From: Rhizobiales bacterium GAS188 | Lineage (GTDB): Bacteria; Pseudomonadota; Alphaproteobacteria; Rhizobiales; Beijerinckiaceae | DNA length: 64,000 nucleotides | Reading direction: 5' to 3' | NCBI GenBank assembly: GCA_900104855.1 | Contig: FNSS01000001.1 | Coordinates: forward strand, 930,001 to 994,000 | Part shown: one piece after another, positions 1 to 64,000 of the stretch | How the letters are laid out: each line of letters starts with the position of its first letter | Numbering within the stretch: the first letter of the stretch is position 1 | The notes under the pieces: model-generated | Databases searched by the model: none | What the model saw: the letters and a program-made list of their open reading frames with translations, nothing else | What the model was told of the DNA's origin: nothing | Translations under genes and position numbers: made by a program

Positions 1-112
1 CCTCGGCAGCAAGAAGAACAACGCGGTGTTGCCCTTCGTGGTCGCCAACCGCAAGAACAGCGACAACGACGGCAGCATCGTCCGCGTCGGCGTGAACTAC
101 AAGTTCTGGTAA
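1..112 (+). CDS. Outer-membrane beta-barrel protein, C-terminal fragment
   Basis: Only the last 36 codons are inside the window, in the frame beginning at base 2 and ending at TAA 110-112. The tail reads ...GSIVRVGVNYKFW, an alternating polar/hydrophobic strand ending in an aromatic residue, as in the last strand of outer-membrane barrels and the Omp25/Omp31-like family common in Hyphomicrobiales. The rest lies upstream of the window, so the exact family is inferred from the terminal strand only. A clear hairpin terminator follows, so it is probably the last gene of its transcript. Confidence 0.6.
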   Translation, partial: LGSKKNNAVLPFVVANRKNSDNDGSIVRVGVNYKFW

Positions 113-137
113 GCCGCCAATTCAGCGACTTCCATGG

Positions 138-168
138 AACCGGCGGGCCGCAAGCCCGCCGGTTTTTC
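138..168 (+). terminator. Rho-independent terminator after the outer-membrane protein
   Basis: An 11-bp stem (138-148 with 154-164), loop CGCAA, followed by a T-rich tail. It sits 26 bases after the stop codon of the outer-membrane protein gene. Confidence 0.85.
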
Positions 169-178
169 TTTGTACCAA

Positions 179-264
179 CTGGGACCGCGGGCGTCTCGCC
201 CGCACTTGCGACGGTGAGCCGCGCCGCCGGGAAGGAAGGGCAACCGAGACGGTCGCGGTCCCAG
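179..264 (+). repeat. Composite palindromic repeat, copy 1 (REP-like, about 85 bp)
   Basis: Outer inverted repeat TGGGACCGCG (180-189) pairs with CGCGGTCCCA (254-263). Just inside is a second palindrome, GCGGGCG-TC-TCGCCCGC. The same arrangement with about 80% identity by eye occurs on the minus strand around the IS insertion (2781-2860 joined to 4269-4278), so this is a dispersed repeat rather than a gene-specific structure. Confidence 0.75.
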
Positions 265-276
265 ATCAGCCCCAGG

Positions 277-1605
277 TCAACGAGGCGGCGTGCCGTTGAC
301 CTCGAGCACCTCTCCGGCGAAATAGAGCGAGCCGGCGAGCAGGATGCGCGGCGGCACCGGCCAGGCGCGCGCGCTCAGCCTCTCGAGCGCCGCCTCGATG
401 CCCGGTGCTTCCTCCGCCTTCAATCCGGCCTCGCGCGCCAATTCGGCGAGCTGGCCCGCCGGGCGTCCCGTAGTGCTCGCCAGCAGCGGCACGGCCAGAA
501 GCTCGGAGGCGAGCCCGTGGAAGGGCCGCAGGAAGCCCGCCGCATCCTTGCTCGACAGCATGGCTGCGATCATCACCAGCGGGCGCGGCGATTGATGCTC
601 GAGATCCCCCATGGCGGCCGCCAGCACCCGTCCGCCGTCGGGATTATGACCGCCATCGAGCCAGAGCTCGGCGCCGGCCGGAGCCAGCGCCACGAGCTTG
701 CCCTTGCTCAGCCGCTGCAGCCGCGCCGGCCATTCGGCCGTGCTGAGGCCGCGCTCGAATTCATGTCCGCCGAGGGGGGCGAGTTTCGCCGCCCTCAGCG
801 CCGCAATCGCGGTCGCGGCATTGATCTGCTGATGGCGGCCGGGCAGGCGCGGCAATGGCAGGTCGAGGAGGCCGTCCTCATCCTCGAAGACCAAGCGGCC
901 ATTCTCCTCGCGCACATGGAAATCCTCGCGGCCCAGCACCAGCCTGGCGGCGCTGCGTTCGGCTTCCCGGCGCAGCACCGCCTCGGCCTCCGGATAGTCC
1001 TGGGGCGCGATGACCGCAGGCGCGCCGCGCTTGAAGATGCCGGCTTTCTCCTGGGCGATGTCGGCGAGCGTCGATCCGAGCCATTCCTGATGATCGAGCC
1101 CGATCGGCGTGATCACGGTCGCTACGGGTGATCTGATCACATTGGTGGCATCACCCCGACCGCCGAGGCCGACTTCGAGAAGCACCACATCGGCGGGATG
1201 ACGGGCAAAGAGCAGGAAGGTCGCGGCCGTGGTGATCTCGAAGAAGCTGATGTCGCGGCCGGCATTGAGGCGCTCGCAACGCTCGAGGGCCGAGACCAGC
1301 TCCTCCTCGCCGATCAGCTCTCCCGGGGCGCCCTTGCGTCCGAGCCGGATGCGCTCATGGAAGCGCACGAGATGCGGAGAGGTATGCACATGCACGGCGA
1401 GGCCTGCCGCCTCGAGCGTCGCGCGCATGAAGGCGATAGTCGAGCCCTTGCCGTTGGTGCCGCCGACATGGATGACGGGAGGCAGGTGCAGATGCGGGTC
1501 GCCGAGATCCGCGAGCAGGCGCTCGAGCCGCCCGAGCGACAGGTCCATCTTGCGGGCATGCAGCACCAGCAGGCGTTGCAGCAGGGCGTCCGAGGGCAGC
1601 TTCAT
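277..1605 (-). CDS. folC: Bifunctional dihydrofolate synthase / folylpolyglutamate synthase
   Basis: FolC adds glutamate to dihydropteroate and extends folate polyglutamate tails in the cytoplasm using ATP. The 442-residue protein has the usual family length and the Mur-ligase ATP loop GGTNGKGST near residue 50, followed by the expected HTSPHLVRFHERI segment and the C-terminal ligase domain with LDGGHNPDGG. It lies 165 bases downstream of accD, the usual gene order in this order of bacteria, so both are likely co-transcribed. The intergenic segment carries a perfect hairpin and an 18-bp-period duplication. Confidence 0.95.
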   Translation of the reverse strand: MKLPSDALLQRLLVLHARKMDLSLGRLERLLADLGDPHLHLPPVIHVGGTNGKGSTIAFMRATLEAAGLAVHVHTSPHLVRFHERIRLGRKGAPGELIGEEELVSALERCERLNAGRDISFFEITTAATFLLFARHPADVVLLEVGLGGRGDATNVIRSPVATVITPIGLDHQEWLGSTLADIAQEKAGIFKRGAPAVIAPQDYPEAEAVLRREAERSAARLVLGREDFHVREENGRLVFEDEDGLLDLPLPRLPGRHQQINAATAIAALRAAKLAPLGGHEFERGLSTAEWPARLQRLSKGKLVALAPAGAELWLDGGHNPDGGRVLAAAMGDLEHQSPRPLVMIAAMLSSKDAAGFLRPFHGLASELLAVPLLASTTGRPAGQLAELAREAGLKAEEAPGIEAALERLSARAWPVPPRILLAGSLYFAGEVLEVNGTPPR

Positions 1606-1672
1606 GATGGTCGTGACGGTTGCGATTGGCTCGATGGCGAATCACAGGACATAGCGCCCCGCTCGCATTGCG

Positions 1673-1748
1673 CAAATGGGCGGCGGCCCATTTGGACCGC
1701 CAAGATCACGCAGGCGATCTTCGTGGTGATAAAGATCTTCGTGGTGAT
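1673..1748 (-). repeat. Hairpin and 18-bp tandem duplication between accD and folC
   Basis: A perfect 9-bp inverted repeat (1673-1681 with 1686-1694, 4-base loop) is followed by two copies of GATCTTCGTGGTGAT at 1716-1730 and 1734-1748. There is no T-run on the minus strand, so an ordinary terminator is unlikely; it may modulate read-through into folC or be neutral. Confidence 0.6.
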
Positions 1749-1770
1749 CTTGGCGCGGCTCCCGCGCCGC

Positions 1771-2673
1771 CTATTCGGCGACCGCGGCCAGAATCTGCTC
1801 GTCCGCGGCGGGCAGCATCACCGGTCGCGGCGCATGCATCAGCAATCGGCACAGGCGCGCCAGGGTCGCCCGCATCTCGCCGCGCGGCACCACCATGTCG
1901 ACCATGCCGTGCTCCTTGAGATATTCGGCCTTCTGGAAACCGTCCGGCAGCTTCTCGCGGATGGTCTGCTCGATGACGCGCGGCCCCGCGAAGGCAATCA
2001 GGGCGCCGGGCTCGGCGACATGCACATCTCCGAGCATCGCATAGGAGGCCGTCACGCCGCCGGTCGTCGGATCGGTCAGCACCACGATATAGGGCAGCCT
2101 CGCCTCGCGCAGCTTGCGCACGGCGACTGTGGTGCGCGGCATCTGCATGAGCGACAAGATGCCCTCCTGCATGCGCATTCCACCGCCGCTCGCGAACAGG
2201 ATGAGCGGGGTGCGGCGCGCCATCGCGGCCTCGACGGCCGTGATGATCGCTTCGCCGGCCGCCATGCCGAGCGAGCCGCCCATGAAGTGGAAATCCTGGA
2301 CCGCGACCGTGACCGGCAGGCTCTCGAGCGTGCCGCGCACCACCTTGATGGCATCCTGGAGGCCGGTCTTGGCCTTGGCCTCCTTGAGGCGATCGGTATA
2401 GCGCTTCTCGTCGCGGAAACGCAGCGGATCGAGCGGCACTTCCGGGAGCGGCACATCCTCCTGCGAGCCCGGATCGAGCGTGATCGACAGGCGCTGCGCC
2501 GCAGTGACGCGCATATGGTGGTTCGAGCCCGGAATGACCCAGAGATTGGCCTCGACATCCTTGTGGAACACCAGCTGGCCCGTTTCCGGGCATTTGATCC
2601 ACAAATTCTCCGTGGTCTCCCGCCGCAGCAGGCTGCGGATCTTCGGGCGCACCACCGTCGTGATCCAGTTCAT
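1771..2673 (-). CDS. accD: Acetyl-CoA carboxylase carboxyltransferase subunit beta
   Basis: AccD with AccA transfers the carboxyl group from carboxybiotin to acetyl-CoA, the first step of fatty-acid synthesis. The 300-residue protein starts [12 protein letters not shown] and carries the crotonase-like core with [16 protein letters not shown] and [10 protein letters not shown] segments. The N-terminal zinc ribbon is degenerate: of the four cysteine positions only Cys28 remains (KCPETG; later positions are Ile47 and Ser50). Loss of the ribbon cysteines is known in Hyphomicrobiales AccD. The start region is tandemly duplicated (2665-2695). An IS element separates accD from trpA, so its promoter may now lie in or near that element. 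Confidence 0.95.
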
Positions 2674-2695
2674 CGGCGTGTCCAGTTCATCGGCG
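2665..2695 (-). repeat. Duplicated accD start region creating a six-codon upstream ORF
   Basis: CCAGTTCATCGGCG occurs at 2665-2678 and 2682-2695 with a 17-bp period. Each unit carries a minus-strand ATG-AAC-TGG. The upstream ATG (2690-2688) opens the peptide MNWTRR, whose TGA overlaps the accD ATG at 2673-2671. Confidence 0.8.
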
Positions 2696-2780
2696 ATTTG
2701 TCGACAAGATTTCGAGCCCCAACCTTTGGGGCGCGCACTTTAGATGGCCCCGAGCGCAATGTCATGCAACCGGGGCCAAT

Positions 2781-2860
2781 TGGGACCGCCACCGTCTCGA
2801 TCGCCCTTACCTTCGCGGCTGCGCCGGCCTCGCGGCCCGCAAGAGCGGGCGAGGACGCCC
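2781..2860 (-). repeat. Composite palindromic repeat, copy 2, interrupted by the IS element
   Basis: Read on the minus strand, 4278-4269 plus 2860-2781 reconstruct the element seen at 179-264, including the GCGGGCG...CGCCCGC palindrome, a GAAGG-AAGGGC stretch and the closing GGTCCCA. The IS inserted inside the inner palindrome and duplicated 14 bp of it. Confidence 0.7.
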
Positions 2861-4254
2861 ATATGCGCTAAGTTAAGAGCATTCCAAAGTTGTCGGCCTG
2901 TTTCTTTCTCTTTCTTGGGGGTTCGTAGAGTGCGTTTGGGAGGCCGTGTCTGCGGATATTGCGAATCTGCGCGGCGAGGTCACCCAGTAGATGGGCGACG
3001 ATGACTATGCGGCACAGGACGAGGAGCCGGATTTTGCAAGGGCTTCGATAGGCGGCGGCGGTGGTTTGAGGGGGGAATGGCGCGCTCGAGGGCGCTTGCG
3101 AGGAGATTGGCGAGGAGGGCGGCGGCGAGATTGGCCAGGATCCAGGTTCGCGCGAGCGCAGGATCTTTGGCGGGGACGGCTCGCATCGCGAAGATGGATT
3201 TGAGGGCCTTGAAGGCCAGCTCAATCTGCCATCGCAGCCGGTAGAGAGGGATGAGCCGTTCGATCGGCCAATCCTTGGCCGGCAGGTTCGTGGCGAACAT
3301 GATCAGGCCGGCCATCGCCTTGGTGTCCTGGCGGGGCGTCACCCCGTGCTTGGAGCGCGAGCGTTCGATGCGGGCGCGCTCGCGGGCGGCGACCGCTTCG
3401 CTGGCGCGCACAATGACGATGCGGGTCTTCAGCGGCTCGGGCAAAGGCCGGGGGTTTGCCCGGTCCTTTTTGGGCTTGGCCTCTTGCAATGTGACTGCGA
3501 TCTCGACGGCTTCGGCCGCGCCGAGGGCGGTGATGACATCCTGCGCGGTCAGGCGTTCGCCAGTCTTGTCATAAATCATCTTCATCGCGCTGATCCCGGC
3601 GCGGACGAGGAAAAACGCCATGTTGTCCGCCAGTTCCCGCAAGGCTTTGGTTTTGGCGTAATTGCGGTCGGCGACAGCAATGGTCCCCGGCTCGATCCGA
3701 GCCAGGCTCAGCGTTTCGCCGACCTTCACGTCGGTCAGATTCAGGAGATCAAATCTTCCGGTCCCGGGATCGTAGCTGGCGTGCAGCCGATGCTGCCCAC
3801 CGCGTTTGCCAGGGCCGGCGAACATGCTGCCATCGACAAGACGGATCGGCGGGCCTCGCCAAAGCGCCGAAGGCTCGGCCCATTCGGTGGACAGGCTCAG
3901 AAGCCGACCTACCACCGAAGACAGCAGATCGCCGCAGTCGCGCAGTCGCTGCAGCACGGCCACGTCGCTCAGCGGGATGCCCAACGCCGAATGGCTCCAC
4001 GCCGCCGTCGAGCGCAGAGACTGTCCGGTTGCCGCATAGCCAAGCGCTAGGCGAAGCAGTTGCGATCCATTGCAGATACGACGACGACGAACCAGCGCGC
4101 CAGTCTCGCGCGCCAGCGCGTCCAGCTTACTCGCGCCGCCCAGAAGACCCTCGACCGCGGGCCAGTCACCTTCAAATGAGAACACCGAATCATCTTGCAT
4201 CCGCAGCTTGAATCACAAGCCGCCAGCGGTGTGAATCCCAAAGTTAGCGCATAT
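2861..4254 (-). mobile_element. IS4-family insertion sequence, complete (about 1394 bp)
   Basis: Both ends carry the inverted repeat ATATGCGCTAA (2861-2871 and, reversed, 4244-4254) with weaker matching beyond. Both flanks carry GGGCGAGGACGCCC (2847-2860 and 4255-4268), a 14-bp direct repeat, or 12 bp if the ends are read as CATATG. Long target duplications of about this size are known for the IS4 group. The element contains one transposase gene on the minus strand, now frameshifted. It separates trpA from accD and is oriented with both. The identical flanks suggest a recent insertion. Confidence 0.9.
2868..4200 (-). pseudogene. IS4-family transposase, frameshifted near the 3' end
   Basis: DDE transposase of the IS4 family: LVDGS supplies the first Asp, VADRNYA the second, and YRLRWQIELAFKALK matches the Y-(2)-R-(3)-E-(6)-K signature exactly. 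The main frame opens at 4200 and runs about 375 residues until a six-base C run (G run on the plus strand, 3070-3075). Beyond it the frame gives an arginine/proline-rich tail ending at 2980. The +1 frame instead gives a sensible helix-rich C-terminus (LLVLCRIVIVAHLLGDLAAQ) ending at TAG 2868-2870, inside the terminal repeat. One extra base in the C run, or a sequencing error or slippage site there, explains this. Repaired length is about 443 residues. Confidence 0.85.
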
Positions 4255-4359
4255 GGGCGAGGACGCCCGCGTTCCCAGGGTGCGCGCTCGCGGCGCTGTC
4301 GAGCTGCCTTCACGTCGATCCGTGACGGTCTGTCCCGCGATCTGACCGAGCGGCGTCGG

Positions 4360-4596
4360 CTACCGCGTGGGATAATCCCCATCGATGGCGATGTAATAGC
4401 TCGGACCCTCCGGGCCGAGGGGAGCGAGAGTGGGAAGGGCAAAGTCGGTGGTGCCGTTCCCGCCATAGGTCGGTCCGATCAGGCTGAACAGGGGCTGATT
4501 CTGTGCAATAGAAAGAAGCATACCATTGCAAAGCGCCCATCCGGTCGGGGCAAAGTTGAAGGGAAAAATCTGGATTGTGCCAAGAATCGGTTTCAT
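4360..4596 (-). CDS. Small phage-tail-collar-type protein
   Basis: A 78-residue protein opening with an aromatic-rich segment (GTIQIFPFNFAP-GWALCNG) then SIAQNQPLFSLIGPTYGG, the conserved N-terminus of phage tail collar / microcystin-dependent proteins. After FALPTL it goes almost directly to YYIAIDGDYPTR, which resembles the very C-terminus of that family. Usual members are about 170-200 residues, so this is either a naturally short version or an internally deleted copy. It is isolated between trpA and the IS, with no other phage genes. Function is unknown. Confidence 0.7.
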   Translation of the reverse strand: MKPILGTIQIFPFNFAPTGWALCNGMLLSIAQNQPLFSLIGPTYGGNGTTDFALPTLAPLGPEGPSYYIAIDGDYPTR

Positions 4597-4765
4597 GATG
4601 AGTATACCCCTGCGGAATACGGCGTCTCGAGCGGCCCCTTCAGACTATTCCATGCAGCCATACCGGAGTCGAACTGTCCACGGGCGAGCGTGAACCGCGG
4701 TTCACCGGCAGCGCGGACAGCTCCAGAACCCCATGTTCAAACGGGCCGACTGCCGGGCCAAGGGT

Positions 4766-4807
4766 AGTCGTCGCCAAGTGCAGTCGTCGCCAAGCGTAGC
4801 CGTCGAG
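4766..4807. repeat. 16-bp tandem repeat downstream of trpA
   Basis: Units at 4766-4781 and 4782-4797 (AGTCGTCGCCAAG...) and a partial third unit. It lies in the 231-base gap between trpA and the tail-collar gene, where I see no other feature. Confidence 0.65.
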
Positions 4808-4827
4808 ACGCCAGGCCTGGCTGGCGC

Positions 4828-5661
4828 TCAAGCCGCCTTGCGCACGCGGGCGACGCCCTGCGCCAGGGCCCGCACCAGAGCGGCGACCGCCTCGACCGTG
4901 CCTGACGTTGCCTGGCCTTGCGCGTCGAGCGAGCCGCGCACCGCCTCGACGATCGAGGTGCCGACCACGACCGCGTCGGCGCAGGCGGCGATCGCGGCGG
5001 CATGCTCCGGCGTCTTCACTCCGAAGCCGACCGCTACGGGAAGCGCCGTATGACGTTTGATGCGCTCAACCGAGGCCGCAACCGCGGCGAAATCCGGGGT
5101 GGCCGCGCCGGTGATGCCGGTGATCGACACGTAATAGACGAAGCCCGTGGTGTTCTGCAGGACCTTCGGCAGACGCTTGTCGTCGGTCGTCGGCGTCGCG
5201 AGGCGAATGAAAGCAAGGCCGGCCTTCAGCGCCGGCAGGCACAATTCCGCATCCTCCTCGGGCGGCAGGTCGACGATGATCAGGCCGTCGACGCCGGCTT
5301 CCACGGCTTCGGCAAGGAAGCGTTCGACGCCACGCGCATAGATCGGATTGTAATAGCCCATCAGGATGATGGGCGTGTCGCCATCGCTCTTGCGGAATTG
5401 CCGCACGAGGTCGAGCGTCCTGGTCAAGGTCTCGCCGCCCTTGAGGGCCCGCAAGCCCGCCGCCTGGACCGCGGGACCATCCGCCATCGGGTCGGTGAAG
5501 GGCATGCCGAGCTCGATGATGTCGGCGCCGGCCGGCGGCAGCGCCTTGGCGATGGCGAGCGACGTCTCGTGATCGGGATCGCCCGCCGTGACGAAGGTCA
5601 CGAGGGCGGCGCGGCCTTGCGCCCGGCAATGGGCGAAACGGGCAGTCATGCGAGCGGTCAT
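4828..5661 (-). CDS. trpA: Tryptophan synthase alpha subunit
   Basis: TrpA cleaves indole-3-glycerol phosphate to indole and glyceraldehyde 3-phosphate and passes indole to TrpB. The 277-residue TIM barrel has the catalytic Glu and Asp in [17 protein letters not shown] and the phosphate-binding [12 protein letters not shown] and VVVGTSIV segments. It follows trpB by 33 bases and ends the trp part of the operon. The first eight residues, MTARMTAR, look like a duplicated start (two ATG codons 12 bases apart); initiation could use either. Confidence 0.97.
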
Positions 5662-5694
5662 CGGTGAGCGGTTACCATGACGAGGTGGTTGGGA

Positions 5695-6912
5695 CTAGCG
5701 CCCGGCCAGCATCTGCGCCACTTGCGGCACGTCCTTGTCGCCGCGCCCCGAGAGCCCGACCACCATGAGATGCTCGCGCGGCAGCTTCGGCGCGAGCTCG
5801 GCGACGCGCGCCAGCGCATGAGCTGGCTCGAGCGCCGGGATGATGCCTTCGAGCTTCGAGAGCAGCTGGAAGGCCTCGAGCGCCTCGGCATCGGTCGCCG
5901 ACAGATAGGTGACGCGGCCGACTTCATGCAGCCAGGAATGCTCAGGGCCAATGCCCGGATAATCGAGCCCGGCCGAGATCGAATGCGCCTCGGTGATCTG
6001 CCCGTCCGCGTCCATGAGCAGATAGGTGCGGTTGCCGTGCAGCACGCCGGGGCGCCCGCCTGTGAGCGAAGCCGCATGCAGCCCGCTCGCTATGCCGTGC
6101 CCGGCCGCCTCGACCCCGTAGATCGCCACGTCCGGGTCGTCGAGGAAGGGATGGAACAGGCCCATGGCGTTCGAGCCGCCGCCGATGCAGGCGATGAGCG
6201 AATCCGGCAGCCGGCCTTCGGCTTCCTGCAACTGGGCGCGCACCTCCTGCCCGATGACGCATTGGAAATCCCGCACCATCATCGGATAGGGATGCGGGCC
6301 CGCCACCGTGCCGATGCAGTAGAAAGTGTCGGCCACATTGGTCACCCAGTCGCGCAGCGCCTCGTTGAGCGCATCCTTGAGCGTCTTCGAGCCCGAATGC
6401 ACCGGCACCACCTCGGCGCCCAGCATCTGCATGCGGATGACATTGGGTTGCTGACGCTCGACATCGACCGCGCCCATATAGACGATGCATTGCAGGCCGA
6501 AGCGGGCGCAGAGCGTGGCGGTGGCGACGCCGTGCTGGCCGGCGCCCGTCTCGGCGATGATGCGGGTCTTGCCCATGCGCCGCGCCAGCAAGATCTGGCC
6601 GAGCACATTGTTCACCTTATGCGAGCCCGTATGGTTCAATTCCTCGCGCTTCAGGTAGATCTTGGCGCCGCCGAGATGGGCCGTGAGGCGCTCAGCGAAA
6701 TAGAGCGGGCTCGGCCGGCCGACATAATGGCGCGAGAAACCGTCGAGCTCGGCGCGGAAAGCCGGATCCTGCCTCGCCTCCTCATAGGCGCGCTCGAGAT
6801 CGAGCACGAGCGGCATCAAGGTCTCGGCGACGAAGCGGCCGCCGAACAGGCCGAAGCGGCCGCTCTCATCCGGGCCGGAGCGGAAGGAGTTCGGCTTCGT
6901 CTGGACGGTCAC
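5695..6912 (-). CDS. trpB: Tryptophan synthase beta subunit
   Basis: TrpB is the pyridoxal-phosphate enzyme that joins indole and serine to make tryptophan. The 405-residue protein shows the PLP lysine in [11 protein letters not shown], the phosphate cup GGGSNAMG and the monovalent-cation region near the C-terminus. Start is GTG at 6912 with GGAG about 10 bases upstream. It sits 33 bases after trpF and 33 before trpA in the same direction. Confidence 0.97.
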
Positions 6913-6945
6913 GGCGGTTCTCCGGTTGCGGCTTCAGCCCAGCCT

Positions 6946-7590
6946 TCAGGTCTCAGCCACGCGCGCCGCGCGGATGAAGGCTGCGATTTTCGCCTCGTCC
7001 TTTAGGCCGGGCGCGCGCTCGACGCCAGACGAGACATCGACGCCGTCCGGCCGCGCCACCCGGATGGCCTCTGCGACATTGTCGGAGTCGAGCCCGCCCG
7101 AGAGCATGATCGGCGCTTGCGCGTTGAAGCCTTCGAGCATCGTCCAATCGAAACTCAGGCCGTTTCCGCCCGGCAACGCGGCATCGGCCGGTGGCTTGGT
7201 GTCGAGGAGGAAGCGGTCGGCGTTCCCATAGGCCTGCGTCGCCGCGAGGTCGCTTCGCACCGCGACCCCGATCACCTTCATCAGCGGCACACCGAAAAGG
7301 GCGCGCAGATGGGCCAGGCGTTCCGGGCTTTCCCGCCCATGCAGTTGCAGGAGATCGGGACGCAGCGCCGCCACGATGTCGGCAAGCGCCGCATCCTCGG
7401 CATCGACCGTCAGCGCCACGATGCCGGCGCGGCCACGGGCGCGGCTGGCGAGTGCGGCGGCCGCCTCGATCGAAACATTGCGCGGGCTGCGCGCGAAGAA
7501 GACGAAGCCGACCATATCGGCGCCGGCCTTGATCGCCGCGTCGACGGAGGCTGGCGTCGACAGGCCGCAGATCTTGACGAGAAGGGACAT
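6946..7590 (-). CDS. trpF: Phosphoribosylanthranilate isomerase
   Basis: TrpF converts N-(5-phosphoribosyl)anthranilate to the CdRP intermediate of tryptophan synthesis. The motifs VKICGLSTPASV (catalytic Cys), VDAEDAAL (general acid region), PIMLSGGLDSDN and GVDVSSGVE are all present. The open frame extends to 7644, but the conserved protein begins at MSLLVKICG, so ATG 7590 is chosen, giving 214 residues. It is the first gene of the trp cluster and is divergent from the molybdenum enzyme genes; the 201-base divergent gap holds no convincing promoter match. Confidence 0.95.
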   Translation of the reverse strand: MSLLVKICGLSTPASVDAAIKAGADMVGFVFFARSPRNVSIEAAAALASRARGRAGIVALTVDAEDAALADIVAALRPDLLQLHGRESPERLAHLRALFGVPLMKVIGVAVRSDLAATQAYGNADRFLLDTKPPADAALPGGNGLSFDWTMLEGFNAQAPIMLSGGLDSDNVAEAIRVARPDGVDVSSGVERAPGLKDEAKIAAFIRAARVAET

Positions 7591-7791
7591 CAGAAAACGG
7601 GCATCTCTTGGCTCAGTTGCGCAGGAATTGCGCAGTTGCGACATTACATTTCGGCAATCTCTATCACATTGGCGTCAACCTGATCGAGGCCTGTTCCTCC
7701 GGGCATTGACCAGTCGCGTCGGGGCGCCAGATAATCCTTCGGGGCTGGACAACTTCCGCCCGCGCCGACGGCGCCTATGGGGGATCCCATC

Positions 7792-8283
7792 ATGATCACG
7801 CTCACCGTCAACGGACGTCGCCACGAGCTCGACGTCGAACCGGAAACCCCGCTCCTCTGGGTGATCCGCGACGAGATCGGCCTCACCGGCACGAAATATG
7901 GCTGCGGCATCGCCCAATGCGGCGCCTGCACGGTGCATCTCGACGGGCAGGCCGTCCGTTCCTGCTCGCTGCAGGTCGGCGATGTCGGCACCCAGAAGAT
8001 CACCACCATCGAGGGACTTGGGGCACAGGCAGGACTGGCCGCGCAAGCAGGACTGGCAGCGCAGGCGCGCCATCCCGTGCAGCAGGCCTGGATCGCCGAG
8101 GATGTGCCGCAATGCGGCTATTGCCAGTCCGGGCAGATCATGGCGGCGGCCGCCTTCCTGGCCGCGACGCCGAACCCCAACGATGCCGATATCGACGCTG
8201 GCCTCACCAATATCTGCCGTTGCGGCACCTATCCCCGCATCCGGGCTGCCGTGCATCGGGCAGCCGCCCTGATGAAAGGTTGA
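7792..8283 (+). CDS. (2Fe-2S) subunit of isoquinoline 1-oxidoreductase-type enzyme
   Basis: Small electron-transfer subunit of a xanthine-oxidase-family aldehyde/heterocycle oxidoreductase. Both iron-sulfur cluster motifs are present: plant-type [13 protein letters not shown]...C near residue 45 and helical CGYCQSG...CRCGTYPR in the second half. An in-frame 18-bp tandem duplication adds [12 protein letters not shown] between the domains. Start ATG 7792 is preferred over ATG 7777 because GGGGGA lies at the right distance. It is followed 11 bases later by the large subunit. Confidence 0.92.
8023..8067 (+). repeat. In-frame 18-bp tandem duplication
   Basis: Units at 8023-8040 and 8041-8058 plus a partial third encode the repeated AQAGLA segment in the linker between the two iron-sulfur domains. 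Confidence 0.75.
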
Positions 8284-8294
8284 GGGAGGACGCC

Positions 8295-10520
8295 ATGAAC
8301 GCCATGAACATGTCGGCCAAGCTGCTGTCCTCGACCCGGGCCTCCACTCCCGAGCTGAGCCGCCGGCGCTTTGTGCTCGCCGCCCTCTCGACGGCGGGCG
8401 GGCTGGCGCTCGCGGTCGGGCCGGCCGGGTTCTCGAAAGCGGCGACGATCGGCAGCGAGCCCTGGGACAAGTCGCTTCCGGCAAGCGGCGCCGAGATCAG
8501 TGCCTGGATCTTCATCGAGCCCGATGACAGCGTCACCTTGCGGCTCGGCAAGGCCGAAATGGGCCAAGGCATTTCGACGGCGCTGCCCATGCTGTTCGCC
8601 GAAGAGCTCGGCTGCGACTTCGCCAAGATCAAGGTCGAATACGCCTCCGCCAATCGCAATCTCCGCGAGAAGGAGGTCTATCACAGCCTCTCGACCGGCG
8701 GCAGCAGCGGCGTTCGCCGTTCGCGCGAATTCGTGCAGCAGGCCGGCGCCAGCGCCCGGGCCCGCTTGATCGCGGCGGCGGCGAAACAGCTCGGCGTGCC
8801 GGACGCCGAATGCCACGCCGCCGACGGCAAGGTCACGCATCAGGCAAGCGGCCGCAGCCTGAATTTCGGGGCGCTCGCGGCAGCGGCGGCTCAGATCACC
8901 CTCGCCCGGGAACCTGCGATCAAGACGCCCGCGGAATTTGGGCTGGTCGGCAAGCCGATGGCCCGTCTCGACACGCCCTTGAAGGTCGACGGCACGGCGA
9001 AATTCGGGATCGACGTCAAGGTGCCGGGCATGGTCTATGCGGCGGTCGCGGCCTGTCCGGTATTCGGCGGCAGCGCGAAATCCTTCGACGGCACGGCGGC
9101 GCTGCAACGTCGCGGCGTCACCCATGTGCTCGCCGTGCCGAACGGGGTCGCGGTGGTGGCCGATCGCTTCTGGCGCGCCAAGGAAGCCTTGGCCGAGGTC
9201 AAGATCGATTGGGATTACGGCACGGGCGCGGGCACCGATTCGGCAAGCTTCGAGCGGCAATACCGCGCCGCCCTCGACGGAGAGGCCGTCACCGCCAAGG
9301 CGTCGGGCGACCTGGCGCAGGCCTATGCGGCGGGCGGCAAGGTGATCGAAGCCGTCTATGAGGCGCCGCATCTGGCGCATGCGCCGATGGAGCCGCTCAA
9401 TGCGACCGCTCATGTGCAGCAGGACCGTATCGATGTCTGGATGGGCACCCAGAACGCCGATGCGGCGCTGCTGCTCGCAGCGAAGACCGCCGGGATGAAG
9501 CCCGAGCAGGTCTTCATCCATAATTGCTTCCTCGGCGGCGGCTTCGGCCGGCGCGCCGTCAATGACGAGCTCGCTCAAGCCGTCACCATCTCCAAGGCGA
9601 TCGGCAAGCCGGTGAAGCTGTTGTGGACGCGCGAAGAGGATATGCGCCATGACCGCTACCGGCCCCAGGCCGCGATCCGCTTCAGGGCGGCGCTAGGCCC
9701 GCAAGGCAAGATCGCGGCCTTCGAGGCGCGCACCGCGGTCGGCTCGATCACGCGCTCGCTCGGCTGGGGCAAGGCCGAGAGCGGCGTCGAGGGCGCGGCC
9801 GTCGAGGGGCTCGCCAACATCCCCTATGCGATGGATGCCTTGAAGGTCGATTGCATCCTCAAGAACACCCATGTGCCGGTGATGTTCTGGCGCTCGGTCG
9901 GCTCGTCGATCAACGCCTTCGTGGTGGAAAGCTTCATGGACGAGCTCGCCGAGGCTGCGGGCGAAGACCCCTACCGCTTCCGCCGCAGGCTTTTGGCCGG
10001 CAAGCCGGAATTCCTCGCCGTGCTCGATACCATCGCCGAGAAGAGCGGTTGGGGGAAACCCCTGGCCAAGGGACGCGGGCGCGGCATCGCCATCCATGAA
10101 TCCTTCGGCACCATCGTCGGCGAGGTCGCCGAGGTCGCGGTCAGCCCCAAGGGCGAAGTGAAGGTCGAGCGCGTGGTGGCGGGCGTCGATTCCGGCCATG
10201 TGGTCAATCCGCGCCATGTCGAGATGCAGATCGAGAGCGGCATCCTCTATGGGCTCACGGCGGCGCTGTTCGGCGAGATCACCATCAAGGACGGCAGGGT
10301 CGAGCAGTCGAATTTCGACACCTACCAGATCGCCCGCATGGCGGACGCTCCGAGCATCGAGACGCATCTCGTCTTGTCGGGCGGCACGAAATGGGGCGGC
10401 ATCGGCGAGCCCGGCACGCCGCCGATCGCGCCCGCCATCTCCAACGCGATCTACGCAGCGACCGGACGCCGCATCCGCAAGCTGCCGATCGGCAATGTCG
10501 ATCTCTCGGGACACGCCTGA
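8295..10520 (+). CDS. Molybdopterin-binding large subunit, isoquinoline 1-oxidoreductase beta type
   Basis: A 741-residue catalytic subunit of the xanthine dehydrogenase family that hydroxylates aldehydes or N-heterocycles. A twin-arginine signal SRRRFVLAALS near residue 25 followed by a hydrophobic stretch indicates folded export to the periplasm. Cofactor-binding segments include FLGGGFGRR and RPQAAIRFRAAL, with GGTKWGGIGEPGTPP near the C-terminus where the catalytic Glu is expected. Start ATG 8295 follows GGGAGGA; the open frame reaches further upstream, overlapping the small subunit. Unlike many homologous loci, no cytochrome c or XdhC-type maturation gene is adjacent. Substrate cannot be told from sequence. 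Confidence 0.92.
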   Translation: MNAMNMSAKLLSSTRASTPELSRRRFVLAALSTAGGLALAVGPAGFSKAATIGSEPWDKSLPASGAEISAWIFIEPDDSVTLRLGKAEMGQGISTALPMLFAEELGCDFAKIKVEYASANRNLREKEVYHSLSTGGSSGVRRSREFVQQAGASARARLIAAAAKQLGVPDAECHAADGKVTHQASGRSLNFGALAAAAAQITLAREPAIKTPAEFGLVGKPMARLDTPLKVDGTAKFGIDVKVPGMVYAAVAACPVFGGSAKSFDGTAALQRRGVTHVLAVPNGVAVVADRFWRAKEALAEVKIDWDYGTGAGTDSASFERQYRAALDGEAVTAKASGDLAQAYAAGGKVIEAVYEAPHLAHAPMEPLNATAHVQQDRIDVWMGTQNADAALLLAAKTAGMKPEQVFIHNCFLGGGFGRRAVNDELAQAVTISKAIGKPVKLLWTREEDMRHDRYRPQAAIRFRAALGPQGKIAAFEARTAVGSITRSLGWGKAESGVEGAAVEGLANIPYAMDALKVDCILKNTHVPVMFWRSVGSSINAFVVESFMDELAEAAGEDPYRFRRRLLAGKPEFLAVLDTIAEKSGWGKPLAKGRGRGIAIHESFGTIVGEVAEVAVSPKGEVKVERVVAGVDSGHVVNPRHVEMQIESGILYGLTAALFGEITIKDGRVEQSNFDTYQIARMADAPSIETHLVLSGGTKWGGIGEPGTPPIAPAISNAIYAATGRRIRKLPIGNVDLSGHA

Positions 10521-10572
10521 GGTCCTGTTGCGTCGCCGAGGAAGCGCATACTCATCGTTGTTGCGCCGGCGC

Positions 10573-10760
10573 TAACCTCTCCCCTTGCGGGAGAGGTCGA
10601 TCCGAGCCGCCAGGCGAGGATCGGGTGAGGGGGGCAGGGCCGACTTTCGGCAGCCCCCACCAAATTCATTCCCGGCAAACTTCCGAAGGCAGGAGCTGCC
10701 CCCCTCACCCGGAGCCTTCGCTTCGCTCAGGCTCCGACCTCTCCCACAAGGGGAGGTGAG
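10573..10760. repeat. Large palindromic intergenic repeat, copy A
   Basis: Occupies half of the 376-base gap 10521-10896. It begins with a CCTCTCCC..GGGAGAGG hairpin plus a GATCCGAGCC-GCCAGGCGAGGATC arm ending GGGTGAGGGG, then a variable middle, then an inverted CCCCTCACCCGG arm and a closing hairpin. Shares arms with copies at 14395, 18481, 24316, 42675 and 60877. I see nothing else in the gap apart from the ribosome-binding site of the next gene. Confidence 0.85.
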
Positions 10761-10896
10761 GCCGTCCCCCCGACGAAATGATGAGATCCCGGTCATGGAC
10801 ACCGTGGCCGGCGGAAGCTTAATTTCTAGGCAACCGCCCGAAAAGCGCCGCAATTCGCTTGCCGGGACCAAATGAAAGCGAAAGGGGAGGACATTC

Positions 10897-12615
10897 ATGA
10901 GCGTCGCCGCCATGACTCCGGGCTCGGACCTCCAAGTCGGCCCGATGACATCCGCCGAGAAGAAGGTGATCCTCGCCTCTTCGCTCGGCACGGTATTCGA
11001 ATGGTATGACTTCTATCTGGCGATCTTTCTCGCCGGCGAGATCGCCAAGGTTTTCTTCACCGGCGTCAATCCGACGGCAGGCTTCATCTTTGCGCTCTTG
11101 TCGTTCGCCGCGGGCTTTGCGGTGCGGCCGTTCGGCGCCTTGATCTTCGGCCATGTGGGCGATCTCGTAGGCCGCAAATATTCCTTCCTCGTGACCATGA
11201 CGATCATGGGCATGGCGACTTTCCTCGTGGGTTGCGTTCCGAGCTATACGAGCTGGGGCATCGCGGCTCCGATCATCTTCATCGGCTTGCGGCTGCTGCA
11301 GGGCCTGGCGCTCGGCGGCGAATATGGTGGCGCTGCGACTTATGTCGCGGAGCACGCGCCTCAAGGCCGTCGCGGCTACTATACGAGCTTCATCCAGACG
11401 ACAGCGACGATCGGGCTTTTCCTGGCGCTCATCGTCGCTCTCATCGGCCGTCTGTCGCTGAGCGCCGAGGCTTTCGGCGATTGGGGCTGGCGGATTCCTT
11501 TCTGGCTGTCGCTTATCCTTCTCGGAATCTCGATCTGGATCCGCTTGCAGCTGCAAGAATCCCCAGCCTTCCAGAAGATGAAGAAGGAAGGCACGCTCTC
11601 GAAGGCGCCGCTGAGGGAGACGTTCGGCACCTGGAAGAACGGCAAGGTCGCGCTCGTGGCGCTGCTCGGCGGCACCGCGGGCCAAGCCGTCGTCTGGTAT
11701 GGCGGGCAGTTCTACACGTTCCTTTTCATGACCAGGACGCTCAGCGTGCCGGCCAGGGAAGCGACGATCATGAGCGCGATCTCGCTCCTGCTCGCGACGC
11801 CCTTCTTCGTCGTGTTCGGCCGGCTGTCGGACAGGATCGGCCGCAAGCCGATCATTCTCGGCGGGTGCCTGCTGGCGGCGGTCACCTATTTCCCGATCTT
11901 CCATGGGATCGGCAGTTATGCCAACCCGGACCTCGCCGCCGCCGCGGAGAAGTCCCCGGTGGTGGTCGTTTCCAACAAGGCCGACTGCTCCTTCCAGTTC
12001 AACCCGGTCAGCACTGCCGACTTCGTCACCCCTTGCGATATCGCCAAGGCGGCGCTCGTCAATAAGGGCATTCCTTACAAGAACGAGGAGGGTCCCGCCG
12101 GACAGGCCTCGGTGAAGATCGGCGGCCAAGCTATTGCCAGCTATGACGCCTCTCCCCTCATCGCCAAGAAATATGGCCGGCCGGTCGATGCCGGCGAACT
12201 GGACAAAACGACACAGGCCAAGGCCGCCTTCGACAAAGCCGTCGCCGATACGTTGAAGGCGGATGGCTATCCGAACGCGGCTGATCCAGCGAAGATCAAC
12301 TACTTCATGGTTACGCTGCTCCTGACGATCCTCGTCATCTATGTGACCATGGTCTACGCGCCGATCGCCGCGCAGCTCGTCGAGCTGTTTCCGACCCGTA
12401 TCCGCTATTCGGGCATGTCATTGCCCTATCATATCGGCAATGGCTGGTTTGGAGGCTTCCTGCCGCCGACGATATTCGCGATCGTCGCGGCCACCGGCGA
12501 CATCTATTCGGGCCTTTGGTACGTGATCGCGGTCGCCCTGATGACCTTCGTGGTCGGCTTGGTGCTCATGCCCGAAACCAAGGACCGCGACATCTTCACC
12601 TACAAGGGCGCATGA
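10897..12615 (+). CDS. MFS transporter, metabolite:H+ symporter (MHS) family
   Basis: Inner-membrane proton-coupled uptake carrier of 572 residues, related to ProP/KgtP-type permeases. It starts with the MHS hallmark SSLGTVFEWYDFYLAIF and has GHVGDLVGRKYSF and GRLSDRIGRKP loops. Between transmembrane segments 8 and 9 is an insert of about 150 residues that is hydrophilic and Lys/Ala-rich with two Cys (KADCSFQF, TPCDIAK), probably periplasmic; long versions of this family are common in alphaproteobacteria. Start ATG 10897 follows AAGGGGAGG. A strong terminator follows. Substrate unknown; it may import a substrate of the preceding oxidoreductase, but a repeat lies between them. Confidence 0.9.
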   Translation: MSVAAMTPGSDLQVGPMTSAEKKVILASSLGTVFEWYDFYLAIFLAGEIAKVFFTGVNPTAGFIFALLSFAAGFAVRPFGALIFGHVGDLVGRKYSFLVTMTIMGMATFLVGCVPSYTSWGIAAPIIFIGLRLLQGLALGGEYGGAATYVAEHAPQGRRGYYTSFIQTTATIGLFLALIVALIGRLSLSAEAFGDWGWRIPFWLSLILLGISIWIRLQLQESPAFQKMKKEGTLSKAPLRETFGTWKNGKVALVALLGGTAGQAVVWYGGQFYTFLFMTRTLSVPAREATIMSAISLLLATPFFVVFGRLSDRIGRKPIILGGCLLAAVTYFPIFHGIGSYANPDLAAAAEKSPVVVVSNKADCSFQFNPVSTADFVTPCDIAKAALVNKGIPYKNEEGPAGQASVKIGGQAIASYDASPLIAKKYGRPVDAGELDKTTQAKAAFDKAVADTLKADGYPNAADPAKINYFMVTLLLTILVIYVTMVYAPIAAQLVELFPTRIRYSGMSLPYHIGNGWFGGFLPPTIFAIVAATGDIYSGLWYVIAVALMTFVVGLVLMPETKDRDIFTYKGA

Positions 12616-12645
12616 GAAGCGGCTTCGTCCAGACGTAACTTTCGC

Positions 12646-12678
12646 AAAATGGCCGGGCTCTCGCCCGGCCATTTTTTT
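12646..12678 (+). terminator. Rho-independent terminator after the MFS gene
   Basis: Stem of about 13 bp built on ATGGCCGGGC / GCCCGGCCAT with loop TCTC, followed by seven T. It starts 30 bases after the stop codon. Confidence 0.92.
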
Positions 12679-12679
12679 G

Positions 12680-13510
12680 ATGCAAGCGCTTCGCAGAAGC
12701 GCACCGCGAAGCTCGGTCTACAGGATCGCCGGGCCGGCAAGCGCCCGGTGACCGTCCCGCGGCGGATGCAAACGTAACCCAATAGTGAATGCCGTCCCCT
12801 TCGAACCGCGCCGCGGCATTAACGATTGGAGCGGGAGGTGAACAAAGCCCCGACGAATCGTCATTTCCGATTCGGCTCCCGATCGCCGCGCCGAGGCAAG
12901 ACGAAATCCACGGCCTCAGCCGCCATCGCCCGGCATGGTTAACCGATGGCGAAGGGAGGAGCTCTCCCGAACGCGCCTGCGATTAACGACCGGCACCGGA
13001 GGGGAACACAGACCAAACGAATCGGCGATCTGCGCCTGGAACGAAAGCAGGTCACATCGGATGAGCTCTTCGGCTCGAGCTCCGCTGCCACGGCGCGACC
13101 ATCGATCCGGCATGCGAGCGAGCGCGAGTGGCTTCGAGGGATCGTCGCCATCACCACGCAAATCGAGTTGTGACGCATCAAGGTCGTTACGATTGCGAGG
13201 GCCTCGGCTCCCCCGCGCGCCGACATCGTGTCGGATCGGCACGATTAGACGCGGATGATTTCGCGCATGCGCAAAGCGATGCGCGGGGAAGGATTTCATC
13301 GGGGACAGGCCTCGACGGAGGCGATCATTCTTTTTGGCGAGGCACGCCTTGCGGCGGGTGCCGGCGCAATTCCATCTCCTGTCGATGAGCCCCCATCCGC
13401 CGGCGTCCGGACCGACCCCTTGGGCGCATCGGATCGCGGCTGCGAGCCGCCACCCCCGCTGGATGCGCGGGCAAGATCGCGCTTCTCGAGATCATGCTGA
13501 AGGAGAGACG
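12680..13510. other. 830-base stretch without a recognisable gene
   Basis: Open frames here have atypical arginine/serine-rich composition and no family resemblance. The stretch contains an imperfect direct repeat of about 44 bases starting ATTAACGA (12818-12861 and 12982-13025) and a third related TTAACCGATGG at about 12939. It ends in a good ribosome-binding site (GAAGGAGAG) for the next gene. It may be a long regulatory region or decayed coding DNA. Confidence 0.5.
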
Positions 13511-13512
13511 TC

Positions 13513-14358
13513 ATGAACGTAAGAGCCGACCCGACGATCGAGCTGCCGGCAGTCGCAGCCGAGCTCACCTATCTCGGTCAGATGTCGGAGAAGCCGCGCA
13601 ACTACACCTATGATCCGCCGCCCGGCGTGCCGCGCAGCAATGTGGTCGCCGACACGCACATCGTGCAGATCCGCGACGCCAGGCCGATCGCGCCTTCGCT
13701 CTCGCTCGATCGCGAGGGATTCGACCTGGTGCGCGAGGCGAGCAAGGTCGGCAATTTCTACGACGATGACGAGGTTTTGAGCGTCTATTATCCGGAGGCC
13801 GAGCGCCTCGTCAGGCAAGCGACGGGCGCCAATCGCGTCTTCGTCTTCGATCACACGGTGCGCCGCCGCGTCCCGGGTGCCGAGGACCGCCGCGACGGAG
13901 TGTCGCGACAGCCGGTAGCGCGCGTGCATGTCGATCATACGGAGGCGTCGGGCCCGCAGCGGGTTCGCGACCTTTTGCCCGACGAGGCCGACAAGCTGCT
14001 GACCGGCCGCCTCCAGATCATCAATCTGTGGCGCCCGATCCGCGGGCCCTTGCGCGATGCGCCGCTTGCCGTCTGCGATGCACGCAGCGTCGCCGCTCGC
14101 GATCTCGTCGCGTCCGATCTCGTCTATCCGAACCGAACGGGCGAAACCTATGCGGTACGCCATAACGCCGCACATCGCTGGTTCTACGTCCCGGCCATGG
14201 AGACCGACGAGGCGCTGCTCTTGAAATGCTATGATTCGCGAACCGATGGGCGCGCCCGTTTCGCGCCCCATAGCGCCTTCACGGATCCGACCACGCCGCC
14301 CGATGCCGCACCGCGCGAAAGCATCGAGATCCGCACCTTGGTGTTTCATGCCGGCTGA
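13513..14358 (+). CDS. CmcJ/NvfI-family oxidoreductase (2-oxoglutarate/Fe-dependent type)
   Basis: 281 residues. The fold family includes CmcJ of cephamycin synthesis and fungal GA4-desaturase-like enzymes. Recognisable segments are the ELTYL start, NYTYDPPPGVP, FDHTVRRR, ARVHVDHTE (candidate iron-binding His-x-Asp-x... ), INLWRPI and AHRWFYVPAMETDEALLLKCYDS with FAPHSAF. Substrate is unknown; bacterial members usually stand alone, as here. It is preceded by a long non-coding stretch and followed by palindromic repeat copy B, so it is probably monocistronic. Confidence 0.8.
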   Translation: MNVRADPTIELPAVAAELTYLGQMSEKPRNYTYDPPPGVPRSNVVADTHIVQIRDARPIAPSLSLDREGFDLVREASKVGNFYDDDEVLSVYYPEAERLVRQATGANRVFVFDHTVRRRVPGAEDRRDGVSRQPVARVHVDHTEASGPQRVRDLLPDEADKLLTGRLQIINLWRPIRGPLRDAPLAVCDARSVAARDLVASDLVYPNRTGETYAVRHNAAHRWFYVPAMETDEALLLKCYDSRTDGRARFAPHSAFTDPTTPPDAAPRESIEIRTLVFHAG

Positions 14359-14394
14359 GGCGAGTGGCGCCGCCTCCGCTGGACGCGGGCGCTT

Positions 14395-14580
14395 TACCTC
14401 TCCCCTTGTGGGAGAGGTCGGGGCCTGAGCGAAGCGAAGGCTCCGGGTGAGGGGGGCAGCTCCTACCTTTGGAAGCCTGGTCAGAGCAACCATTCGCCCA
14501 GCGGCGGCGCGGCCCCCCTCACCCGGCTTCTCATCGCTTCGCTCTTCGAAGCCGACCTCTCCCACAAGGGGAGAGGTAAG
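14395..14580. repeat. Large palindromic intergenic repeat, copy B
   Basis: Outer CCTCTCCC..GGGAGAGG hairpins at both ends, inner GGGTGAGGGGGGC and GCCCCCCTCACCC arms in inverted orientation, and AGCGAAGCGA motifs. It fills the gap between the convergent CmcJ-like and DUF3108 genes and ends four bases before the stop of the latter. Confidence 0.85.
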
Positions 14581-14583
14581 CCT

Positions 14584-15486
14584 CTACCGACCCGAGATCG
14601 CGACCGCCTTGGCCTCGGCGACCGGAGTTCCGCTGCCATCCATCAAGGTGATGCGGCTCGGGATGAGGAAGCTCTTGCCCGGCGCCGGCACCAGGGCGAC
14701 GCCGATGCGGTATTGGCGCATGGTCTCGGTGAATTCGTCGCCATCGACGCTATGGCCGGCGATCGGCACATAGGTCGCACTGCAGACCAGGGCATCGCCC
14801 GCCGCCCCCGCGCTCTCCACCCCGCGATAGCTCATCACCAGGTCGAAACGCCGGCGGCCGTCATACATGCGCAGCCGCCTCTCGCAATTTGACCGATCGA
14901 GCGCATTCGGGCCGATGATGGGCAGCAGCATGGCGCTCAGCGGATCGAGCACGCCCTTCTGGTCGGCGTCCGACAAGGCCGCGTAGGCTGGCAGGACGCG
15001 CGGGTCATAGCCGACCGTGCTGCCATCCCGGAACAGGCCGCCTTCCTTTTTCTTGGTGATGTGCACGGTCTGCAGCCGGTCGCCCGCGAAGGTGAAGTCG
15101 CGCGTCTCGGCAAGCGCGCGCACCGAATAGTCGAGCGTCGTCGACAACGGCGAAAGGCCACGCGCCGAGATCGCGCCGGCGGTCCGCGCCACGGCCGGCC
15201 CGACCGCAAGCGATCGCGCCGAGGCGCTCGGCCTGAACGACAAGGTCAGCTGATAGCCCGTGCCCGTGGAGCTGTATTGCACGGTGGCGCGCCCCACATC
15301 GAGCGAGACCAGCCCGTCATATTCCACATTATAGGTCACGACGATCGAGGGCGAATTCGCCTGTGCCGCAAGGCCGAGCCCCCAAACACCGAGCCCCCAG
15401 ACACCGAGCCCGAAAACGAAGGCAAGGGCAGCGCCGCGACGGATCGCCATGCGGGACATCGCCCATTCACATCGAGCGGGCCTCAT
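14584..15486 (-). CDS. DUF3108 domain protein, exported (second of two paralogs)
   Basis: 300 residues with an N-terminal signal-like segment (MAIRRGAALAFVFGLGVWGLGV) and a beta-rich body: YNVEYDGLVSLDVGRA, LDPLSAMLLPI, CERRLRMYDGRRRFDLVMSY and CSATYVPIAGH. These match DUF3108, a periplasmic/envelope family of unknown function. The start overlaps the previous gene by four bases, suggesting translational coupling. The signal segment carries a triplicated 15-bp repeat (15374-15418) that encodes WGLGVWGLG. Probably a beta-barrel or lipid-binding type envelope factor, but this is only inference. Confidence 0.82.
   Translation of the reverse strand: MRPARCEWAMSRMAIRRGAALAFVFGLGVWGLGVWGLGLAAQANSPSIVVTYNVEYDGLVSLDVGRATVQYSSTGTGYQLTLSFRPSASARSLAVGPAVARTAGAISARGLSPLSTTLDYSVRALAETRDFTFAGDRLQTVHITKKKEGGLFRDGSTVGYDPRVLPAYAALSDADQKGVLDPLSAMLLPIIGPNALDRSNCERRLRMYDGRRRFDLVMSYRGVESAGAAGDALVCSATYVPIAGHSVDGDEFTETMRQYRIGVALVPAPGKSFLIPSRITLMDGSGTPVAEAKAVAISGR
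15374..15418 (-). repeat. 15-bp tandem repeat inside a signal peptide
   Basis: Three units beginning CCGAGCCC (15374-15388, 15389-15403, 15404-15418) lengthen the hydrophobic core of the DUF3108 signal sequence in frame. Confidence 0.75.
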
Positions 15487-16376
15487 TTGGTCAGCCCGGC
15501 ATGGGTCGGATCCGATTTCGCCGTTTTCGCCGGTTTCTCCGGTTTCGGCACCATATTCCCCCCTCCTGGTCGAATATGCGTGGCATCGATCTCCAGCATG
15601 CCGAACAAGGTGCGCACCGCGATCTTCACCGGCACCAGGAGCATGGCGCCACCGACTGGGGCCAAGGACACCTCCATGTCGCGGTTCTCGGCCATGAAGC
15701 TCGTCGATTTCAGCGATGTGCGGTGGCCCGCGATCGGCGTGTAGCGGGCCGAGCAGGTCAGCGCCGGCCCCGTATAGCCATCAAGCGTCACATTGCCGGT
15801 CCGCGCATAGGAAAGCGACACATCGAAGCGCGCCACCCCGTCGAAGACGGCGAGCTTGCGGTCGCAACCCGAGGGATCGAGCATCTTGTCGGAGCGCGGC
15901 GCCGGCATGACGAGGGCGCTGATCGGGTCCATCACATTGACCTTGTCGGCCGCGCTCACGGCGATCCGGTCGGGGAACGCATCGACCGGCGGCTTCACCT
16001 CGACGAGCGAGACCGTGCCGCCCTGCAGCGCCATGCGCACAGTGCGCAAGGCGTGGCCATTGGTGGTGGTGATCGCATAGGAGGCAGGCGCCGGACGCGT
16101 GCCGACGATCGAGCCCGCTGCTACGGCCGCGCCGCGCGCGCCGGTGAGCTGGCCCGCAATGCCCGAAAGGCGCATGGCGAGGCTCGCATGATAGTTTCGG
16201 GCCGACGAGGACATTGACAGCGAGGCCTCGCCGACCGAAAACCCGGCCAGCGTGATGGCGTAGGCGGCCTTGAGGTCATCTGCCCATGCTTTTGCGCCGG
16301 GGCCGGCCAATGCGGCAGCCGTCGCGACCAGGGTGACGGCGCGGTTGCGCATGGCGAATCTTGACGTGCCTTTCAT
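15483..16376 (-). CDS. DUF3108 domain protein, exported (first of two paralogs)
   Basis: 297 residues with a signal peptide ending near [12 protein letters not shown]. It shares the architecture of its downstream neighbour: [58 protein letters not shown]3108 genes next to rpmB are a known arrangement in Hyphomicrobiales; two tandem copies probably arose by local duplication. The C-terminus is Lys/Pro-rich. Divergent from rpmB across 110 bases. Function unknown. Confidence 0.85.
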
Positions 16377-16486
16377 CTCTCACCTATACACCAGCCCCGA
16401 AGACGTCATTCACAATTTGCGGCTGGGCAGCGATCCGCTTCGTTAGCGGCGATGCCCGTCGATCTTGTCCGAAGAAAGGAACCGCC

Positions 16487-16774
16487 ATGTCTCGCCGTTG
16501 CGAGCTGACCGGAAAAGCCGTGTTGAGCGGCCATCTCGTGAGCCATTCGAACCGGAAGACGAAGCGCGTCTTCCGCCCCAATCTGTGCGCCGTGACCCTG
16601 CAATCGGAAGCGCTGGAGCGCTCGTTCCGGTTGCGCGTCTCGGCCAACGCGCTGCGTTCGGTCGAGCATCGCGGTGGGCTCGACGCCTTCCTTGCCAAGG
16701 CTTCCGAGGCGAGCCTCTCCTCGAACGCCCGGGCTCTGAAGCGCGAGATCGCCAAGAAGGCGGCGCAAGCCTGA
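16487..16774 (+). CDS. rpmB: 50S ribosomal protein L28
   Basis: 95-residue large-subunit protein. [27 protein letters not shown] is the typical alphaproteobacterial L28 start, followed by RFRPNL-type and [20 protein letters not shown] segments. The frame is open further upstream (to 16361) but ATG 16487 has GAAAGGAA seven bases before it and matches the family start. Confidence 0.96.
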
Positions 16775-17193
16775 AATAGGCTGCGCAGGCCTGGCACCGG
16801 TCCGCTTGCCGGCGGACATGCCGCGCTTCCGTGCCTTTGCGATTTCGCCCTTGGCGGCCTGCCCCTCATGTCGCGCGGATCCGGTGAGATCAGGGATTTG
16901 GGCCAAGGGCATATGCTTATGCACGCCCGGGCTTGAGCGTGGCTGGATCAGGCGCCTGAACGGCGGCGAGCCTTGACGTTCAGCCGCTATTCAGCCCCAT
17001 TGCGCAATTAACGTTTCTGATCAGTTTTCCTGCCATGCTAGCCTTGCGGGGCTTGCCTGGCCTGGAACTGCAGGCTGGGCAGGGGCGTTCAATCGGACAT
17101 GTCCGGAATGTTGCGTGTCCAGATTTTTTCGGTGCATGCGCTTGGGAACGGTCCCGATCGCCGCCCCGATAAGTCGAACCTAGAGGGATAGTC
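16775..17193. other. 419-base gap without a recognised gene
   Basis: I see no open frame with family resemblance, no terminator and no clear repeat. The last bases contain the ribosome-binding site TAGAGGGATAG of the next gene. Confidence 0.5.
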
Positions 17194-17541
17194 ATGAGAA
17201 CCTTGGCAACCACTCTTGTCGCAGCAGGTGCGCTTGGCTTCGCGTCCCTCGCTTCGACCACGCCGGCTCAGGCGCAATATTGGCATCGCTGCTGGAATTG
17301 CGGTGGCGGGGCCGCTGCTGCGGGCGTCGTCGGCGGCACGATTCTCGGCCTCGGCCTCGGCTCGGCACTTGCCGCTCCGCCCTATCAGGGACCCGGAACG
17401 CTGGCGCCCTACCAGCCTTACGCGCCGGCGCCTTATTATGCCGGCCCGCCCCCGGTCGCCTATGCGTGCCATTATGTGCGCGTGCGCGACTATGACGCCT
17501 ATGGCTACCCGATCTGGGTGCGCCAGCGCGTCTGCGACTGA
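17194..17541 (+). CDS. Small exported Gly/Pro/Tyr-rich protein
   Basis: 115 residues: a clear Sec signal peptide (hydrophobic to ASLASTTPAQA|QYW), then a Gly/Ala-rich stretch AAAAGVVGGTILGLGLGSALAA that could span or anchor in a membrane, then a Pro/Tyr-rich linker (PYQPYAPAPYYAGPPP) and a C-terminal CHYVRVRDYDAYG-WVRQRVCD with two Cys that may pair. Proteins of this layout are common and uncharacterised in Hyphomicrobiales. Ribosome-binding site is good. A GC-rich hairpin follows. Confidence 0.75.
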   Translation: MRTLATTLVAAGALGFASLASTTPAQAQYWHRCWNCGGGAAAAGVVGGTILGLGLGSALAAPPYQGPGTLAPYQPYAPAPYYAGPPPVAYACHYVRVRDYDAYGYPIWVRQRVCD

Positions 17542-17573
17542 TTCGCGTCGCAACGGACTCAAGGATTAGCGGC

Positions 17574-17597
17574 AAGGGCGGCTTTCGGGCCGCCCTT
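17574..17597 (+). terminator. Hairpin after the small exported protein gene
   Basis: AAGGGCGGC (17574-17582) pairs with GCCGCCCTT (17589-17597), loop TTTCGG. There is no strong T-run, so termination is uncertain. Confidence 0.45.
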
Positions 17598-17685
17598 CGT
17601 CGTTAAAGGACCCAAAACTCTTTGACATTGCGGATCGATTCGGCCGGATGGAGTGAGCCCCCCTCGATCCAGCCGGAGATCCAGC

Positions 17686-18519
17686 ATGCCCTCCTCGAAA
17701 TCGAACGGACCGGTGCTCTGGAGCATCGATGAGCGCGGGGTCGCGCATGTGATCCTCAACCGGCCCGAGGTGAACAACGCATATGACGGAGCGCTTATCG
17801 ACGGCCTGCTTGCCGCGATCGACGCGCTGGGGGCGGTGCCGGGCTTGCGAGCCGTCGTCATCCGGGGCAATGGCCGGCATTTCCAGGCCGGCGCCGATCT
17901 GAAATGGATCGACACGGTGGCGCGATCCTCGCCCGCCGACAATGTCGCCGCCTCGCGCGCCACTGCCGAAGCGGTGCGGCGCCTCAATCTCGCCCCCGTG
18001 CCGACGCTCGCGCTCGTCCAGGGCGGCTGCTTTGGAGGCGGCACCGGCATCGTCGCTGCCTGCGACGTGGCGATCGCGGCCAATAACGCCATGTTCTCGA
18101 TCTCGGAAGTGCGCTGGGGGCTGACGGCAGCCATCATCATCCCGCAGCTCAAGGACGCCATCGGCCTTCGCCAATTGCGCCGCTACGCGCTGACTGCCGA
18201 ACGTTTCGGGGCCGAGGAGGCGAAGCGCATCGGCCTCGTCCATGACGTCGTGCAGCTCGAGGAGCTCGAGGCCACGGGCGCGCGCATCATCGGCCAGCTG
18301 CTCGAGAGCGGACCGCTCGCCATCAGCGAGACCAAGGCGCTCGCGCTCGAAGCCTCGAAGGCCGCGCTCGACGAGCTGAGCTTCGCGCGCCTCGTCGAGA
18401 GCCACTCGGCCAAGCGCCAATCCGCCGAGGCGGCGGAAGGGCTCGCCTCCTTCGCCGAGAAGCGCGCGGCACGCTGGAGCTCCTTCTCCCCGCGCTCGCG
18501 GGGAGAAGGCGGGGGTTGA
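17686..18519 (+). CDS. Enoyl-CoA hydratase/isomerase family protein
   Basis: Crotonase-fold enzyme acting on acyl-CoA thioesters. Oxyanion-hole segments GRHFQAGADLKW and GGCFGGGTGIVAACD are intact, and ISEVRWGLTAAII carries the expected catalytic Glu region. The SEVRWGL form resembles methylglutaconyl-CoA-type hydratases (leucine or terpenoid breakdown), but the substrate is not certain. ATG 17686 with GGAG upstream is preferred to GTG 17653; it gives 277 residues. The last residues, SFSPRSRGEGGG, are encoded by palindromic repeat copy C, so the natural C-terminus has been replaced or extended. Confidence 0.88.
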   Translation: MPSSKSNGPVLWSIDERGVAHVILNRPEVNNAYDGALIDGLLAAIDALGAVPGLRAVVIRGNGRHFQAGADLKWIDTVARSSPADNVAASRATAEAVRRLNLAPVPTLALVQGGCFGGGTGIVAACDVAIAANNAMFSISEVRWGLTAAIIIPQLKDAIGLRQLRRYALTAERFGAEEAKRIGLVHDVVQLEELEATGARIIGQLLESGPLAISETKALALEASKAALDELSFARLVESHSAKRQSAEAAEGLASFAEKRAARWSSFSPRSRGEGGG

Positions 18520-18627
18520 GGGGCTTGGTGAGTGTGGGCCAGCGCCGCGGCCAATCACCCGGCCCCTCACCCGATCCTCGCCTAGCGGCTCGGATCGACC
18601 TCTCCCCGCAAGCGGGGCGAGGTGAGG
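18481..18627. repeat. Large palindromic intergenic repeat, copy C
   Basis: Left hairpin CTTCTCCCCGCG-CTCGCGGGGAGAAG overlaps the 3' end of the enoyl-CoA hydratase gene. The right arm holds CCCCTCACCCGATCCTCGCC-TAGCGGCTCGGATCG, the reverse of the arm in copies A and E, and a closing CTCTCCCCGCAAGCGGGG hairpin. The following 400 bases up to the helicase (18628-19032) hold no gene I can support; an AT-rich TATATA near 18765 could be a promoter -10 element. Confidence 0.82.
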
Positions 18628-19032
18628 TGCGGGCGCCCCAGTCATAATCCCGCCCGATTCGACTCCGCCGTCAAAATATGACTCACATCGTGGCCACCGA
18701 TTCGGGCGCCATCTGTTCGAAGGATGTTCCCGCGATCGGGCTGGCACAATCCGTCACGCAGGCACTATATAGGTGAGGACCACGCGCGAGGGGTGGGGAT
18801 GCGGGGACTTCAGGTCAAGGACTTGGGCCATCGCATTCCGCTTGCGCAGCCGAGGATGGATAATCCCGATCGTGCCTGATTTCCGAGCGGCCTGTTCCCG
18901 ACATCCAGCTGCGCTGCGTGATCCGAGGCTTGACCCCGAAACTTCGCCTGCGGGGATCGGCGCGGTCGATTCGCCGAGCATTTTCTCGCAGAGCAACATT
19001 TTCCCACCGATCACGCCCCTCGGAATGCGCCG

Positions 19033-22000
19033 ATGACCATGATCTTCAAGCGCTTCGCGCGCGCCGATCGGGCCAAGGGCGTGACCGCCGTGCTCGGCCC
19101 GACCAATACCGGCAAGACCCATCTCGCCATCGAGCGCATGCTGGCGCATGGCGCGGGCGTGATCGGCCTGCCGCTGCGGCTGCTGGCGCGCGAAGTCTAT
19201 GGGCGGGTGGTCGAGAAGGCGGGGATCGGCTCCGTCGCCCTCGTCACCGGCGAGGAGAAGATCAAGCCGGAGAAGCCGCGCTATTGGGTCGCCACCATCG
19301 AGGCCATGCCGCGCGACGTGGATGTGCCTTTCGTCGCCATCGACGAGGTGCAGCTCGCCGCCGATCTCGACCGCGGTCATGTGTTCACCGATCGGCTCCT
19401 GCATGCGCGCGGCACCCAGGAGACCTTGATCATCGGCTCCTCGGTGGCGCGGCCCCTGGTGGAGCGGCTCCTGTCGGGCGTCAATGTGGTGACACGCCCG
19501 CGCCTGTCGAAACTCAGCTTCGCCGGCGAGAAGAAGATCACGCGCCTGCCGCCGCGCTCGGCCATCGTCGCCTTCTCGGCCGAGGAGGTCTATGCCATCG
19601 CCGAGTTGATCCGACGCCAGAAGGGCGGCGCCGCCGTGGTGCTCGGCGCCCTGTCGCCGCGCACGCGCAACGCCCAGGTCGAGCTGTTCCAGGCGGGCGA
19701 TGTCGATTTCATCGTCGCCACCGATGCAATCGGCATGGGGCTGAACCTCGATGTCGATCATGTGGCCTTCTCGGCTGACCGCAAATTCGACGGGCACCGG
19801 CATCGGCGCCTGACGCCGGCCGAGATGGGCCAGGTGGCCGGGCGTGCCGGCCGCTATATGCGCGATGGAAGCTTCGGCTCCTCGGGACGCTGCCCGCCTT
19901 TCGATCCCGATCTCGTGGAAGCGCTGGAAAACCATAAATTCGACCCGCTCGAATGGTTCCAATGGCGCAACAGCGATCTCGACTTCTCCTCGCTCGACGC
20001 TTTGCAGGCGAGCCTCGCCATGATGCCGCAGGAGCCGGGCCTGACGCGGGCGCCGGCGGCCGACGACGTCATCGCCCTCGAGATCGCGGCGCGCGACAAG
20101 GACGTGCGCGAAAAAGCGAGCTCGCGCATCGAGATCGAACGATTATGGCAAGTCTGCCAGCTCCCGGATTACCGCAAGGTCGCGGCCCACGCCCATAGCG
20201 AAATGGTGATGGCGCTGTTCGGCTTCCTGGCCGGAGGCGGTCGGGTGCCCGATGACTGGCTGGCGGGTCAGATCGCCATGGTCGACCACACCGATGGGGA
20301 TATCGACACGCTCTCGGCCCGCATCGCGCAGGTGCGCACCTGGACCTTTGCGGCCAACCGGCCGGACTGGCTTATTGATCCAGAGCATTGGCAGGGCGAG
20401 ACGCGTCGGGTAGAGGACAGTCTGTCGGATGCCTTGCACGAGAAGCTGGCGCAGCGCTTCGTCGATCGACGGACGAGCGTGCTCATGCGCCGCCTGAAAG
20501 AGAATGCGATGCTCGAAGCCGAAATCACCGCGTCTGGCGACGTGCTGGTCGAGGGCCATGATGCGGGTCGCCTGCAGGGCTTCCGCTTCACCTTGTCGCC
20601 CGAAGCCAGCGGACCGGACGCCAAAGCGCTGCGCGCCGCGGCGCTGAAGGCGCTGTCGCCCGAATTCGAGACGCGCGGCGCGCGTTTCGCGGACGCGAAG
20701 GACGACGCCATCGTGTTGGCGAGCGACGGCGCCGTGCGCTGGCGCGGCGAGGTCGTGGGCAAGCTGGTCGCCGGCGACAGCGTGCTGAAGCCGCGCATCG
20801 CCATGCTGGCCGACGAGCACATCTCGGCTCCGGCGCGCGAGAAGATCGACAGGCGGCTGTCGCTATGGATCGCCGCGAGGGTCGAGAAGCTGCTCGGACC
20901 GCTGCTCGCTTTGGAGAATCCAACCGATCTGACGGGCGTGGCGCGCGGCATCGCCTTCCAGGCGAGCGAGGCGCTGGGCGTGCTCGATCGTGCCCGCGTC
21001 GCCCAGGAAATGAAATCGCTCGAACAGGAAGGCCGCGCCAAGCTGCGCGCCCTGGGCCTGCGCTTCGGCGCCTATCACATTTACGCGCCTGCCCTGCTCA
21101 AGCCGGCGCCGCGCGCCTTGGCGACACAGCTCTACGCCTTGAAGCATGGCGGCCCCGAGACCGTCGGGCTCGAATCGATCATGCAATTCGCCTCTTCGGG
21201 GCGCACCTCCTTCCCGGCCGATCCCGAGGCCCCCAAGGCGCTGTTCCGCGCGGCGGGCTTCCGGCTGTGCGGCAAGCGGGCCGTGCGCGTCGATATCCTC
21301 GAACGGCTCGCCGACCTCATTCGGCCGGCCGTGCAGTACCGGCCTGGCCTGACCCAGGGGACACCGCCTGCCGGCACCGCGGACGGTGACGGTTTCGTGG
21401 TCACCGGGCAGATGACTTCGCTCGCCGGCTGTGCGGGCGAGGATTTCTCCGCCATCCTCACCTCGCTCGGCTATACGGCGACGCAGCGCCCCGGCCCCGC
21501 CATCACGGTGCCGCTCGCGGCGCCGCCGGCCGCCCCGCCGGCTCCCGTCCCCGAGCCCGCACAGGCCGCAAGCGAACAGGCCCCGGCCGAAGCCGCCCTC
21601 GCCCCGGCGGCGCCGAGCGACGACGAGCCTTTCCTGCCCGGCCTCCTGCCGGACGCCGAACCGGCGCCGGCCGCTATCCCGGCGCTCGCCGCGGCTGAGC
21701 CCGAGCCCGCGCCTGCAGTCGCGACCCTGGAGGAGCAGCAACCTGCCCCGCCGGCCCCACCGGCCGAGGCGGCAGAAAGCGTGGAAACCACCGCAAGCGC
21801 CGAGACGGTCGCCGCTCCTGTCGCCGTCGCGACCGAAGGCCAGGCTGTTAGCGAAGTTATCGTTGCCGAATCTGCCGTTGCCGAAACTGTGGTTGCCGAG
21901 CCAGGCGTTGCCGAAACTGCGGTTGCCGAAACTGCGGTTGCCGAAACTGTCGCTGCGGAAGGCGCCCCGGCAGAGGTGGCCGAGCCCGAGTTGATCGAGG

Positions 22001-22425
22001 TCTGGCGCCAGCAGCGCCAGGCCCATCCGCGCCAGCGCCAGCAAGGCCAGAGTGCCGGCGAAGCCCGCGAGCGGCAGCGTCCGCGGCGCGATCGCGGCCC
22101 GAGGCCCGCCGAACCCGCCCGGGAGGCCTCCAGCCCCGCCTTCACGCCGCAGACGACGCCGGCCCCGGATGGAGCGGCGCAACGCGACCAGAGACAAGGG
22201 CGTGATCAGAGCCGAGGCGATGGCGGACGTCCGCAACGGCGCGACAAGCGCCACGGCCAGCGCCCGGAGCGCCGTCCCGACGCGCCGCAGCGCCAAGTGG
22301 AGACGGCACAGCGCCATTCCGCCCCGCGCCCCGAGAAGCGTCCGCCGAAGGCGATCGATCCCGACAATCCCTTCGCCAAGCTGATGGCGCTCAAGGCGCG
22401 CATGGAGGAGGAAGGCCGGCGGTGA
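19033..22425 (+). CDS. Large SUV3/MgpS-like ATP-dependent RNA helicase with disordered tail
   Basis: 1130 residues. The N-terminal half is a superfamily 2 helicase: Walker A GPTNTGKTH near residue 23, Walker B AIDEVQLAAD, motif III IGSS, and motifs V/VI in ATDAIGMGLNLDVDHV and QVAGRAGRY. This arrangement matches mitochondrial SUV3 and its alphaproteobacterial relatives, thought to unwind RNA, possibly with exoribonucleases. A middle helical region follows. From about residue 815 the protein becomes Ala/Pro/Glu-rich with VAETAVAET repeats, then Arg/Gln-rich (RQRQQGQ, RPQRRDKRHGQRPERRP), probably a disordered RNA-binding tail ending in a conserved NPFAKLMALKARME segment. The next gene encodes an S4 RNA-binding protein, a conserved pairing. 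Confidence 0.92.
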   Translation: MTMIFKRFARADRAKGVTAVLGPTNTGKTHLAIERMLAHGAGVIGLPLRLLAREVYGRVVEKAGIGSVALVTGEEKIKPEKPRYWVATIEAMPRDVDVPFVAIDEVQLAADLDRGHVFTDRLLHARGTQETLIIGSSVARPLVERLLSGVNVVTRPRLSKLSFAGEKKITRLPPRSAIVAFSAEEVYAIAELIRRQKGGAAVVLGALSPRTRNAQVELFQAGDVDFIVATDAIGMGLNLDVDHVAFSADRKFDGHRHRRLTPAEMGQVAGRAGRYMRDGSFGSSGRCPPFDPDLVEALENHKFDPLEWFQWRNSDLDFSSLDALQASLAMMPQEPGLTRAPAADDVIALEIAARDKDVREKASSRIEIERLWQVCQLPDYRKVAAHAHSEMVMALFGFLAGGGRVPDDWLAGQIAMVDHTDGDIDTLSARIAQVRTWTFAANRPDWLIDPEHWQGETRRVEDSLSDALHEKLAQRFVDRRTSVLMRRLKENAMLEAEITASGDVLVEGHDAGRLQGFRFTLSPEASGPDAKALRAAALKALSPEFETRGARFADAKDDAIVLASDGAVRWRGEVVGKLVAGDSVLKPRIAMLADEHISAPAREKIDRRLSLWIAARVEKLLGPLLALENPTDLTGVARGIAFQASEALGVLDRARVAQEMKSLEQEGRAKLRALGLRFGAYHIYAPALLKPAPRALATQLYALKHGGPETVGLESIMQFASSGRTSFPADPEAPKALFRAAGFRLCGKRAVRVDILERLADLIRPAVQYRPGLTQGTPPAGTADGDGFVVTGQMTSLAGCAGEDFSAILTSLGYTATQRPGPAITVPLAAPPAAPPAPVPEPAQAASEQAPAEAALAPAAPSDDEPFLPGLLPDAEPAPAAIPALAAAEPEPAPAVATLEEQQPAPPAPPAEAAESVETTASAETVAAPVAVATEGQAVSEVIVAESAVAETVVAEPGVAETAVAETAVAETVAAEGAPAEVAEPELIEVWRQQRQAHPRQRQQGQSAGEARERQRPRRDRGPRPAEPAREASSPAFTPQTTPAPDGAAQRDQRQGRDQSRGDGGRPQRRDKRHGQRPERRPDAPQRQVETAQRHSAPRPEKRPPKAIDPDNPFAKLMALKARMEEEGRR
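21845..21960 (+). repeat. 15-bp-period coding repeat in the helicase tail
   Basis: Repeats of GTTGCCGAA-ACTGCG-type units encode VAETV/VAETA pentapeptides in the disordered linker. Confidence 0.8.
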
Positions 22426-22462
22426 GCGTCCGCGGCGATAGCCTCAAGGCTTCGCGGCCGAG

Positions 22463-22777
22463 ATGAGCCCGTCGCGCCGGCGACCTCCGGATCTCGAGGA
22501 CGACGAGGCGCAAGGAGCGCCGCAGCGCCTCGACAAATGGCTGGTGGTGGCGCGATTCGCACGCACCCGCTCCCTGGCGCAGATTCTCATCGAAGGGGGC
22601 CATGTGCGGCTCGATGGCAAGCGTGTCACCGATGGTGCCCGCAAGCTGCGCGCCGGCGATGTGCTGACATTGGCCTTGCCGCATGCCACCAAGGTGGTGC
22701 GCGTCAAGGCGGGCGCCGAGAAGCGCGGCTCTTTCGCGGTGGCGCGCGAGCTCTATGAGGAGATCGGCGGAGGCTGA
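22463..22777 (+). CDS. S4-domain RNA-binding protein, Hsp15-like
   Basis: 104 residues with an S4 RNA-binding domain: QRLDKWLVVARFARTRSLAQ, GGHVRLDGKRV and RKLRAGDVLTLAL. Hsp15 (HslR) rescues stalled large ribosomal subunits carrying peptidyl-tRNA in Escherichia coli; this protein shares the core fold and length but lacks much of the basic C-terminal extension. It begins 37 bases after the helicase gene in the same direction, so both probably act in RNA or ribosome metabolism. Confidence 0.88.
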   Translation: MSPSRRRPPDLEDDEAQGAPQRLDKWLVVARFARTRSLAQILIEGGHVRLDGKRVTDGARKLRAGDVLTLALPHATKVVRVKAGAEKRGSFAVARELYEEIGGG

Positions 22778-22995
22778 AGCACTCGTCGGCGCGCCGCATG
22801 ACCCACTGTCTCGGCAGGTCCCGCTTGCGGGCAGGCGTCACTTGCGGGTAATTCACCCCCCGCCGCCTATATGCTAAAAGAAGGCGTGCTGGGAGAGGGC
22901 ATTCTAGGATAAGCCTTGCGGCGCCGAGCTTCCGCCCCTCACGGCCATGGGAGCGCAGCGCCGCGGCACTGGAGGAACGGCCCGAGGAGCGACGC

Positions 22996-23997
22996 ATGTA
23001 TACGCAAGGCCTGAACACCATCGACACGCATGCGGCAGCTCCCGCCGACGCCGAGCGTGAGGCACGCTTCCAGGCGCGCATCGATGCCGATGAGAAGATC
23101 GAGCCGAATGACTGGATGCCGGCGGCGTATCGGCGCACCCTGGTGCGTCAGATCTCGCAGCACGCCCATTCCGAGATCGTCGGCATGCTGCCCGAAGGCA
23201 ATTGGATCACGCGCGCTCCCTCGCTGCGGCGCAAGGCGGCGCTGCTCGCCAAGGTGCAGGACGAGGGCGGCCATGGCCTCTATCTCTACGCGGCCGCCGA
23301 AACGCTCGACGTGACGCGTGAGGAGCTGGTGGAGCAGCTTCTCACCGGCAAGGCGAAATATTCCTCGATCTTCAATTATCCGACCCTGACCTGGGCCGAT
23401 ATCGGCGCGATCGGCTGGCTGGTCGATGGCGCGGCCATCATGAACCAGATCCCGCTCTGCCGCTGCTCTTATGGTCCCTATGCCCGGGCCATGATCCGCG
23501 TCTGCAAGGAGGAGAGTTTCCACCAGCGCCAAGGCTATGAGATCATGCTCACCTTGGCGCGCGGCACAAAGGAGCAGAAGGCCTTGGCCCAGGCCGCGCT
23601 CGAGCGCTGGTGGTGGCCATCCCTGATGATGTTTGGCCCTTCGGACAAAGAGAGCCAGCATTCCGACACCTCGATGCGCTGGAAGATCAAGCGCTTCTCG
23701 AATGATGACCTGCGCCAGAAATTCGTGGATGCGACGGTGCCGCAGGGCCATGCGCTCGGCCTGGTCTTCCCGGATCCGGAGCTCAAGCTGAACGAGGCCA
23801 CGGGCCATTGGGAATTCGGCGTCATCGACTGGGAGGAGTTCCGCCAGGTGGTCGCCGGCAACGGGCCCTGCACCAAGGACCGGATGCGGGCACGCCGCAA
23901 GGCGCATGAGGAAGGCGCCTGGGTGCGCGAGGCGGCCCTCGCCCATGCCGAGAAGCGGCGGGCGCGCAGCGAAGCCGCAAGACTCGCGGCGGAGTAG
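22996..23997 (+). CDS. paaA: 1,2-phenylacetyl-CoA epoxidase, catalytic subunit A
   Basis: PaaA is the di-iron subunit that epoxidises the ring of phenylacetyl-CoA in the aerobic phenylacetate pathway. The 333-residue protein carries the ferritin-like iron ligands in [13 protein letters not shown] and [13 protein letters not shown] and the [20 protein letters not shown] region. GAGGAG lies seven bases before ATG. paaB follows 17 bases later, but paaCDE is about 14.7 kb away rather than adjacent. Confidence 0.97.
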
Positions 23998-24014
23998 ATA
24001 TCCGAAGGAACGTC

Positions 24015-24302
24015 ATGACCGACAAGAACTGGCCGCTCTTCGAAGTCTTCATCCGCTCGCGCGGCGGCATGAGCCATCGCCATGTCGGCTCGCTGCATGC
24101 GGTCGATGCCGAGATGGCGCTGCAGAATGCGCGCGACGTCTATACGCGCCGCGGCGAGGGGCTCTCGATCTGGGTCGTGGCGTCCTCGTCGATCACAGCC
24201 TCCGATCCCGGCGACAAGGACACGCTGTTCGAGCCCACCGCCTCGAAGATCTATCGGCATCCGACCTTTTACGAGGTGCCGGAAGATGTCGGCCATATGT
24301 GA
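24015..24302 (+). CDS. paaB: 1,2-phenylacetyl-CoA epoxidase subunit B
   Basis: Small 95-residue subunit of the multicomponent epoxidase. NWPLFEVFIRSRGGMSHRHVGSLHA and DAEMALQNARDVYTRRGEG are family hallmarks, with an FEPTASKIYRHPTFY end. Ribosome-binding site GAAGGAA precedes ATG. Palindromic repeat copy D begins 14 bases after the stop, exactly where paaC would normally follow. Confidence 0.97.
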   Translation: MTDKNWPLFEVFIRSRGGMSHRHVGSLHAVDAEMALQNARDVYTRRGEGLSIWVVASSSITASDPGDKDTLFEPTASKIYRHPTFYEVPEDVGHM

Positions 24303-24315
24303 GAGCTACGGCACT

Positions 24316-24454
24316 CACCTTCTCCCGCTTGCGGGAGAAGGTGCCCGAACGCAGTGAGGGCGGATGAGGGACGGTCGAGCGCTTCACCAACGTCCCTCAC
24401 CCGCCTCGACTGCGTCTCGGCACCCTCTCCCGCCTCAAGTGGCGGGAGAGGGAA
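24316..24454. repeat. Large palindromic intergenic repeat, copy D
   Basis: Hairpin CCTTCTCCCGC-TT-GCGGGAGAAGG on the left and a CCCTCTCCCGCC..GGCGGGAGAGGG hairpin on the right, with inverted TGAGGGACG / CGTCCCTCA arms between. The right hairpin encodes the last residues of the convergent nucleotidyltransferase. Confidence 0.85.
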
Positions 24455-25037
24455 GGGCGCCCAGCGCCGCCTCCTCCACCACTCGTAGCCTCGGCCAGAT
24501 CGCCTTCGCCCGCCTGGCCTTCTCGCCATAGGAAGCGCTCGCCGGCAAGGCCGGGTTGCGGCGCAATATCATATCGAAGATGTCGTCGAGACCGAAAGGA
24601 GCGATGATGTCGATCCTGTCGTCCGCCTCAAGGCTCGCGCCGACCGCGTGTGCGGTCGCGGCATAGAGGGACAGCGACTGATCGGCGGATGCGAGCTTCG
24701 GATAATGGCCGCCGAAGCGCTGCCCGTACCACAGATGCACGCGCGCCTGGTTGCGTGTCTCGACGGGGAACCGAAAACCGCCGGCCGCCGCCGCGACCTT
24801 GCGAATGACCGCGTCCTCAGCCTCGTACGACACATCCTCGTCGAAATAGATGAGGTCGAAATCCTTTATCCCGGTGCCGCGCGGCAGGGCGCAGAGCTGG
24901 TTCCAGACCGTCTGATAGATGGCGCCCGCGACCAGCCGGCCCTGCGGCAGGGCGAACTCGCGCAACAGCCGCAAGATCCGCATCAGATCGGGATCGGCGC
25001 GGATGATCGCTTCGAGCTCGGCGCGGTGGTCGCGCAT
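24435..25037 (-). CDS. Nucleotidyltransferase family protein (COG3575-type)
   Basis: 200 residues from ATG 25037. The segment KDFDLIYFDEDVSYEAED holds the Asp-x-Asp expected for nucleotidyltransferase metal binding, followed by HLWYGQRFGGHYP and the Ser/Asp-rich SADQSLSLYAATAHAVG, typical of the DUF925/COG3575 group of unknown substrate. Its start lies 20 bases after the DUF192 stop, so both are likely co-transcribed with the cold-shock gene. The C-terminal PSPAT is encoded inside palindromic repeat copy D. Confidence 0.8.
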   Translation of the reverse strand: MRDHRAELEAIIRADPDLMRILRLLREFALPQGRLVAGAIYQTVWNQLCALPRGTGIKDFDLIYFDEDVSYEAEDAVIRKVAAAAGGFRFPVETRNQARVHLWYGQRFGGHYPKLASADQSLSLYAATAHAVGASLEADDRIDIIAPFGLDDIFDMILRRNPALPASASYGEKARRAKAIWPRLRVVEEAALGALPSPAT

Positions 25038-25056
25038 CACGCCGCCCGGCAACGAT

Positions 25057-25566
25057 TCAGTGCGGCTTGAACATCGGATGCGAGACCTTGTCGCCCGCCT
25101 TGATGCCGAGCTCGTCGCATATGCCCGAATTGAGCTCGAGCACGCCCAGCACCGGCTCGCCTGAGGCGATCACGCGCCGCGACAGCGGCTCGGTATGCGT
25201 CTCGATGCGGGCGATGCTGCCGTCCTGGCGGATGAACAGCATGTCGAGCGGCAGATAGGTGTTCTCCATCCACATCGCGGCGGATTCGGGGCTGCCGAAA
25301 TCGAAGAGCATGCCGCGATCCTTCGGCATGTAGCGGCGGTACATCAGCCCTTTCTCGCGCTCCGGCGGCGTACGGGCGAGCTCGATCTGGAAAGTGTGGC
25401 CACCATTGGCGGAGGTGATCTCGAGCCGTTGCAGCGCCTCGGCTGCGCGGCCCGAAGTCGTCGCGCCAGCGAGCCAGCCGAAGGCCAGGCCGGCGACGAG
25501 AACCAGGAAGACAAGAACCGATCGACGGGAGGGGTTGGCCCCGTCCCATAAACGCCGCTGCTGCAC
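25057..25566 (-). CDS. DUF192 domain protein, membrane-anchored or exported
   Basis: 169 residues from GTG 25566, chosen because GAGGAG lies about 9 bases upstream; the frame stays open to 25671 but the extra N-terminus is encoded by an 18-bp tandem repeat (YLGGRRHLGG). An N-terminal hydrophobic segment VLVFLVLVAGLAFGWLAG precedes the DUF192 domain with ARTPPEREKGLMYRRYMP, GMLFDF, MWMENTYLPLDMLFI and VLELNSG motifs. DUF192 is a small beta-fold family of unknown function, usually exported. It follows the double cold-shock gene, a conserved order in Hyphomicrobiales. Confidence 0.85.
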   Translation of the reverse strand: MQQRRLWDGANPSRRSVLVFLVLVAGLAFGWLAGATTSGRAAEALQRLEITSANGGHTFQIELARTPPEREKGLMYRRYMPKDRGMLFDFGSPESAAMWMENTYLPLDMLFIRQDGSIARIETHTEPLSRRVIASGEPVLGVLELNSGICDELGIKAGDKVSHPMFKPH

Positions 25567-25584
25567 CAGATGCTCCTCATCGCC

Positions 25585-25620
25585 ACCGAGATGTCGCCGA
25601 CCACCGAGATATCGCCGACC
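25585..25620 (-). repeat. 18-bp tandem duplication upstream of the DUF192 gene
   Basis: ACCGAGATGTCGCCGACC (25585-25602) is repeated with one change at 25603-25620, just upstream of the preferred start. Confidence 0.75.
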
Positions 25621-25667
25621 ACAATGAGCGATAATCCCCATTGCGGGCAAATCTTCGGCAGCCGGCC

Positions 25668-26345
25668 TCAATGGGAGGCGGCGACGGCGTTGTGATCGGG
25701 AAGCCGCACTTCAGTCGCCATGAGGCCCTTCGGCCCAGGCCCGTAGCGCACCAGCACCTGCTGGCCGGGCCGCAGCTCGGCGAGGCCGTAGCGTCGCAAG
25801 GTCTCCATATGCACGAAGATGTCGGGCTCGCCTTCGCCTTTGCTGACGAATCCAAAACCGCGCACGCGATTGAACCATTTGACCGAGACTGCCTCGAGCG
25901 CGCTCGACGGCGTCACCTGGGTATGGGTGCGTGCCGGGGGAAGCTCCGAAGGATGAGGCAGCTTCGGCGGTTCGACCTTCAACACGCGCAGCGCCTGCAG
26001 ACCGCGCTGTCCGCGCACCGCCTCGAGCACGACGCGCGAGCCTTCGACCGTGATCGGGAAGCCGTCGCGCCTGAGGCAAGTCACATGCAGGAGCACATCG
26101 GGCAGGTTCTGGTCGGGCTTGACGAAGCCATAGCCCTTGACCGCATCGAACCATTTCACCACGCCTTCGACATGGATCGGCTCGACGGAAACGACGCCGG
26201 CCCCACCTATCTCATCGGCGAGGCCGCCTCTAACCGTGTCGTGCAAGGCTTCGTTCAAACTACCCTCCCGTGCCGCTCGACCGACGAGAGAGCCGCCGGT
26301 CGAGGGGCTCAATCGCGGGTGACGCTCCGGGACATCGCTGCTCAT
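25668..26345 (-). CDS. Double cold-shock-domain protein
   Basis: 225 residues with two cold-shock domains: the first near residues 58-125 ([21 protein letters not shown]) and the second near 155-215 ([22 protein letters not shown]). Both RNP1 and RNP2 nucleic-acid-binding motifs are intact. Such two-domain proteins are typical of Hyphomicrobiales and bind single-stranded RNA or DNA, probably as RNA chaperones. The first 50 residues are unrelated and may be partly untranslated; an internal start is possible. Confidence 0.9.
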
Positions 26346-26457
26346 CGGACTACCAGGGTCAGACGGGCCAATACTGATTCGCCATATAATCTAACATTGC
26401 CGCAGCCGAAACAAAGAGCAAATTCGGAGTTGCCAACAAAGATCGCGCCAAAAAAGC

Positions 26458-26547
26458 TCCTGCCGAGAACGTCCTGCCAAGAACCCTCCTGGCAAGAACG
26501 CTCCTGGCAAGTACGCTCCTGGCAAGAACCTTCCTGGCGAGAACGCT
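26458..26547. repeat. 15-bp minisatellite, about six units
   Basis: Six consecutive imperfect units of TCCTGGCAAGAACGC type fill most of the gap between the sirtuin stop (26549) and the cold-shock gene. It is the longest tandem array in the window and is non-coding in the likely annotation. Confidence 0.9.
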
Positions 26548-26548
26548 G

Positions 26549-27349
26549 CTAGTTGACGCGCTGCGTCAAAAGCTCGGCGAGACGGGCGAGAACCGGGCCG
26601 GCCTCGACGTCGAAGCGCTCCGAGGCTTCGTGATCGAGGCCCGTCTCGCCGCGATTGAGGATGAGGAACACCGCGCCGCGCTCGCGCGCCACGAGCGGCA
26701 ATCCGGCAGCCGGATAGACGACGAGCGAAGAGCCGATGGCGAGCACGAGCTCGGCTTCCCGGGCCGCCAAAGTCGCCCGGCGCATCTCCTCCTGCGGCAT
26801 CGCCTGGCCAAAGGAGATGGTCGCAGATTTGACGATGCCGCCGCAAGCCTCGCAATGCGGCGCGCGCTTCTCCTCCTCGAGCATGCGGCGGCAGGCGGCC
26901 AGCTCGTGGCGTGTCCCACAATCGAGGCAGCGCGCATAGGTGCCGTTGCCATGCAGCTCGATCACCTTGTCGGCCGGCACGCCGGCATTCTGGTGCATGT
27001 TGTCGATGTTCTGGGTGATCACGAGGTCGACGCGGCCCTGCTGCACCAGCTGCGCCAAAGCGAGGTGGCCGGCGCCGGGGGCAGCGCCCTTATGGTGGTC
27101 GTCGAGCGCGAATTTGCGCCGCCAAGCCTCGCGTCGCGCCTCGTCGCTCGCCAGGAATTGATCGAAGGGCATGGGCGGGTTGGCGAGCCAGGGGCTACCG
27201 GGCGAGCGGAAATCGGGGATGCCGCATTCGGTCGACATGCCGGCGCCGGTCAGCACCACGGTCCGGCGCGAGCGGCGCAAATGCAGAGCGAGCGCCTGCG
27301 CCGCACTCTCGGTCTCGCCATGAATTTCCATGCCGGTCGAAAAATTCAT
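26549..27349 (-). CDS. NAD-dependent protein deacylase (sirtuin)
   Basis: 266-residue sirtuin that removes acyl groups from lysines using NAD+. Motifs present: GAGMSTECGIPDFRSP (NAD binding), TQNIDNMHQNAG, catalytic His in ELHGN, zinc site CLDC...CEAC, and GSSLVVYPAAGLP. It lacks the Ala-Tyr-Arg triad (usually Y-x-x-R) that marks the CobB desuccinylase class as far as I can see, fitting a deacetylase. Start could be ATG 27349 or ATG 27331 (MEIHGE). Divergent from kdsA. Confidence 0.92.
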   Translation of the reverse strand: MNFSTGMEIHGETESAAQALALHLRRSRRTVVLTGAGMSTECGIPDFRSPGSPWLANPPMPFDQFLASDEARREAWRRKFALDDHHKGAAPGAGHLALAQLVQQGRVDLVITQNIDNMHQNAGVPADKVIELHGNGTYARCLDCGTRHELAACRRMLEEEKRAPHCEACGGIVKSATISFGQAMPQEEMRRATLAAREAELVLAIGSSLVVYPAAGLPLVARERGAVFLILNRGETGLDHEASERFDVEAGPVLARLAELLTQRVN

Positions 27350-27462
27350 GGAAGCTGCTCCTCACGCCGCGCGGGCCCGGCTTCATCTCGAGATAGCCTT
27401 GCGCTTCGACAGACTTGCACCTCGACATAGCCTCGGCTTGCCAATCCGGTTATAGGCCAAGC

Positions 27463-28317
27463 ATGTCCAAGATCACCATGGCCAACCCCGCCAATGCCAT
27501 CGTCGAAGCGCGCGGCGTGCGCTTCGGCAATGCGTTGAAGCTCGCCTTGATCGCCGGCCCCTGCGCGCTCGAAAGCCGCGAGCACGCCTTCGACATGGCC
27601 GGCGCCCTCAAGGAATTGACGACGAAGCTCGGCATGGGCTTCGTCTATAAGAGCTCCTTCGACAAGGCGAACCGCACATCGCTCGGCGCTGAGCGCGGCC
27701 TCGGCCTCGACCGGGCGCTCTCCATCTTCGCCGATCTGCGGGCCGAATTCGGGGTGCCGGTCCTCACCGATGTGCATGAACCTGTCCAATGCGCCGTCGT
27801 GGCGCAAGCCGTGGATATCCTGCAGATCCCGGCCTTCCTGTGCCGCCAGACGGATCTCCTGATCGCAGCCGCCCAGACCGGCCGCATCGTCAACGTCAAG
27901 AAGGGGCAATTCCTGGCGCCCTGGGACATGAAGAATGTGTCGGCCAAGATCACCGGCGCCGGCAACCCCAATGTGCTCGTCACCGAGCGCGGCGCGAGCT
28001 TCGGCTACAACACGCTCGTCTCCGACATGCGCTCCTTGCCGATCATGGCGGAGACGACGGGCGCGCCGGTCATCTTCGATGCGACCCATTCGGTGCAGCA
28101 ACCGGGCGGGCGCGGCGGCTCCTCGGGCGGCCAGCGCGAATTCGTGCCGGTGCTGGCGCGCGCGGCGGTAGCGGTCGGCGTCGCCGGCGTGTTCATCGAG
28201 ACGCATCGCGATCCCGACCGCGCGCCTTCGGACGGACCGAATATGGTGCCGTTTGCCGAGATGGAGGCGCTGCTGACGAAGCTCCTCGCCATCGACGCGG
28301 TGGCGAAGGGATATTGA
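27463..28317 (+). CDS. kdsA: 3-deoxy-8-phosphooctulonate synthase (KDO-8-P synthase)
   Basis: Condenses arabinose 5-phosphate with phosphoenolpyruvate to make KDO-8-phosphate for lipopolysaccharide core. 284 residues, with [58 protein letters not shown] and [18 protein letters not shown], all expected. The residue after [12 protein letters not shown] being Asn (not Cys in the Cys-metal position) suggests the metal-independent class; this is inference. Start ATG 27463 is the family start although the frame extends upstream. Confidence 0.96.
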
Positions 28318-28402
28318 GGCATGCCATCCGGAGGCGGAGCCGCCGCCGGCGGGGCCTTTGCGTAACTCTGAAAGGCGCCCCACCGCACCACCTTTCGAGA
28401 GC

Positions 28403-29587
28403 TCACAGCACCGTGCGCAGCAGCGGCGTGCGGCGCGCCACCAGGGCCGAGAACAGCAGCGTGAGGGCCGCCCCGCCCAAGGTCGCCACGATGAACTTGA
28501 AGGCCGAGGGCGCGGGCAGGAAATGCAGAAGGCGCGTCACCAGGATGAGGATCGGCGGGTGAAAGACATAGACCGCGAAGGCATTGTCGGACAGGAAGCG
28601 TGACACTTGGCCCTGCCGATTGAAATGGTCGCGGTAGAGAACGATCAATCCGAGGCTGATCGCCACGCAGACGAAGGATTCCCATAGATCCTTGGAGAAG
28701 CCGGGCCAATGCCAGCCTCCGCGATAGCCGTCGAATTGCCCTTGCAGGGCGCCGCCGAGCCAGATGATCAGCACCCAGCCGATCAGGCCGAGCACGATGC
28801 CGGCGATCGCCCAGTTGCGACCGGTGGCCGATGGCAGCCTGAACAGCCATTGCCGGTATTGGGCGTGGATACCGACTGCGAACATCAGAAGATAGGATGG
28901 AAAGTCGCCGAGCTGCATGTTGAGCACGGCGTCGCCATTGGGGACGAACAGCCTCACCGCGAAGGTCGCGACCGTCATGACGCCGATGAATGCCAAGATG
29001 ACAGATGTCGAGGGCGGCGATGTCGAGAGCGGCTCGCCCGGCGGGCGGGCGACAATCTTGTCGCCGAGCGACCAGATCCCCGCATAAGCGATCGAGAACA
29101 GGAGCAGGGCGACGCAGAACCAGAGCGGCCCGGATTCGCTGAAGACCTCGCCGTCGAGGATATGGTGCAGCCATTCCCGACCGAAGCTGGTCGGGGCCGT
29201 GGGTCGCCAGGAGCCGGCGATATAGTATTGGGTGACCGGCCCGATCACCAGCATGTAGAGCAGGACCGGCAGGCCGAGACGCAGCGAGCGGTCGATCATG
29301 AAGGTGACGGCGCCTTTGCGCCGGATCGATGCGGCCGCGAAATAGCCGGAGACGGCGAACAGAAGCGCCATGAAGAAGGCTTGCAGGAAAGATTGGTAGG
29401 TGCCGAACAGCAGCGCCGTCAGGCGGTCGGTCCCCGTCTTGTCGCCGTAATACCAGTTGCCGAAGGGTGAATAGGTGTCGGCCGCATGCATGCTGATGAC
29501 GAGCACGATCATCGACCAGCGAAGATTGTCGAAGAATGCCAAGCGGGAAGCAGGCGCAGCTTGCGTCGGTTGTTCGCTTGCCGGCAT
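28403..29587 (-). CDS. Acyltransferase 3 family membrane protein
   Basis: 394 residues from ATG 29587, with about ten transmembrane segments. The first reads LAFFDNLRWSMIVLVISMHAADTY, carrying the His of the acyltransferase-3 active site, followed by YFAAASIRRKG and FMIDRSLRLGLPVLLYM. This family O-acetylates sugars, peptidoglycan or small molecules in the envelope. No surface-polysaccharide operon is adjacent, so the target is unknown. The ORF extends to 29854 but that part is not family-like and overlaps the rpsD terminator. Confidence 0.85.
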   Translation of the reverse strand: MPASEQPTQAAPASRLAFFDNLRWSMIVLVISMHAADTYSPFGNWYYGDKTGTDRLTALLFGTYQSFLQAFFMALLFAVSGYFAAASIRRKGAVTFMIDRSLRLGLPVLLYMLVIGPVTQYYIAGSWRPTAPTSFGREWLHHILDGEVFSESGPLWFCVALLLFSIAYAGIWSLGDKIVARPPGEPLSTSPPSTSVILAFIGVMTVATFAVRLFVPNGDAVLNMQLGDFPSYLLMFAVGIHAQYRQWLFRLPSATGRNWAIAGIVLGLIGWVLIIWLGGALQGQFDGYRGGWHWPGFSKDLWESFVCVAISLGLIVLYRDHFNRQGQVSRFLSDNAFAVYVFHPPILILVTRLLHFLPAPSAFKFIVATLGGAALTLLFSALVARRTPLLRTVL

Positions 29588-29721
29588 CTTGCGTGACCTT
29601 GCGGCATCGACGTTGAGGTCGCTGCGCAGGACCGCCTGGGCGGCATCGCGGGCGACGCGATCGCCTCGAATATAGTTTCGACCTGCCTTCCCGATCAAGG
29701 CGACCGCATAGCCGCCTCCCG

Positions 29722-29754
29722 AAAACGACAATGGCCGGGACGAGCCCGGCCATT
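29722..29754 (-). terminator. Terminator after rpsD
   Basis: AATGGCCGGG (29730-29739) pairs with CCCGGCCATT (29745-29754); a short T-run follows on the minus strand. It lies 24 bases after the rpsD stop. Confidence 0.7.
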
Positions 29755-29777
29755 CTCGAAACGAATTTGCGGTGTCT

Positions 29778-30395
29778 TCAGCGTGAATAGAACTCGATGA
29801 CGAGGTTCGGCTCCATCTGCACCGGATAGGGCACATCGGACAGGGCCGGCACACGCGCCAGTTTCGCGGTCATCTTGGTGTGATCGACCTCGATATATTC
29901 GGGCACGTCGCGCTCCGCGAGCGCCACGGCCTCGAGCACGATGACGAGCTGCTTCGAGGCGTCCTTCACCTCGATGACATCGCCCGCCTTGACGAGATAG
30001 CTCGAGATGGTCACGCGCCGGCCGTTCACCTTGACATGGCCGTGATTGACGAACTGGCGCGCCGCGAACACGGTCGGCACGAATTTGGCGCGGTAGACGA
30101 CGGCATCGAGCCGGCGCTCCAACAGGCCGATCAGATGCTCGCCGCTGTCGCCCTTGAGGCGGATGGCCTCGGCATAATAGCGGCGGAACTGCTTCTCGGA
30201 GATGTTGCCGTAATAGCCCTTGAGCTTCTGCTTGGCGCGCAGCTGCGTGCCGAAATCGGAAATCTTGCCCTTGCGGCGCTGTCCGTGCTGGCCGGGGCCG
30301 TATTCGCGGCGGTTGACCGGGCTCTTCGGGCGGCCCCAAAGGTTCTCGCCGAGGCGGCGGTCGATCTTGTGCTTGACGCTGTGTCGCTTGCTCAT
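29778..30395 (-). CDS. rpsD: 30S ribosomal protein S4
   Basis: 205-residue primary 16S rRNA-binding protein. [26 protein letters not shown] is the alphaproteobacterial start; the S4 domain is at [32 protein letters not shown]; it ends LVIEFYSR. It stands alone, outside the ribosomal protein alpha operon, as usual in this order. AGGA precedes ATG by six bases. Two minus-strand promoter-like sequences lie upstream, one close and one about 245 bases away. Confidence 0.97.
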
Positions 30396-30418
30396 CGCGT
30401 ATCCTGTTCGGCGGGGCC

Positions 30419-30446
30419 CTATTAGGCAGGGTTTCCCGGCTGGCAA
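30419..30446 (-). promoter_or_regulatory. Likely rpsD promoter
   Basis: Minus strand TTGCCA (30446-30441), 16-base spacer, TAATAG (30424-30419). It would give a leader of roughly 15-20 bases before the rpsD start. Confidence 0.55.
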
Positions 30447-30830
30447 CGGTTGAATACGGGCGCCCGCCCGCAACGCCCCAAAGGGACGGCCGCGCACAGG
30501 AACCCGCGACGGATCGCGCCCTCCTCTTCCCGCTCGGCGCTTGCGCTTCACGGGACGACAGACCAAGGAAGCAGCGAGGCTTGCCTGATCACGGGTGCTC
30601 GAAATGCCAAGCGGGCCGAAAAGGCCCGCCAGACGCGTTGCCTGTAGGCCGGAACGCGGCGAATGTCAAAGCTTAAGGCTCGGATCACCTGGTTTTGCCT
30701 TGCCAGGAGAGGGAATTCCGCCAAGAATCGTGCATGAAACAATCGTGCGTGAAACGCGGCCTTCCCGCCAAGAATTGCATTGCGGGTCGCAACCCCGGCC
30801 GCGGAGCGCCATTCCAGTGGGAGATCTGCA
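30447..30830. other. Gene-free region upstream of rpsD with hairpin and tandem repeat
   Basis: No supported gene. Contains a perfect hairpin GCGGGCC-GAAAA-GGCCCGC (30611-30629), a minus-strand promoter-like sequence just upstream of it, and a 15-bp tandem duplication (AATCGTGC[A/G]TGAAAC at 30726-30740 and 30741-30755). The end carries the GGAGAT ribosome-binding site of the next plus-strand gene. Confidence 0.6.
30641..30669 (-). promoter_or_regulatory. Promoter-like sequence upstream of an rpsD leader or small RNA
   Basis: Minus strand TTGACA (30669-30664), 17-base spacer, TACAGG (30646-30641). The hairpin at 30611-30629 begins about 12 bases downstream of the -10 element. It could drive a long rpsD leader or a short RNA. 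Confidence 0.4.
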
Positions 30831-31286
30831 ATGCTCGAGCTCGTCATGCGTCGCGTGATCTTCGGCATCGCGCTTGCCGCTGCCCTGATGTCGTTCGCCG
30901 CCAATAGCCCCGTCTCGTCCCGAACCCTGAACTCGCCCGGCGATTGGCAGGGCGTGTGGCGCGGCCGCTATGTCTGCGCACAAGGCACCACGGGACTGAC
31001 CTTGACGGTGAGGCCGTCCGGCGCAAATGACGTCATCGCGGTCTTCTCGTTTTATGCGATTGCCGACAACCCGCATGTGCCGTCGGGGCAATTCAGGATG
31101 TTCGGGCAATTGGGATCGAAGGCCGGACATCTGACGCTCGTCGCCCGGTCATGGACGCATAGGCCGCCCTTCTATGTCATGGTCGGGCTGGATGGTGACT
31201 ACGATCCGGTCTCGGGGCAATATAAGGGCCTGGTCGACGGGCCGGGGTGCACGTCCTTCGTCGTGCAACGCGATCTCATCAGTTGA
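30831..31286 (+). CDS. Exported protein of unknown function
   Basis: 151 residues from ATG 30831 (GGAGAT upstream) or 146 from ATG 30846. Signal peptide MRRVIFGIALAAALMSFAANS. The mature part, GDWQGVWRGRYVCAQGTTGLTLTV...VFSFY...VPSGQFRMFG...FYVMVGLDGDY...GPGCTSFVVQR, is beta-rich with two Cys that could pair, a layout often seen in small periplasmic domains of Hyphomicrobiales. I do not recognise a function. Confidence 0.7.
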   Translation: MLELVMRRVIFGIALAAALMSFAANSPVSSRTLNSPGDWQGVWRGRYVCAQGTTGLTLTVRPSGANDVIAVFSFYAIADNPHVPSGQFRMFGQLGSKAGHLTLVARSWTHRPPFYVMVGLDGDYDPVSGQYKGLVDGPGCTSFVVQRDLIS

Positions 31287-31335
31287 CGTCCGTCTCGACC
31301 GGAAGAACCCGGCCGCGTGACGCGGAGAGCACAGG

Positions 31336-31920
31336 ATGACGGACGTCAAGCAGGGCTTGCCGATCCTGCTCTTCGGCGACCTGCAAGCCTTCGAGACCTG
31401 GCTTTCGGCCGAGCCCCCGACTTCCAAAGGCGTGTGGCTCAAGATTGCCAAGAAGGGTAACGAGACGGCGACCGTCAGCTATGCCGAGGCCATCGAGGCC
31501 GCCCTTTGCCATGGCTGGATCGACGGCCAGAAGGCGCCCCTCGACAAGGCCTTCTGGCTGCAGCGATTCACGCCGCGCGGCAAGGCCAGCAAATGGTCGA
31601 AGATCAATCGCGACAAGGCGCTCGCCCTCATCGAGGCCAAGCGAATGAAGCCTGCAGGCCAGACGGCGATCGAGGCCGCTCGACGCGACGGGCGCTGGGA
31701 GGCAGCCTATGACTCGCAGAGCAGCGCGACCGTGCCCGATGATCTCAAGGCCGAGCTCGACAAGCGCCCGGCGGCCGCTTCCTTCTTCGCGAGCCTCGAC
31801 AGGCTGAACCGCTATGCAATCTTGTATCGGCTGCACAGCGCCAAGAGGCCGGAAACACGCTTGCGCCGCCTCGCCCAATTCGTCGACATGCTCGAGCGAC
31901 AGGAGAAGATCTATCCCTAA
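31336..31920 (+). CDS. YdeI/OmpD-associated family protein
   Basis: 194 residues, full family length. Hallmarks: FETWLSAEPPTSKGVWLKIAKKG, VSYAEAIEAALCHGWIDGQ, FTPRGKASKWSKIN and the C-terminal FFASLDRLNRYAILYRLHSAKRPETRLRRL. The family is linked to OmpD in Salmonella by name and to antimicrobial-peptide resistance in Bacillus (YdeI), but the biochemical role is unknown. The next membrane protein starts eight bases after its stop, so the two probably form an operon. Confidence 0.88.
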   Translation: MTDVKQGLPILLFGDLQAFETWLSAEPPTSKGVWLKIAKKGNETATVSYAEAIEAALCHGWIDGQKAPLDKAFWLQRFTPRGKASKWSKINRDKALALIEAKRMKPAGQTAIEAARRDGRWEAAYDSQSSATVPDDLKAELDKRPAAASFFASLDRLNRYAILYRLHSAKRPETRLRRLAQFVDMLERQEKIYP

Positions 31921-31928
31921 GGCAGGGC

Positions 31929-32705
31929 ATGCTCGCGCTCAAGCTTTCGCTGACGCCGATCCTCATCCTCCTCGCGAGCCTCGCAGGGCGCCGCTGGGGC
32001 GAGGCGATCGGCGGCTGGATCGTCGGATTGCCCCTGACATCGGGGCCCGTGGCGTTTTTCCTGACGCTCGATCAAGGGCCGGTTTTCGCCCAGCAGGCAA
32101 CAGCCGGATCGCTTGCCGGGACGGCGGCGCAAGCCTGTTTCGCGGTCGGCTATGTCCTGGCCGCCGAGCACGCCGGATGGCCGCTCGCCTTCTGCGCCGG
32201 GGCCGCGGCCTTCGCCATCGGCGCGGCGACGCTGCAAGCACTCGCCTTGCCGCATCTCGCCCTGTTCCTGATCGCGCTCGCCGCGCTCACCCTCGGGCTT
32301 CGCGCCATGCCGCGCCGCAAGCTCCGCTATGGGGTGGCGACGCTACCGCTCTGGGATATCCCGGCGCGCATTGCGGTCGCGACCACGCTCGTCGTCTCGG
32401 TCACCGCCGCGGCCGCGGCGCTCGGCCCGAGATTGAGCGGGCTTCTTGCCACCTTCCCGATCTTCGCGACCGTGCTCGCGGTCTTCGCGCACCGCGTCCA
32501 GGGCCCGGAAGCGGCCCGCCAGGTGCTGCGCGGCCTGCTGCTCGGGCTTTACGGCTTTGCCAGCTTCTTCATCGTGCTCAGTGAGTTGTTAGTGCGCACG
32601 GGCGTGGCCACAGCCTTCATCGGCGCAAGCCTCGCCGCAATGCTGATCCAGGGGATCTCCTTCAAGCTGATGCGGCGGGGGCGAGTGGTGAGGAGTGAGT
32701 GGTGA
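31929..32705 (+). CDS. Integral membrane protein of unknown function
   Basis: 258 residues, about seven or eight transmembrane segments. The segment GGWIVGLPLTSGPVAFFLTLDQGP near residue 28 is distinctive; the second half (LSGLLATFPIFATVLAVFAHRVQGPEA) appears to repeat the pattern of the first, suggesting an internal duplication as in GlpM/lysE-like small membrane families. I do not know its function. The last residues RVVRSEW come from the start of a heptamer repeat array. Confidence 0.65.
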   Translation: MLALKLSLTPILILLASLAGRRWGEAIGGWIVGLPLTSGPVAFFLTLDQGPVFAQQATAGSLAGTAAQACFAVGYVLAAEHAGWPLAFCAGAAAFAIGAATLQALALPHLALFLIALAALTLGLRAMPRRKLRYGVATLPLWDIPARIAVATTLVVSVTAAAAALGPRLSGLLATFPIFATVLAVFAHRVQGPEAARQVLRGLLLGLYGFASFFIVLSELLVRTGVATAFIGASLAAMLIQGISFKLMRRGRVVRSEW

Positions 32706-32775
32706 GGAGTGAGGAGTGAGGAGTGAGCGGTGGAGCTGGTTATTCACTATTCACTATTCACTATTCACTACTGAT
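32682..32775. repeat. Inverted heptamer-repeat array, copy 1
   Basis: GAGTGGTGAGGAGTGAG units on the left and ATTCACT units (four in a row) on the right form imperfect inverted arms. The array overlaps the end of the membrane-protein gene. Related arrays occur at 41510-41611 and 59465-59537. Confidence 0.75.
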
Positions 32776-32784
32776 ATCCCTTCC

Positions 32785-33351
32785 CTACTTCCTTCGATAG
32801 AAAAACACCCTTCCCGCCGGGATCAGTTGAAGCAAGATATCGTAGTCGCCGATATTCGCGGTCAGCAAGGTGAAGCCGAGCTTCTGTGCCTGCAGGAACA
32901 GAACACAGTCTTGAAGCGCACGCAGCTTGGCGTTGGAGGCATAGCCCTGCAACCGGCACAGCATGCCTGAGAGCAAGGCCGCCTTGCCGAGGATATCCGG
33001 CTCCGGGGCGAAGACACGATGCGTGGGCATCGCCCGGATCAGGCGGATGATCTCCCCGATGATCGCAGCTGTTCGCGCGTCTCTTGGATCGAGCACGCCG
33101 ATCGTATGCATCAGCTCCTGAATGGCGACGGTCGAGTGGTTGACCTGCCGCCCCTCGATGAGGAGGTTGAGGATGTCGGGTGCTCGATCATGCATCTGGT
33201 CGATGTAGACACAGGTGTCGAGCAACAGCGCCTGGCCACCGATAAGCTCTTGATCGACAAATGGAAGCTCGCCATCAGGCCGGCGCGCCAGGGTTTTCTG
33301 AGGATCAAATCGCGCCCAGCGCTGAGCAGCGTCGAAGTCAAACTCCGCCAC
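32785..33351 (-). CDS. PIN-domain protein, probable VapC-like toxin
   Basis: 188 residues. The acidic PIN residues are visible: LLLDTCVYIDQ (first Asp), AIQELMHT (Glu), LRALQDCVLFLQA and LLTANIGDYD (later Asp). PIN toxins cut tRNA or rRNA. It starts at GTG 33351, directly after the TGA of the upstream antitoxin-like gene, so translation is coupled. The N-terminal 40 residues before the PIN core are unusual. No other plasmid or phage genes are nearby. Confidence 0.75.
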   Translation of the reverse strand: MAEFDFDAAQRWARFDPQKTLARRPDGELPFVDQELIGGQALLLDTCVYIDQMHDRAPDILNLLIEGRQVNHSTVAIQELMHTIGVLDPRDARTAAIIGEIIRLIRAMPTHRVFAPEPDILGKAALLSGMLCRLQGYASNAKLRALQDCVLFLQAQKLGFTLLTANIGDYDILLQLIPAGRVFFYRRK

Positions 33352-33738
33352 TCAGAATCCGAGCTTCAAGTCCGCGGCGACTTTGCCTCTGGACGTCTTG
33401 AACGCCTCACCAAAGTTGTCCTCGAGCGCCACGTTAGCCAGGGCGAACGCAAGCAAATCGGTGTCGCCTTCAATCCCAGTCTGTCTCTTTGCCTGCTCGA
33501 CGAGCGCAGGACTGACCCTGCCGCCGATGCGACTGCTCTTCTCGCTCAGGAGCCCCGAACGCTCGGCCGCCTTCATGACGGCTTCAAAGCGCTCCTTGCT
33601 GACCCGCGACTCCCCAGTCGTTGCGACACGCTTCGACACGGTCGTCGCTGGGCCACCCTTGAGAGCGGCTCCTGCAAAAGTCGCTTGCGTCGCCTTGCCG
33701 ACCCGACGACCGACACTCTTCGTGGCTGGTTTTGGCAT
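33352..33738 (-). CDS. Probable antitoxin of the PIN-domain pair
   Basis: 128 residues from ATG 33738 (MPKPATKSVGRR). The N-terminus is basic and Ala/Thr-rich, followed by SKERFEAVMKAAERSGLLSEKSSRIGGRVS and a C-terminal helix-rich segment LLAFALANVALEDNFGEAF, resembling toxin-neutralising tails. I do not recognise a standard DNA-binding fold in it; the assignment rests on its position immediately before a PIN gene. Composition is a little less GC-biased than its neighbours, which fits acquisition. Confidence 0.6.
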   Translation of the reverse strand: MPKPATKSVGRRVGKATQATFAGAALKGGPATTVSKRVATTGESRVSKERFEAVMKAAERSGLLSEKSSRIGGRVSPALVEQAKRQTGIEGDTDLLAFALANVALEDNFGEAFKTSRGKVAADLKLGF

Positions 33739-33860
33739 CGAATATGCGCCTTGCGTTGAACGTAATCGCACTTTGTCCAACATAGCCTGAGGCCGGCAAA
33801 TTTCAAGGCAGCGTGGCCCCGGCAACATGTGCCCCACCCCAGCGATGCCGATCGGTGCGG

Positions 33861-34931
33861 CTATCTGAGCTCTTTCTCGTCGAGCTGTTTCTCGAAGCGG
33901 AATTCGCGCGAATGGGAGATGTCGTCGAGTTCGCGCTCCTCGCCTGTGCGCCGATAGCCGAGGCGCTCATAGAAGCGATGTGCGTCGAGGAAGCGCGTAT
34001 CCGACCAGAAGACCATGCGCTCCGCGCCCCGTCCGCGCGCCTCGCTCTCGGCGAGCCCGACCAGCTTGGCGGCGAGGCCGCGCCGCCTGAGGTCTTGCCG
34101 GACATAGACGCGATGCAATTCGGCGACACGCGGCTGCGGGAAGTCGACGCTGACGCAAGCGCCGATGCGGGCCCTGCGATCCTCGACCACCCAGAACCGC
34201 CCTTCCCGCTCGGCGCCGCTGACGGCAGGCTTGAGGAGGTCGCGAAGATCGTCATGCGGATCCACATAGCAGCCCGGATAATCCGCAAAGCACAAGGCGA
34301 TCAGGCCGAACAGCTCCTGCGCGTCGTCGTCGCGCGCCGGGCGAAGCAGCATATAGGGGCGCTCGCGCAAACCCCATGCCGCGACCCGCCGCTCGCAGAG
34401 GACGTTACCCTCTTCGCCGCCGGCCGGAACCCGGGTTTCGGCGAAGCCCCTTTTTGCGTAGAATTCCCGCCCCTTGCGATTATGCGGATCGACCTCGAGG
34501 TGCACAGAGCGAGCCTCCGGAAAGCGCGCCACGCAGGCATCCAATAGCGCGCTGCCGAAGCCCGAACCTTGCCTCGCTGGGCGCACATAGAGCCGATCGA
34601 TGCTCAGGAGCCCGTCGCCTTGAAGGGCCGCCGAATCCCGCAGCGTCGCGGACGCCGTGGCCACAATCTCCCCATCGGCTTCGAGCACCAGGAAGGCATG
34701 CTGCTCGCGAGCGAGGCCACGCGCCAGATTGGCCAGCGAATGCCAGTCTTCGGTAAACTTGGTGACCTCGGCAATACCGTAGATCACGTCATAAGTATCG
34801 TGCCAGGTCTCGACCAGCAGCGAGCGGATTGCCGGGAGCTCGTCGCGCCCCACTGGGCGGACCAGCAGTTCCTCGACGGACGCACTCGCTGCCGGCATCG
34901 TCGCATCAGGCCTGCGGGTCGCCTGCGTCAT
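33861..34931 (-). CDS. Tandem GNAT acetyltransferase (two fused domains)
   Basis: 356 residues from ATG 34931. Domain 1 (about 20-170) has IDRLYVRPARQGSGFGSALLDAC and HLEVDPHNRKGREFYAKRGF; domain 2 (about 195-340) has HRVYVRQDLRRRGLAAKLVGLAE and HRFYERLGYRRTGEER. Both keep the acetyl-CoA pyrophosphate loop (R/Q-x-x-G-x-G/A). Each domain is a typical single GNAT, so the protein is a fusion. Substrate unknown. It overlaps nothing and ends just upstream of the TA pair. Confidence 0.85.
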   Translation of the reverse strand: MTQATRRPDATMPAASASVEELLVRPVGRDELPAIRSLLVETWHDTYDVIYGIAEVTKFTEDWHSLANLARGLAREQHAFLVLEADGEIVATASATLRDSAALQGDGLLSIDRLYVRPARQGSGFGSALLDACVARFPEARSVHLEVDPHNRKGREFYAKRGFAETRVPAGGEEGNVLCERRVAAWGLRERPYMLLRPARDDDAQELFGLIALCFADYPGCYVDPHDDLRDLLKPAVSGAEREGRFWVVEDRRARIGACVSVDFPQPRVAELHRVYVRQDLRRRGLAAKLVGLAESEARGRGAERMVFWSDTRFLDAHRFYERLGYRRTGEERELDDISHSREFRFEKQLDEKELR

Positions 34932-34956
34932 CGCGCCCGCATGGGCCGGCGAGGCC

Positions 34957-35793
34957 TCAATTCTCGACCCTGCCCTGTCCGGTCTCGGCCGCCAGCCGAT
35001 CCGCGAAATAAGCGATGGTGCGCGAATAGACGTCAGACTTGTTCCATTGCTGGATGACGGCGAAATTGCCGGTACCCGGCCCCCAGGGCTGGCCGCGACG
35101 CCAGCCATAGCTCTTCAGATAATTGGCCGTCGAGGCGAGCACGTCGGGCACGCTGCGGATCAGGTTGCGCCCACCGCCGTAATCGACCGCGAATTTCAGG
35201 TAGGAGGAGGGCATGAACTGCGTCTGGCCGAGCTCGCCCGCCCAGGCGCCGCGCATCTCGCCAGCTGACAGATCGCCGCGATCGACGAGGCGCAGCGCGT
35301 CGAGAAGCTCGGCGTGGAACATCGCCGAACGGCGGCAATCATAGGCCAGCGTGACGAGCGAGCGGATGGTGGCGAAATTGCCGTTGCCGGCCCCAAAATC
35401 CGTCTCCAGCCCCCAGATCGCCACCAGGACCGGCGCCGGAACGCCGAATTGCTGCTCGATGCGATTGAAGGTCGCGGAATATTGCCGGATGAGGCTCGCC
35501 CCGCGCGACAGCCGGTATTTGCTGACCATGCGGCCCGAGAACTGCTCGAAGCTCTGGCGGAACACGCCTTGGCCGCGATCTCTCGACACGACCGACGGAT
35601 CGGGCGTGATGCCGTTCAAGGCTGCGAGGCCACGCGCCGAAACGCCTTGCGACGCGGCTTCCTGCTTCAGGCTCGCGAGCCAGCTATCGAAGCTTCCGGC
35701 CCCCTGACAGGGCGCGGCGAAGGCCGCCCCCGCCATCAAGACGCCGGCGAGAGCCAGCGCCGCCACCGATAGTGCAGATCGCATCCGTCTCAT
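34957..35793 (-). CDS. Lytic murein transglycosylase, MltB type
   Basis: Cleaves peptidoglycan glycan strands to 1,6-anhydro products in the periplasm. 278 residues from ATG 35793 (GAGG upstream), preferred over ATG 35811. Signal peptide MRRMRSALSVAALALAGVLMAGAAFA; catalytic Glu in IWGLETDFGAGNGNF; family motifs WAGELGQTQFMPSSYLKFAVDY and DVLASTANYLKSYGWRRGQPWG. It lacks the C-terminal peptidoglycan-binding domain found in longer homologs. The divergent-side neighbour is the double GNAT, 25 bases downstream in the same direction. Confidence 0.92.
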   Translation of the reverse strand: MRRMRSALSVAALALAGVLMAGAAFAAPCQGAGSFDSWLASLKQEAASQGVSARGLAALNGITPDPSVVSRDRGQGVFRQSFEQFSGRMVSKYRLSRGASLIRQYSATFNRIEQQFGVPAPVLVAIWGLETDFGAGNGNFATIRSLVTLAYDCRRSAMFHAELLDALRLVDRGDLSAGEMRGAWAGELGQTQFMPSSYLKFAVDYGGGRNLIRSVPDVLASTANYLKSYGWRRGQPWGPGTGNFAVIQQWNKSDVYSRTIAYFADRLAAETGQGRVEN

Positions 35794-35911
35794 AGCGAAC
35801 CTCGTTGCCATCGCGCGTCGTGTTTCCGATTAGCTTCAGCAATTTGCCGCGACAAGGTGAGTCGCGCCGCATTCAAGGTAAATTCCGCGGGAAGACGCCG
35901 CAACCGCCCCA

Positions 35912-36403
35912 TCAAATGTCTTCATCCCCTCCGGTCAGGAGTTGCGGATCGAGCCGTGCGGCGTCGAGTATCGAGATCGAGGCAAGCGCAGTCGCGGTCT
36001 GCGTCTCCTTGCCGTCGGCGACGCTGAACACATCGGCCGCGACGACGCTGACGCTGCGGCCGGGCTTCACGACGCGGGCCCGGCAGGTGAGCACGCTGCC
36101 GGTCGCCGGCGCCAAAAGGTTGAGCTTGTATTCGGCCGTGAGACACGCCTGGCCTTCGCGCAACAAGGTGGCGGCAGCGATTGTGGTCGCATTGTCGATC
36201 AGGAAGGCCGTCACGCCGCCATGGAAGAAGCCGTTCTGCTGCAACAGCTCGGGGCGCCGCTCCACCGAAACCGTGCAGCCTCCCGGCGTCAGCTCGCCGA
36301 GCCTCGCGCCGACCAGCCTGGCGAAACCCTGTTTCTCCACGCGGTCGCGGATGCGCCCGGCCAGAATGGCGAATTGCGCATCGATGGCGCCCATCTCCGT
36401 CAT
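35912..36403 (-). CDS. PaaI-family hotdog thioesterase
   Basis: 163 residues with the hotdog thioesterase signature NGFFHGGVTAFLIDNATTIAAATLL and the following TAEYKLNLLAPATG and SVVAADVFSVADGKE strands. PaaI relieves dead-end CoA intermediates in the phenylacetate pathway, and this gene lies between the separated paaAB and paaCDE. It is not in either operon and many such proteins act on other acyl-CoAs, so a role with Paa is only a possibility. Confidence 0.85.
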   Translation of the reverse strand: MTEMGAIDAQFAILAGRIRDRVEKQGFARLVGARLGELTPGGCTVSVERRPELLQQNGFFHGGVTAFLIDNATTIAAATLLREGQACLTAEYKLNLLAPATGSVLTCRARVVKPGRSVSVVAADVFSVADGKETQTATALASISILDAARLDPQLLTGGDEDI

Positions 36404-36470
36404 CTCGCGAGCTCGTGATCGCTGCCGCGCGCCTCGAGCCGCAACAGCCGGCCTCGCCCCCCGGCGAAGC

Positions 36471-37955
36471 TCATATGCCGAGCTTCCGCTTCAAGAGCTC
36501 GTTGACGGCCTGCGGGTTGGCCTTGCCACCCGTCGATTTCATGACCTGGCCGACGAACCAGCCGATCAGGGTGGGCTTCGCCTTGGCCTGCTCGACCTTG
36601 TCAGGGTTGGCTACGATGATGGCATCGACCGCGGCCTCGATGGCGCCGGTATCGGTCACCTGCTTCAGGCCGCGGCTCTCGACCAGCGCGCGCGGATCGC
36701 CGCCTTCGCTCCAGACGATCTCGAACAGATCCTTGGCGATCTTGCCGGAGATCGTGCCCTCGCCGATCAGATCGATGATGGCGCCGAGCTGCGCCGCCGA
36801 GACCGGAGAGGCGTCGATCTCGTGGCCCTCCTTGTTGAGGCGGCCGAACAACTCGTTGATCACCCAATTGGCGGCGGCCTTGCCGTCGCGGCCCTTGCCA
36901 TCGTGACCTTTGGCGACCTCCTCGAAAAAATCGGCGTTCATGCGCTCCGCCACCAGCACCGAGGCGTCATAGGCCGACAGACCGTAATCGGCGATGAAGC
37001 GGGCCCGCTTGGCGTCCGGCAGCTCCGGCAGGCGGGCTGCGAGCTCATCCACATAGGCGTCGTCGAATTCGAGCGGCAGAAGGTCGGGATCGGGGAAATA
37101 ACGGTAATCATGCGCTTCCTCCTTGGAGCGCATGGCGCGCGTCTCGCCCTTGGCAGGGTCGAAGAGCCGCGTCTCCTGATCGATCTTGCCGCCATCCTCG
37201 ATGATGCCGATCTGGCGGCGCGCCTCGGCCTCGATCGCCTGGCCGATGAAACGGATCGAGTTGACGTTCTTGATCTCGCAACGCGTGCCGAGCGGCTCGC
37301 CCGGGCGGCGCACCGAGACGTTGACGTCGGCGCGCAGATTGCCCTTCTCCATGTCGCCGTCACAGGTGCCGAGATAGCGCAGGATGGTGCGCAGCTTCGT
37401 CACATAGGCCTTGGCCTCCTCGGAGGTGCGCAGATCGGGCTTCGACACGATCTCCATCAGCGCCACGCCCGAACGGTTGAGATCGACATAGCTCATGGTG
37501 GCGTGCTGGTCGTGCAAGGATTTGCCGGCATCCTGCTCGAGATGCAGGCGCTCGACGCCGACCGTGAAGCGGCTGCCATCCAGCATGTCGACGATCACTT
37601 CGCCCTCGCCGACGATCGGTGATTTGTACTGGCTGATCTGGTAGCCCTGCGGCAGGTCCGGATAGAAATAGTTCTTGCGGTCGAAGACGCTGCGCGGATT
37701 GATCTTGGCGCGCAGCCCGAGCCCGGTGCGGATCGCCTGGCGCACGCATTCCTCATTGATCACGGGCAGCATGCCCGGCATGGCCGCGTCGACGAAGGAG
37801 ACATGCGAATTGGGCTCCCCGCCGAAGACGGTCGAGGCGCCGGAGAACAGCTTCGCCTCGCTCGTCACCTGGGCATGGATCTCCAGGCCGATGACGATCT
37901 CCCAATCGCCGGTCGCGCCCTTCAGGAGCTTCTTGTGGTCAAGAGGTAGGTTCAT
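36471..37955 (-). CDS. gatB: Asp-tRNA(Asn)/Glu-tRNA(Gln) amidotransferase subunit B
   Basis: GatB binds misacylated tRNA and phosphorylates the side chain so that GatA-derived ammonia can amidate it. 494 residues with [47 protein letters not shown] and the YqeY-like C-terminal tail [28 protein letters not shown]. gatC and gatA are not adjacent. Divergent from the CHAD gene. Confidence 0.97.
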
Positions 37956-38119
37956 GACGTCTCGCGCGGTTCGTGCACCGCTTATTCCGCCCCGTGCGGG
38001 CCCCGGTCAAGCCCAAGCGCAGCTTTTCGGGGGTCGGGCCCGCTGCTCCGGCATAGAGGAAAGCAGCGTCGGCGCCGCCCCATCTCGCGCATCGACATAG
38101 AGTTCGCTAATCTGACCCC

Positions 38120-39043
38120 ATGCTCGATGCGACCCGATCCGCGCTTGCCGATCCCTGGCTTGCCGCCTGGGCGGCCGAGATTCCGCAGATCATCGAAGGG
38201 CTGTCGAACGCTTTTCGCGCCGGCCGGCTGACCGAGCCGGTGGTGCATAAATCGCGGCGCGAGCTCAAGAAACTGCGTTCGCTGTTGCGCCTTGCGCCGG
38301 CCTCGGCGACCGATTTCGCCGATGAGACGCGCGAGATCACCGGGGAGCTGCGCCGCAGGCTCGGCCACACCCGCGATGCGACGGTGATGCTGAAGACGCT
38401 GAGTTCCCTCTCCGGCGATCTCGGTGAGGCGGCGACGCGCATCAAGCCCGTCCTTTCCGCCCATCATCGCATTGCCGCGGCTGCACTCCACAGAGGCTCG
38501 CGCCGAGGCGATCGCGACAGGATCGTGCGGCTCGGCGCGATCTGGCGCAGACGGCCGACCGCGGGCGATGTCGCCGATCTGCGTCGGCAGGCAGCCAAGA
38601 CCTATCGCCGCGCACGCAAACGAGCGACGGCGCTGCGTCATGGCAAGGAGGCGGCGCTCCACCCTTTGCGCAAGGCTGTCGTCGACCACCAGAATCACCT
38701 GGCCTTCTTCGCGGGGGCCGACAAAGGCAAGATCGCTACCCGGCACAAGAAGGTCAGGCGCCTGCGGGACCAGCTCGGCCTCTGCAACGACCTCGAAGTG
38801 CTGCGCGATTTCGTGCGGACGCGCGCCGATATTTCGGGCGGAGACCTGATCAAGCTCGAGGAGGTATTGGCGAAGCGACATCGCCTTCTGGTGGGCAAGG
38901 CCGTCAAGCTTTCCGCGACCTTGTTCGACGACAAGCCGCGCGGCTTTGCCAAATTGCTGAGGCTGGAGACGGGGAAAGCCAGGGACAAGCCCCGGAGCAC
39001 CGATACGGATGCCGGAGAGCGGCCGGCCGGGCTTGAACAATAG
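38120..39043 (+). CDS. CHAD domain protein
   Basis: 307 residues with paired conserved histidine helices: EPVVHKSRRELKKLRSLLRL and LGHTRDATVML in the first half, HPLRKAVVDHQNHLAFF and KVRRLRDQLGLCNDLEVL in the second. CHAD domains bind inorganic polyphosphate; stand-alone CHAD proteins localise to polyphosphate granules in several bacteria. The CYTH partner is absent here. It ends 15 bases before paaC, so it may be co-transcribed with paaCDE. Confidence 0.88.
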   Translation: MLDATRSALADPWLAAWAAEIPQIIEGLSNAFRAGRLTEPVVHKSRRELKKLRSLLRLAPASATDFADETREITGELRRRLGHTRDATVMLKTLSSLSGDLGEAATRIKPVLSAHHRIAAAALHRGSRRGDRDRIVRLGAIWRRRPTAGDVADLRRQAAKTYRRARKRATALRHGKEAALHPLRKAVVDHQNHLAFFAGADKGKIATRHKKVRRLRDQLGLCNDLEVLRDFVRTRADISGGDLIKLEEVLAKRHRLLVGKAVKLSATLFDDKPRGFAKLLRLETGKARDKPRSTDTDAGERPAGLEQ

Positions 39044-39058
39044 GCGAGATTGGCGAAT

Positions 39059-39847
39059 ATGCAGGTCATCGAGAGCCCCAATCAAGCGCGCATGACCGAC
39101 AACCCCCTCTTCCTCTATAGCTTACGCCTTGCCGACACGGCGCTCATCAACGGGCATCGCCTGTCCGAATGGTGCGGCCATGCGCCCGTGCTCGAGGAGG
39201 AGCTGGCGCTGGCCAATATCGCGCTCGACCTGATCGGGCAGTCCCGCCCTCTCTACGCCTATGCGGGCGAAGTCGAGGGCAAGGGGCGCGACGAGGATCA
39301 GCTCGCCTATCTGCGCGACGTCGCGTCCTACCGCAATCTGCTGATGGTCGAGCGTCCCAATGGCGATTTCGCCGTGACCATCCTGCGCCAATTGCTGATG
39401 TCGGCCTTCATGCACCCTTTTTGGGAGGCAACGACCCGTTCGAGCGATTCGACGCTCGCCGCGATCGCGGCAAAAGCCGTGAAGGAAGTCGCCTACCATC
39501 TGCGCCATTGCGGCGAATGGGTGGTGCGGCTCGGAGACGGTACCGAAGAGAGCCATCGCCGCATGGAGGAGGCGCTCGACGAGCTATGGTCCTATACGGG
39601 TGAGCTGTTCGAGACCGACGCCGTCGATCAGGCCCTGATCGCGTCCGGGGTCGCGGTCGACCCGGCGACGCTGAAGCCCAGCTTCGACGCGACGCTTGAT
39701 CGCTGGCTCGTAGACGCCACATTGAAGCGACCGGGGGATGGCTGGATGCAGACCGGCGGGCGCCAGGGGCGCCATTCCGAGCATCTCGGCCATGTGCTCG
39801 CCGAGCTGCAATATCTGCAAAGGACCTATCCGGGCGCCACATGGTAA
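39059..39847 (+). CDS. paaC: 1,2-phenylacetyl-CoA epoxidase subunit C
   Basis: Structural di-iron-like subunit that pairs with PaaA. 262 residues from ATG 39059 (a later ATG at 39092 begins MTDNPLFLYSLRLAD). Typical segments: RLSEWCGHAPVLEEELALANIALDLIGQ, KGRDEDQLAYLRD and KEVAYHLRHCGEWVVRLGDGTEESH. Only 15 bases separate it from the CHAD gene. The stop overlaps the paaD start (ATGGTAA). Confidence 0.95.
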   Translation: MQVIESPNQARMTDNPLFLYSLRLADTALINGHRLSEWCGHAPVLEEELALANIALDLIGQSRPLYAYAGEVEGKGRDEDQLAYLRDVASYRNLLMVERPNGDFAVTILRQLLMSAFMHPFWEATTRSSDSTLAAIAAKAVKEVAYHLRHCGEWVVRLGDGTEESHRRMEEALDELWSYTGELFETDAVDQALIASGVAVDPATLKPSFDATLDRWLVDATLKRPGDGWMQTGGRQGRHSEHLGHVLAELQYLQRTYPGATW

Positions 39848-40404
39848 CGGCGATACTCGACAAGGATGGCGTTGCGCCGCACTTGAAGGCTGAGCACTTG
39901 AAGGCTGAAGCCGGCCTCGAGGCACGCCAGAGGCTGGAGCGCGCCCATGCGGCGCTCGCGGCAGTCGTCGATCCCGAAATTCCGGTCCTGACGATCGCCG
40001 ATCTCGGCATATTGCGCGAGGTCAGGATCGATGGAGACGAGGTCGAGGCGGTGATCACGCCCACTTATTCGGGTTGCCCGGCGATGAACATGATCGCCGT
40101 CGAAGCGGATCTTGCCCTTGAAAAAGCGGGATTTTCCCGGCGCAAGATCACCTTGTCGCTGGCGCCTGCCTGGACGACGGACTGGATGAGCGCCGAGGGC
40201 CGCGAGAAGCTTCGCGCCTATGGCATCGCGCCTCCGCCCGCCGCATCGTCGCGCGCTGCGCTGTTCGCTGAGCAGGTCTTCGCCTGCCCTCGCTGCGCCT
40301 CCGAAGACGTTGAACGGATTTCTGAATTCGGCTCGACCTCATGCAAGGCGCTGTGGCGCTGCAAGGCCTGCCGCGAGCCTTTCGACCTTTTCAAATGTAT
40401 TTGA
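39841..40404 (+). CDS. paaD: Phenylacetate-CoA oxygenase assembly protein PaaD
   Basis: MIP18-family iron-sulfur/assembly factor of the epoxidase. 187 residues with VVDPEIPVLTIADLGILREV, TPTYSGCPAMNMI and a C-terminal zinc-ribbon-like CPRC...CRACREP segment. The N-terminus contains a 15-bp tandem duplication encoding HLKAEHLKAE (39880-39909). paaE starts eight bases after the stop. Confidence 0.95.
   Translation: MVTAILDKDGVAPHLKAEHLKAEAGLEARQRLERAHAALAAVVDPEIPVLTIADLGILREVRIDGDEVEAVITPTYSGCPAMNMIAVEADLALEKAGFSRRKITLSLAPAWTTDWMSAEGREKLRAYGIAPPPAASSRAALFAEQVFACPRCASEDVERISEFGSTSCKALWRCKACREPFDLFKCI
39880..39909 (+). repeat. In-frame 15-bp tandem duplication in paaD
   Basis: CACTTGAAGGCTGAG (39880-39894) and CACTTGAAGGCTGAA (39895-39909) add HLKAE twice near the PaaD N-terminus. 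Confidence 0.8.
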
Positions 40405-40411
40405 ATTTCCC

Positions 40412-41506
40412 GTGAGAACACCGCGTTTCCACCGCCTCACGGTCACCGATCTGCGCCGCGAGACAGCCGGCGCGGTATCGATCGCCTTTGCGGTGCCGCC
40501 AGCCCTCGCCGACGCCTATGCGTTTGAGCCGGGCCAATATTTGACGCTGCGCACGACCATCGGCGGCGAGGATGCGCGGCGTTCCTATTCGATCTGTTCG
40601 GGACTGGACGATGGCGAGTTGAGGGTCGCGGTCAAGGAAGTCGATGGCGGGCTGTTTTCGGGTTTCGCCAATGCGGCGATCAAGACAGGCGACGCCATCG
40701 ACGTGATGACCCCGATCGGCCGCTTCACCGTGCCGCTCGATCCGCAGACCGAGCGCGTCTATCTCGCCGTCGCTTCCGGATCCGGCATCACGCCGGTGAT
40801 GTCGCACATCAAATCCGTGCTGACGCGCGAGCCGAAGAGCGGCTTCCTGCTGATCTACGGCAACCGCTCCTCTCGTGACATCATCTTCAAGGAGGTGCTC
40901 GAGGATTTGAAGGATCGCTATCTCGGCCGGCTCGCCGTGCACCATGTGCTGTCGCGCGAGGCGCAAGACATCCCGCTGCTGCATGGGCGCCTCGATGCCG
41001 AAAAGATCAGGAGCCTGGTCCGGGCAAGCCTGCCGAGGCAGGAGATCGACCATGCCTTCCTCTGTGGTCCGCAGGGCGTGATCGAGGCCGCAAGGGCGGC
41101 GCTGGCCGAGCTCGACGTGCCGACGGAGCGCATCCATGTCGAGCTGTTCACGCCGGATCTGCCCGTCACCCCGTCTCGATCGCCGCAATCCCGACCGGGC
41201 GGGCGCGCAAGCGGCACGCAAGCCGCGATCGCGACGGCGACAGTGACGCTCGACGGCACGACGCATGTCATTCCGGTCGCCGCCGAGGAAAGCGTGATCG
41301 ATGCGGGATTGCGGGCCGGTCTGGAGCTGCCCTTCTCCTGCAAGGGCGGCATGTGCTGCACCTGCCGCGCCAAGCTCGTCTCGGGCACGGTGGACATGAT
41401 GCAGAATTATTCGCTCGAGCCCTGGGAGATGGAGCAGGGCTTCGTCCTTGCCTGCCAGTCGCGCCCGACATCGCCGGCCGTGACCTTGGACTTCGACCAA
41501 TTGTGA
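40412..41506 (+). CDS. paaE: 1,2-phenylacetyl-CoA epoxidase reductase subunit PaaE
   Basis: Ferredoxin-NADP reductase-type subunit that feeds electrons to PaaA. 364 residues from GTG 40412, eight bases after paaD; no clear ribosome-binding site, so coupled translation is likely. FAD segment RRSYSICSGLDDGELRVAVKEVDGG, NADPH segment SGSGITPVMSHIKSVL, and a C-terminal 2Fe-2S domain CKGGMCCTCRAKL...C. The order of domains matches the family. Confidence 0.95.
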   Translation: MRTPRFHRLTVTDLRRETAGAVSIAFAVPPALADAYAFEPGQYLTLRTTIGGEDARRSYSICSGLDDGELRVAVKEVDGGLFSGFANAAIKTGDAIDVMTPIGRFTVPLDPQTERVYLAVASGSGITPVMSHIKSVLTREPKSGFLLIYGNRSSRDIIFKEVLEDLKDRYLGRLAVHHVLSREAQDIPLLHGRLDAEKIRSLVRASLPRQEIDHAFLCGPQGVIEAARAALAELDVPTERIHVELFTPDLPVTPSRSPQSRPGGRASGTQAAIATATVTLDGTTHVIPVAAEESVIDAGLRAGLELPFSCKGGMCCTCRAKLVSGTVDMMQNYSLEPWEMEQGFVLACQSRPTSPAVTLDFDQL

Positions 41507-41509
41507 AGG

Positions 41510-41611
41510 GGCGAGTAGAGGGTGGCGAGTGGCGAATAGCGAATGGCCTTTTGCCGATCTTACGACGTTGCCCACCGCCCCACTACTCGCTACTCGCTAC
41601 TCGCCAATCGC
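41510..41611. repeat. Inverted heptamer-repeat array, copy 2
   Basis: GCGAGTAG-AGGGTGGCGAGTGGCGAATAGCG on the left and CTACTCGCTACTCGCTACTCGCC on the right form inverted arms around a 30-base centre, between paaE and cysK. Confidence 0.8.
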
Positions 41612-41627
41612 AAGCAGGGTCGAGCCA

Positions 41628-42659
41628 ATGACCATCCACCAGAACGTTCTCGAAACGATCGGCAACACGCCGCTGATCAAACTGAAGCGCGCCTCCGAGA
41701 TGACCGGATGCACCATCCTCGGCAAGGCCGAGTTCATGAATCCCGGCCAATCGGTGAAGGACCGGGCGGCGCTGTTCATCATCAAGGACGCCATGGCGCG
41801 CGGCACGCTGAAGCCGGGCGGCGTCGTGGTCGAGGGCACGGCCGGCAATACCGGCATCGGCCTTGCCCTCGTCGGCAATGCGCTCGGCCTGCGCTGCGTC
41901 ATCGTCATTCCCGATACGCAGTCGCAGGAGAAGAAGGACATGCTGCGGCTCGCCGGCGCCGAGCTCATCGAAGTTCCGGCGGTCGGCTACGCCAATCCGA
42001 ACAATTACGTGAAGGTGTCGGGGCGGGTTGCCGAGAAGCTCGCCAAGAGCGAGCCGAACGGCGCCATCTGGGCGAACCAATTCGATAATGTCGCCAATCG
42101 CCAAGCCCATATCGAGACGACCGGCCCCGAAATCTGGGAACAGACCGGCGGCAAGGTCGACGGCTTCATCTGCGCCGTCGGCACTGGCGGCACCTTGGCC
42201 GGCGTCGGCATGGCGCTCAAGGAGCGCAACAAGGACATCAAGATCGGGCTTGCCGATCCGATGGGGGCTGCGCTCTACAGCTATTACACGACGGGCGAGC
42301 TGAAGGCCTCGGGCACCTCCATCACCGAGGGCATCGGCCAAGGGCGCATCACCAAGAATGTCGAGGGCATGCCGGTCGACGCCGCCTTCCAGATCCCGGA
42401 CGAGGAAGCCGTTCCCATCATCTTTGACCTGCTCGAGCATGAGGGGCTGTGCCTCGGCGGCTCATCAGGCATCAATGTCGCCGGCGCCATCCGCCTCGCC
42501 AAGCAGCTCGGGCCCGGGCGCACCATCGTCACGGTGCTGGCCGATTACGGCAACCGCTACCAGTCGAAGCTGTTCAACCCCGACTTCCTGCGCTCCATGG
42601 GGCTGCCGACCCCCGCCTGGCTGGAGCGCAAGGGTGGGGTCGAGCCGGATTTCGCCTGA
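41628..42659 (+). CDS. cysK: Cysteine synthase A
   Basis: PLP enzyme that makes cysteine from O-acetylserine and sulfide. 343 residues from ATG 41628. ETIGNTPLIKLK, PGQSVKDRAA (PLP lysine), EGTAGNTGIGLAL, GTGGTLAGVG and GGSSGIN are all present. The C-terminus is longer than in E. coli CysK, typical of the Hyphomicrobiales form. Palindromic repeat copy E follows 16 bases after the stop. Confidence 0.95.
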   Translation: MTIHQNVLETIGNTPLIKLKRASEMTGCTILGKAEFMNPGQSVKDRAALFIIKDAMARGTLKPGGVVVEGTAGNTGIGLALVGNALGLRCVIVIPDTQSQEKKDMLRLAGAELIEVPAVGYANPNNYVKVSGRVAEKLAKSEPNGAIWANQFDNVANRQAHIETTGPEIWEQTGGKVDGFICAVGTGGTLAGVGMALKERNKDIKIGLADPMGAALYSYYTTGELKASGTSITEGIGQGRITKNVEGMPVDAAFQIPDEEAVPIIFDLLEHEGLCLGGSSGINVAGAIRLAKQLGPGRTIVTVLADYGNRYQSKLFNPDFLRSMGLPTPAWLERKGGVEPDFA

Positions 42660-42674
42660 AGGGCGCGGCCCCCC

Positions 42675-42852
42675 TAACCTCTCCCCTTGTGGGAGAGGTC
42701 GATCCGAGCCGCCAGGCGAGGATCGGGTGAGGGGCGCAACTCCTGCCTTCGCAATCCGTATTGGCGCGTGCCTCCCCTGCGCTGCCCCCCTCACCCGGCA
42801 TCTCATCGCTTCGCTCTTCGAAGCCGACCTCTCCCACAAGGGGAGAGGTGAG
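42675..42852. repeat. Large palindromic intergenic repeat, copy E
   Basis: Nearly identical left arm to copy A (CCTCTCCCC..GGGAGAGG, GATCCGAGCC-GCCAGGCGAGGATC, GGGTGAGGGG) and right arm to copy B (CCCCCCTCACCCGGC..TCATCGCTTCGC, closing hairpin). It separates convergent cysK and the LysR gene. Confidence 0.88.
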
Positions 42853-42881
42853 CGCTGCTGCTCACAAAAGTGACCGCGCGC

Positions 42882-43772
42882 TCAATGCGACCAGCGTTGC
42901 GCCTTCTGGATCATGAAGTCGCGGAAGACCTGGATGCGCGCCACGTTCCGCAATTCCTCCGGATAGACGAAATACGTGTCGAGCGAAGGCATCTCGCTCT
43001 CGGTCAGCACGCGCACCAGATTGGAGGTCTGGTCCACGATGTAGTCGGGCAGGACGCCGATCCCGAAGCCGCTCTCGACCGCACGCTTGACGCTCGAGAC
43101 GTTGCTCACCGTCAGCGCCGCGACGCGCGGGTGGCGCGGCTCGCGGCCCAAAGTGGGCAGAACGCTCGTCTCGAGCAGATAGGTCGGGCCGACGCCGCCG
43201 AAGGCGACGATGCGATGCGCATCGAGCTCCTCGGGTGTCTTGGGGGCGCCGCGCCGCTTCACATAGTCGTTTGACGCATAGGCATGGAAATGCACCGTGA
43301 ACAGGCGCCGCTGCACCAGATCCGACTGCACGGGCAAGCGCAACCTGATCGCCACATCGGCCTGGCGCATCGCCAAATCCAGCTCCTCGTCGATCAGCAG
43401 GAGCTCGACCCGGATATCCGGATAGCCGTCGAGGAACTCCCCAAGTCGCGGCGTCAGCCAATAGGTGCCGAGCCCGATCGTGGTGGTGATGCGCAATTGC
43501 CCGTTCGGCTTCTCGCGCGTGTCGACGAGACGGGCCCTCGCGGTCTCGATCTTGAGCTTCATCTCGAGCGCGGTGCGGAACAAGGTCTCGCCCGGCTCGG
43601 TCAGGATGAGGCCACGCGCGTGCCGATGGAAGAGCGGCACGCCGACCTCCTCCTCGAGCGCCGCGATCTGGCGGCTCACAGCCGATTGGCTGAGCTCGAG
43701 CATGTCGCCCGCATGGGTGAAACTGCCGACCTCGGCGGCCGCGCAGAATATTCGCAATCGATCCCAGTCCAC
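42882..43772 (-). CDS. LysR-family transcriptional regulator
   Basis: 296 residues. N-terminal winged helix WDRLRIFCAAAEVGSFTHAGDMLELSQSAVSRQIAALEEEVG; C-terminal effector domain with RITTTIGLGTYWLTPRLGEFLDGYPD and GIGVLPDYIVD. Start is GTG 43772. It lies 31 bases downstream of trxB, an association conserved in Hyphomicrobiales; the target genes are unknown. Confidence 0.92.
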   Translation of the reverse strand: MDWDRLRIFCAAAEVGSFTHAGDMLELSQSAVSRQIAALEEEVGVPLFHRHARGLILTEPGETLFRTALEMKLKIETARARLVDTREKPNGQLRITTTIGLGTYWLTPRLGEFLDGYPDIRVELLLIDEELDLAMRQADVAIRLRLPVQSDLVQRRLFTVHFHAYASNDYVKRRGAPKTPEELDAHRIVAFGGVGPTYLLETSVLPTLGREPRHPRVAALTVSNVSSVKRAVESGFGIGVLPDYIVDQTSNLVRVLTESEMPSLDTYFVYPEELRNVARIQVFRDFMIQKAQRWSH

Positions 43773-43802
43773 TCCTGATCGCCCCTCGGCTTGGCGACAG
43801 CT

Positions 43803-44765
43803 CTACTCAGCCGCCGCTCTTTGTTGTTCGGTTGCCACTAGCCACTTCTCGGCATCGAGCGCGGCCATGCAGCCGAGCCCGGCCGCCGTCACCGCCTGCC
43901 GATACCGTTCATCCGTCACGTCGCCTGCGGCGAACACGCCCGGAATGCTGGTTGCGGTCGAGCCAGGCTCGGTCGCGATATAGCCCGACGCCGTCATCCG
44001 CAGCTGATCCTTGAACAATTCGACCGCGGGCGTATGGCCGATGGCGATGAAGACGCCATCGACCTTCAGCCGGGTCTTGGCGCCGGAGCGCGCTTGCCGC
44101 AACGTCACCTCGGTCACCGCCAGGGGTTCGGTCCGGCCGGCGACCTCGTCCAGCACATGCTCGAAGAGAATTTCGACATTGGCGCGGCCGAACAGGCGTT
44201 CCTGGAGGATGCGCTCGGCCCTGAACCTGTCGCGGCGATGCACCAGCGTCACCTTGGAGGCGATATTGGAGAGGTAAAGCGCTTCCTCGACCGCCGAATT
44301 GCCTCCGCCCACGACCAGGACCTGCTTGCCGCGGAAGAAGAACCCGTCGCAAGTGGCGCAGGCGGACACCCCGAATCCCTTGAATCGCTCCTCGGAGGGC
44401 AGGCCGAGCCATTTGGCCTGGGCTCCCGTGGCGATGATCAGCGCATCGGCCGTATAGGTATCGCCCGAATCGCCTTTCAGGCGAAAGGGCCGGCTGCGCA
44501 GATCGGCCGAGACGATCTGGTCCGAAACCAGCTTGGTCCCGACATGGGCGGCCTGCGCCCGCATCTGCTCCATGAGCCAAGGGCCCTGGATGACATCGGC
44601 AAAGCCCGGATAATTCTCGACGTCGGTCGTGATGGTCATCTGCCCGCCCTCCTGGATACCCGAGACCAGGATCGGCTTCAGCAGGGCCCGGGCGCCATAG
44701 ATCGCCGCCGTGTATCCGGCCGGGCCGGATCCGACGATCAACAGAGGCGTATGGTAGTGCGGCAC
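43803..44765 (-). CDS. trxB: Thioredoxin-disulfide reductase
   Basis: NADPH-dependent flavoenzyme that keeps thioredoxin reduced. 320 residues with FAD motif GSGPAGYTAAIYGAR, redox centre Cys136-Ala-Thr-Cys139, NADPH motif GGGNSAVEEALYL and C-terminal GVFAAGDVTDERYRQ. Probably co-transcribed with the LysR gene downstream. Confidence 0.97.
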   Translation of the reverse strand: MPHYHTPLLIVGSGPAGYTAAIYGARALLKPILVSGIQEGGQMTITTDVENYPGFADVIQGPWLMEQMRAQAAHVGTKLVSDQIVSADLRSRPFRLKGDSGDTYTADALIIATGAQAKWLGLPSEERFKGFGVSACATCDGFFFRGKQVLVVGGGNSAVEEALYLSNIASKVTLVHRRDRFRAERILQERLFGRANVEILFEHVLDEVAGRTEPLAVTEVTLRQARSGAKTRLKVDGVFIAIGHTPAVELFKDQLRMTASGYIATEPGSTATSIPGVFAAGDVTDERYRQAVTAAGLGCMAALDAEKWLVATEQQRAAAE

Positions 44766-44814
44766 GGTCTTCCCCTTCGGCGATCGGCGCCTTCACGACG
44801 CCGCGCCGGCCGCA

Positions 44815-45804
44815 TTACGACATAAACCTCGCGCTGCGATGCCGGCGAAACGCCTCCGCAATACGGGAAGCGACCGCAAAGGTCGAATCTAGGGGTTCAT
44901 AGGGGGTTCCTGCAAGATGCCCGGCAAAGTTATGGACAATTCCGCGTTGACGCAGCTCGTTGAGGTAAAAAGTGATCTTGCGGTGGCCCCCGCTCGGTTC
45001 GAAAACCAGCACCGGACGCCCGGTCGCGGCCGCCTCGCCCACCATGCCGACCGAATCAGCGGTGACCACCAGCGTGTCGGCGAGCGCCAAGAGGGCGATG
45101 AAGGGGTTCTCCCCCTGCCCGTCCCAGAGATAGCCCCCGCTGCGGGTGATGACGGCAGTGATGGCGTCCCGCAAGGCGGACGGCGTGCGCCGCGACAGCG
45201 TCGCCATCAGCGAGGCGCCCGAGCCCGCCAGCCGATCGAGCCGCTCCGACAAGGAGGCAATGTCGGCAGGTTTGAAGCGGTGATTGACGCTGTCGCCCCC
45301 GACGAGGACGGCGACTCGCGGCGGCTTCAGGCGCGTCAACGCCTCGAGAGGTGCGGCGCGGGCCGCCGCGAGCTTCGCCGGAGTGACCCGGTGCGGGGTC
45401 AGGGGCGTCTTGATGACATTGGCGCCGGTGAGCTCGTCATGGTCCGGCACCCAGACGATGTCGGCCGTGCCTGGCCCCGTATAGGGGTCCTTCATGAAGG
45501 CCGTGAAGGTCCGCCCCCGGGTTTCGGCGCGGATGCGCCGGACATAGGGAACGGCGCGCCGGCCGGAGGCGACGATGAGATCGGGGAAAGGCGGGGCGAT
45601 CGGGCTATCTGCCCGCGACGGCGCTTCGCGCGGATCGATCGGCCCGAACGGCGTCGCCCAGCTCCAGGGTGGGCGCGGCGCGATTCTGTGCAGGACCGGC
45701 TCGAGGCCGAGCGCCTCGACGACGCCGAAGCAGATCGCCGTGTCGCCGGCTTTGCCGTCCGTCAGCACCCAGGCGGTGGTCGAGGGCGGGAGGAGCGCGT
45801 TCAT
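44815..45804 (-). CDS. ELM1/GtrOC1-family protein (mitochondrial fission ELM1-like)
   Basis: 329 residues from ATG 45804. WVLTDGKAGDTAICFGVVEALGLEP, IVASGRRAVPYVRRI, FMKDPYTGPGTADIVWVPDHDEL and VTADSVGMVGEAAATGRPVLVFEPSGGHRKITFYL match the ELM1 family, which resembles glycosyltransferases and includes plant mitochondrial fission factors. The bacterial role is not known. It lies directly downstream of rplA where rplJ usually sits. Confidence 0.85.
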   Translation of the reverse strand: MNALLPPSTTAWVLTDGKAGDTAICFGVVEALGLEPVLHRIAPRPPWSWATPFGPIDPREAPSRADSPIAPPFPDLIVASGRRAVPYVRRIRAETRGRTFTAFMKDPYTGPGTADIVWVPDHDELTGANVIKTPLTPHRVTPAKLAAARAAPLEALTRLKPPRVAVLVGGDSVNHRFKPADIASLSERLDRLAGSGASLMATLSRRTPSALRDAITAVITRSGGYLWDGQGENPFIALLALADTLVVTADSVGMVGEAAATGRPVLVFEPSGGHRKITFYLNELRQRGIVHNFAGHLAGTPYEPLDSTFAVASRIAEAFRRHRSARFMS

Positions 45805-45893
45805 CGGAGGCGCCTGGGAGTATGTCCCGGAATCGGGATGAAGGTTCGGCACGCCTCCTTCTCCCGCGAGCGGGAAGAGGAGGCGCACGAAGC

Positions 45894-46598
45894 TTACGCC
45901 CCGGCCGCCCCCATCACGGTCGCGGGGTCGATCTTGACGCCCGGGCCCATGGTCGAGGAGATGGCGATGCGCTGGATATAGTGGCCCTTGGCACCCGTCG
46001 GCTTCGCCTTGGCGACCGCATCCGCGAAAGCCCGGATGTTCTGGGCGAGCTTGTCGGCCTCGAAGGATGCCTTGCCGACGCCGCCATGCACGATGCCGGC
46101 CTTCTCGACGCGGAACTCCACGGCACCGCCCTTGGCGGCGCGCACGGCGCCCGCCACATCCGGCGTCACCGTGCCGACCCTCGGATTGGGCATCAGGCCG
46201 CGCGGGCCCAAAACCTTGCCGAGGCGCCCGACGAGCGGCATCAGGTCCGGCGTCGCGATGCAGCGGTCGAAATTGATCTCGCCCGCATTGATCTTCTCGA
46301 CCAGATCCTCGGCCCCAACGATGTCGGCGCCTGCCGCCCTCGCCTCATCGGCCTTGCCGGCGCGCGCGAACACCGCCACCCGCACCGTCCGGCCCGAGCC
46401 GTTCGGGAGCTGGCAGACGCCACGCACCATCTGGTCCGCATGACGCGGGTCGACGCCGAGATTCATGGCGATCTCGATGGTCTCGTCGAACTTCGCCTTG
46501 GAGCGCTCCTTGACCAGCTTCACGGCCTCGTTGAGCGGGTAGAGCTTGGCGCGGTCGATGCCCTCGACGGCGGTCTTCATACGCTTTCCAATGCTCAT
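45894..46598 (-). CDS. rplA: 50S ribosomal protein L1
   Basis: 234 residues from ATG 46598 ([20 protein letters not shown]). RNA-binding segments [40 protein letters not shown] and the [13 protein letters not shown] region are typical. L1 usually represses its own operon by binding the rplK leader. It follows rplK by four bases. rplJ, rplL and rpoBC do not follow here. Confidence 0.97.
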
Positions 46599-46602
46599 CT
46601 CG

Positions 46603-47031
46603 TCACCCCACCACTTCGAGGCCCATGGAGCGGGCCGAGCCCTCAACCATGGCCATTGCCGAATCCACGCTGTCGCAATTCAGGTCGGGCAGCTTTGCCT
46701 GCGCGATCTCGCGGATCTGCGCCTTGGTGACCTGGCCCGCCGAGCCGCGGCCCGGCGTCTTGGAACCGCCTTGGATGTTCGCCGCCTTCTTCAGGTAGAA
46801 GGACATCGGCGGCAATTTCATCTCGAAAGTGAAGGAACGGTCCTGATAGGCCGTGATCACGACCGGGATGGGCGTGCCCTTCTCCATCTGCGCGGTCTTG
46901 GCGTTGAAGGCCTTGCAGAATTCCATGATGTTGAGGCCGCGCTGACCCAGCGCGGGACCGATCGGCGGCGACGGGTTGGCCGCGCCGGCCGGGACTTGCA
47001 GCTTGATGTAGCCTGCGATTTTCTTCGCCAT
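46603..47031 (-). CDS. rplK: 50S ribosomal protein L11
   Basis: 142 residues: [56 protein letters not shown] and [14 protein letters not shown]. Part of the GTPase-associated centre and of the stringent-response sensor. GGAG precedes ATG. The upstream neighbours are a leader and promoter, not secE-nusG as in most bacteria. Confidence 0.97.
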
Positions 47032-47154
47032 GCCACTGCTCCAATGGAACGCGCCGCCTTGCCTTCGGCGGTTCGACGTTCAGGTTGCAGGCCGCGGTCG
47101 CGACGGCTTTGACCCGGCTTGGCACGCCGGCCCGTCTCCCGCGGAGTTGAGGGG

Positions 47155-47183
47155 CATATAGGGGGTAACGGCCGCGCGGTCAA
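47155..47183 (-). promoter_or_regulatory. rplKA promoter with about 115-base leader
   Basis: Minus strand TTGACC (47183-47178), 17-base spacer, TATATG (47160-47155): close to the sigma-70 consensus. The transcript would start near 47148 and carry a leader of about 115 bases before rplK, where an L1-binding site is expected from other bacteria; I could not confirm such a fold by eye. Confidence 0.75.
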
Positions 47184-47223
47184 AGCAGCGCGGCCAAAGT
47201 GTCGGCTATCTGCGTGACGGTTA

Positions 47224-47589
47224 TCAGCGCGGCTTGGACGCCAATCTCGCCGAAAGGCGCTCGATCCGCTCGGCGGCCCTGGTGACCGTGGCGGCGAGCT
47301 CGCGCCGCATGGCATCGTCCTGTGCCAGGCGCTGGGCGCCCGTCTCGCCGGCGCGGGCCTGATCGGCCTCGAGCGCCACCACGCGATCGCGAAGCTCGGC
47401 GATCTGATCGGCGAAGGTCAGGGCCGCCATGACATGCAGCCGCATATCGCCGATTTCCCCGAAAGAGGTGCGCATCTCGGCGATCTTGGCGTCATAGGCT
47501 GCGGCGAGCGCCTCCAGATGAGCCTCCTCGCCCTCTTCGCAGGCCATGCGGTAGGAGCGGCCGGCGATCGTCACCGAAACCTGGGTCAA
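47224..47589 (-). CDS. zapA: Cell-division protein ZapA
   Basis: 121 residues: TQVSVTIAGRSYRMACEEGEEAHLEALAAAYDAKI and RLHVMAALTFADQIAELRDRV, followed by a coiled coil. ZapA cross-links FtsZ protofilaments at mid-cell. Its start overlaps the end of the upstream DUF4164-like gene by four bases. Confidence 0.92.
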   Translation of the reverse strand: MTQVSVTIAGRSYRMACEEGEEAHLEALAAAYDAKIAEMRTSFGEIGDMRLHVMAALTFADQIAELRDRVVALEADQARAGETGAQRLAQDDAMRRELAATVTRAAERIERLSARLASKPR

Positions 47590-47900
47590 GGTCCCTCACC
47601 TCCCGGCTCCAACTCGGGCGACGGGCCGCGCAGCACCGCCTCGACCCCGCCGATGGCGCGCGCCACGCGCGCCGAGACCTCGCGTGTCACCTGCTCCAGG
47701 CTGGCATTGCGGGCGAGCGCGCCGTCGAGCTCGACAGCGAGCCGCGAGCGGTCGTCACGCATGACGGAGAGCTCCGTCTCGAGCGGCTCGAGCCCCTGCT
47801 CAGCGTCGAGCCTCGCCGTCGCCGCCAGTTCCAGGCGGTCGAGCGCCGCCGAGAGCCGCTGCAGGGCCTGATCGAGATGCTGCGCCTCGGCCACCGTCAT
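47586..47900 (-). CDS. DUF4164-like coiled-coil protein
   Basis: 104 residues from ATG 47900 (MTVAEAQHLDQALQRL). Almost entirely helical with heptad pattern (LDRLELAATARLDAEQGLEPLETELSVM..RSRLAVELDGAL), as in the DUF4164 family found directly upstream of zapA in Hyphomicrobiales. It overlaps zapA by four bases and is divergent from tkt. Probably linked to division, but this is inferred from position. Confidence 0.75.
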   Translation of the reverse strand: MTVAEAQHLDQALQRLSAALDRLELAATARLDAEQGLEPLETELSVMRDDRSRLAVELDGALARNASLEQVTREVSARVARAIGGVEAVLRGPSPELEPGGEGP

Positions 47901-48083
47901 GAGATTGGCGAACTCTCCGCATATAGCCAGCGATATAGCCCGCGCCACCGCGAGAGCGGTGCAATTCCCGTCAGGGCGAATCGCGAATATCTCTCGCGTG
48001 ATGCGCCCGCAACCTTAGGCAGTGGTTGAGCGTTTCGTCAATGTGGATCCAAGAGCCGAGCAAGCGCGGCGCGGCCTGCGGGT

Positions 48084-48111
48084 TTGACTCGCACAGACGA
48101 GGTGTTATCAG
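48084..48111 (+). promoter_or_regulatory. Possible tkt promoter
   Basis: TTGACT (48084-48089), 16-base spacer, TATCAG (48106-48111), in the 240-base divergent gap between the DUF4164-like gene and tkt. The -10 match is moderate. Confidence 0.4.
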
Positions 48112-48140
48112 GCGAAGCTCATCGGATCCGGTCCTTCATC

Positions 48141-50138
48141 ATGACAACTGACGATCTGCACAAGGGCATGGCCAATGCCATCCGGGCGCTTTCTATCGAC
48201 GGCGTCGAGGCCGCCAAATCGGGCCACCCCGGCCTGCCGATGGGCTGCGCGCAAATCGCCACCACGCTGTTCACGCGCTTCCTGAAATTCGATGCTGGTG
48301 CCCCTCACTGGCCTGACCGCGACAGGTTCATCCTGTCGGCCGGCCACGGCTCGATGCTCCTGTATTCGCTGCTCTATCTGACTGGCTATCGCGACATCGC
48401 CATCGACGACCTGAAGCATTTTCGCCAGGTCGGCTCCAAGACGCCCGGCCATCCCGAGCACGGCCACACGCTCGCCGGCATCGAGACGACGACCGGCCCG
48501 CTCGGCCAGGGCATCGCCACTTCGGTCGGCTTCGCGCTCGCCGAGCGCATCCTGGCATCGCGATTCGGCGCCGATCTCGTCGATCATCACACCTACGTCT
48601 TGTGCTCGGACGGCGACCTGATGGAGGGCATCTCGCAAGAGGGGATCGCACTTGCCGGGCATCTCAAGCTCGACAAGCTGATCGTCTTCTACGACGACAA
48701 CAGCATCACCATCGACGGCCCGACCTCGCTCTCGGATTCGGTCGACCAGGTGGCGCGCTTCAAGGCCTGCGGCTGGAACGCCTCCCATGTCGACGGCCTC
48801 GACGGCGAAGCCGTGGCGGCGGCGATCGAAGCTGCACAGAAATCCGACCGCCCGACCCTGATCGCCTGCAAGACCATCATCGGCTACGGGGCGCCGACCA
48901 AGGCCGGCACAAACAAGGCGCATGGCGAGCCGCTCGGGCCCGAGGAGGCAGCCGCAGCCAAGAAGAATCTCGGCTGGACCTCGCCCCCCTTCGAGGTGCC
49001 GGCCGATATCCTCGACGCCTGGCGCAAGGCGGGCGCCCGCGGCGCGGCAACGCGGACGGCTTGGGAGAAGCGCTTCGCGGCCGCCGACGCCGACACAAGG
49101 GGCGAGTTCGAGCGCCGCCTCGGCAAGAAGCCCCTGCCGGCGCTGCATCAGGCCTTCGACGAGCTCAAGCGCAAATTCATCGCCGAGAAGCCGGTGGTCG
49201 CGACGCGCAAATCGAGCGAGGCGACGCTCGAGGCCATCGTCCAGCATGTGCCGGAGCTGGTGATCGGCTCGGCGGATCTCACGCCTTCGAACAACACCAA
49301 GGTCAAGCCGCTCGAGAACATCACGCCCCAGGATTTCTCCGGCCGCTACATGCATTTCGGCATCCGCGAGCACGGCATGGCGGCCGCCATGAACGGCATG
49401 TCGCTGCATGGCGGCATCGTGCCGGCGGGCGGCACCTTCCTGGTGTTCTCCGATTATTGCCGCCCCGCGATCCGGATCGCTGCGCTGTCGCATGCGCAGG
49501 TGATCTACGTCTTCACCCATGATTCCATCGGGCTCGGCGAAGACGGGCCGACGCATCAGCCGGTCGAGCATCTTGCGGCCTTGCGCGCCATGCCGAACCT
49601 CCTGGTGCTGCGGCCGGCCGATGCCGTCGAGACAGCGGAATGCTGGCAGATCGCGCTCGGCCACAAGAACGGCCCGGTGCTGCTCGCGCTGACGCGCCAG
49701 AATCTCAAGCCGGCGCGCAGCGAGGCCGGCAAGGAGAATCTCTGCGCCCAGGGCGCCTATGAGGTGGCGCCCGCCGCCGGCAAGGTCGAGATCAGCCTGT
49801 TCGCGTCGGGCTCGGAGGTCGAGATCGCGCTCGCGGCGCGCGATCTGCTCCAGGCCAAGGGCCACGCCACCCGCGTGGTCTCCGTGCCGTGCTTCGAGCT
49901 GTTCTTCGCCCGCGATGATGCGACCCGAGCCGATCTCATCGGCGAGGCGAAAGTGCGGGTCGCGGTCGAGGCCGGCGTGCGGCAGGGCTGGGACGCCATC
50001 ATCGGGATGGATGGCGCCTTCATCGGCATGCACAGCTTCGGCGCCAGCGGCAAATACAAGGATCTCTACGATCATTTCGGCATCACGGCCGAGAAGGTCG
50101 CCGAGGCCGCCTTAACGAAATTGCAGCCTCACGGGTGA
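48141..50138 (+). CDS. tkt: Transketolase
   Basis: Thiamine-diphosphate enzyme of the pentose-phosphate and Calvin-type sugar rearrangements. 665 residues from ATG 48141. [16 protein letters not shown], ThDP-binding [46 protein letters not shown]-type [15 protein letters not shown] and [19 protein letters not shown] are intact. First gene of the tkt-gap-pgk-fba block. Confidence 0.97.
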
Positions 50139-50199
50139 CCGCGGCACCGGCTTGCGATATGGCCGGCTTCTTGGACTTTCAGGAGAGAGGGACCGTTCC

Positions 50200-51207
50200 A
50201 TGACCGTCAAGGTCGCCATCAATGGCTTTGGGCGCATCGGCCGCAACATCTTGCGGGCCATCTACGAATCCGGCCGCAAGGACATCGAGGTGGTCGCCAT
50301 CAACGATCTCGGCCCGGTCGAGACCAACGCTCATCTGCTGCGCTATGATTCCGTGCATGGGCGCTTCCCCCATGACGTGCAGGTGTCCGGCGACACCATC
50401 TCGATCGGCGGCGGCAAGATCAAGGTGACGGCGCTCAGGAATCCGGGGGAGCTGCCGCACAAGGCGCTCGGCATCGACATCGCGCTCGAATGCACCGGCG
50501 TCTTTGCCACCAAGGACAAGGCCAAGGCGCATCTCGATGCCGGCGCCAGGCGCGTGCTGGTCTCGGCGCCGGCCGACGGCGCCGATCTCACGGTCGTCTA
50601 TGGCGTCAACCACGACAAGCTGACCAGGGACCATCTCGTCGTCTCGAACGGCTCCTGCACCACGAACTGCCTCGCCCCGGTCGCCAAGGTGCTGAACGAC
50701 GCGATCGGCATCGAGCGCGGCTACATGACGACAGTGCATTCCTATACGGGGGACCAGCCGACCCTCGACACCATGCACAAGGATCTCTATCGCGGCCGGG
50801 CCGCGGCCATGTCGCAGATCCCGACCTCGACCGGCGCCGCCAAGGCGCTCGGCCTCGTGCTGCCCGAGCTCAAGGGCAAGCTCGACGGCAGCGCCATCCG
50901 CGTGCCGACCCCGAACGTCTCGCTCATCGACCTCAAGATCGTCGCCTCGCGCAAGACCTCGGCCGAGGAAGTCAATGCGGCGATCAAGCGGGCCTCCGAG
51001 CAGGAGCTCAAGGGCGTGCTGAACTACACCAACGACCCGAATGTCTCGATGGACTTCAACCACGACCCGCATTCCTCGACCTTCCACATGGATCAGACCA
51101 AGGTGATCGACGGCACCTTCGTGCGCGTGCTCTCCTGGTACGACAATGAATGGGGCTTCTCGAACCGCATGAGCGACACTGCCGTCGCGATGAGCAAATT
51201 GATCTGA
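50200..51207 (+). CDS. gap: Type I glyceraldehyde-3-phosphate dehydrogenase
   Basis: 335 residues from ATG 50200 after [29 protein letters not shown] (NAD fold), catalytic Cys in [21 protein letters not shown] and [22 protein letters not shown] after strand 2 suggests possible dual NAD/NADP use, but this is not certain. It follows tkt by 61 bases. Confidence 0.97.
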
Positions 51208-51241
51208 AGCATCACGGGCCGGGGGGACTGCCCCCTCCTCG

Positions 51242-51295
51242 TTTCAGCCAGGTTCTTGGTTTCAGCGAGATTCTCGGCTCCAGCAAGGCTCTCAA
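51242..51295 (+). repeat. 18-bp tandem triplication between gap and the small membrane gene
   Basis: Three units at 51242-51259, 51260-51277 and 51278-51295 (TTTCAGC-AG-TTCT-GG pattern) end two bases before the ATG of the next gene. Confidence 0.75.
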
Positions 51296-51296
51296 C

Positions 51297-51716
51297 ATGA
51301 CCGACATCGCCAAACGCGAACCCTCCATGGACACCCCGATCGACCGGCCGGCGCCGAGCTATGTGCCGGCGCCGGGCCCGGCGCCCACTACCACGCTTCA
51401 AGCCAGCGTGCCGCTGTCGGAGCGCGGCGGCCTCGACCAGCTGTCGCGCATCGAGGAGAAATCCGCTCGCATCGAAGAGAAGTTCGCCCGCACCGAGGCG
51501 CTGCTCCTGCGCGTCGAGGCGACTTTCCAGGATGCCTTGACGAAATTTGGCGGCCTCGCCCGGACCGCGGACGTCAATGCGCTCGAAGGACGGGTGCGTG
51601 GCTTGCCAGGCGTCGGCGCGATCTTCGTCGTCGCGGTGATCGCGGCGCTGGTCGGCGCGGCGGTCACGCTGGCGGCCCTGAAATTCGGGATCCCGGGCTT
51701 CTTAGCCGCGCGATGA
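51297..51716 (+). CDS. Small membrane-anchored coiled-coil protein
   Basis: 139 residues. Pro-rich N-terminus ([13 protein letters not shown]), a heptad segment with repeated [23 protein letters not shown], and one transmembrane helix [23 protein letters not shown] near the C-terminus. It sits between gap and pgk, overlapping pgk by four bases, a position conserved in this order. Function unknown. Confidence 0.72.
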
Positions 51717-52909
51717 CGGCGTTTCGTACACTTGACGACCTCAATCCCGAGGGCAAGCGCGTCCTTTTACGGGTCGACCTGAACGTCCCGATGGAAGACG
51801 GCCGGGTCAGCGACTTGACCCGCATCGAACGCGTCCTGCCGACCATCCGCGAGATCGCCGCGAAGGGCGGCAAGGTGGTGCTGCTCGCGCATTTCGGCCG
51901 CCCCAAGGGCAAGCCCGACCCGAAGGAAAGCCTGCTTCCGGTCGCCAAGGCGCTGCAGCAGGCGCTCGGGCATGACGTCGCCTTTGCGGAGGATTGTGTC
52001 GGGAAGGTTGCAGCCCGTGCCGTCTCCGCGCTGAAACCCGGCGAGGTGCTGCTTCTCGAGAACACCCGCTTCCATGCGGGCGAGGAGAAGAACGACCAAA
52101 CCTTCGCCAAGGCCTTGGCGGCGCTTGGCGATGTCTATGTCAACGACGCCTTCTCGGCTGCGCATCGTGCCCATGCCTCGACCGAGGGCATCGCGCATCT
52201 GCTGCCGGCTTATGCCGGGCGTTCGATGCAAGCCGAGCTCGAGGCCCTGGAAAAGGCGCTCGAAAAGCCGCGCCGCCCGGTCGCGGCCATTGTCGGGGGC
52301 GCCAAGGTCTCGACCAAGCTCGAGCTCCTCGGCAATCTGGTCGCCAAAGTCCAGATGCTGATCATCGGCGGCGGCATGGCCAACACTTTTCTCGCGGCAC
52401 GCGGCGTCAAAATCGGCAAATCGCTGTGCGAGCATGATCTCGCGGCGACGGCGCGCGAGATCGAGGCCAAGGCCAAGGCGCAATCTTGCGAGATCGTGCT
52501 GCCGAGCGATGCCCTGGTCGCGACCGAATTCAAGGCGCGGGCGCCGCACCGCGTGGCGAGGCTCGACGACATCAAGTCCGAGGAGATGATCCTCGATATC
52601 GGGCCGGCCAGCATCGCGACGATCGTCGGCAAGCTGCAGCATGCGGCGACCCTCGTCTGGAACGGGCCGGTCGGCGCCTTCGAGCTCAAGCCCTTCGATA
52701 CCGGCACGATGGCGATTGCGCGCGAGGCCGCGGCCTTGACCGCATCGGGCAAGCTCGTCTCGATCGGCGGAGGCGGCGACACCGTCGCGGCGCTCAACCA
52801 GGCGGGGGTAGCGGCGGCCTTCACCTATGTGTCGACCGCGGGCGGCGCCTTTCTCGAATGGCTTGAGGGCAAGGCCCTGCCTGGGGTAGAGGCGTTGCGC
52901 AAGGCGTGA
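51713..52909 (+). CDS. pgk: Phosphoglycerate kinase
   Basis: 398 residues. [65 protein letters not shown] and the C-terminal GGGDTVAAL nucleotide site are all expected. Start ATG overlaps the previous gene by four bases. Confidence 0.97.
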
Positions 52910-53036
52910 AACGGGTGGTCTCGACAAGCCCGGCAATTCGCGGAACTTCCGGTCAGCGGCCAGGATCGTGCCAGCATCACGGTCGGCTCGCCATGACCGA
53001 GGCGTCGCGGGCTCGCTTACCGATGGGAGAACAATA

Positions 53037-54059
53037 ATGAATCTCGACCAATTGACCAAGGTTGCGCAGAGCATGGTCGTGCCCGGCAAGGGCATCCTGG
53101 CGGCGGACGAGTCCTCGGGGACCATCCAGAAGCGCTTCGACGCCATCAATGTCCAAAACACCGAGGACAACCGCCGCGATTATCGCGAATTGCTGTTCCG
53201 CTCGACACAGGCGATGAAGGAACATGTCTCGGGCGTCATCCTGTTCGACGAGACCATCCGCCAGAAGGCGAAGGACCGCACGCCGCTGGTGAAGCTGATC
53301 GAGGCTGCCGGCGCCATCCCCGGCATCAAGGTCGATGCGGGTGCGAAGCCCCTGCCCTTCTGCCCGGGCGAGACCGTGACCGAAGGCCTCGACGGCCTCG
53401 CCGGCCGCCTGAAGGATTATTACAAGCTCGGCGCCCGCTTCGCGAAATGGCGCGCGGTGATCGATATCGGCGGCGGCAAGCCGAGCCATAGCTGCATTCT
53501 GGCCAATGCGCATGGGCTTGCCCGCTATGCGGCGCTCTGCCAGGAGGCCGATATCGTGCCGATCGTCGAGCCGGAAGTGCTGATGGACGGCGACCACGAC
53601 CTCGCCACTTGCGAGCGCGTCACCGAATGGGTGCTGAAGGAAGTCTATCAGCAGCTCTTCTACGCCCGCGTCGTGCTCGAAGGCACGGTGCTGAAGCCGA
53701 ACATGGTGGTTTCGGGCAAGAAGAACGCCAAGCAGGCGGGCGTCCAGGAGGTTGCCGAGGCGACCATCCGCGTCCTCAAGCGCTGCGTGCCGTCCGCCGT
53801 TCCCGGCATCGCCTTCCTATCCGGCGGCCAGTCCGATCTCGACGCCACCGCCCATCTCGACGCCATGAACCGCATCGGCGGCCTCCCCTGGCGGGTGAGC
53901 TTCAGCTATGGCCGGGCGCTGCAGCATGCGCCGCAGCAGGCCTGGGCAGGCAAGGCCGCCAATGTGGCGGCGGCGCAGAAGGCCTTCTCGCATCGCGCCA
54001 AGATGAACGGCCTGGCCACGCTCGGCCAATGGAAGAAAGACCTCGAAAAAGCGGCGTAA
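53037..54059 (+). CDS. Class I fructose-bisphosphate aldolase
   Basis: 340 residues from ATG 53037 (GGGAG upstream). Vertebrate-type class I fold: GILAADESSGTIQKRFDAI, YRELLFRS, GIKVDAGAKPLP, and the Schiff-base Lys in EGTVLKPNMV. Class I rather than class II because no zinc-site histidines are present. It completes the tkt-gap-pgk-fba run for gluconeogenesis, glycolysis or Calvin-type cycling. Confidence 0.95.
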   Translation: MNLDQLTKVAQSMVVPGKGILAADESSGTIQKRFDAINVQNTEDNRRDYRELLFRSTQAMKEHVSGVILFDETIRQKAKDRTPLVKLIEAAGAIPGIKVDAGAKPLPFCPGETVTEGLDGLAGRLKDYYKLGARFAKWRAVIDIGGGKPSHSCILANAHGLARYAALCQEADIVPIVEPEVLMDGDHDLATCERVTEWVLKEVYQQLFYARVVLEGTVLKPNMVVSGKKNAKQAGVQEVAEATIRVLKRCVPSAVPGIAFLSGGQSDLDATAHLDAMNRIGGLPWRVSFSYGRALQHAPQQAWAGKAANVAAAQKAFSHRAKMNGLATLGQWKKDLEKAA

Positions 54060-54086
54060 GCCGCGCTTTCGCCACCCGGTCGGACC

Positions 54087-54722
54087 ATGGACGATAGACG
54101 CCCGCGCCTGATGCTGTTCACGCCCAAGGTCGTCGATGCGGCGGCTTTCGCGGCGCCGCTCGGCGAGGCTTTGTCGGCGGGCGACGTGGCGGCCGTGGTC
54201 CTCGATCTCGCCGACGCGGATGAGCGTTCGCTGGTGAACGCCGTCAAGCGCCTGGCGCCGATCGCGCAGGGCCGGGACGCAGCCCTGCTGATCGCCGATC
54301 GCCCGCAGATCATGGCGCGGGGCGGCGCAGACGGGCTGCATCTCTCGCAGCCTGCCGGCCTCGATGCCGCGTTCGACCTCCTGAAGGATCAGGACCGGAT
54401 CGTCGGAGCCGGCGGTTTGCGGCTGCGCGACGACGCCATGGCGGCTGCCGAGGCCGGGGTCGACTATGTGATGTTCGGAGACGCGCGCCCGGACGGATCC
54501 TTTCCGCCGCTCGCAAGCGTCATCGAACGGGCCGCCTGGTGGGCCGGCATCTTCGAGACGCCTTGCGTCGCCTTCGCGCCCGAGCTCGACGCGATCGACG
54601 AGCTTGCCCTGACGGGCGCCGAGTTCGTCGCCCTCGGCGAGCCTGTCTGGACCGAGGCGCAAGGACCGGCCGCGATCGTCAGGTCGGCCCTGCAGCGTCT
54701 CGCGTCACGGACGCACGTTTGA
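54087..54722 (+). CDS. ThiE-like protein, probably not catalytic
   Basis: 211 residues. The barrel resembles thiamine-phosphate synthase (ADGLHLSQPAG, AEAGVDYVMFGD), but the usual R-x-K in strand 2, the G-P-x-F-x-T-x-T-K loop and the final A-I-G-G-I are replaced (GDARPDGSFPP; VAFAPEL). The gene is linked to fba in Hyphomicrobiales and may have another role. Its stop overlaps the next start (TGATG). Confidence 0.75.
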   Translation: MDDRRPRLMLFTPKVVDAAAFAAPLGEALSAGDVAAVVLDLADADERSLVNAVKRLAPIAQGRDAALLIADRPQIMARGGADGLHLSQPAGLDAAFDLLKDQDRIVGAGGLRLRDDAMAAAEAGVDYVMFGDARPDGSFPPLASVIERAAWWAGIFETPCVAFAPELDAIDELALTGAEFVALGEPVWTEAQGPAAIVRSALQRLASRTHV

Positions 54723-55696
54723 TGCGGCCCAGATGCACGCTGGCCAAGTGTACGCTGGCCTGGCGCACGCTGGCTTGGCGCACCCTGGTCGCGGCTCTCG
54801 CCCTTGTCGCGGGGCACGGCGCGGTCGCTGCTCCCACCGAGGGCCCCGACCTCGCCTTCGGCGCCTTTCAGCGCGGCCGTTACCGCGACGCCTTCAGCGC
54901 AGCCACGCAACGCGTCGAGAAAGACAGCGGCGACGCGGCCGCCATGGCGCTCCTGGGAGAGCTCACGGCGGACGGCCTCGGCATCGCTCCCGACCTCAAG
55001 AAGGCGGCCGAGTGGTTCGCGCTGGCCGCCGCGCGCGGCGACCGCAACGCCGCTTATTCGCTGGCGATGATGGCTCTCCAGGGCCGCGGCGTGCCCAAGG
55101 ACAAAGCACGCGCCAAATCGCTCCTGGAACAAGCCGCCAAGGCGGGCCAGCCTTCCGCCGCCTATAATCTCGGCCTCATGGCGCTCGAGGACAACACGCC
55201 GGACGGGGACGTCCGAGGCGCGCAACTCATCCGCAAAGGCGCGGATGCCGGCGTGCCGGAAGCCGAATTCGCCTATGCGATGCTCTTGCGTGCGGGCAAA
55301 GGCATGCCGCTCGACAAGGAGATGGCGGGCCAGTTCATGGCGCGCGCGGCGCGCGACCGCTACGAGGCCGCCGAGATCGAATACGCCATCATGCTGTTCA
55401 ACGGCGATGGCGTCGCCAAGGATGAAGCCGCCGCGGCCAAGCTGTTCCTGCGCTCGGCGACCGGCGGCAATCCGATCGCGCAAAACCGCCTCGCCATTCT
55501 CTATGTGTCGGGGCGGGGCGTGACGACCGATCTCGCCGAAGCCGCCGCCTGGAACCTGCTCGCCAAGCATGCCGGCCGCGACGATCCCTGGCTCGACAGC
55601 GCCACCGCCAATCTGACGCCGGAGCAGCGCGAGAAGGCGCAAGGCCTGGTGCGGCAGCGCCTGTCCTCCTACCAGCTCGGCATCACGCCGCCTTGA
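54722..55696 (+). CDS. Exported Sel1-repeat (TPR-like) protein
   Basis: 324 residues. N-terminal hydrophobic segment LVAALALVAGHGAVAA suggests export. At least five Sel1 repeats follow, e.g. GDAAAMALLGELTADGLGIAPDLKKAAEWFALAAARGD and NPIAQNRLAILYVSGRGVTTD. Sel1 proteins act as protein scaffolds, often in cell-envelope signalling. The first residues come from a 15-bp tandem array (CTLAKCTLAWRTLAWRTL). Confidence 0.85.
   Translation: MRPRCTLAKCTLAWRTLAWRTLVAALALVAGHGAVAAPTEGPDLAFGAFQRGRYRDAFSAATQRVEKDSGDAAAMALLGELTADGLGIAPDLKKAAEWFALAAARGDRNAAYSLAMMALQGRGVPKDKARAKSLLEQAAKAGQPSAAYNLGLMALEDNTPDGDVRGAQLIRKGADAGVPEAEFAYAMLLRAGKGMPLDKEMAGQFMARAARDRYEAAEIEYAIMLFNGDGVAKDEAAAAKLFLRSATGGNPIAQNRLAILYVSGRGVTTDLAEAAAWNLLAKHAGRDDPWLDSATANLTPEQREKAQGLVRQRLSSYQLGITPP
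54737..54790 (+). repeat. 15-bp tandem repeat at the start of the Sel1 gene
   Basis: Three full units beginning ACGCTGG (54737, 54752, 54767) and a partial fourth encode the repeated T-L-A-W-R segment before the signal helix. Confidence 0.8.
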
Positions 55697-55799
55697 CGGG
55701 CCACCCGTCGTCGGCGCACACAAAGCCGCGACGCCCGCAGCCCTTCCGCATCGGAAAGCGGGCCGCAATCCCTCTCTTCGCCCGATTGGTCCCCTCCCC

Positions 55800-56591
55800 A
55801 TGATCCGCTCGCCCTTCATCTCCGTCATGACCGATGCCGCCCTCAAGGCCGCCAAGAGCCTGAGACGCGATCTCGGCGAGGTGGAGGCGCTGCAGGTGTC
55901 GATGAAGGGCCCGGGCGATTTCGTCTCGGCCGCCGATCACCGCGCCGAGAAGATCATCCGCGAGGCGCTGATCAAGGCGCGCCCGACCTATGGCCTCGTC
56001 ATGGAGGAGAGCGGGGTCGTCGCCGGCACCGATGGCGCACATCGCTGGCATGTCGACCCGCTCGACGGCACCACCAATTTTCTGCACGGCATCCCGCAAT
56101 TCTGCGTGTCGATCGGTCTCGAGCGCGACGGGGATTTCGTGGCCGGCGTCGTCTATGACCCGGCCAAGGACGAGATGTTCGTGGCCGAGCGCGGCAAGGG
56201 CGCCTATCTGAACAATCGCCGCATCCGGGTGGCCGGCCGCAACGAGTTTAGCCAGGCGCTCATCGGCGTCGCGACGCCGCATCTCGGGCGGCAGGGGCAT
56301 GCGGCTTTCCTGAAGGAACTCATCGCCGTGATGGGGCGCGCCGCGGCCACGAGGCGGTTCGGCGCCGCTGCGCTCGATATCGCCTATGTGGCTTGCGGCC
56401 GGCTCGACGCCTTCTGGGAGCGCAGCCTCAACAGCTGGGATTTCGGAGCCGCATCGGTGCTGGTGCGCGAGGCGGGGGGCGTTTTCAGCGCCCTCGACGG
56501 CAAGAAGTCGCTGGTGGACAGCCGCGACGTGATCTGCGGCAACGAGGCGATGCATGGCGAGCTCGCCGCCCTGATCAAGGCAGCGGCCTGA
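55800..56591 (+). CDS. Inositol monophosphatase family protein
   Basis: 263 residues. Metal and substrate motifs: GDFVSAADHRAEKIIREAL, EESG, DPLDGTTNFLHGIPQFCVSIGLE and SWDFGAASVLVREAGG. Members hydrolyse inositol phosphate or related sugar phosphates; E. coli SuhB also binds RNA polymerase. Position in the carbon block does not decide between these. Confidence 0.9.
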   Translation: MIRSPFISVMTDAALKAAKSLRRDLGEVEALQVSMKGPGDFVSAADHRAEKIIREALIKARPTYGLVMEESGVVAGTDGAHRWHVDPLDGTTNFLHGIPQFCVSIGLERDGDFVAGVVYDPAKDEMFVAERGKGAYLNNRRIRVAGRNEFSQALIGVATPHLGRQGHAAFLKELIAVMGRAAATRRFGAAALDIAYVACGRLDAFWERSLNSWDFGAASVLVREAGGVFSALDGKKSLVDSRDVICGNEAMHGELAALIKAAA

Positions 56592-56861
56592 GTGCCGCGA
56601 CCGCCCAACTCGAAGCGTCTTCACTAGCAGCATCTTCACTGGAAGTGCCTGGGCCTCGCCGTTAAAATGTCGCATCCCTGCTGCATTTTATCGGTTGGAG
56701 CCATGATCGAATCACCAATGAGCGGATGTGATGCGAGGGGGCCTGGGGCTGGGCCGCGTCGGTGCATCCCAAGCCCATGAAGCCACATCCGGCACCACGC
56801 CCGCCCTTGATCGCGCCCCGCGGCGCGCCCATGATGCGCTGAGCACGAAGGAGCCTCCGAA

Positions 56862-57848
56862 ATGGTCGATGCCGGGCCCGCGACGCCGCTGCCTGCGACC
56901 GTCGCGCTGCTGAGCCGCCCGGGTACCTATTTCGGGCGCGTCATCATCTTCCTGATCCTGTGCGGGATCGCAGTCGCCTTCCTGCAAGAGCGCATCCTCG
57001 TCGCCTTCCTGGCCAACCCCGTGCTCAACGCGGTGATCATCTGCGCCTTGCTCGCCGGCATCGTGCTCACATTCTACGCGTTGTGGCAGGTCAGGCGCGA
57101 GGTGCGCTGGGCCAATAGCCGCCTGAGCGCAGGTGCGCCGCCTTCGCGCATCAAGCCCAATCTGCTCGGACCGCTCGAAGGCGCCTTCGCGGGCTCGGTC
57201 AAGACGTTGACGCCGCTGAACCAGCGCGCTCTGCTCGATTCCTTCGAGACCCGGCTCCATGAGAGCCGCGAGATCCTGCGTTATCTCGCCGGGCTCCTGG
57301 TGTTCCTAGGGCTGCTCGGCACTTTCTGGGGCCTGCTCGAGACGGTGCGTTCGATCGGCGGCGTGATCGGCTCGATGCATTCCGCCAATGGCGAAAGCGG
57401 CACGCTGTTCGAGGACCTGAAGACCGGCCTCGCGGCGCCGCTCGCCGGCATGGGCATCTCTTTCTCGTCCTCGCTGTTCGGGCTCGCCGGCTCGCTGGTG
57501 CTGGGCTTCCTCGACCTGCAGGTCGGGCGCGCCCATGCCCGTTTCGCGACCGAGGTCGAGGATCGCCTGGCCGCGCGCATCGCGATCGTGACGGAAGGCG
57601 AGTTGCCGGCCCTGCAAGGTGTGCATTCGGCGCTCGCCGAGCTCAAGCAGCTGGTCGGCGCCGACGGCAGCAACCGGGCCACCACCCAGGCCATGGCCAA
57701 CCTCGCCGAGGGCATCCAGGCCCTCGTCAAGCATATGCGCTCCGAGCAACAGATGATCCGCGACTGGGTGGAGGCGCAGGCCTCGCGCGAGCGCAAGATG
57801 GAGCGCCTGCTCGACCGCCTCGCTTCCGAGCCCCTCAACAGGGAGTGA
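56862..57848 (+). CDS. MotA/TolQ/ExbB-family proton-channel protein
   Basis: 328 residues with AAGGAG before ATG. Two N-terminal transmembrane helices (VIIFLILCGIAVAFLQE and VLNAVIICALLAGIVLTFYALW), then a cytoplasmic part, then two more helices around LVFLGLLGTFWGLLETVRSIGGVI and LAAPLAGMGISFSSSLFGLAGSLVLGF, which are typical of the proton-channel fold. A helical C-terminus follows. It forms an operon with the MotB-like gene, two bases after its stop. It is not a flagellar MotA: no flagellar genes are near. Confidence 0.88.
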   Translation: MVDAGPATPLPATVALLSRPGTYFGRVIIFLILCGIAVAFLQERILVAFLANPVLNAVIICALLAGIVLTFYALWQVRREVRWANSRLSAGAPPSRIKPNLLGPLEGAFAGSVKTLTPLNQRALLDSFETRLHESREILRYLAGLLVFLGLLGTFWGLLETVRSIGGVIGSMHSANGESGTLFEDLKTGLAAPLAGMGISFSSSLFGLAGSLVLGFLDLQVGRAHARFATEVEDRLAARIAIVTEGELPALQGVHSALAELKQLVGADGSNRATTQAMANLAEGIQALVKHMRSEQQMIRDWVEAQASRERKMERLLDRLASEPLNRE

Positions 57849-57850
57849 AC

Positions 57851-58882
57851 ATGGCGCTGGCACGCACTCGCCGACTGACGCGGGAAATCAATTATTGGCC
57901 GGGCTTCGTCGATGCCCTCTCGACCCTTCTGCTCGCCATCACTTTTCTGCTGTCGATCTTCGCGGTGGCGCAATACGTGCTGTCGCAGGAGGTGAATGGG
58001 CGCGACACCGTGCTCACGCGCCTCAATCGCCAGATCGCCGAGCTCACAGACCTCCTCTCCCTGGAGAAGACGAAGGGCACGAAATCCGAGAGCGAGCTCG
58101 GCACGCTGCGCGCCACGCTCGACGAGGCAAAGGCCGATCAAGCCAGGCTGCAGGGATTGGCCGATGCCGGCGGGGGCGCCGCGAGCGCGGCCCGGCAGCG
58201 GGCCGGGCAGCTGCAGGGCGCGCTCGAGGCGCAGACCGCCAACACCAACCGGGCGCTCGCCCAGATCGAGGCACTCAATCAGCAGATCGAGGCGCTGCGC
58301 CGCCAGCTTGCCGCCATCGAGACCGCGTTGCAGGCTTCCGAGACGCGCGAGCAGGACGCGCAGACGCGCATCGCCGATCTCGGTTCGCGCCTCAACGTCG
58401 CGCTGGCCCAGAAGGTGCAGGAACTGGCGCGCTATCGCTCCGACTTCTTCGGCCGGCTGCGGGACATCCTCGGCAACCGCCCCGATATCCGCATCGTCGG
58501 CGACCGCTTCGTGTTCCAGTCGGAAGTGTTCTTCGATCCCGGCCAGGCGGACCTCAAGCCCGAGGGCATGCCCGAGCTCGACAAGATCGCGACCGCGATG
58601 AAGGAGATCACCGCCAATATCCCGGGCGACATCCCCTGGGTGTTGCGCGTCGACGGCCACACCGACAAGCGCCCCCTCTCGGGGGCCGGCAAATTCGCCA
58701 CCAACTGGGATCTCTCGGCGGCGCGCGCCATCGCGGTGGTGCGCTATCTGCAAGCAAAGGGCATGCCGCCCGAGCATCTGCTGGCGGCAGGCTTCGGCGA
58801 ATTCCAACCTCTCGATCTCGGCGACAGCGACGAGGCCTTCAAGCGCAATCGCCGCATCGAGTTGAAGCTGACCGATCGGTGA
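57851..58882 (+). CDS. MotB/OmpA-like peptidoglycan-binding partner
   Basis: 343 residues from ATG 57851 (AGGGAG upstream). One N-terminal transmembrane segment GFVDALSTLLLAITFLLSIFAV with Asp21 in the position of the MotB proton-binding aspartate. A long coiled coil follows (about 45-195; many EALNQQIEALRRQL heptads). The C-terminal OmpA domain (about 215-340) has FFDPGQADLKPEG, RVDGHTDKRP and NWDLSAARAIAVV...GFGEFQP, which binds peptidoglycan. The pair is an ion-driven envelope motor of unknown task, conserved next to suhB-like genes in Hyphomicrobiales. Confidence 0.9.
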   Translation: MALARTRRLTREINYWPGFVDALSTLLLAITFLLSIFAVAQYVLSQEVNGRDTVLTRLNRQIAELTDLLSLEKTKGTKSESELGTLRATLDEAKADQARLQGLADAGGGAASAARQRAGQLQGALEAQTANTNRALAQIEALNQQIEALRRQLAAIETALQASETREQDAQTRIADLGSRLNVALAQKVQELARYRSDFFGRLRDILGNRPDIRIVGDRFVFQSEVFFDPGQADLKPEGMPELDKIATAMKEITANIPGDIPWVLRVDGHTDKRPLSGAGKFATNWDLSAARAIAVVRYLQAKGMPPEHLLAAGFGEFQPLDLGDSDEAFKRNRRIELKLTDR

Positions 58883-58943
58883 CCCTCGGGTCGCAGGCGC
58901 CGGTCGCCCGGCGCGGTCGATCGGTCGCGCCCAATTCCGCGAA

Positions 58944-59486
58944 ATGGCGGAGCTTCCCCCCTTCATGACAGGCGTGCCGGTCGGCCCTCGCGTCGGTTTT
59001 CGGGACCTCGTGCCTGCCGACACGGACGCCATCCTCGATCTGTGGGTCGCGGCTTGGAGCGCGGCCATGCCTCAGATCGATTTCGAAGCGAGGCGGGAAT
59101 GGTTTCGCGACTGGCTCGCGCGGTTGCGCCAAGAGGGTTTCGCACTGCGCGGGGCCGTCGAAGGCAAAGATGGTCTCGACACGGATGGCCCCGTCATCGG
59201 CTTCATCGCCCTCTCGCCGCCGCTTCGCTATCTCGACCACATCGCGCTAAAGCCCGACCGATGGGGCAGCGGGCTCGGCGCGGCACTGCTGGCGGAAGCC
59301 AAGAGGCTGTCGCCGCAAGGGCTCGTCCTCGACGTCAACCAGGCCAATCATCGCGCCGTCGCCTTCTACGAGAAACAGGGCTTTCGCCGCCTGCGCGCCG
59401 ACCGCAATCCGAACTCTGGCCTCGCCACCTGGTGGTATGTCTGGGGACAAGCGGAGCCGCCGCCCCGAGTAGTGAGTGGCGAGTAG
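58944..59486 (+). CDS. GNAT-family N-acetyltransferase
   Basis: 180 residues: DLVPADTDAILDLWVAAW, YLDHIALKPDRWGSGLGAALLAEA (acetyl-CoA loop) and HRAVAFYEKQGFRRL. Substrate unknown. The C-terminal RVVSGE is encoded by the start of heptamer repeat array 3. Confidence 0.85.
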   Translation: MAELPPFMTGVPVGPRVGFRDLVPADTDAILDLWVAAWSAAMPQIDFEARREWFRDWLARLRQEGFALRGAVEGKDGLDTDGPVIGFIALSPPLRYLDHIALKPDRWGSGLGAALLAEAKRLSPQGLVLDVNQANHRAVAFYEKQGFRRLRADRNPNSGLATWWYVWGQAEPPPRVVSGE

Positions 59487-59537
59487 CGAGTTGCCAAATT
59501 ATTTCGATTCGCTACTCGCTACTCACTATTCGCTATG
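59465..59537. repeat. Inverted heptamer-repeat array, copy 3
   Basis: GAGTAGTGAGTGGCGAGTAGCGAG on the left is nearly the reverse complement of the CGCTACTCGCTACTCACTATTCGC arm on the right, around an AT-rich loop. It covers the GNAT stop and reaches the first in-frame ATG of the mtnK ORF. Confidence 0.85.
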
Positions 59538-59561
59538 ACGAGAAACGATCACGAGGGCATC

Positions 59562-60863
59562 ATGGAAGGATCGCGCAGGACGGCAATATCGGAGAGCTAT
59601 CGCCGCTTGGCGGAGGCCGATCTTCCAACCTACCTCGCCGGCATCGCCGCAACGCACCAGCGTCTCGGCGGCGAGCCGTCAGCATGGAGCGTGAGCGAGG
59701 TCGGCGACGGCAATCTCAATCTCGTCTTCATCGTCAAAGGGCCGGCGGGAGGCGTCGCGGTGAAGCAGGCGCTGCCTTTCGTGCGCCTCGTGGGAGAGAG
59801 CTGGCCGCTGCCGCTGTCGCGCGCCCATTACGAGCATCTCGCTCTCACACGCCAGGCGGAGCTCGCCCAAGGCCTGGTGCCGGATGTCCTGCATTATGAC
59901 GCGGCCTTGGCGCTGACCGTGATGGAGCTTCTGGAACCCCATATCATCTTGCGGCGCGGCCTGATCGCCGGCACGCGCTATCCGCGTTTGGCGCAGGACA
60001 TCGCGAGCTTCCAGGCATCCACGCTGTTCTTCACTTCCGATCTCGCGCTCAGCGCCGCCGAAAAGAAGACACGCATCGCGGAGTTCGCCGGCAACCATGC
60101 GCTGTGCAAGATCACTGAGGACCTGGTCTTCACCGATCCCTATCAGGTGGCCGAGCAGAATCACTGGACCCAACCTTTCCTCGATCCGATCGCGGCGGAA
60201 TTCCGCGAGGATCTCGACCTGCATGTCGCGGTCTCGCGGCTGAAGTCGAAATTCCTGAGCTCCGCCGAGGCGATGATCCATGGCGACCTGCATACCGGCT
60301 CGGTCATGGTGACCAAGGACGATACGCGCGTCATCGATCCCGAATTCGTCTTCTACGGACCGATGGGCTTCGACACCGGCGCGATGCTGGCCAATCTCAT
60401 CATGAACTTCCTCTCCGGCCCGGGTCATGAGAAGCGCGCTGGCGAACGCGCCAGCCAGGGCGAATGGGTGCTCGAAACGGCCGAGGCGATCTCCGACAGC
60501 TTCCGCGCCGGCTTCCTCGAGCTGTGGCGCACGCAGGCAAAAGGGGACGCCTATCCGCCGACCTTGTTCGCCGGCGAGCGCGGCGCCGCGCGCCTCGAGA
60601 TCGAGCGGCAGGCCTATATGGACCGACTGTTCACCGACACGGTCGGCTTTGCGGGTGCCAAGATCATCCGGCGCATTCTCGGCCTTGCCCACAACATCGA
60701 TTTCGAATGGATCGAGGACAAAGCGCGCCGCGCCGTCTGCGAGGCGCGAGCCCTGCGGCTCGGGCGCGAGATGCTGGTGAACGCTGCGAGCTTCGGCTCC
60801 ATCCGCGCTGTCACCGACGCGGCCCGCTCGATGACGCGCTGGACACCGGATTTCGCCGGTTGA
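59562..60863 (+). CDS. mtnK: 5-methylthioribose kinase
   Basis: Phosphorylates methylthioribose in methionine salvage. 433 residues from ATG 59562; ATG 59535 falls in repeat array 3 and lacks a ribosome-binding site. Kinase motifs: GDGNLNLVFIVKG and VAVKQALPFVR (ATP site), catalytic MIHGDLHTGSVMV, metal site DPEFVFYGPMGFD. Length and motifs fit MtnK rather than other aminoglycoside-kinase-like folds. The usual partner mtnA is not adjacent. Palindromic repeat copy F follows. Confidence 0.9.
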   Translation: MEGSRRTAISESYRRLAEADLPTYLAGIAATHQRLGGEPSAWSVSEVGDGNLNLVFIVKGPAGGVAVKQALPFVRLVGESWPLPLSRAHYEHLALTRQAELAQGLVPDVLHYDAALALTVMELLEPHIILRRGLIAGTRYPRLAQDIASFQASTLFFTSDLALSAAEKKTRIAEFAGNHALCKITEDLVFTDPYQVAEQNHWTQPFLDPIAAEFREDLDLHVAVSRLKSKFLSSAEAMIHGDLHTGSVMVTKDDTRVIDPEFVFYGPMGFDTGAMLANLIMNFLSGPGHEKRAGERASQGEWVLETAEAISDSFRAGFLELWRTQAKGDAYPPTLFAGERGAARLEIERQAYMDRLFTDTVGFAGAKIIRRILGLAHNIDFEWIEDKARRAVCEARALRLGREMLVNAASFGSIRAVTDAARSMTRWTPDFAG

Positions 60864-60876
60864 GCGTTGGGGCTAC

Positions 60877-61011
60877 TTCCCTCTCCCGCTTGCGGGAGAG
60901 GGTGGCGAGACGAAGTCGAGCCGGGTGAGGGGCGCTGGTGAAGCGCTCGACCGTCCCTCATCCGGTCTCGCTTCGCTCGACCACCTTCTCCCGCCAAGTG
61001 CGGGAGAAGGG
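60877..61011. repeat. Large palindromic intergenic repeat, copy F
   Basis: CCCTCTCCCGC-TT-GCGGGAGAGGG hairpin, GGGTGAGGGGCG and GTCCCTCATCCGG arms, and a CCTTCTCCCGCC..GGGAGAAGG closing hairpin. Closest in form to copy D. It lies between convergent mtnK and the GST gene. Confidence 0.85.
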
Positions 61012-61032
61012 ACGCGCACGACTGCCGTGCCT

Positions 61033-61656
61033 TTATGCCCCCGCCTGCTTCGCGAGCTCGGCATCCTTGGCGTTGGCGCGCTGCCGCGCCGGGCGCTCCT
61101 CGAGCCGCTTCGCATAGGCGACGAATTCCGGAAGCTCGGGCACCCCCTTGGTCATCATTCCCCAGCGCAGGCCGGCACCGATGACCACGTCGGCCGCGGT
61201 GAAGCGCTCGCCCATCAGGAAGGGCGTGCGCGACACCGCGTCCCGCAGCACCGAGGTCACCGTGTCGAGGTCTCCCCAACCGGAAGCGCTGGGCGCCGCG
61301 CCCTCGCGCTTCAGCATGCGGTCGACGAGTGCAGGCTCGAGACAGCTCGGCCCGAAGAACAGCCATTTCAGATAAGGCCCGCGCCTCGCATCATCGAGCG
61401 GCATGCCGAGGCCTGCCTGCGGAAAACGATCGGCGAGATAGCAGCAGATAGCCGCGGCTTCGCTGATGACGACGCCGTCATGGCGGATCGCCGGCACCTT
61501 GCCCATGGGGTTGAGGCTGAGATATTCGGGCTTGCGGCTGTCGCCCCGCTTCAGGTCGAGGAGGTGCAGCCGATAGGGCTCGCCAACCTCCTCCAGCATC
61601 CACAGCACAATCGAGGAACGCGACGGGCTGGCGTGATAGAGAACGAGTTCAGGCAT
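61033..61656 (-). CDS. Glutathione S-transferase family protein
   Basis: 207 residues. Thioredoxin-fold N-terminus LVLYHASPSRSSIVLWMLEEVGEPY, glutathione-site segment GKVPAIRHDGVVISEAAAICCYLADRFP, and a helical C-terminal domain with GERFTAADVVIGAGLRWGM. Many such GSTs act on unknown electrophiles or as isomerases. No operon partner. Confidence 0.9.
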   Translation of the reverse strand: MPELVLYHASPSRSSIVLWMLEEVGEPYRLHLLDLKRGDSRKPEYLSLNPMGKVPAIRHDGVVISEAAAICCYLADRFPQAGLGMPLDDARRGPYLKWLFFGPSCLEPALVDRMLKREGAAPSASGWGDLDTVTSVLRDAVSRTPFLMGERFTAADVVIGAGLRWGMMTKGVPELPEFVAYAKRLEERPARQRANAKDAELAKQAGA

Positions 61657-61744
61657 CGTCTTCCCCCTCTGCGACAGGCATCAAGAACGCTGGCGCGAGC
61701 CGCCTCCGGCGCCCGGGCTAGCTTCGCTGCGGCGTGACAGCCGT

Positions 61745-62770
61745 CTAATCGTCGGTCGTCGCTCGCAGCCTCTGGGCATAGACGTTGATGATGAGCGCAG
61801 CAAGCAGGATCAGGCCGCGGATCAGGATCTTCAGGAAGGAATCGATGTTGACGTGGTCGAGGCCGTTATTGAGCACGCCGAGCACGAACAATCCGACGAC
61901 GGTGTTGCCGATGCCGCCGCGCCCGCCGAACAGGCTGGTGCCGCCGACCACCACGGCCGCGATCGCGTCGAGCAGATACGTGTCGAACTCGTTCTGCTGG
62001 GCGCTGCCGAAATGGGCGACGCCGAGCATGCCGGCAATCCCTGAGCAGACCGCCGAGATGACCATCACGGTGCCGAGGATCAGCTTGACGTTGATGCCGG
62101 AATATTCGGCTGCCTCGCGGTTGCCGCCCACGATGTAGACGTAGCGGCCGAAGCGCGTATAGGTCAAAACCAGATGGCCGATGAGGAGCAGGATCGCCGC
62201 CACGATGACGATCCAGGGAATGCCGCCGATCGCGCCTGATCCCAAGGTCGTGACGAGGGCCGGCACCTTATAGGCGATCTGGCCGCGCACCAGCAGCGCC
62301 GAGACGCCGGCCGCGATCTGCATCATGGCGAGCGTCATGATGAAGGAGGGGATGCCGATCACGGTCAGGCCGAACGCATTGACGAGGCCGAGCAGCAGGC
62401 AGGCGAAGAGGGCGAGCAGGATCGCCACGGCCCCGGGCAAGGGCAGGTTGGCGATGTTCACATAGGATTCCTGGGCGGTGAAAAAGGCGACGACGATTCC
62501 GGTCGCGTTGGCGACGCCGGCGACCGAAAGGTCGATCTCGGCGCACAGGATCACGAAGGTGAGGCCGACCGCGATGATCCCCGTCACCGAGACCTGGGTG
62601 AGGATGTTGCCGACATTGTCGAGCGTCGAGAAGGAGGGGCTGGCGAAGCTGAAGAAGGCGATGAGGCAGATCAGGGTCAGGAAGGGCGCGATATTGCGCA
62701 TCTGGCCGCGCAGCACCGCTCCGATGCCGGGGCGGCTGCGATGCGGTTCCTCGGTCAGCGACGCGGTCAT
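61745..62770 (-). CDS. Ribose-type (RbsC/XylH family) ABC transporter permease
   Basis: 341 residues from ATG 62770; the frame opens further upstream but overlaps the ATPase gene. About nine or ten transmembrane segments, with GLTFVILCAEIDLSVAGVANATGI and LDAIAAVVVGGTSLFGGRGGIGNTVVG, typical of the carbohydrate-uptake-2 family. It lies 19 bases after the ATPase stop. Substrate is not clear; the nearby mtnK raises methylthioribose as a possibility. Confidence 0.92.
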   Translation of the reverse strand: MTASLTEEPHRSRPGIGAVLRGQMRNIAPFLTLICLIAFFSFASPSFSTLDNVGNILTQVSVTGIIAVGLTFVILCAEIDLSVAGVANATGIVVAFFTAQESYVNIANLPLPGAVAILLALFACLLLGLVNAFGLTVIGIPSFIMTLAMMQIAAGVSALLVRGQIAYKVPALVTTLGSGAIGGIPWIVIVAAILLLIGHLVLTYTRFGRYVYIVGGNREAAEYSGINVKLILGTVMVISAVCSGIAGMLGVAHFGSAQQNEFDTYLLDAIAAVVVGGTSLFGGRGGIGNTVVGLFVLGVLNNGLDHVNIDSFLKILIRGLILLAALIINVYAQRLRATTDD

Positions 62771-62789
62771 GCCAATCGTCCCTTGCGGC

Positions 62790-64000
62790 TCAGGCGGCTT
62801 CGAGCAGGCGGTCCTTGCTGATGACTTCATCGGCGAATTCACGCACGATCTCGCCCTTCCTCATGACCATGACGCGGTCGGCGAGCGACAGCACCGTCTC
62901 CGGCTCGGTCGAGGCGACGATGACGCCGAGCCCGTCGGCGCGCAAGCCGCGCACGATCCTCACCACGTCTTCCTTGGCGCCGATATCCATGCCGCGCGTC
63001 GGCTCGCTCAGGATCAACACCTTGGGCGGGAAGCTCAGCCATTTGGCGAGCGCCACCTTCTGCTGATTGCCGCCCGACAAGGAGCCGAGCAGCGCATCGA
63101 CACGCGGCGGGCGGATCTGCAGCTTCTCGATCTGGACCTGCGCCATCTCGCGTTCGCGCACCGGCTTGAGGAAGATGCGCGAGATCTTGTCGAGGGCGCT
63201 GATCGAGGTGTTCTTGTAGAGGGGCTCCTCGTGGAACAACATGGAGCGGCGGCTCTCCGGCACAAAGGCGATGCCGGCGCGGCGCGCCGCCGAGGTGCTC
63301 GACAAGCGCACATCGCGGCCTGCGAGCCGCAACCGGCCCCTGTCGGGCGCGAGCTTGCCGAACAGCGTGCGCACCAATTCGATCTGGCCGCAGCCCATGA
63401 AGCCATAGAGGCCGAGCACCTCGCCGGCGCGCAGCCGCAGCGACACGTCCCGATAGGCCCGGCCGAGCGACAGCGCCTCGGTCTCGAGCACGATCGCGGC
63501 ATCGCCGGCGCCCGAGGCTAGCCGGATGTCGCCCTGGTAGCTCTCGCCGATCTCCTCATGGCCGGCCCCGATCATGCGCTCGATGAGCACGCTCTTCGGC
63601 GTCTCGGCGGCCAGGCTGGTGGCGATCTTGCGGCCGTTGCGGAACACCGTGACGGTGTCGGAGACACGCAGGATGTCGTCGAGGAAATGCGAGATGAAGA
63701 CGATGCTGCAGCCGTCGTCGCGCAGGCGCCGCAGCACCGCGAACAGCCGCTCGACCTCGGGCGGCGACAAGGCCGAGGTCGGCTCGTCGAGGATGATGAT
63801 GCGCGCGCCCGAGAACAGCACGCGGGCGATCTCGACCATCTGCTGCAGGCCGATCGGCAGGTCGCCGATGCGGCTGCGCGGGTCGATGTCGAGGCCGAGC
63901 CCCAGGAGCTGACGGCGCGCTTCGCTCGCCATGCGCCGCCATTGCACGAGGCCTGCCCCGTTCACCGGCTCCGTGCCGAGAAAGACATTCTCCGCCACCG
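62790..64000 (-). CDS. Ribose-type (RbsA/MglA family) ABC transporter ATPase, N-terminus beyond window
   Basis: Two fused ABC domains. The first enters the window after its Walker A; its signature LPIGLQQMVEIARVL and Walker B IIILDEPTSALS are seen. The second has a weakened loop GLYGFMGCGQIELV, the usual degenerate form, signature LSGGNQQKVALAKWL and ILSEPTRGMDIGAK. About 100 residues and the substrate-binding protein gene lie beyond 64000. Confidence 0.95.
   Translation of the reverse strand, partial: VAENVFLGTEPVNGAGLVQWRRMASEARRQLLGLGLDIDPRSRIGDLPIGLQQMVEIARVLFSGARIIILDEPTSALSPPEVERLFAVLRRLRDDGCSIVFISHFLDDILRVSDTVTVFRNGRKIATSLAAETPKSVLIERMIGAGHEEIGESYQGDIRLASGAGDAAIVLETEALSLGRAYRDVSLRLRAGEVLGLYGFMGCGQIELVRTLFGKLAPDRGRLRLAGRDVRLSSTSAARRAGIAFVPESRRSMLFHEEPLYKNTSISALDKISRIFLKPVREREMAQVQIEKLQIRPPRVDALLGSLSGGNQQKVALAKWLSFPPKVLILSEPTRGMDIGAKEDVVRIVRGLRADGLGVIVASTEPETVLSLADRVMVMRKGEIVREFADEVISKDRLLEAA

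Follow-up and report, generated by a model that had tools for sequence, protein, structure and literature searches.

An insertion sequence (IS) of the IS4 family lies between trpA and accD in the window, the stretch of 64,000 nucleotides analyzed here, and all four genomic copies of this element occupy the same point of a repeated hairpin. The likely explanation of the locus is that the element, a member of the IS421-like clade, moved into a hairpin repeat already present in the trpA-accD spacer, that transcription of accD and folC starts in the interval between the IS and accD, and that the insertion is nearly neutral. Homing of IS4-family elements to repeated hairpins is known; what is new is this further element. 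The features of the locus, in window coordinates, are as follows.

277..1605, minus strand: folC (TIGR01499)
1771..2673, minus strand: accD (TIGR00515)
2737..2765, minus strand: promoter-like site ATGACA-N17-TAAAGT upstream of accD, by consensus match only
2781..2859, minus strand: accD-side part of the split two-hairpin repeat, by comparison with intact copies
2848..2859, no strand: accD-side copy of the 12-bp target duplication GGCGAGGACGCC
2860..4255, minus strand: IS4-family insertion sequence, 1396 bp, both ends beginning CATATGCGCTAA; ends set by homology with relatives
2980..4200, minus strand: transposase, 406 aa, with D123-D178-E327 and Y320-R323-E327-K334
4256..4267, no strand: trpA-side copy of the 12-bp target duplication GGCGAGGACGCC
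4256..4278, minus strand: trpA-side part of the split two-hairpin repeat, by comparison with intact copies
4360..4596, minus strand: small tail-collar domain gene, 78 aa, outside the IS (PF07484, 4.5e-23)
4828..5661, minus strand: trpA (TIGR00262)
5695..6912, minus strand: trpB (TIGR00263)
6946..7644, minus strand: trpF (NF002295)

From trpA to accD, the order is the collar gene, one end of the split repeat, the IS, the rest of the repeat and 107 bp, with the transposase, trpA and accD co-directional on the minus strand. An earlier note on this DNA had described a trpF-trpB-trpA-accD-folC unit holding, between trpA and accD, a complete IS with intact ends and a small phage-like gene. All five genes were confirmed on the minus strand, the element spans 2860-4255 with its ORF intact, and the small gene encodes a Phage Tail Collar domain. 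Elsewhere in the genome (G000:C1:1237181-1238549, L135-L137), three consecutive collar-domain frames resemble this gene, with 48-63% identity over 56-57 residues, and an intact copy of the two-hairpin repeat is located downstream of folC (window 180-263). A search of Rfam with 2600-4900 gave no matches at E 0.1.

Judged by its sequence, the element is a complete member of the IS4 family and of its IS421-like clade. The family had been named correctly in the earlier note: the transposase scores 134.7 bits against NCBIfam NF033592 (IS4 family; curated cut-off 115) and also matches PF01609. The IS4 signature Y-(2)-R-(3)-E-(6)-K (De Palmenaer 2008) is present at Y320, R323, E327 and K334, residues that all 15 aligned sequences conserve, and D123, D178 and E327 are separated by 54 and 148 residues, the first spacer being slightly shorter than in the D(60-110)D(100-150)E pattern of the same authors. 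Two further IS4 traits in De Palmenaer 2008 are a single ORF without frameshift and a duplication of about one helix turn; no internal stop was found in any of the four genomic copies, and the duplications measure 12 bp in the window copy (L001) and 11 bp in L003. The claim of a perfect 14-bp target duplication stood in part: the direct repeat GGGCGAGGACGCCC is indeed perfect at 2847-2860 and 4255-4268, but the ends of relatives are mostly CATANGCGCTAAC (CATA) and their duplications are 10-12 bp long; this assigns the outer C and G to the element, places the IS at 2860-4255 and leaves a duplication of 12 bp. These relatives rule out 14 bp as its true length.

Of the two ends, CATATGCGCTAAGTTAAG, downstream of the transposase, agrees with the CAT-------AA--TAA signature of the IS231 subgroup, and CATATGCGCTAACTTTGG, upstream of it, lacks the TAA of that signature. 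In the sections of PMC2266710 that treat it, the IS231 subgroup resembles our element in its 10-12-bp duplications, its target specificity and the signature fitting one end; it differs in its listed size (1450-5400 bp vs 1396 here), in the TAA missing from the end upstream of our transposase, and in being almost confined to Firmicutes.

The insertion is recent, as the earlier note had proposed. The genome (9.09 Mb in three contigs) carries four copies of the IS, and the other three differ from the window copy at 1 (L002), 19 and 31 of 1394 bases; such near-identical copies argue for recency. The transposase was absent from the other 297 genomes searched in the family (E 1e-60), and class-wide, at E 1e-50, 2 of 385 genomes matched, one of them the genome itself. 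The IS was not found in three congeners. The 886 plasmid records that match the transposase are all below 60% identity, and 80 relative loci from GTDB contigs, a set from which records of the same or a very near genome may be left out, are 28-41% identical over the best segment. Solo IS ends were represented by three one-mismatch matches (L150-L152), none of them in the hairpin.

While the earlier note had seen the target duplication, it had missed the target itself, which is a repeated hairpin. The four IS copies are inserted at the same point of GCGGGCG-loop-CGCCCGC, with hairpin arms on both sides. An intact repeat is about 90 bp long and consists of TGGGACC, this hairpin, NCTTG, about 40 bp and a second hairpin ending approximately GGTCGCGGTCCCA. 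The genome contains 115 exact palindromes with a 3-base loop, among which at least L116 lies without the context of the repeat, and 36 with a 4-base loop; the reversed-pattern control gave 0 and 1, respectively. REP sequences are recognized as short palindromes in high copy, and the commonest form here, GCGGGCGTCCCGCCCGC, has 88 exact copies and none in the three congeners (the reversed-pattern control gave 1 in one congener). The three congeners, in which this form is absent, have genomes of 4.7-4.9 Mb, against 9.09 Mb here. Could the IS and the repeat coincide by chance? There are four copies only, which is all that favors this reading; however, the exact palindromes with 3- or 4-base loops make up about 0.03% of the genome and all four copies are inserted at the same base, so a chance overlap is improbable enough for us to reject it. 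Some REP sequences are moved by a Y1 transposase (RAYT), whose gene they flank; here, three matches to PF01797 (Y1 transposase) were found, at G000:C2:416676 (L224), G000:C1:1945362 (L225) and G000:C1:6886851 (L226), with no exact palindrome within 1.5 kb of any of them, exact copies only being considered.

The repeats have a preferred orientation along the chromosome. By hand count on contig C1, the minus strand carries 27 of the 31 exact hairpin copies below 2.79 Mb, the plus strand 48 of the 55 between 2.98 and 6.76 Mb, and the minus strand again the two farther on (Fisher p 6e-12, first group against second). In 40 sampled 20-kb stretches, the motif GGGNAGGG changes its strand preference at roughly the positions where the repeats do, near 2.8-2.9 Mb and 6.8-6.9 Mb. 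GC skew was too weak to tell where the origin is located. This distribution suggests that the hairpin repeats are co-oriented with replication.

We propose that the transposase chooses palindromes rimmed by G and C and would cut near the rims with a stagger of 10-12 bases, such that the duplication would correspond to the hairpin core. Being abundant and presumably mostly outside genes, the repeats would offer safe places, and an IS homing to them could spread with little harm. Only extant copies display the preference for palindromic targets, to which selection may have contributed in part.

accD is an essential fatty-acid gene, and the earlier note had argued that the IS itself breaks the unit, that the distal part then needs rescue, and that the locus is a natural test of polarity. 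The first two arguments were not supported, and the third is weak. The gene order is certainly conserved: among 29 loci from other genomes (the loci compared came from 30 of the 41 genomes with a match, our own included), accD is immediately preceded by a co-directional trpA, at no more than about 265 bp, in 26, and is followed by folC in 26. In a Sargasso Sea survey, accD is reported to come next after trpA in 86.8% of 53 cases (PMC2395257). In two loci, L093 and L108, the 1500 bp upstream of accD contain no match to trpA, which indicates that separation of the two genes is tolerated; a further locus, L097, covers only 322 bp. The spacer here measures 2154 bp, or about 746 bp once the IS and one duplication are subtracted, and since the collar gene and the repeat are also in it, the IS is not the sole separator of trpA and accD. 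The comparison with related genomes without the IS, suggested in the earlier note, was feasible with the three congeners, in which the gap between the end of the trpA match and accD measures 159 bp (a value a few codons too long, as the trpA match stops short), 137 bp and 222 bp, and in whose genomes the collar gene has no match.

Within 2600-4850 we found two promoter-like sites of the E. coli consensus type, compared with 0.4 +- 0.6 in shuffled sequences. Both belong to the minus strand; one immediately precedes the collar gene, and the other is between the IS and accD. The only terminator-like site found in the same interval is on the plus strand. One congener spacer contains TTGAGC-N16-TATAGT, with the second hexamer 47 bp before accD; the other two congeners gave no promoter match that strong, and the spacers align poorly. 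From the promoter-like site, the lack of a minus-strand terminator-like site and the direction of the transposase, we infer that accD has a promoter of its own, possibly supplemented by read-through; transcription of accD and folC would then begin at the site between the IS and accD, and transcripts of the co-directional transposase might run on into them. A contrary reading, which we regard as unlikely, is that the IS has cut accD-folC off from the trp promoter, leaving it dependent on a promoter inside the IS or on transposase read-through. The same direction of the transposase and the same absence of a terminator-like site would permit this, and the adjacency kept in 26 of 29 loci gives it some weight; nevertheless, it has to contend with the promoter-like site between the IS and accD, with congener gaps of 137-222 bp that leave room for a promoter, with a spacer that the collar gene and the repeat lengthen regardless of the IS, and with the two relatives without a nearby trpA match. 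Nothing forces a rescue, and for this reason the IS is a poor test of polarity. The insertion is probably harmless to accD, because the IS uses a repeated hairpin as its landing pad, and it would be near neutral; a conserved operon can be interrupted without offering an experiment on polarity.

The preference for hairpins is shared by relatives. Using 78 of the 80 relative loci in a scan for IS ends (L078 and L079 were omitted as fragments), we recognized both ends in 49; six had flanks too short, and the remaining 43 were classed as 24 direct (exact repeats of 10-12 bp), 9 inverted and 10 neither. Many of the 24 direct-repeat insertions are rimmed by G and C runs. A relative in Geminisphaera colitermitum TAV2, of the Verrucomicrobiota, is 32-33% identical and resides in a different repeat, GCGGGTC-loop-GACCCGC, with 179 copies in that genome (reversed-pattern control 0); three of the 24 direct and three of the 9 inverted insertions are Geminisphaera copies, counted again in the tally of that genome given below. 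Thus, the same clade homes to unrelated repeats in different phyla.

IS421 of E. coli (the name is the RefSeq label; it is presumably the same as IS186) has a transposase 33% identical to ours and ends CATAAGCGCTAACTTAAG. The target of IS186 is GGGG(N)CCCC, and that of IS231A is GGG(N)CCC. The 12 IS421 records examined, among 2807 with a match, are all in G/C-rimmed palindromes with exact 10-bp direct repeats. Because five of them neighbor mokC and three fall between pdeA and nupC, the distinct sites number about six. One copy, L234, sits inside a gene, and hence the target need not be extragenic. Unlike the element described here, IS421 makes its 10-bp duplications in assorted single palindromes belonging to no single repeat family. 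Insertion sequences that target REP sequences, the IS4-family ISRm22 of Sinorhizobium meliloti included, are already on record in the portion of PMC1525189 dealing with them; there, all copies of ISRm22 are at the symmetry axis of repetitive extragenic palindromes and some of its direct repeats are imperfect, as here, whereas its direct repeats are 6 bp long. The likeness is taken from the published description, and ISRm22 is placed in subgroup IS4Sa in PMC2266710.

A plain cut-and-paste insertion does not account for all flanks: two of the four copies here have an inverted loop, and 19 of the 43 relatives' insertions lack an exact direct repeat of at least 10 bp. L001 and L003 have direct duplications. 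In L002 and L004, flanked by GGGCGTCCCGCC and GGCGGGACGCCC, an inverted loop on one side takes the place of the direct repeat, and both outer contexts come from one repeat in one orientation. The intact hairpins of the genome have TCC (29), TCT (6) or ACT (1) as their loop and never GGA in the 36 that were assigned a frame, loci having been sampled rather than all copies taken; this 0 of 36 excludes, for the sampled loci, that reversed loops pre-existed in intact repeats. A simple crossover between IS copies is excluded for L002 and L004 by their outer contexts.

Geminisphaera shows the same phenomenon. In the sampled loci, 14 of 14 intact hairpins read TCCC or TCCT in one frame. One inverted loop is present in five of the eight complete IS copies (L174, L176, L177, L179, L181); the duplication is direct in L175 and L180, and L178 has a reversed loop on both sides. 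Among seven partial or interrupted matches (L182-L188), L186 is inverted, L182 with L188 is direct, and L183, L184, L185 and L187 are as expected for their side. L174 has 353 bp of its left flank in common with L180, which makes it probably not independent, and 87 bp of its right flank in common with L178. In the seven complete inverted cases of both genomes, the two flanks read TCC(C) inward. Similar inverted flanks occur at single loci (L030, L031, L035, L048 and L061), where a simple crossover could still account for them; L073 is inverted too, and was not counted as a loop flip because its core is not palindromic. The 12 E. coli records contain no inverted loops, in which IS421 again differs from our element, and a literature search of titles and abstract openings gave no report of inverted-loop duplications.

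The inverted-loop flanks may be hybrids that arose when IS copies in repeats of opposite orientation underwent homologous recombination or gene conversion, an origin to which we give somewhat less than an even chance. Hybrids are expected to be neither direct nor inverted, as are ten of the 43 relatives' insertions (L018, L024, L055, L056, L059, L062, L066, L070, L082 and L083), and the flanks that L174 has in common with L180 and L178 fit this origin. Tobes and Pareja reason likewise, in their treatment of ISRm22, for its imperfect repeats (PMC1525189). Even so, a single crossover would join like repeat ends, and the outer contexts of L002 and L004 come from one repeat, so that a conversion tract must end inside a stretch of about 7 bp of hairpin arm; the common inward TCC(C) of the seven complete cases is also against exchange of this kind.

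Template switching at an imperfect inverted repeat is known to make it perfect (quasipalindrome correction). It is conceivable, though we hold it with reserve, that during replication such switching flips one loop and perfects the inverted repeat formed by the IS end plus the hairpin arm, the common direction following from the fixed orientation of the repeats to replication. The outcome, a perfect inverted-repeat extension of the IS ends, is the one predicted, flips are missing from intact repeats (0 of 36 here and 0 of 14 in Geminisphaera), and the repeats are co-oriented with the chromosome arms. This correction, however, leaves L178 unexplained with its reversed loop on both sides, has no counterpart in the 12 E. 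coli records, none of which shows a flip, and was linked to bacterial insertion sequences in none of the titles and abstract openings searched.

Tentatively, the two copies here, the five in Geminisphaera and the single loci of other lineages could point to a clade that homes to host-specific hairpin repeats and recurrently flips one loop by a direction-biased process at the IS, not by random exchange; the flipped loop might then make both flanks extend the terminal repeats of the element. If a process linked to the IS is responsible, inverted duplications would preserve a natural trace of hairpin-templated repair, and searches for target duplications would be misled by them. In Geminisphaera, L039 also contains two 135-bp elements (2070-2204 and 3831-3965) with IS-like ends and the same flanking hairpin, which are probably non-autonomous derivatives.
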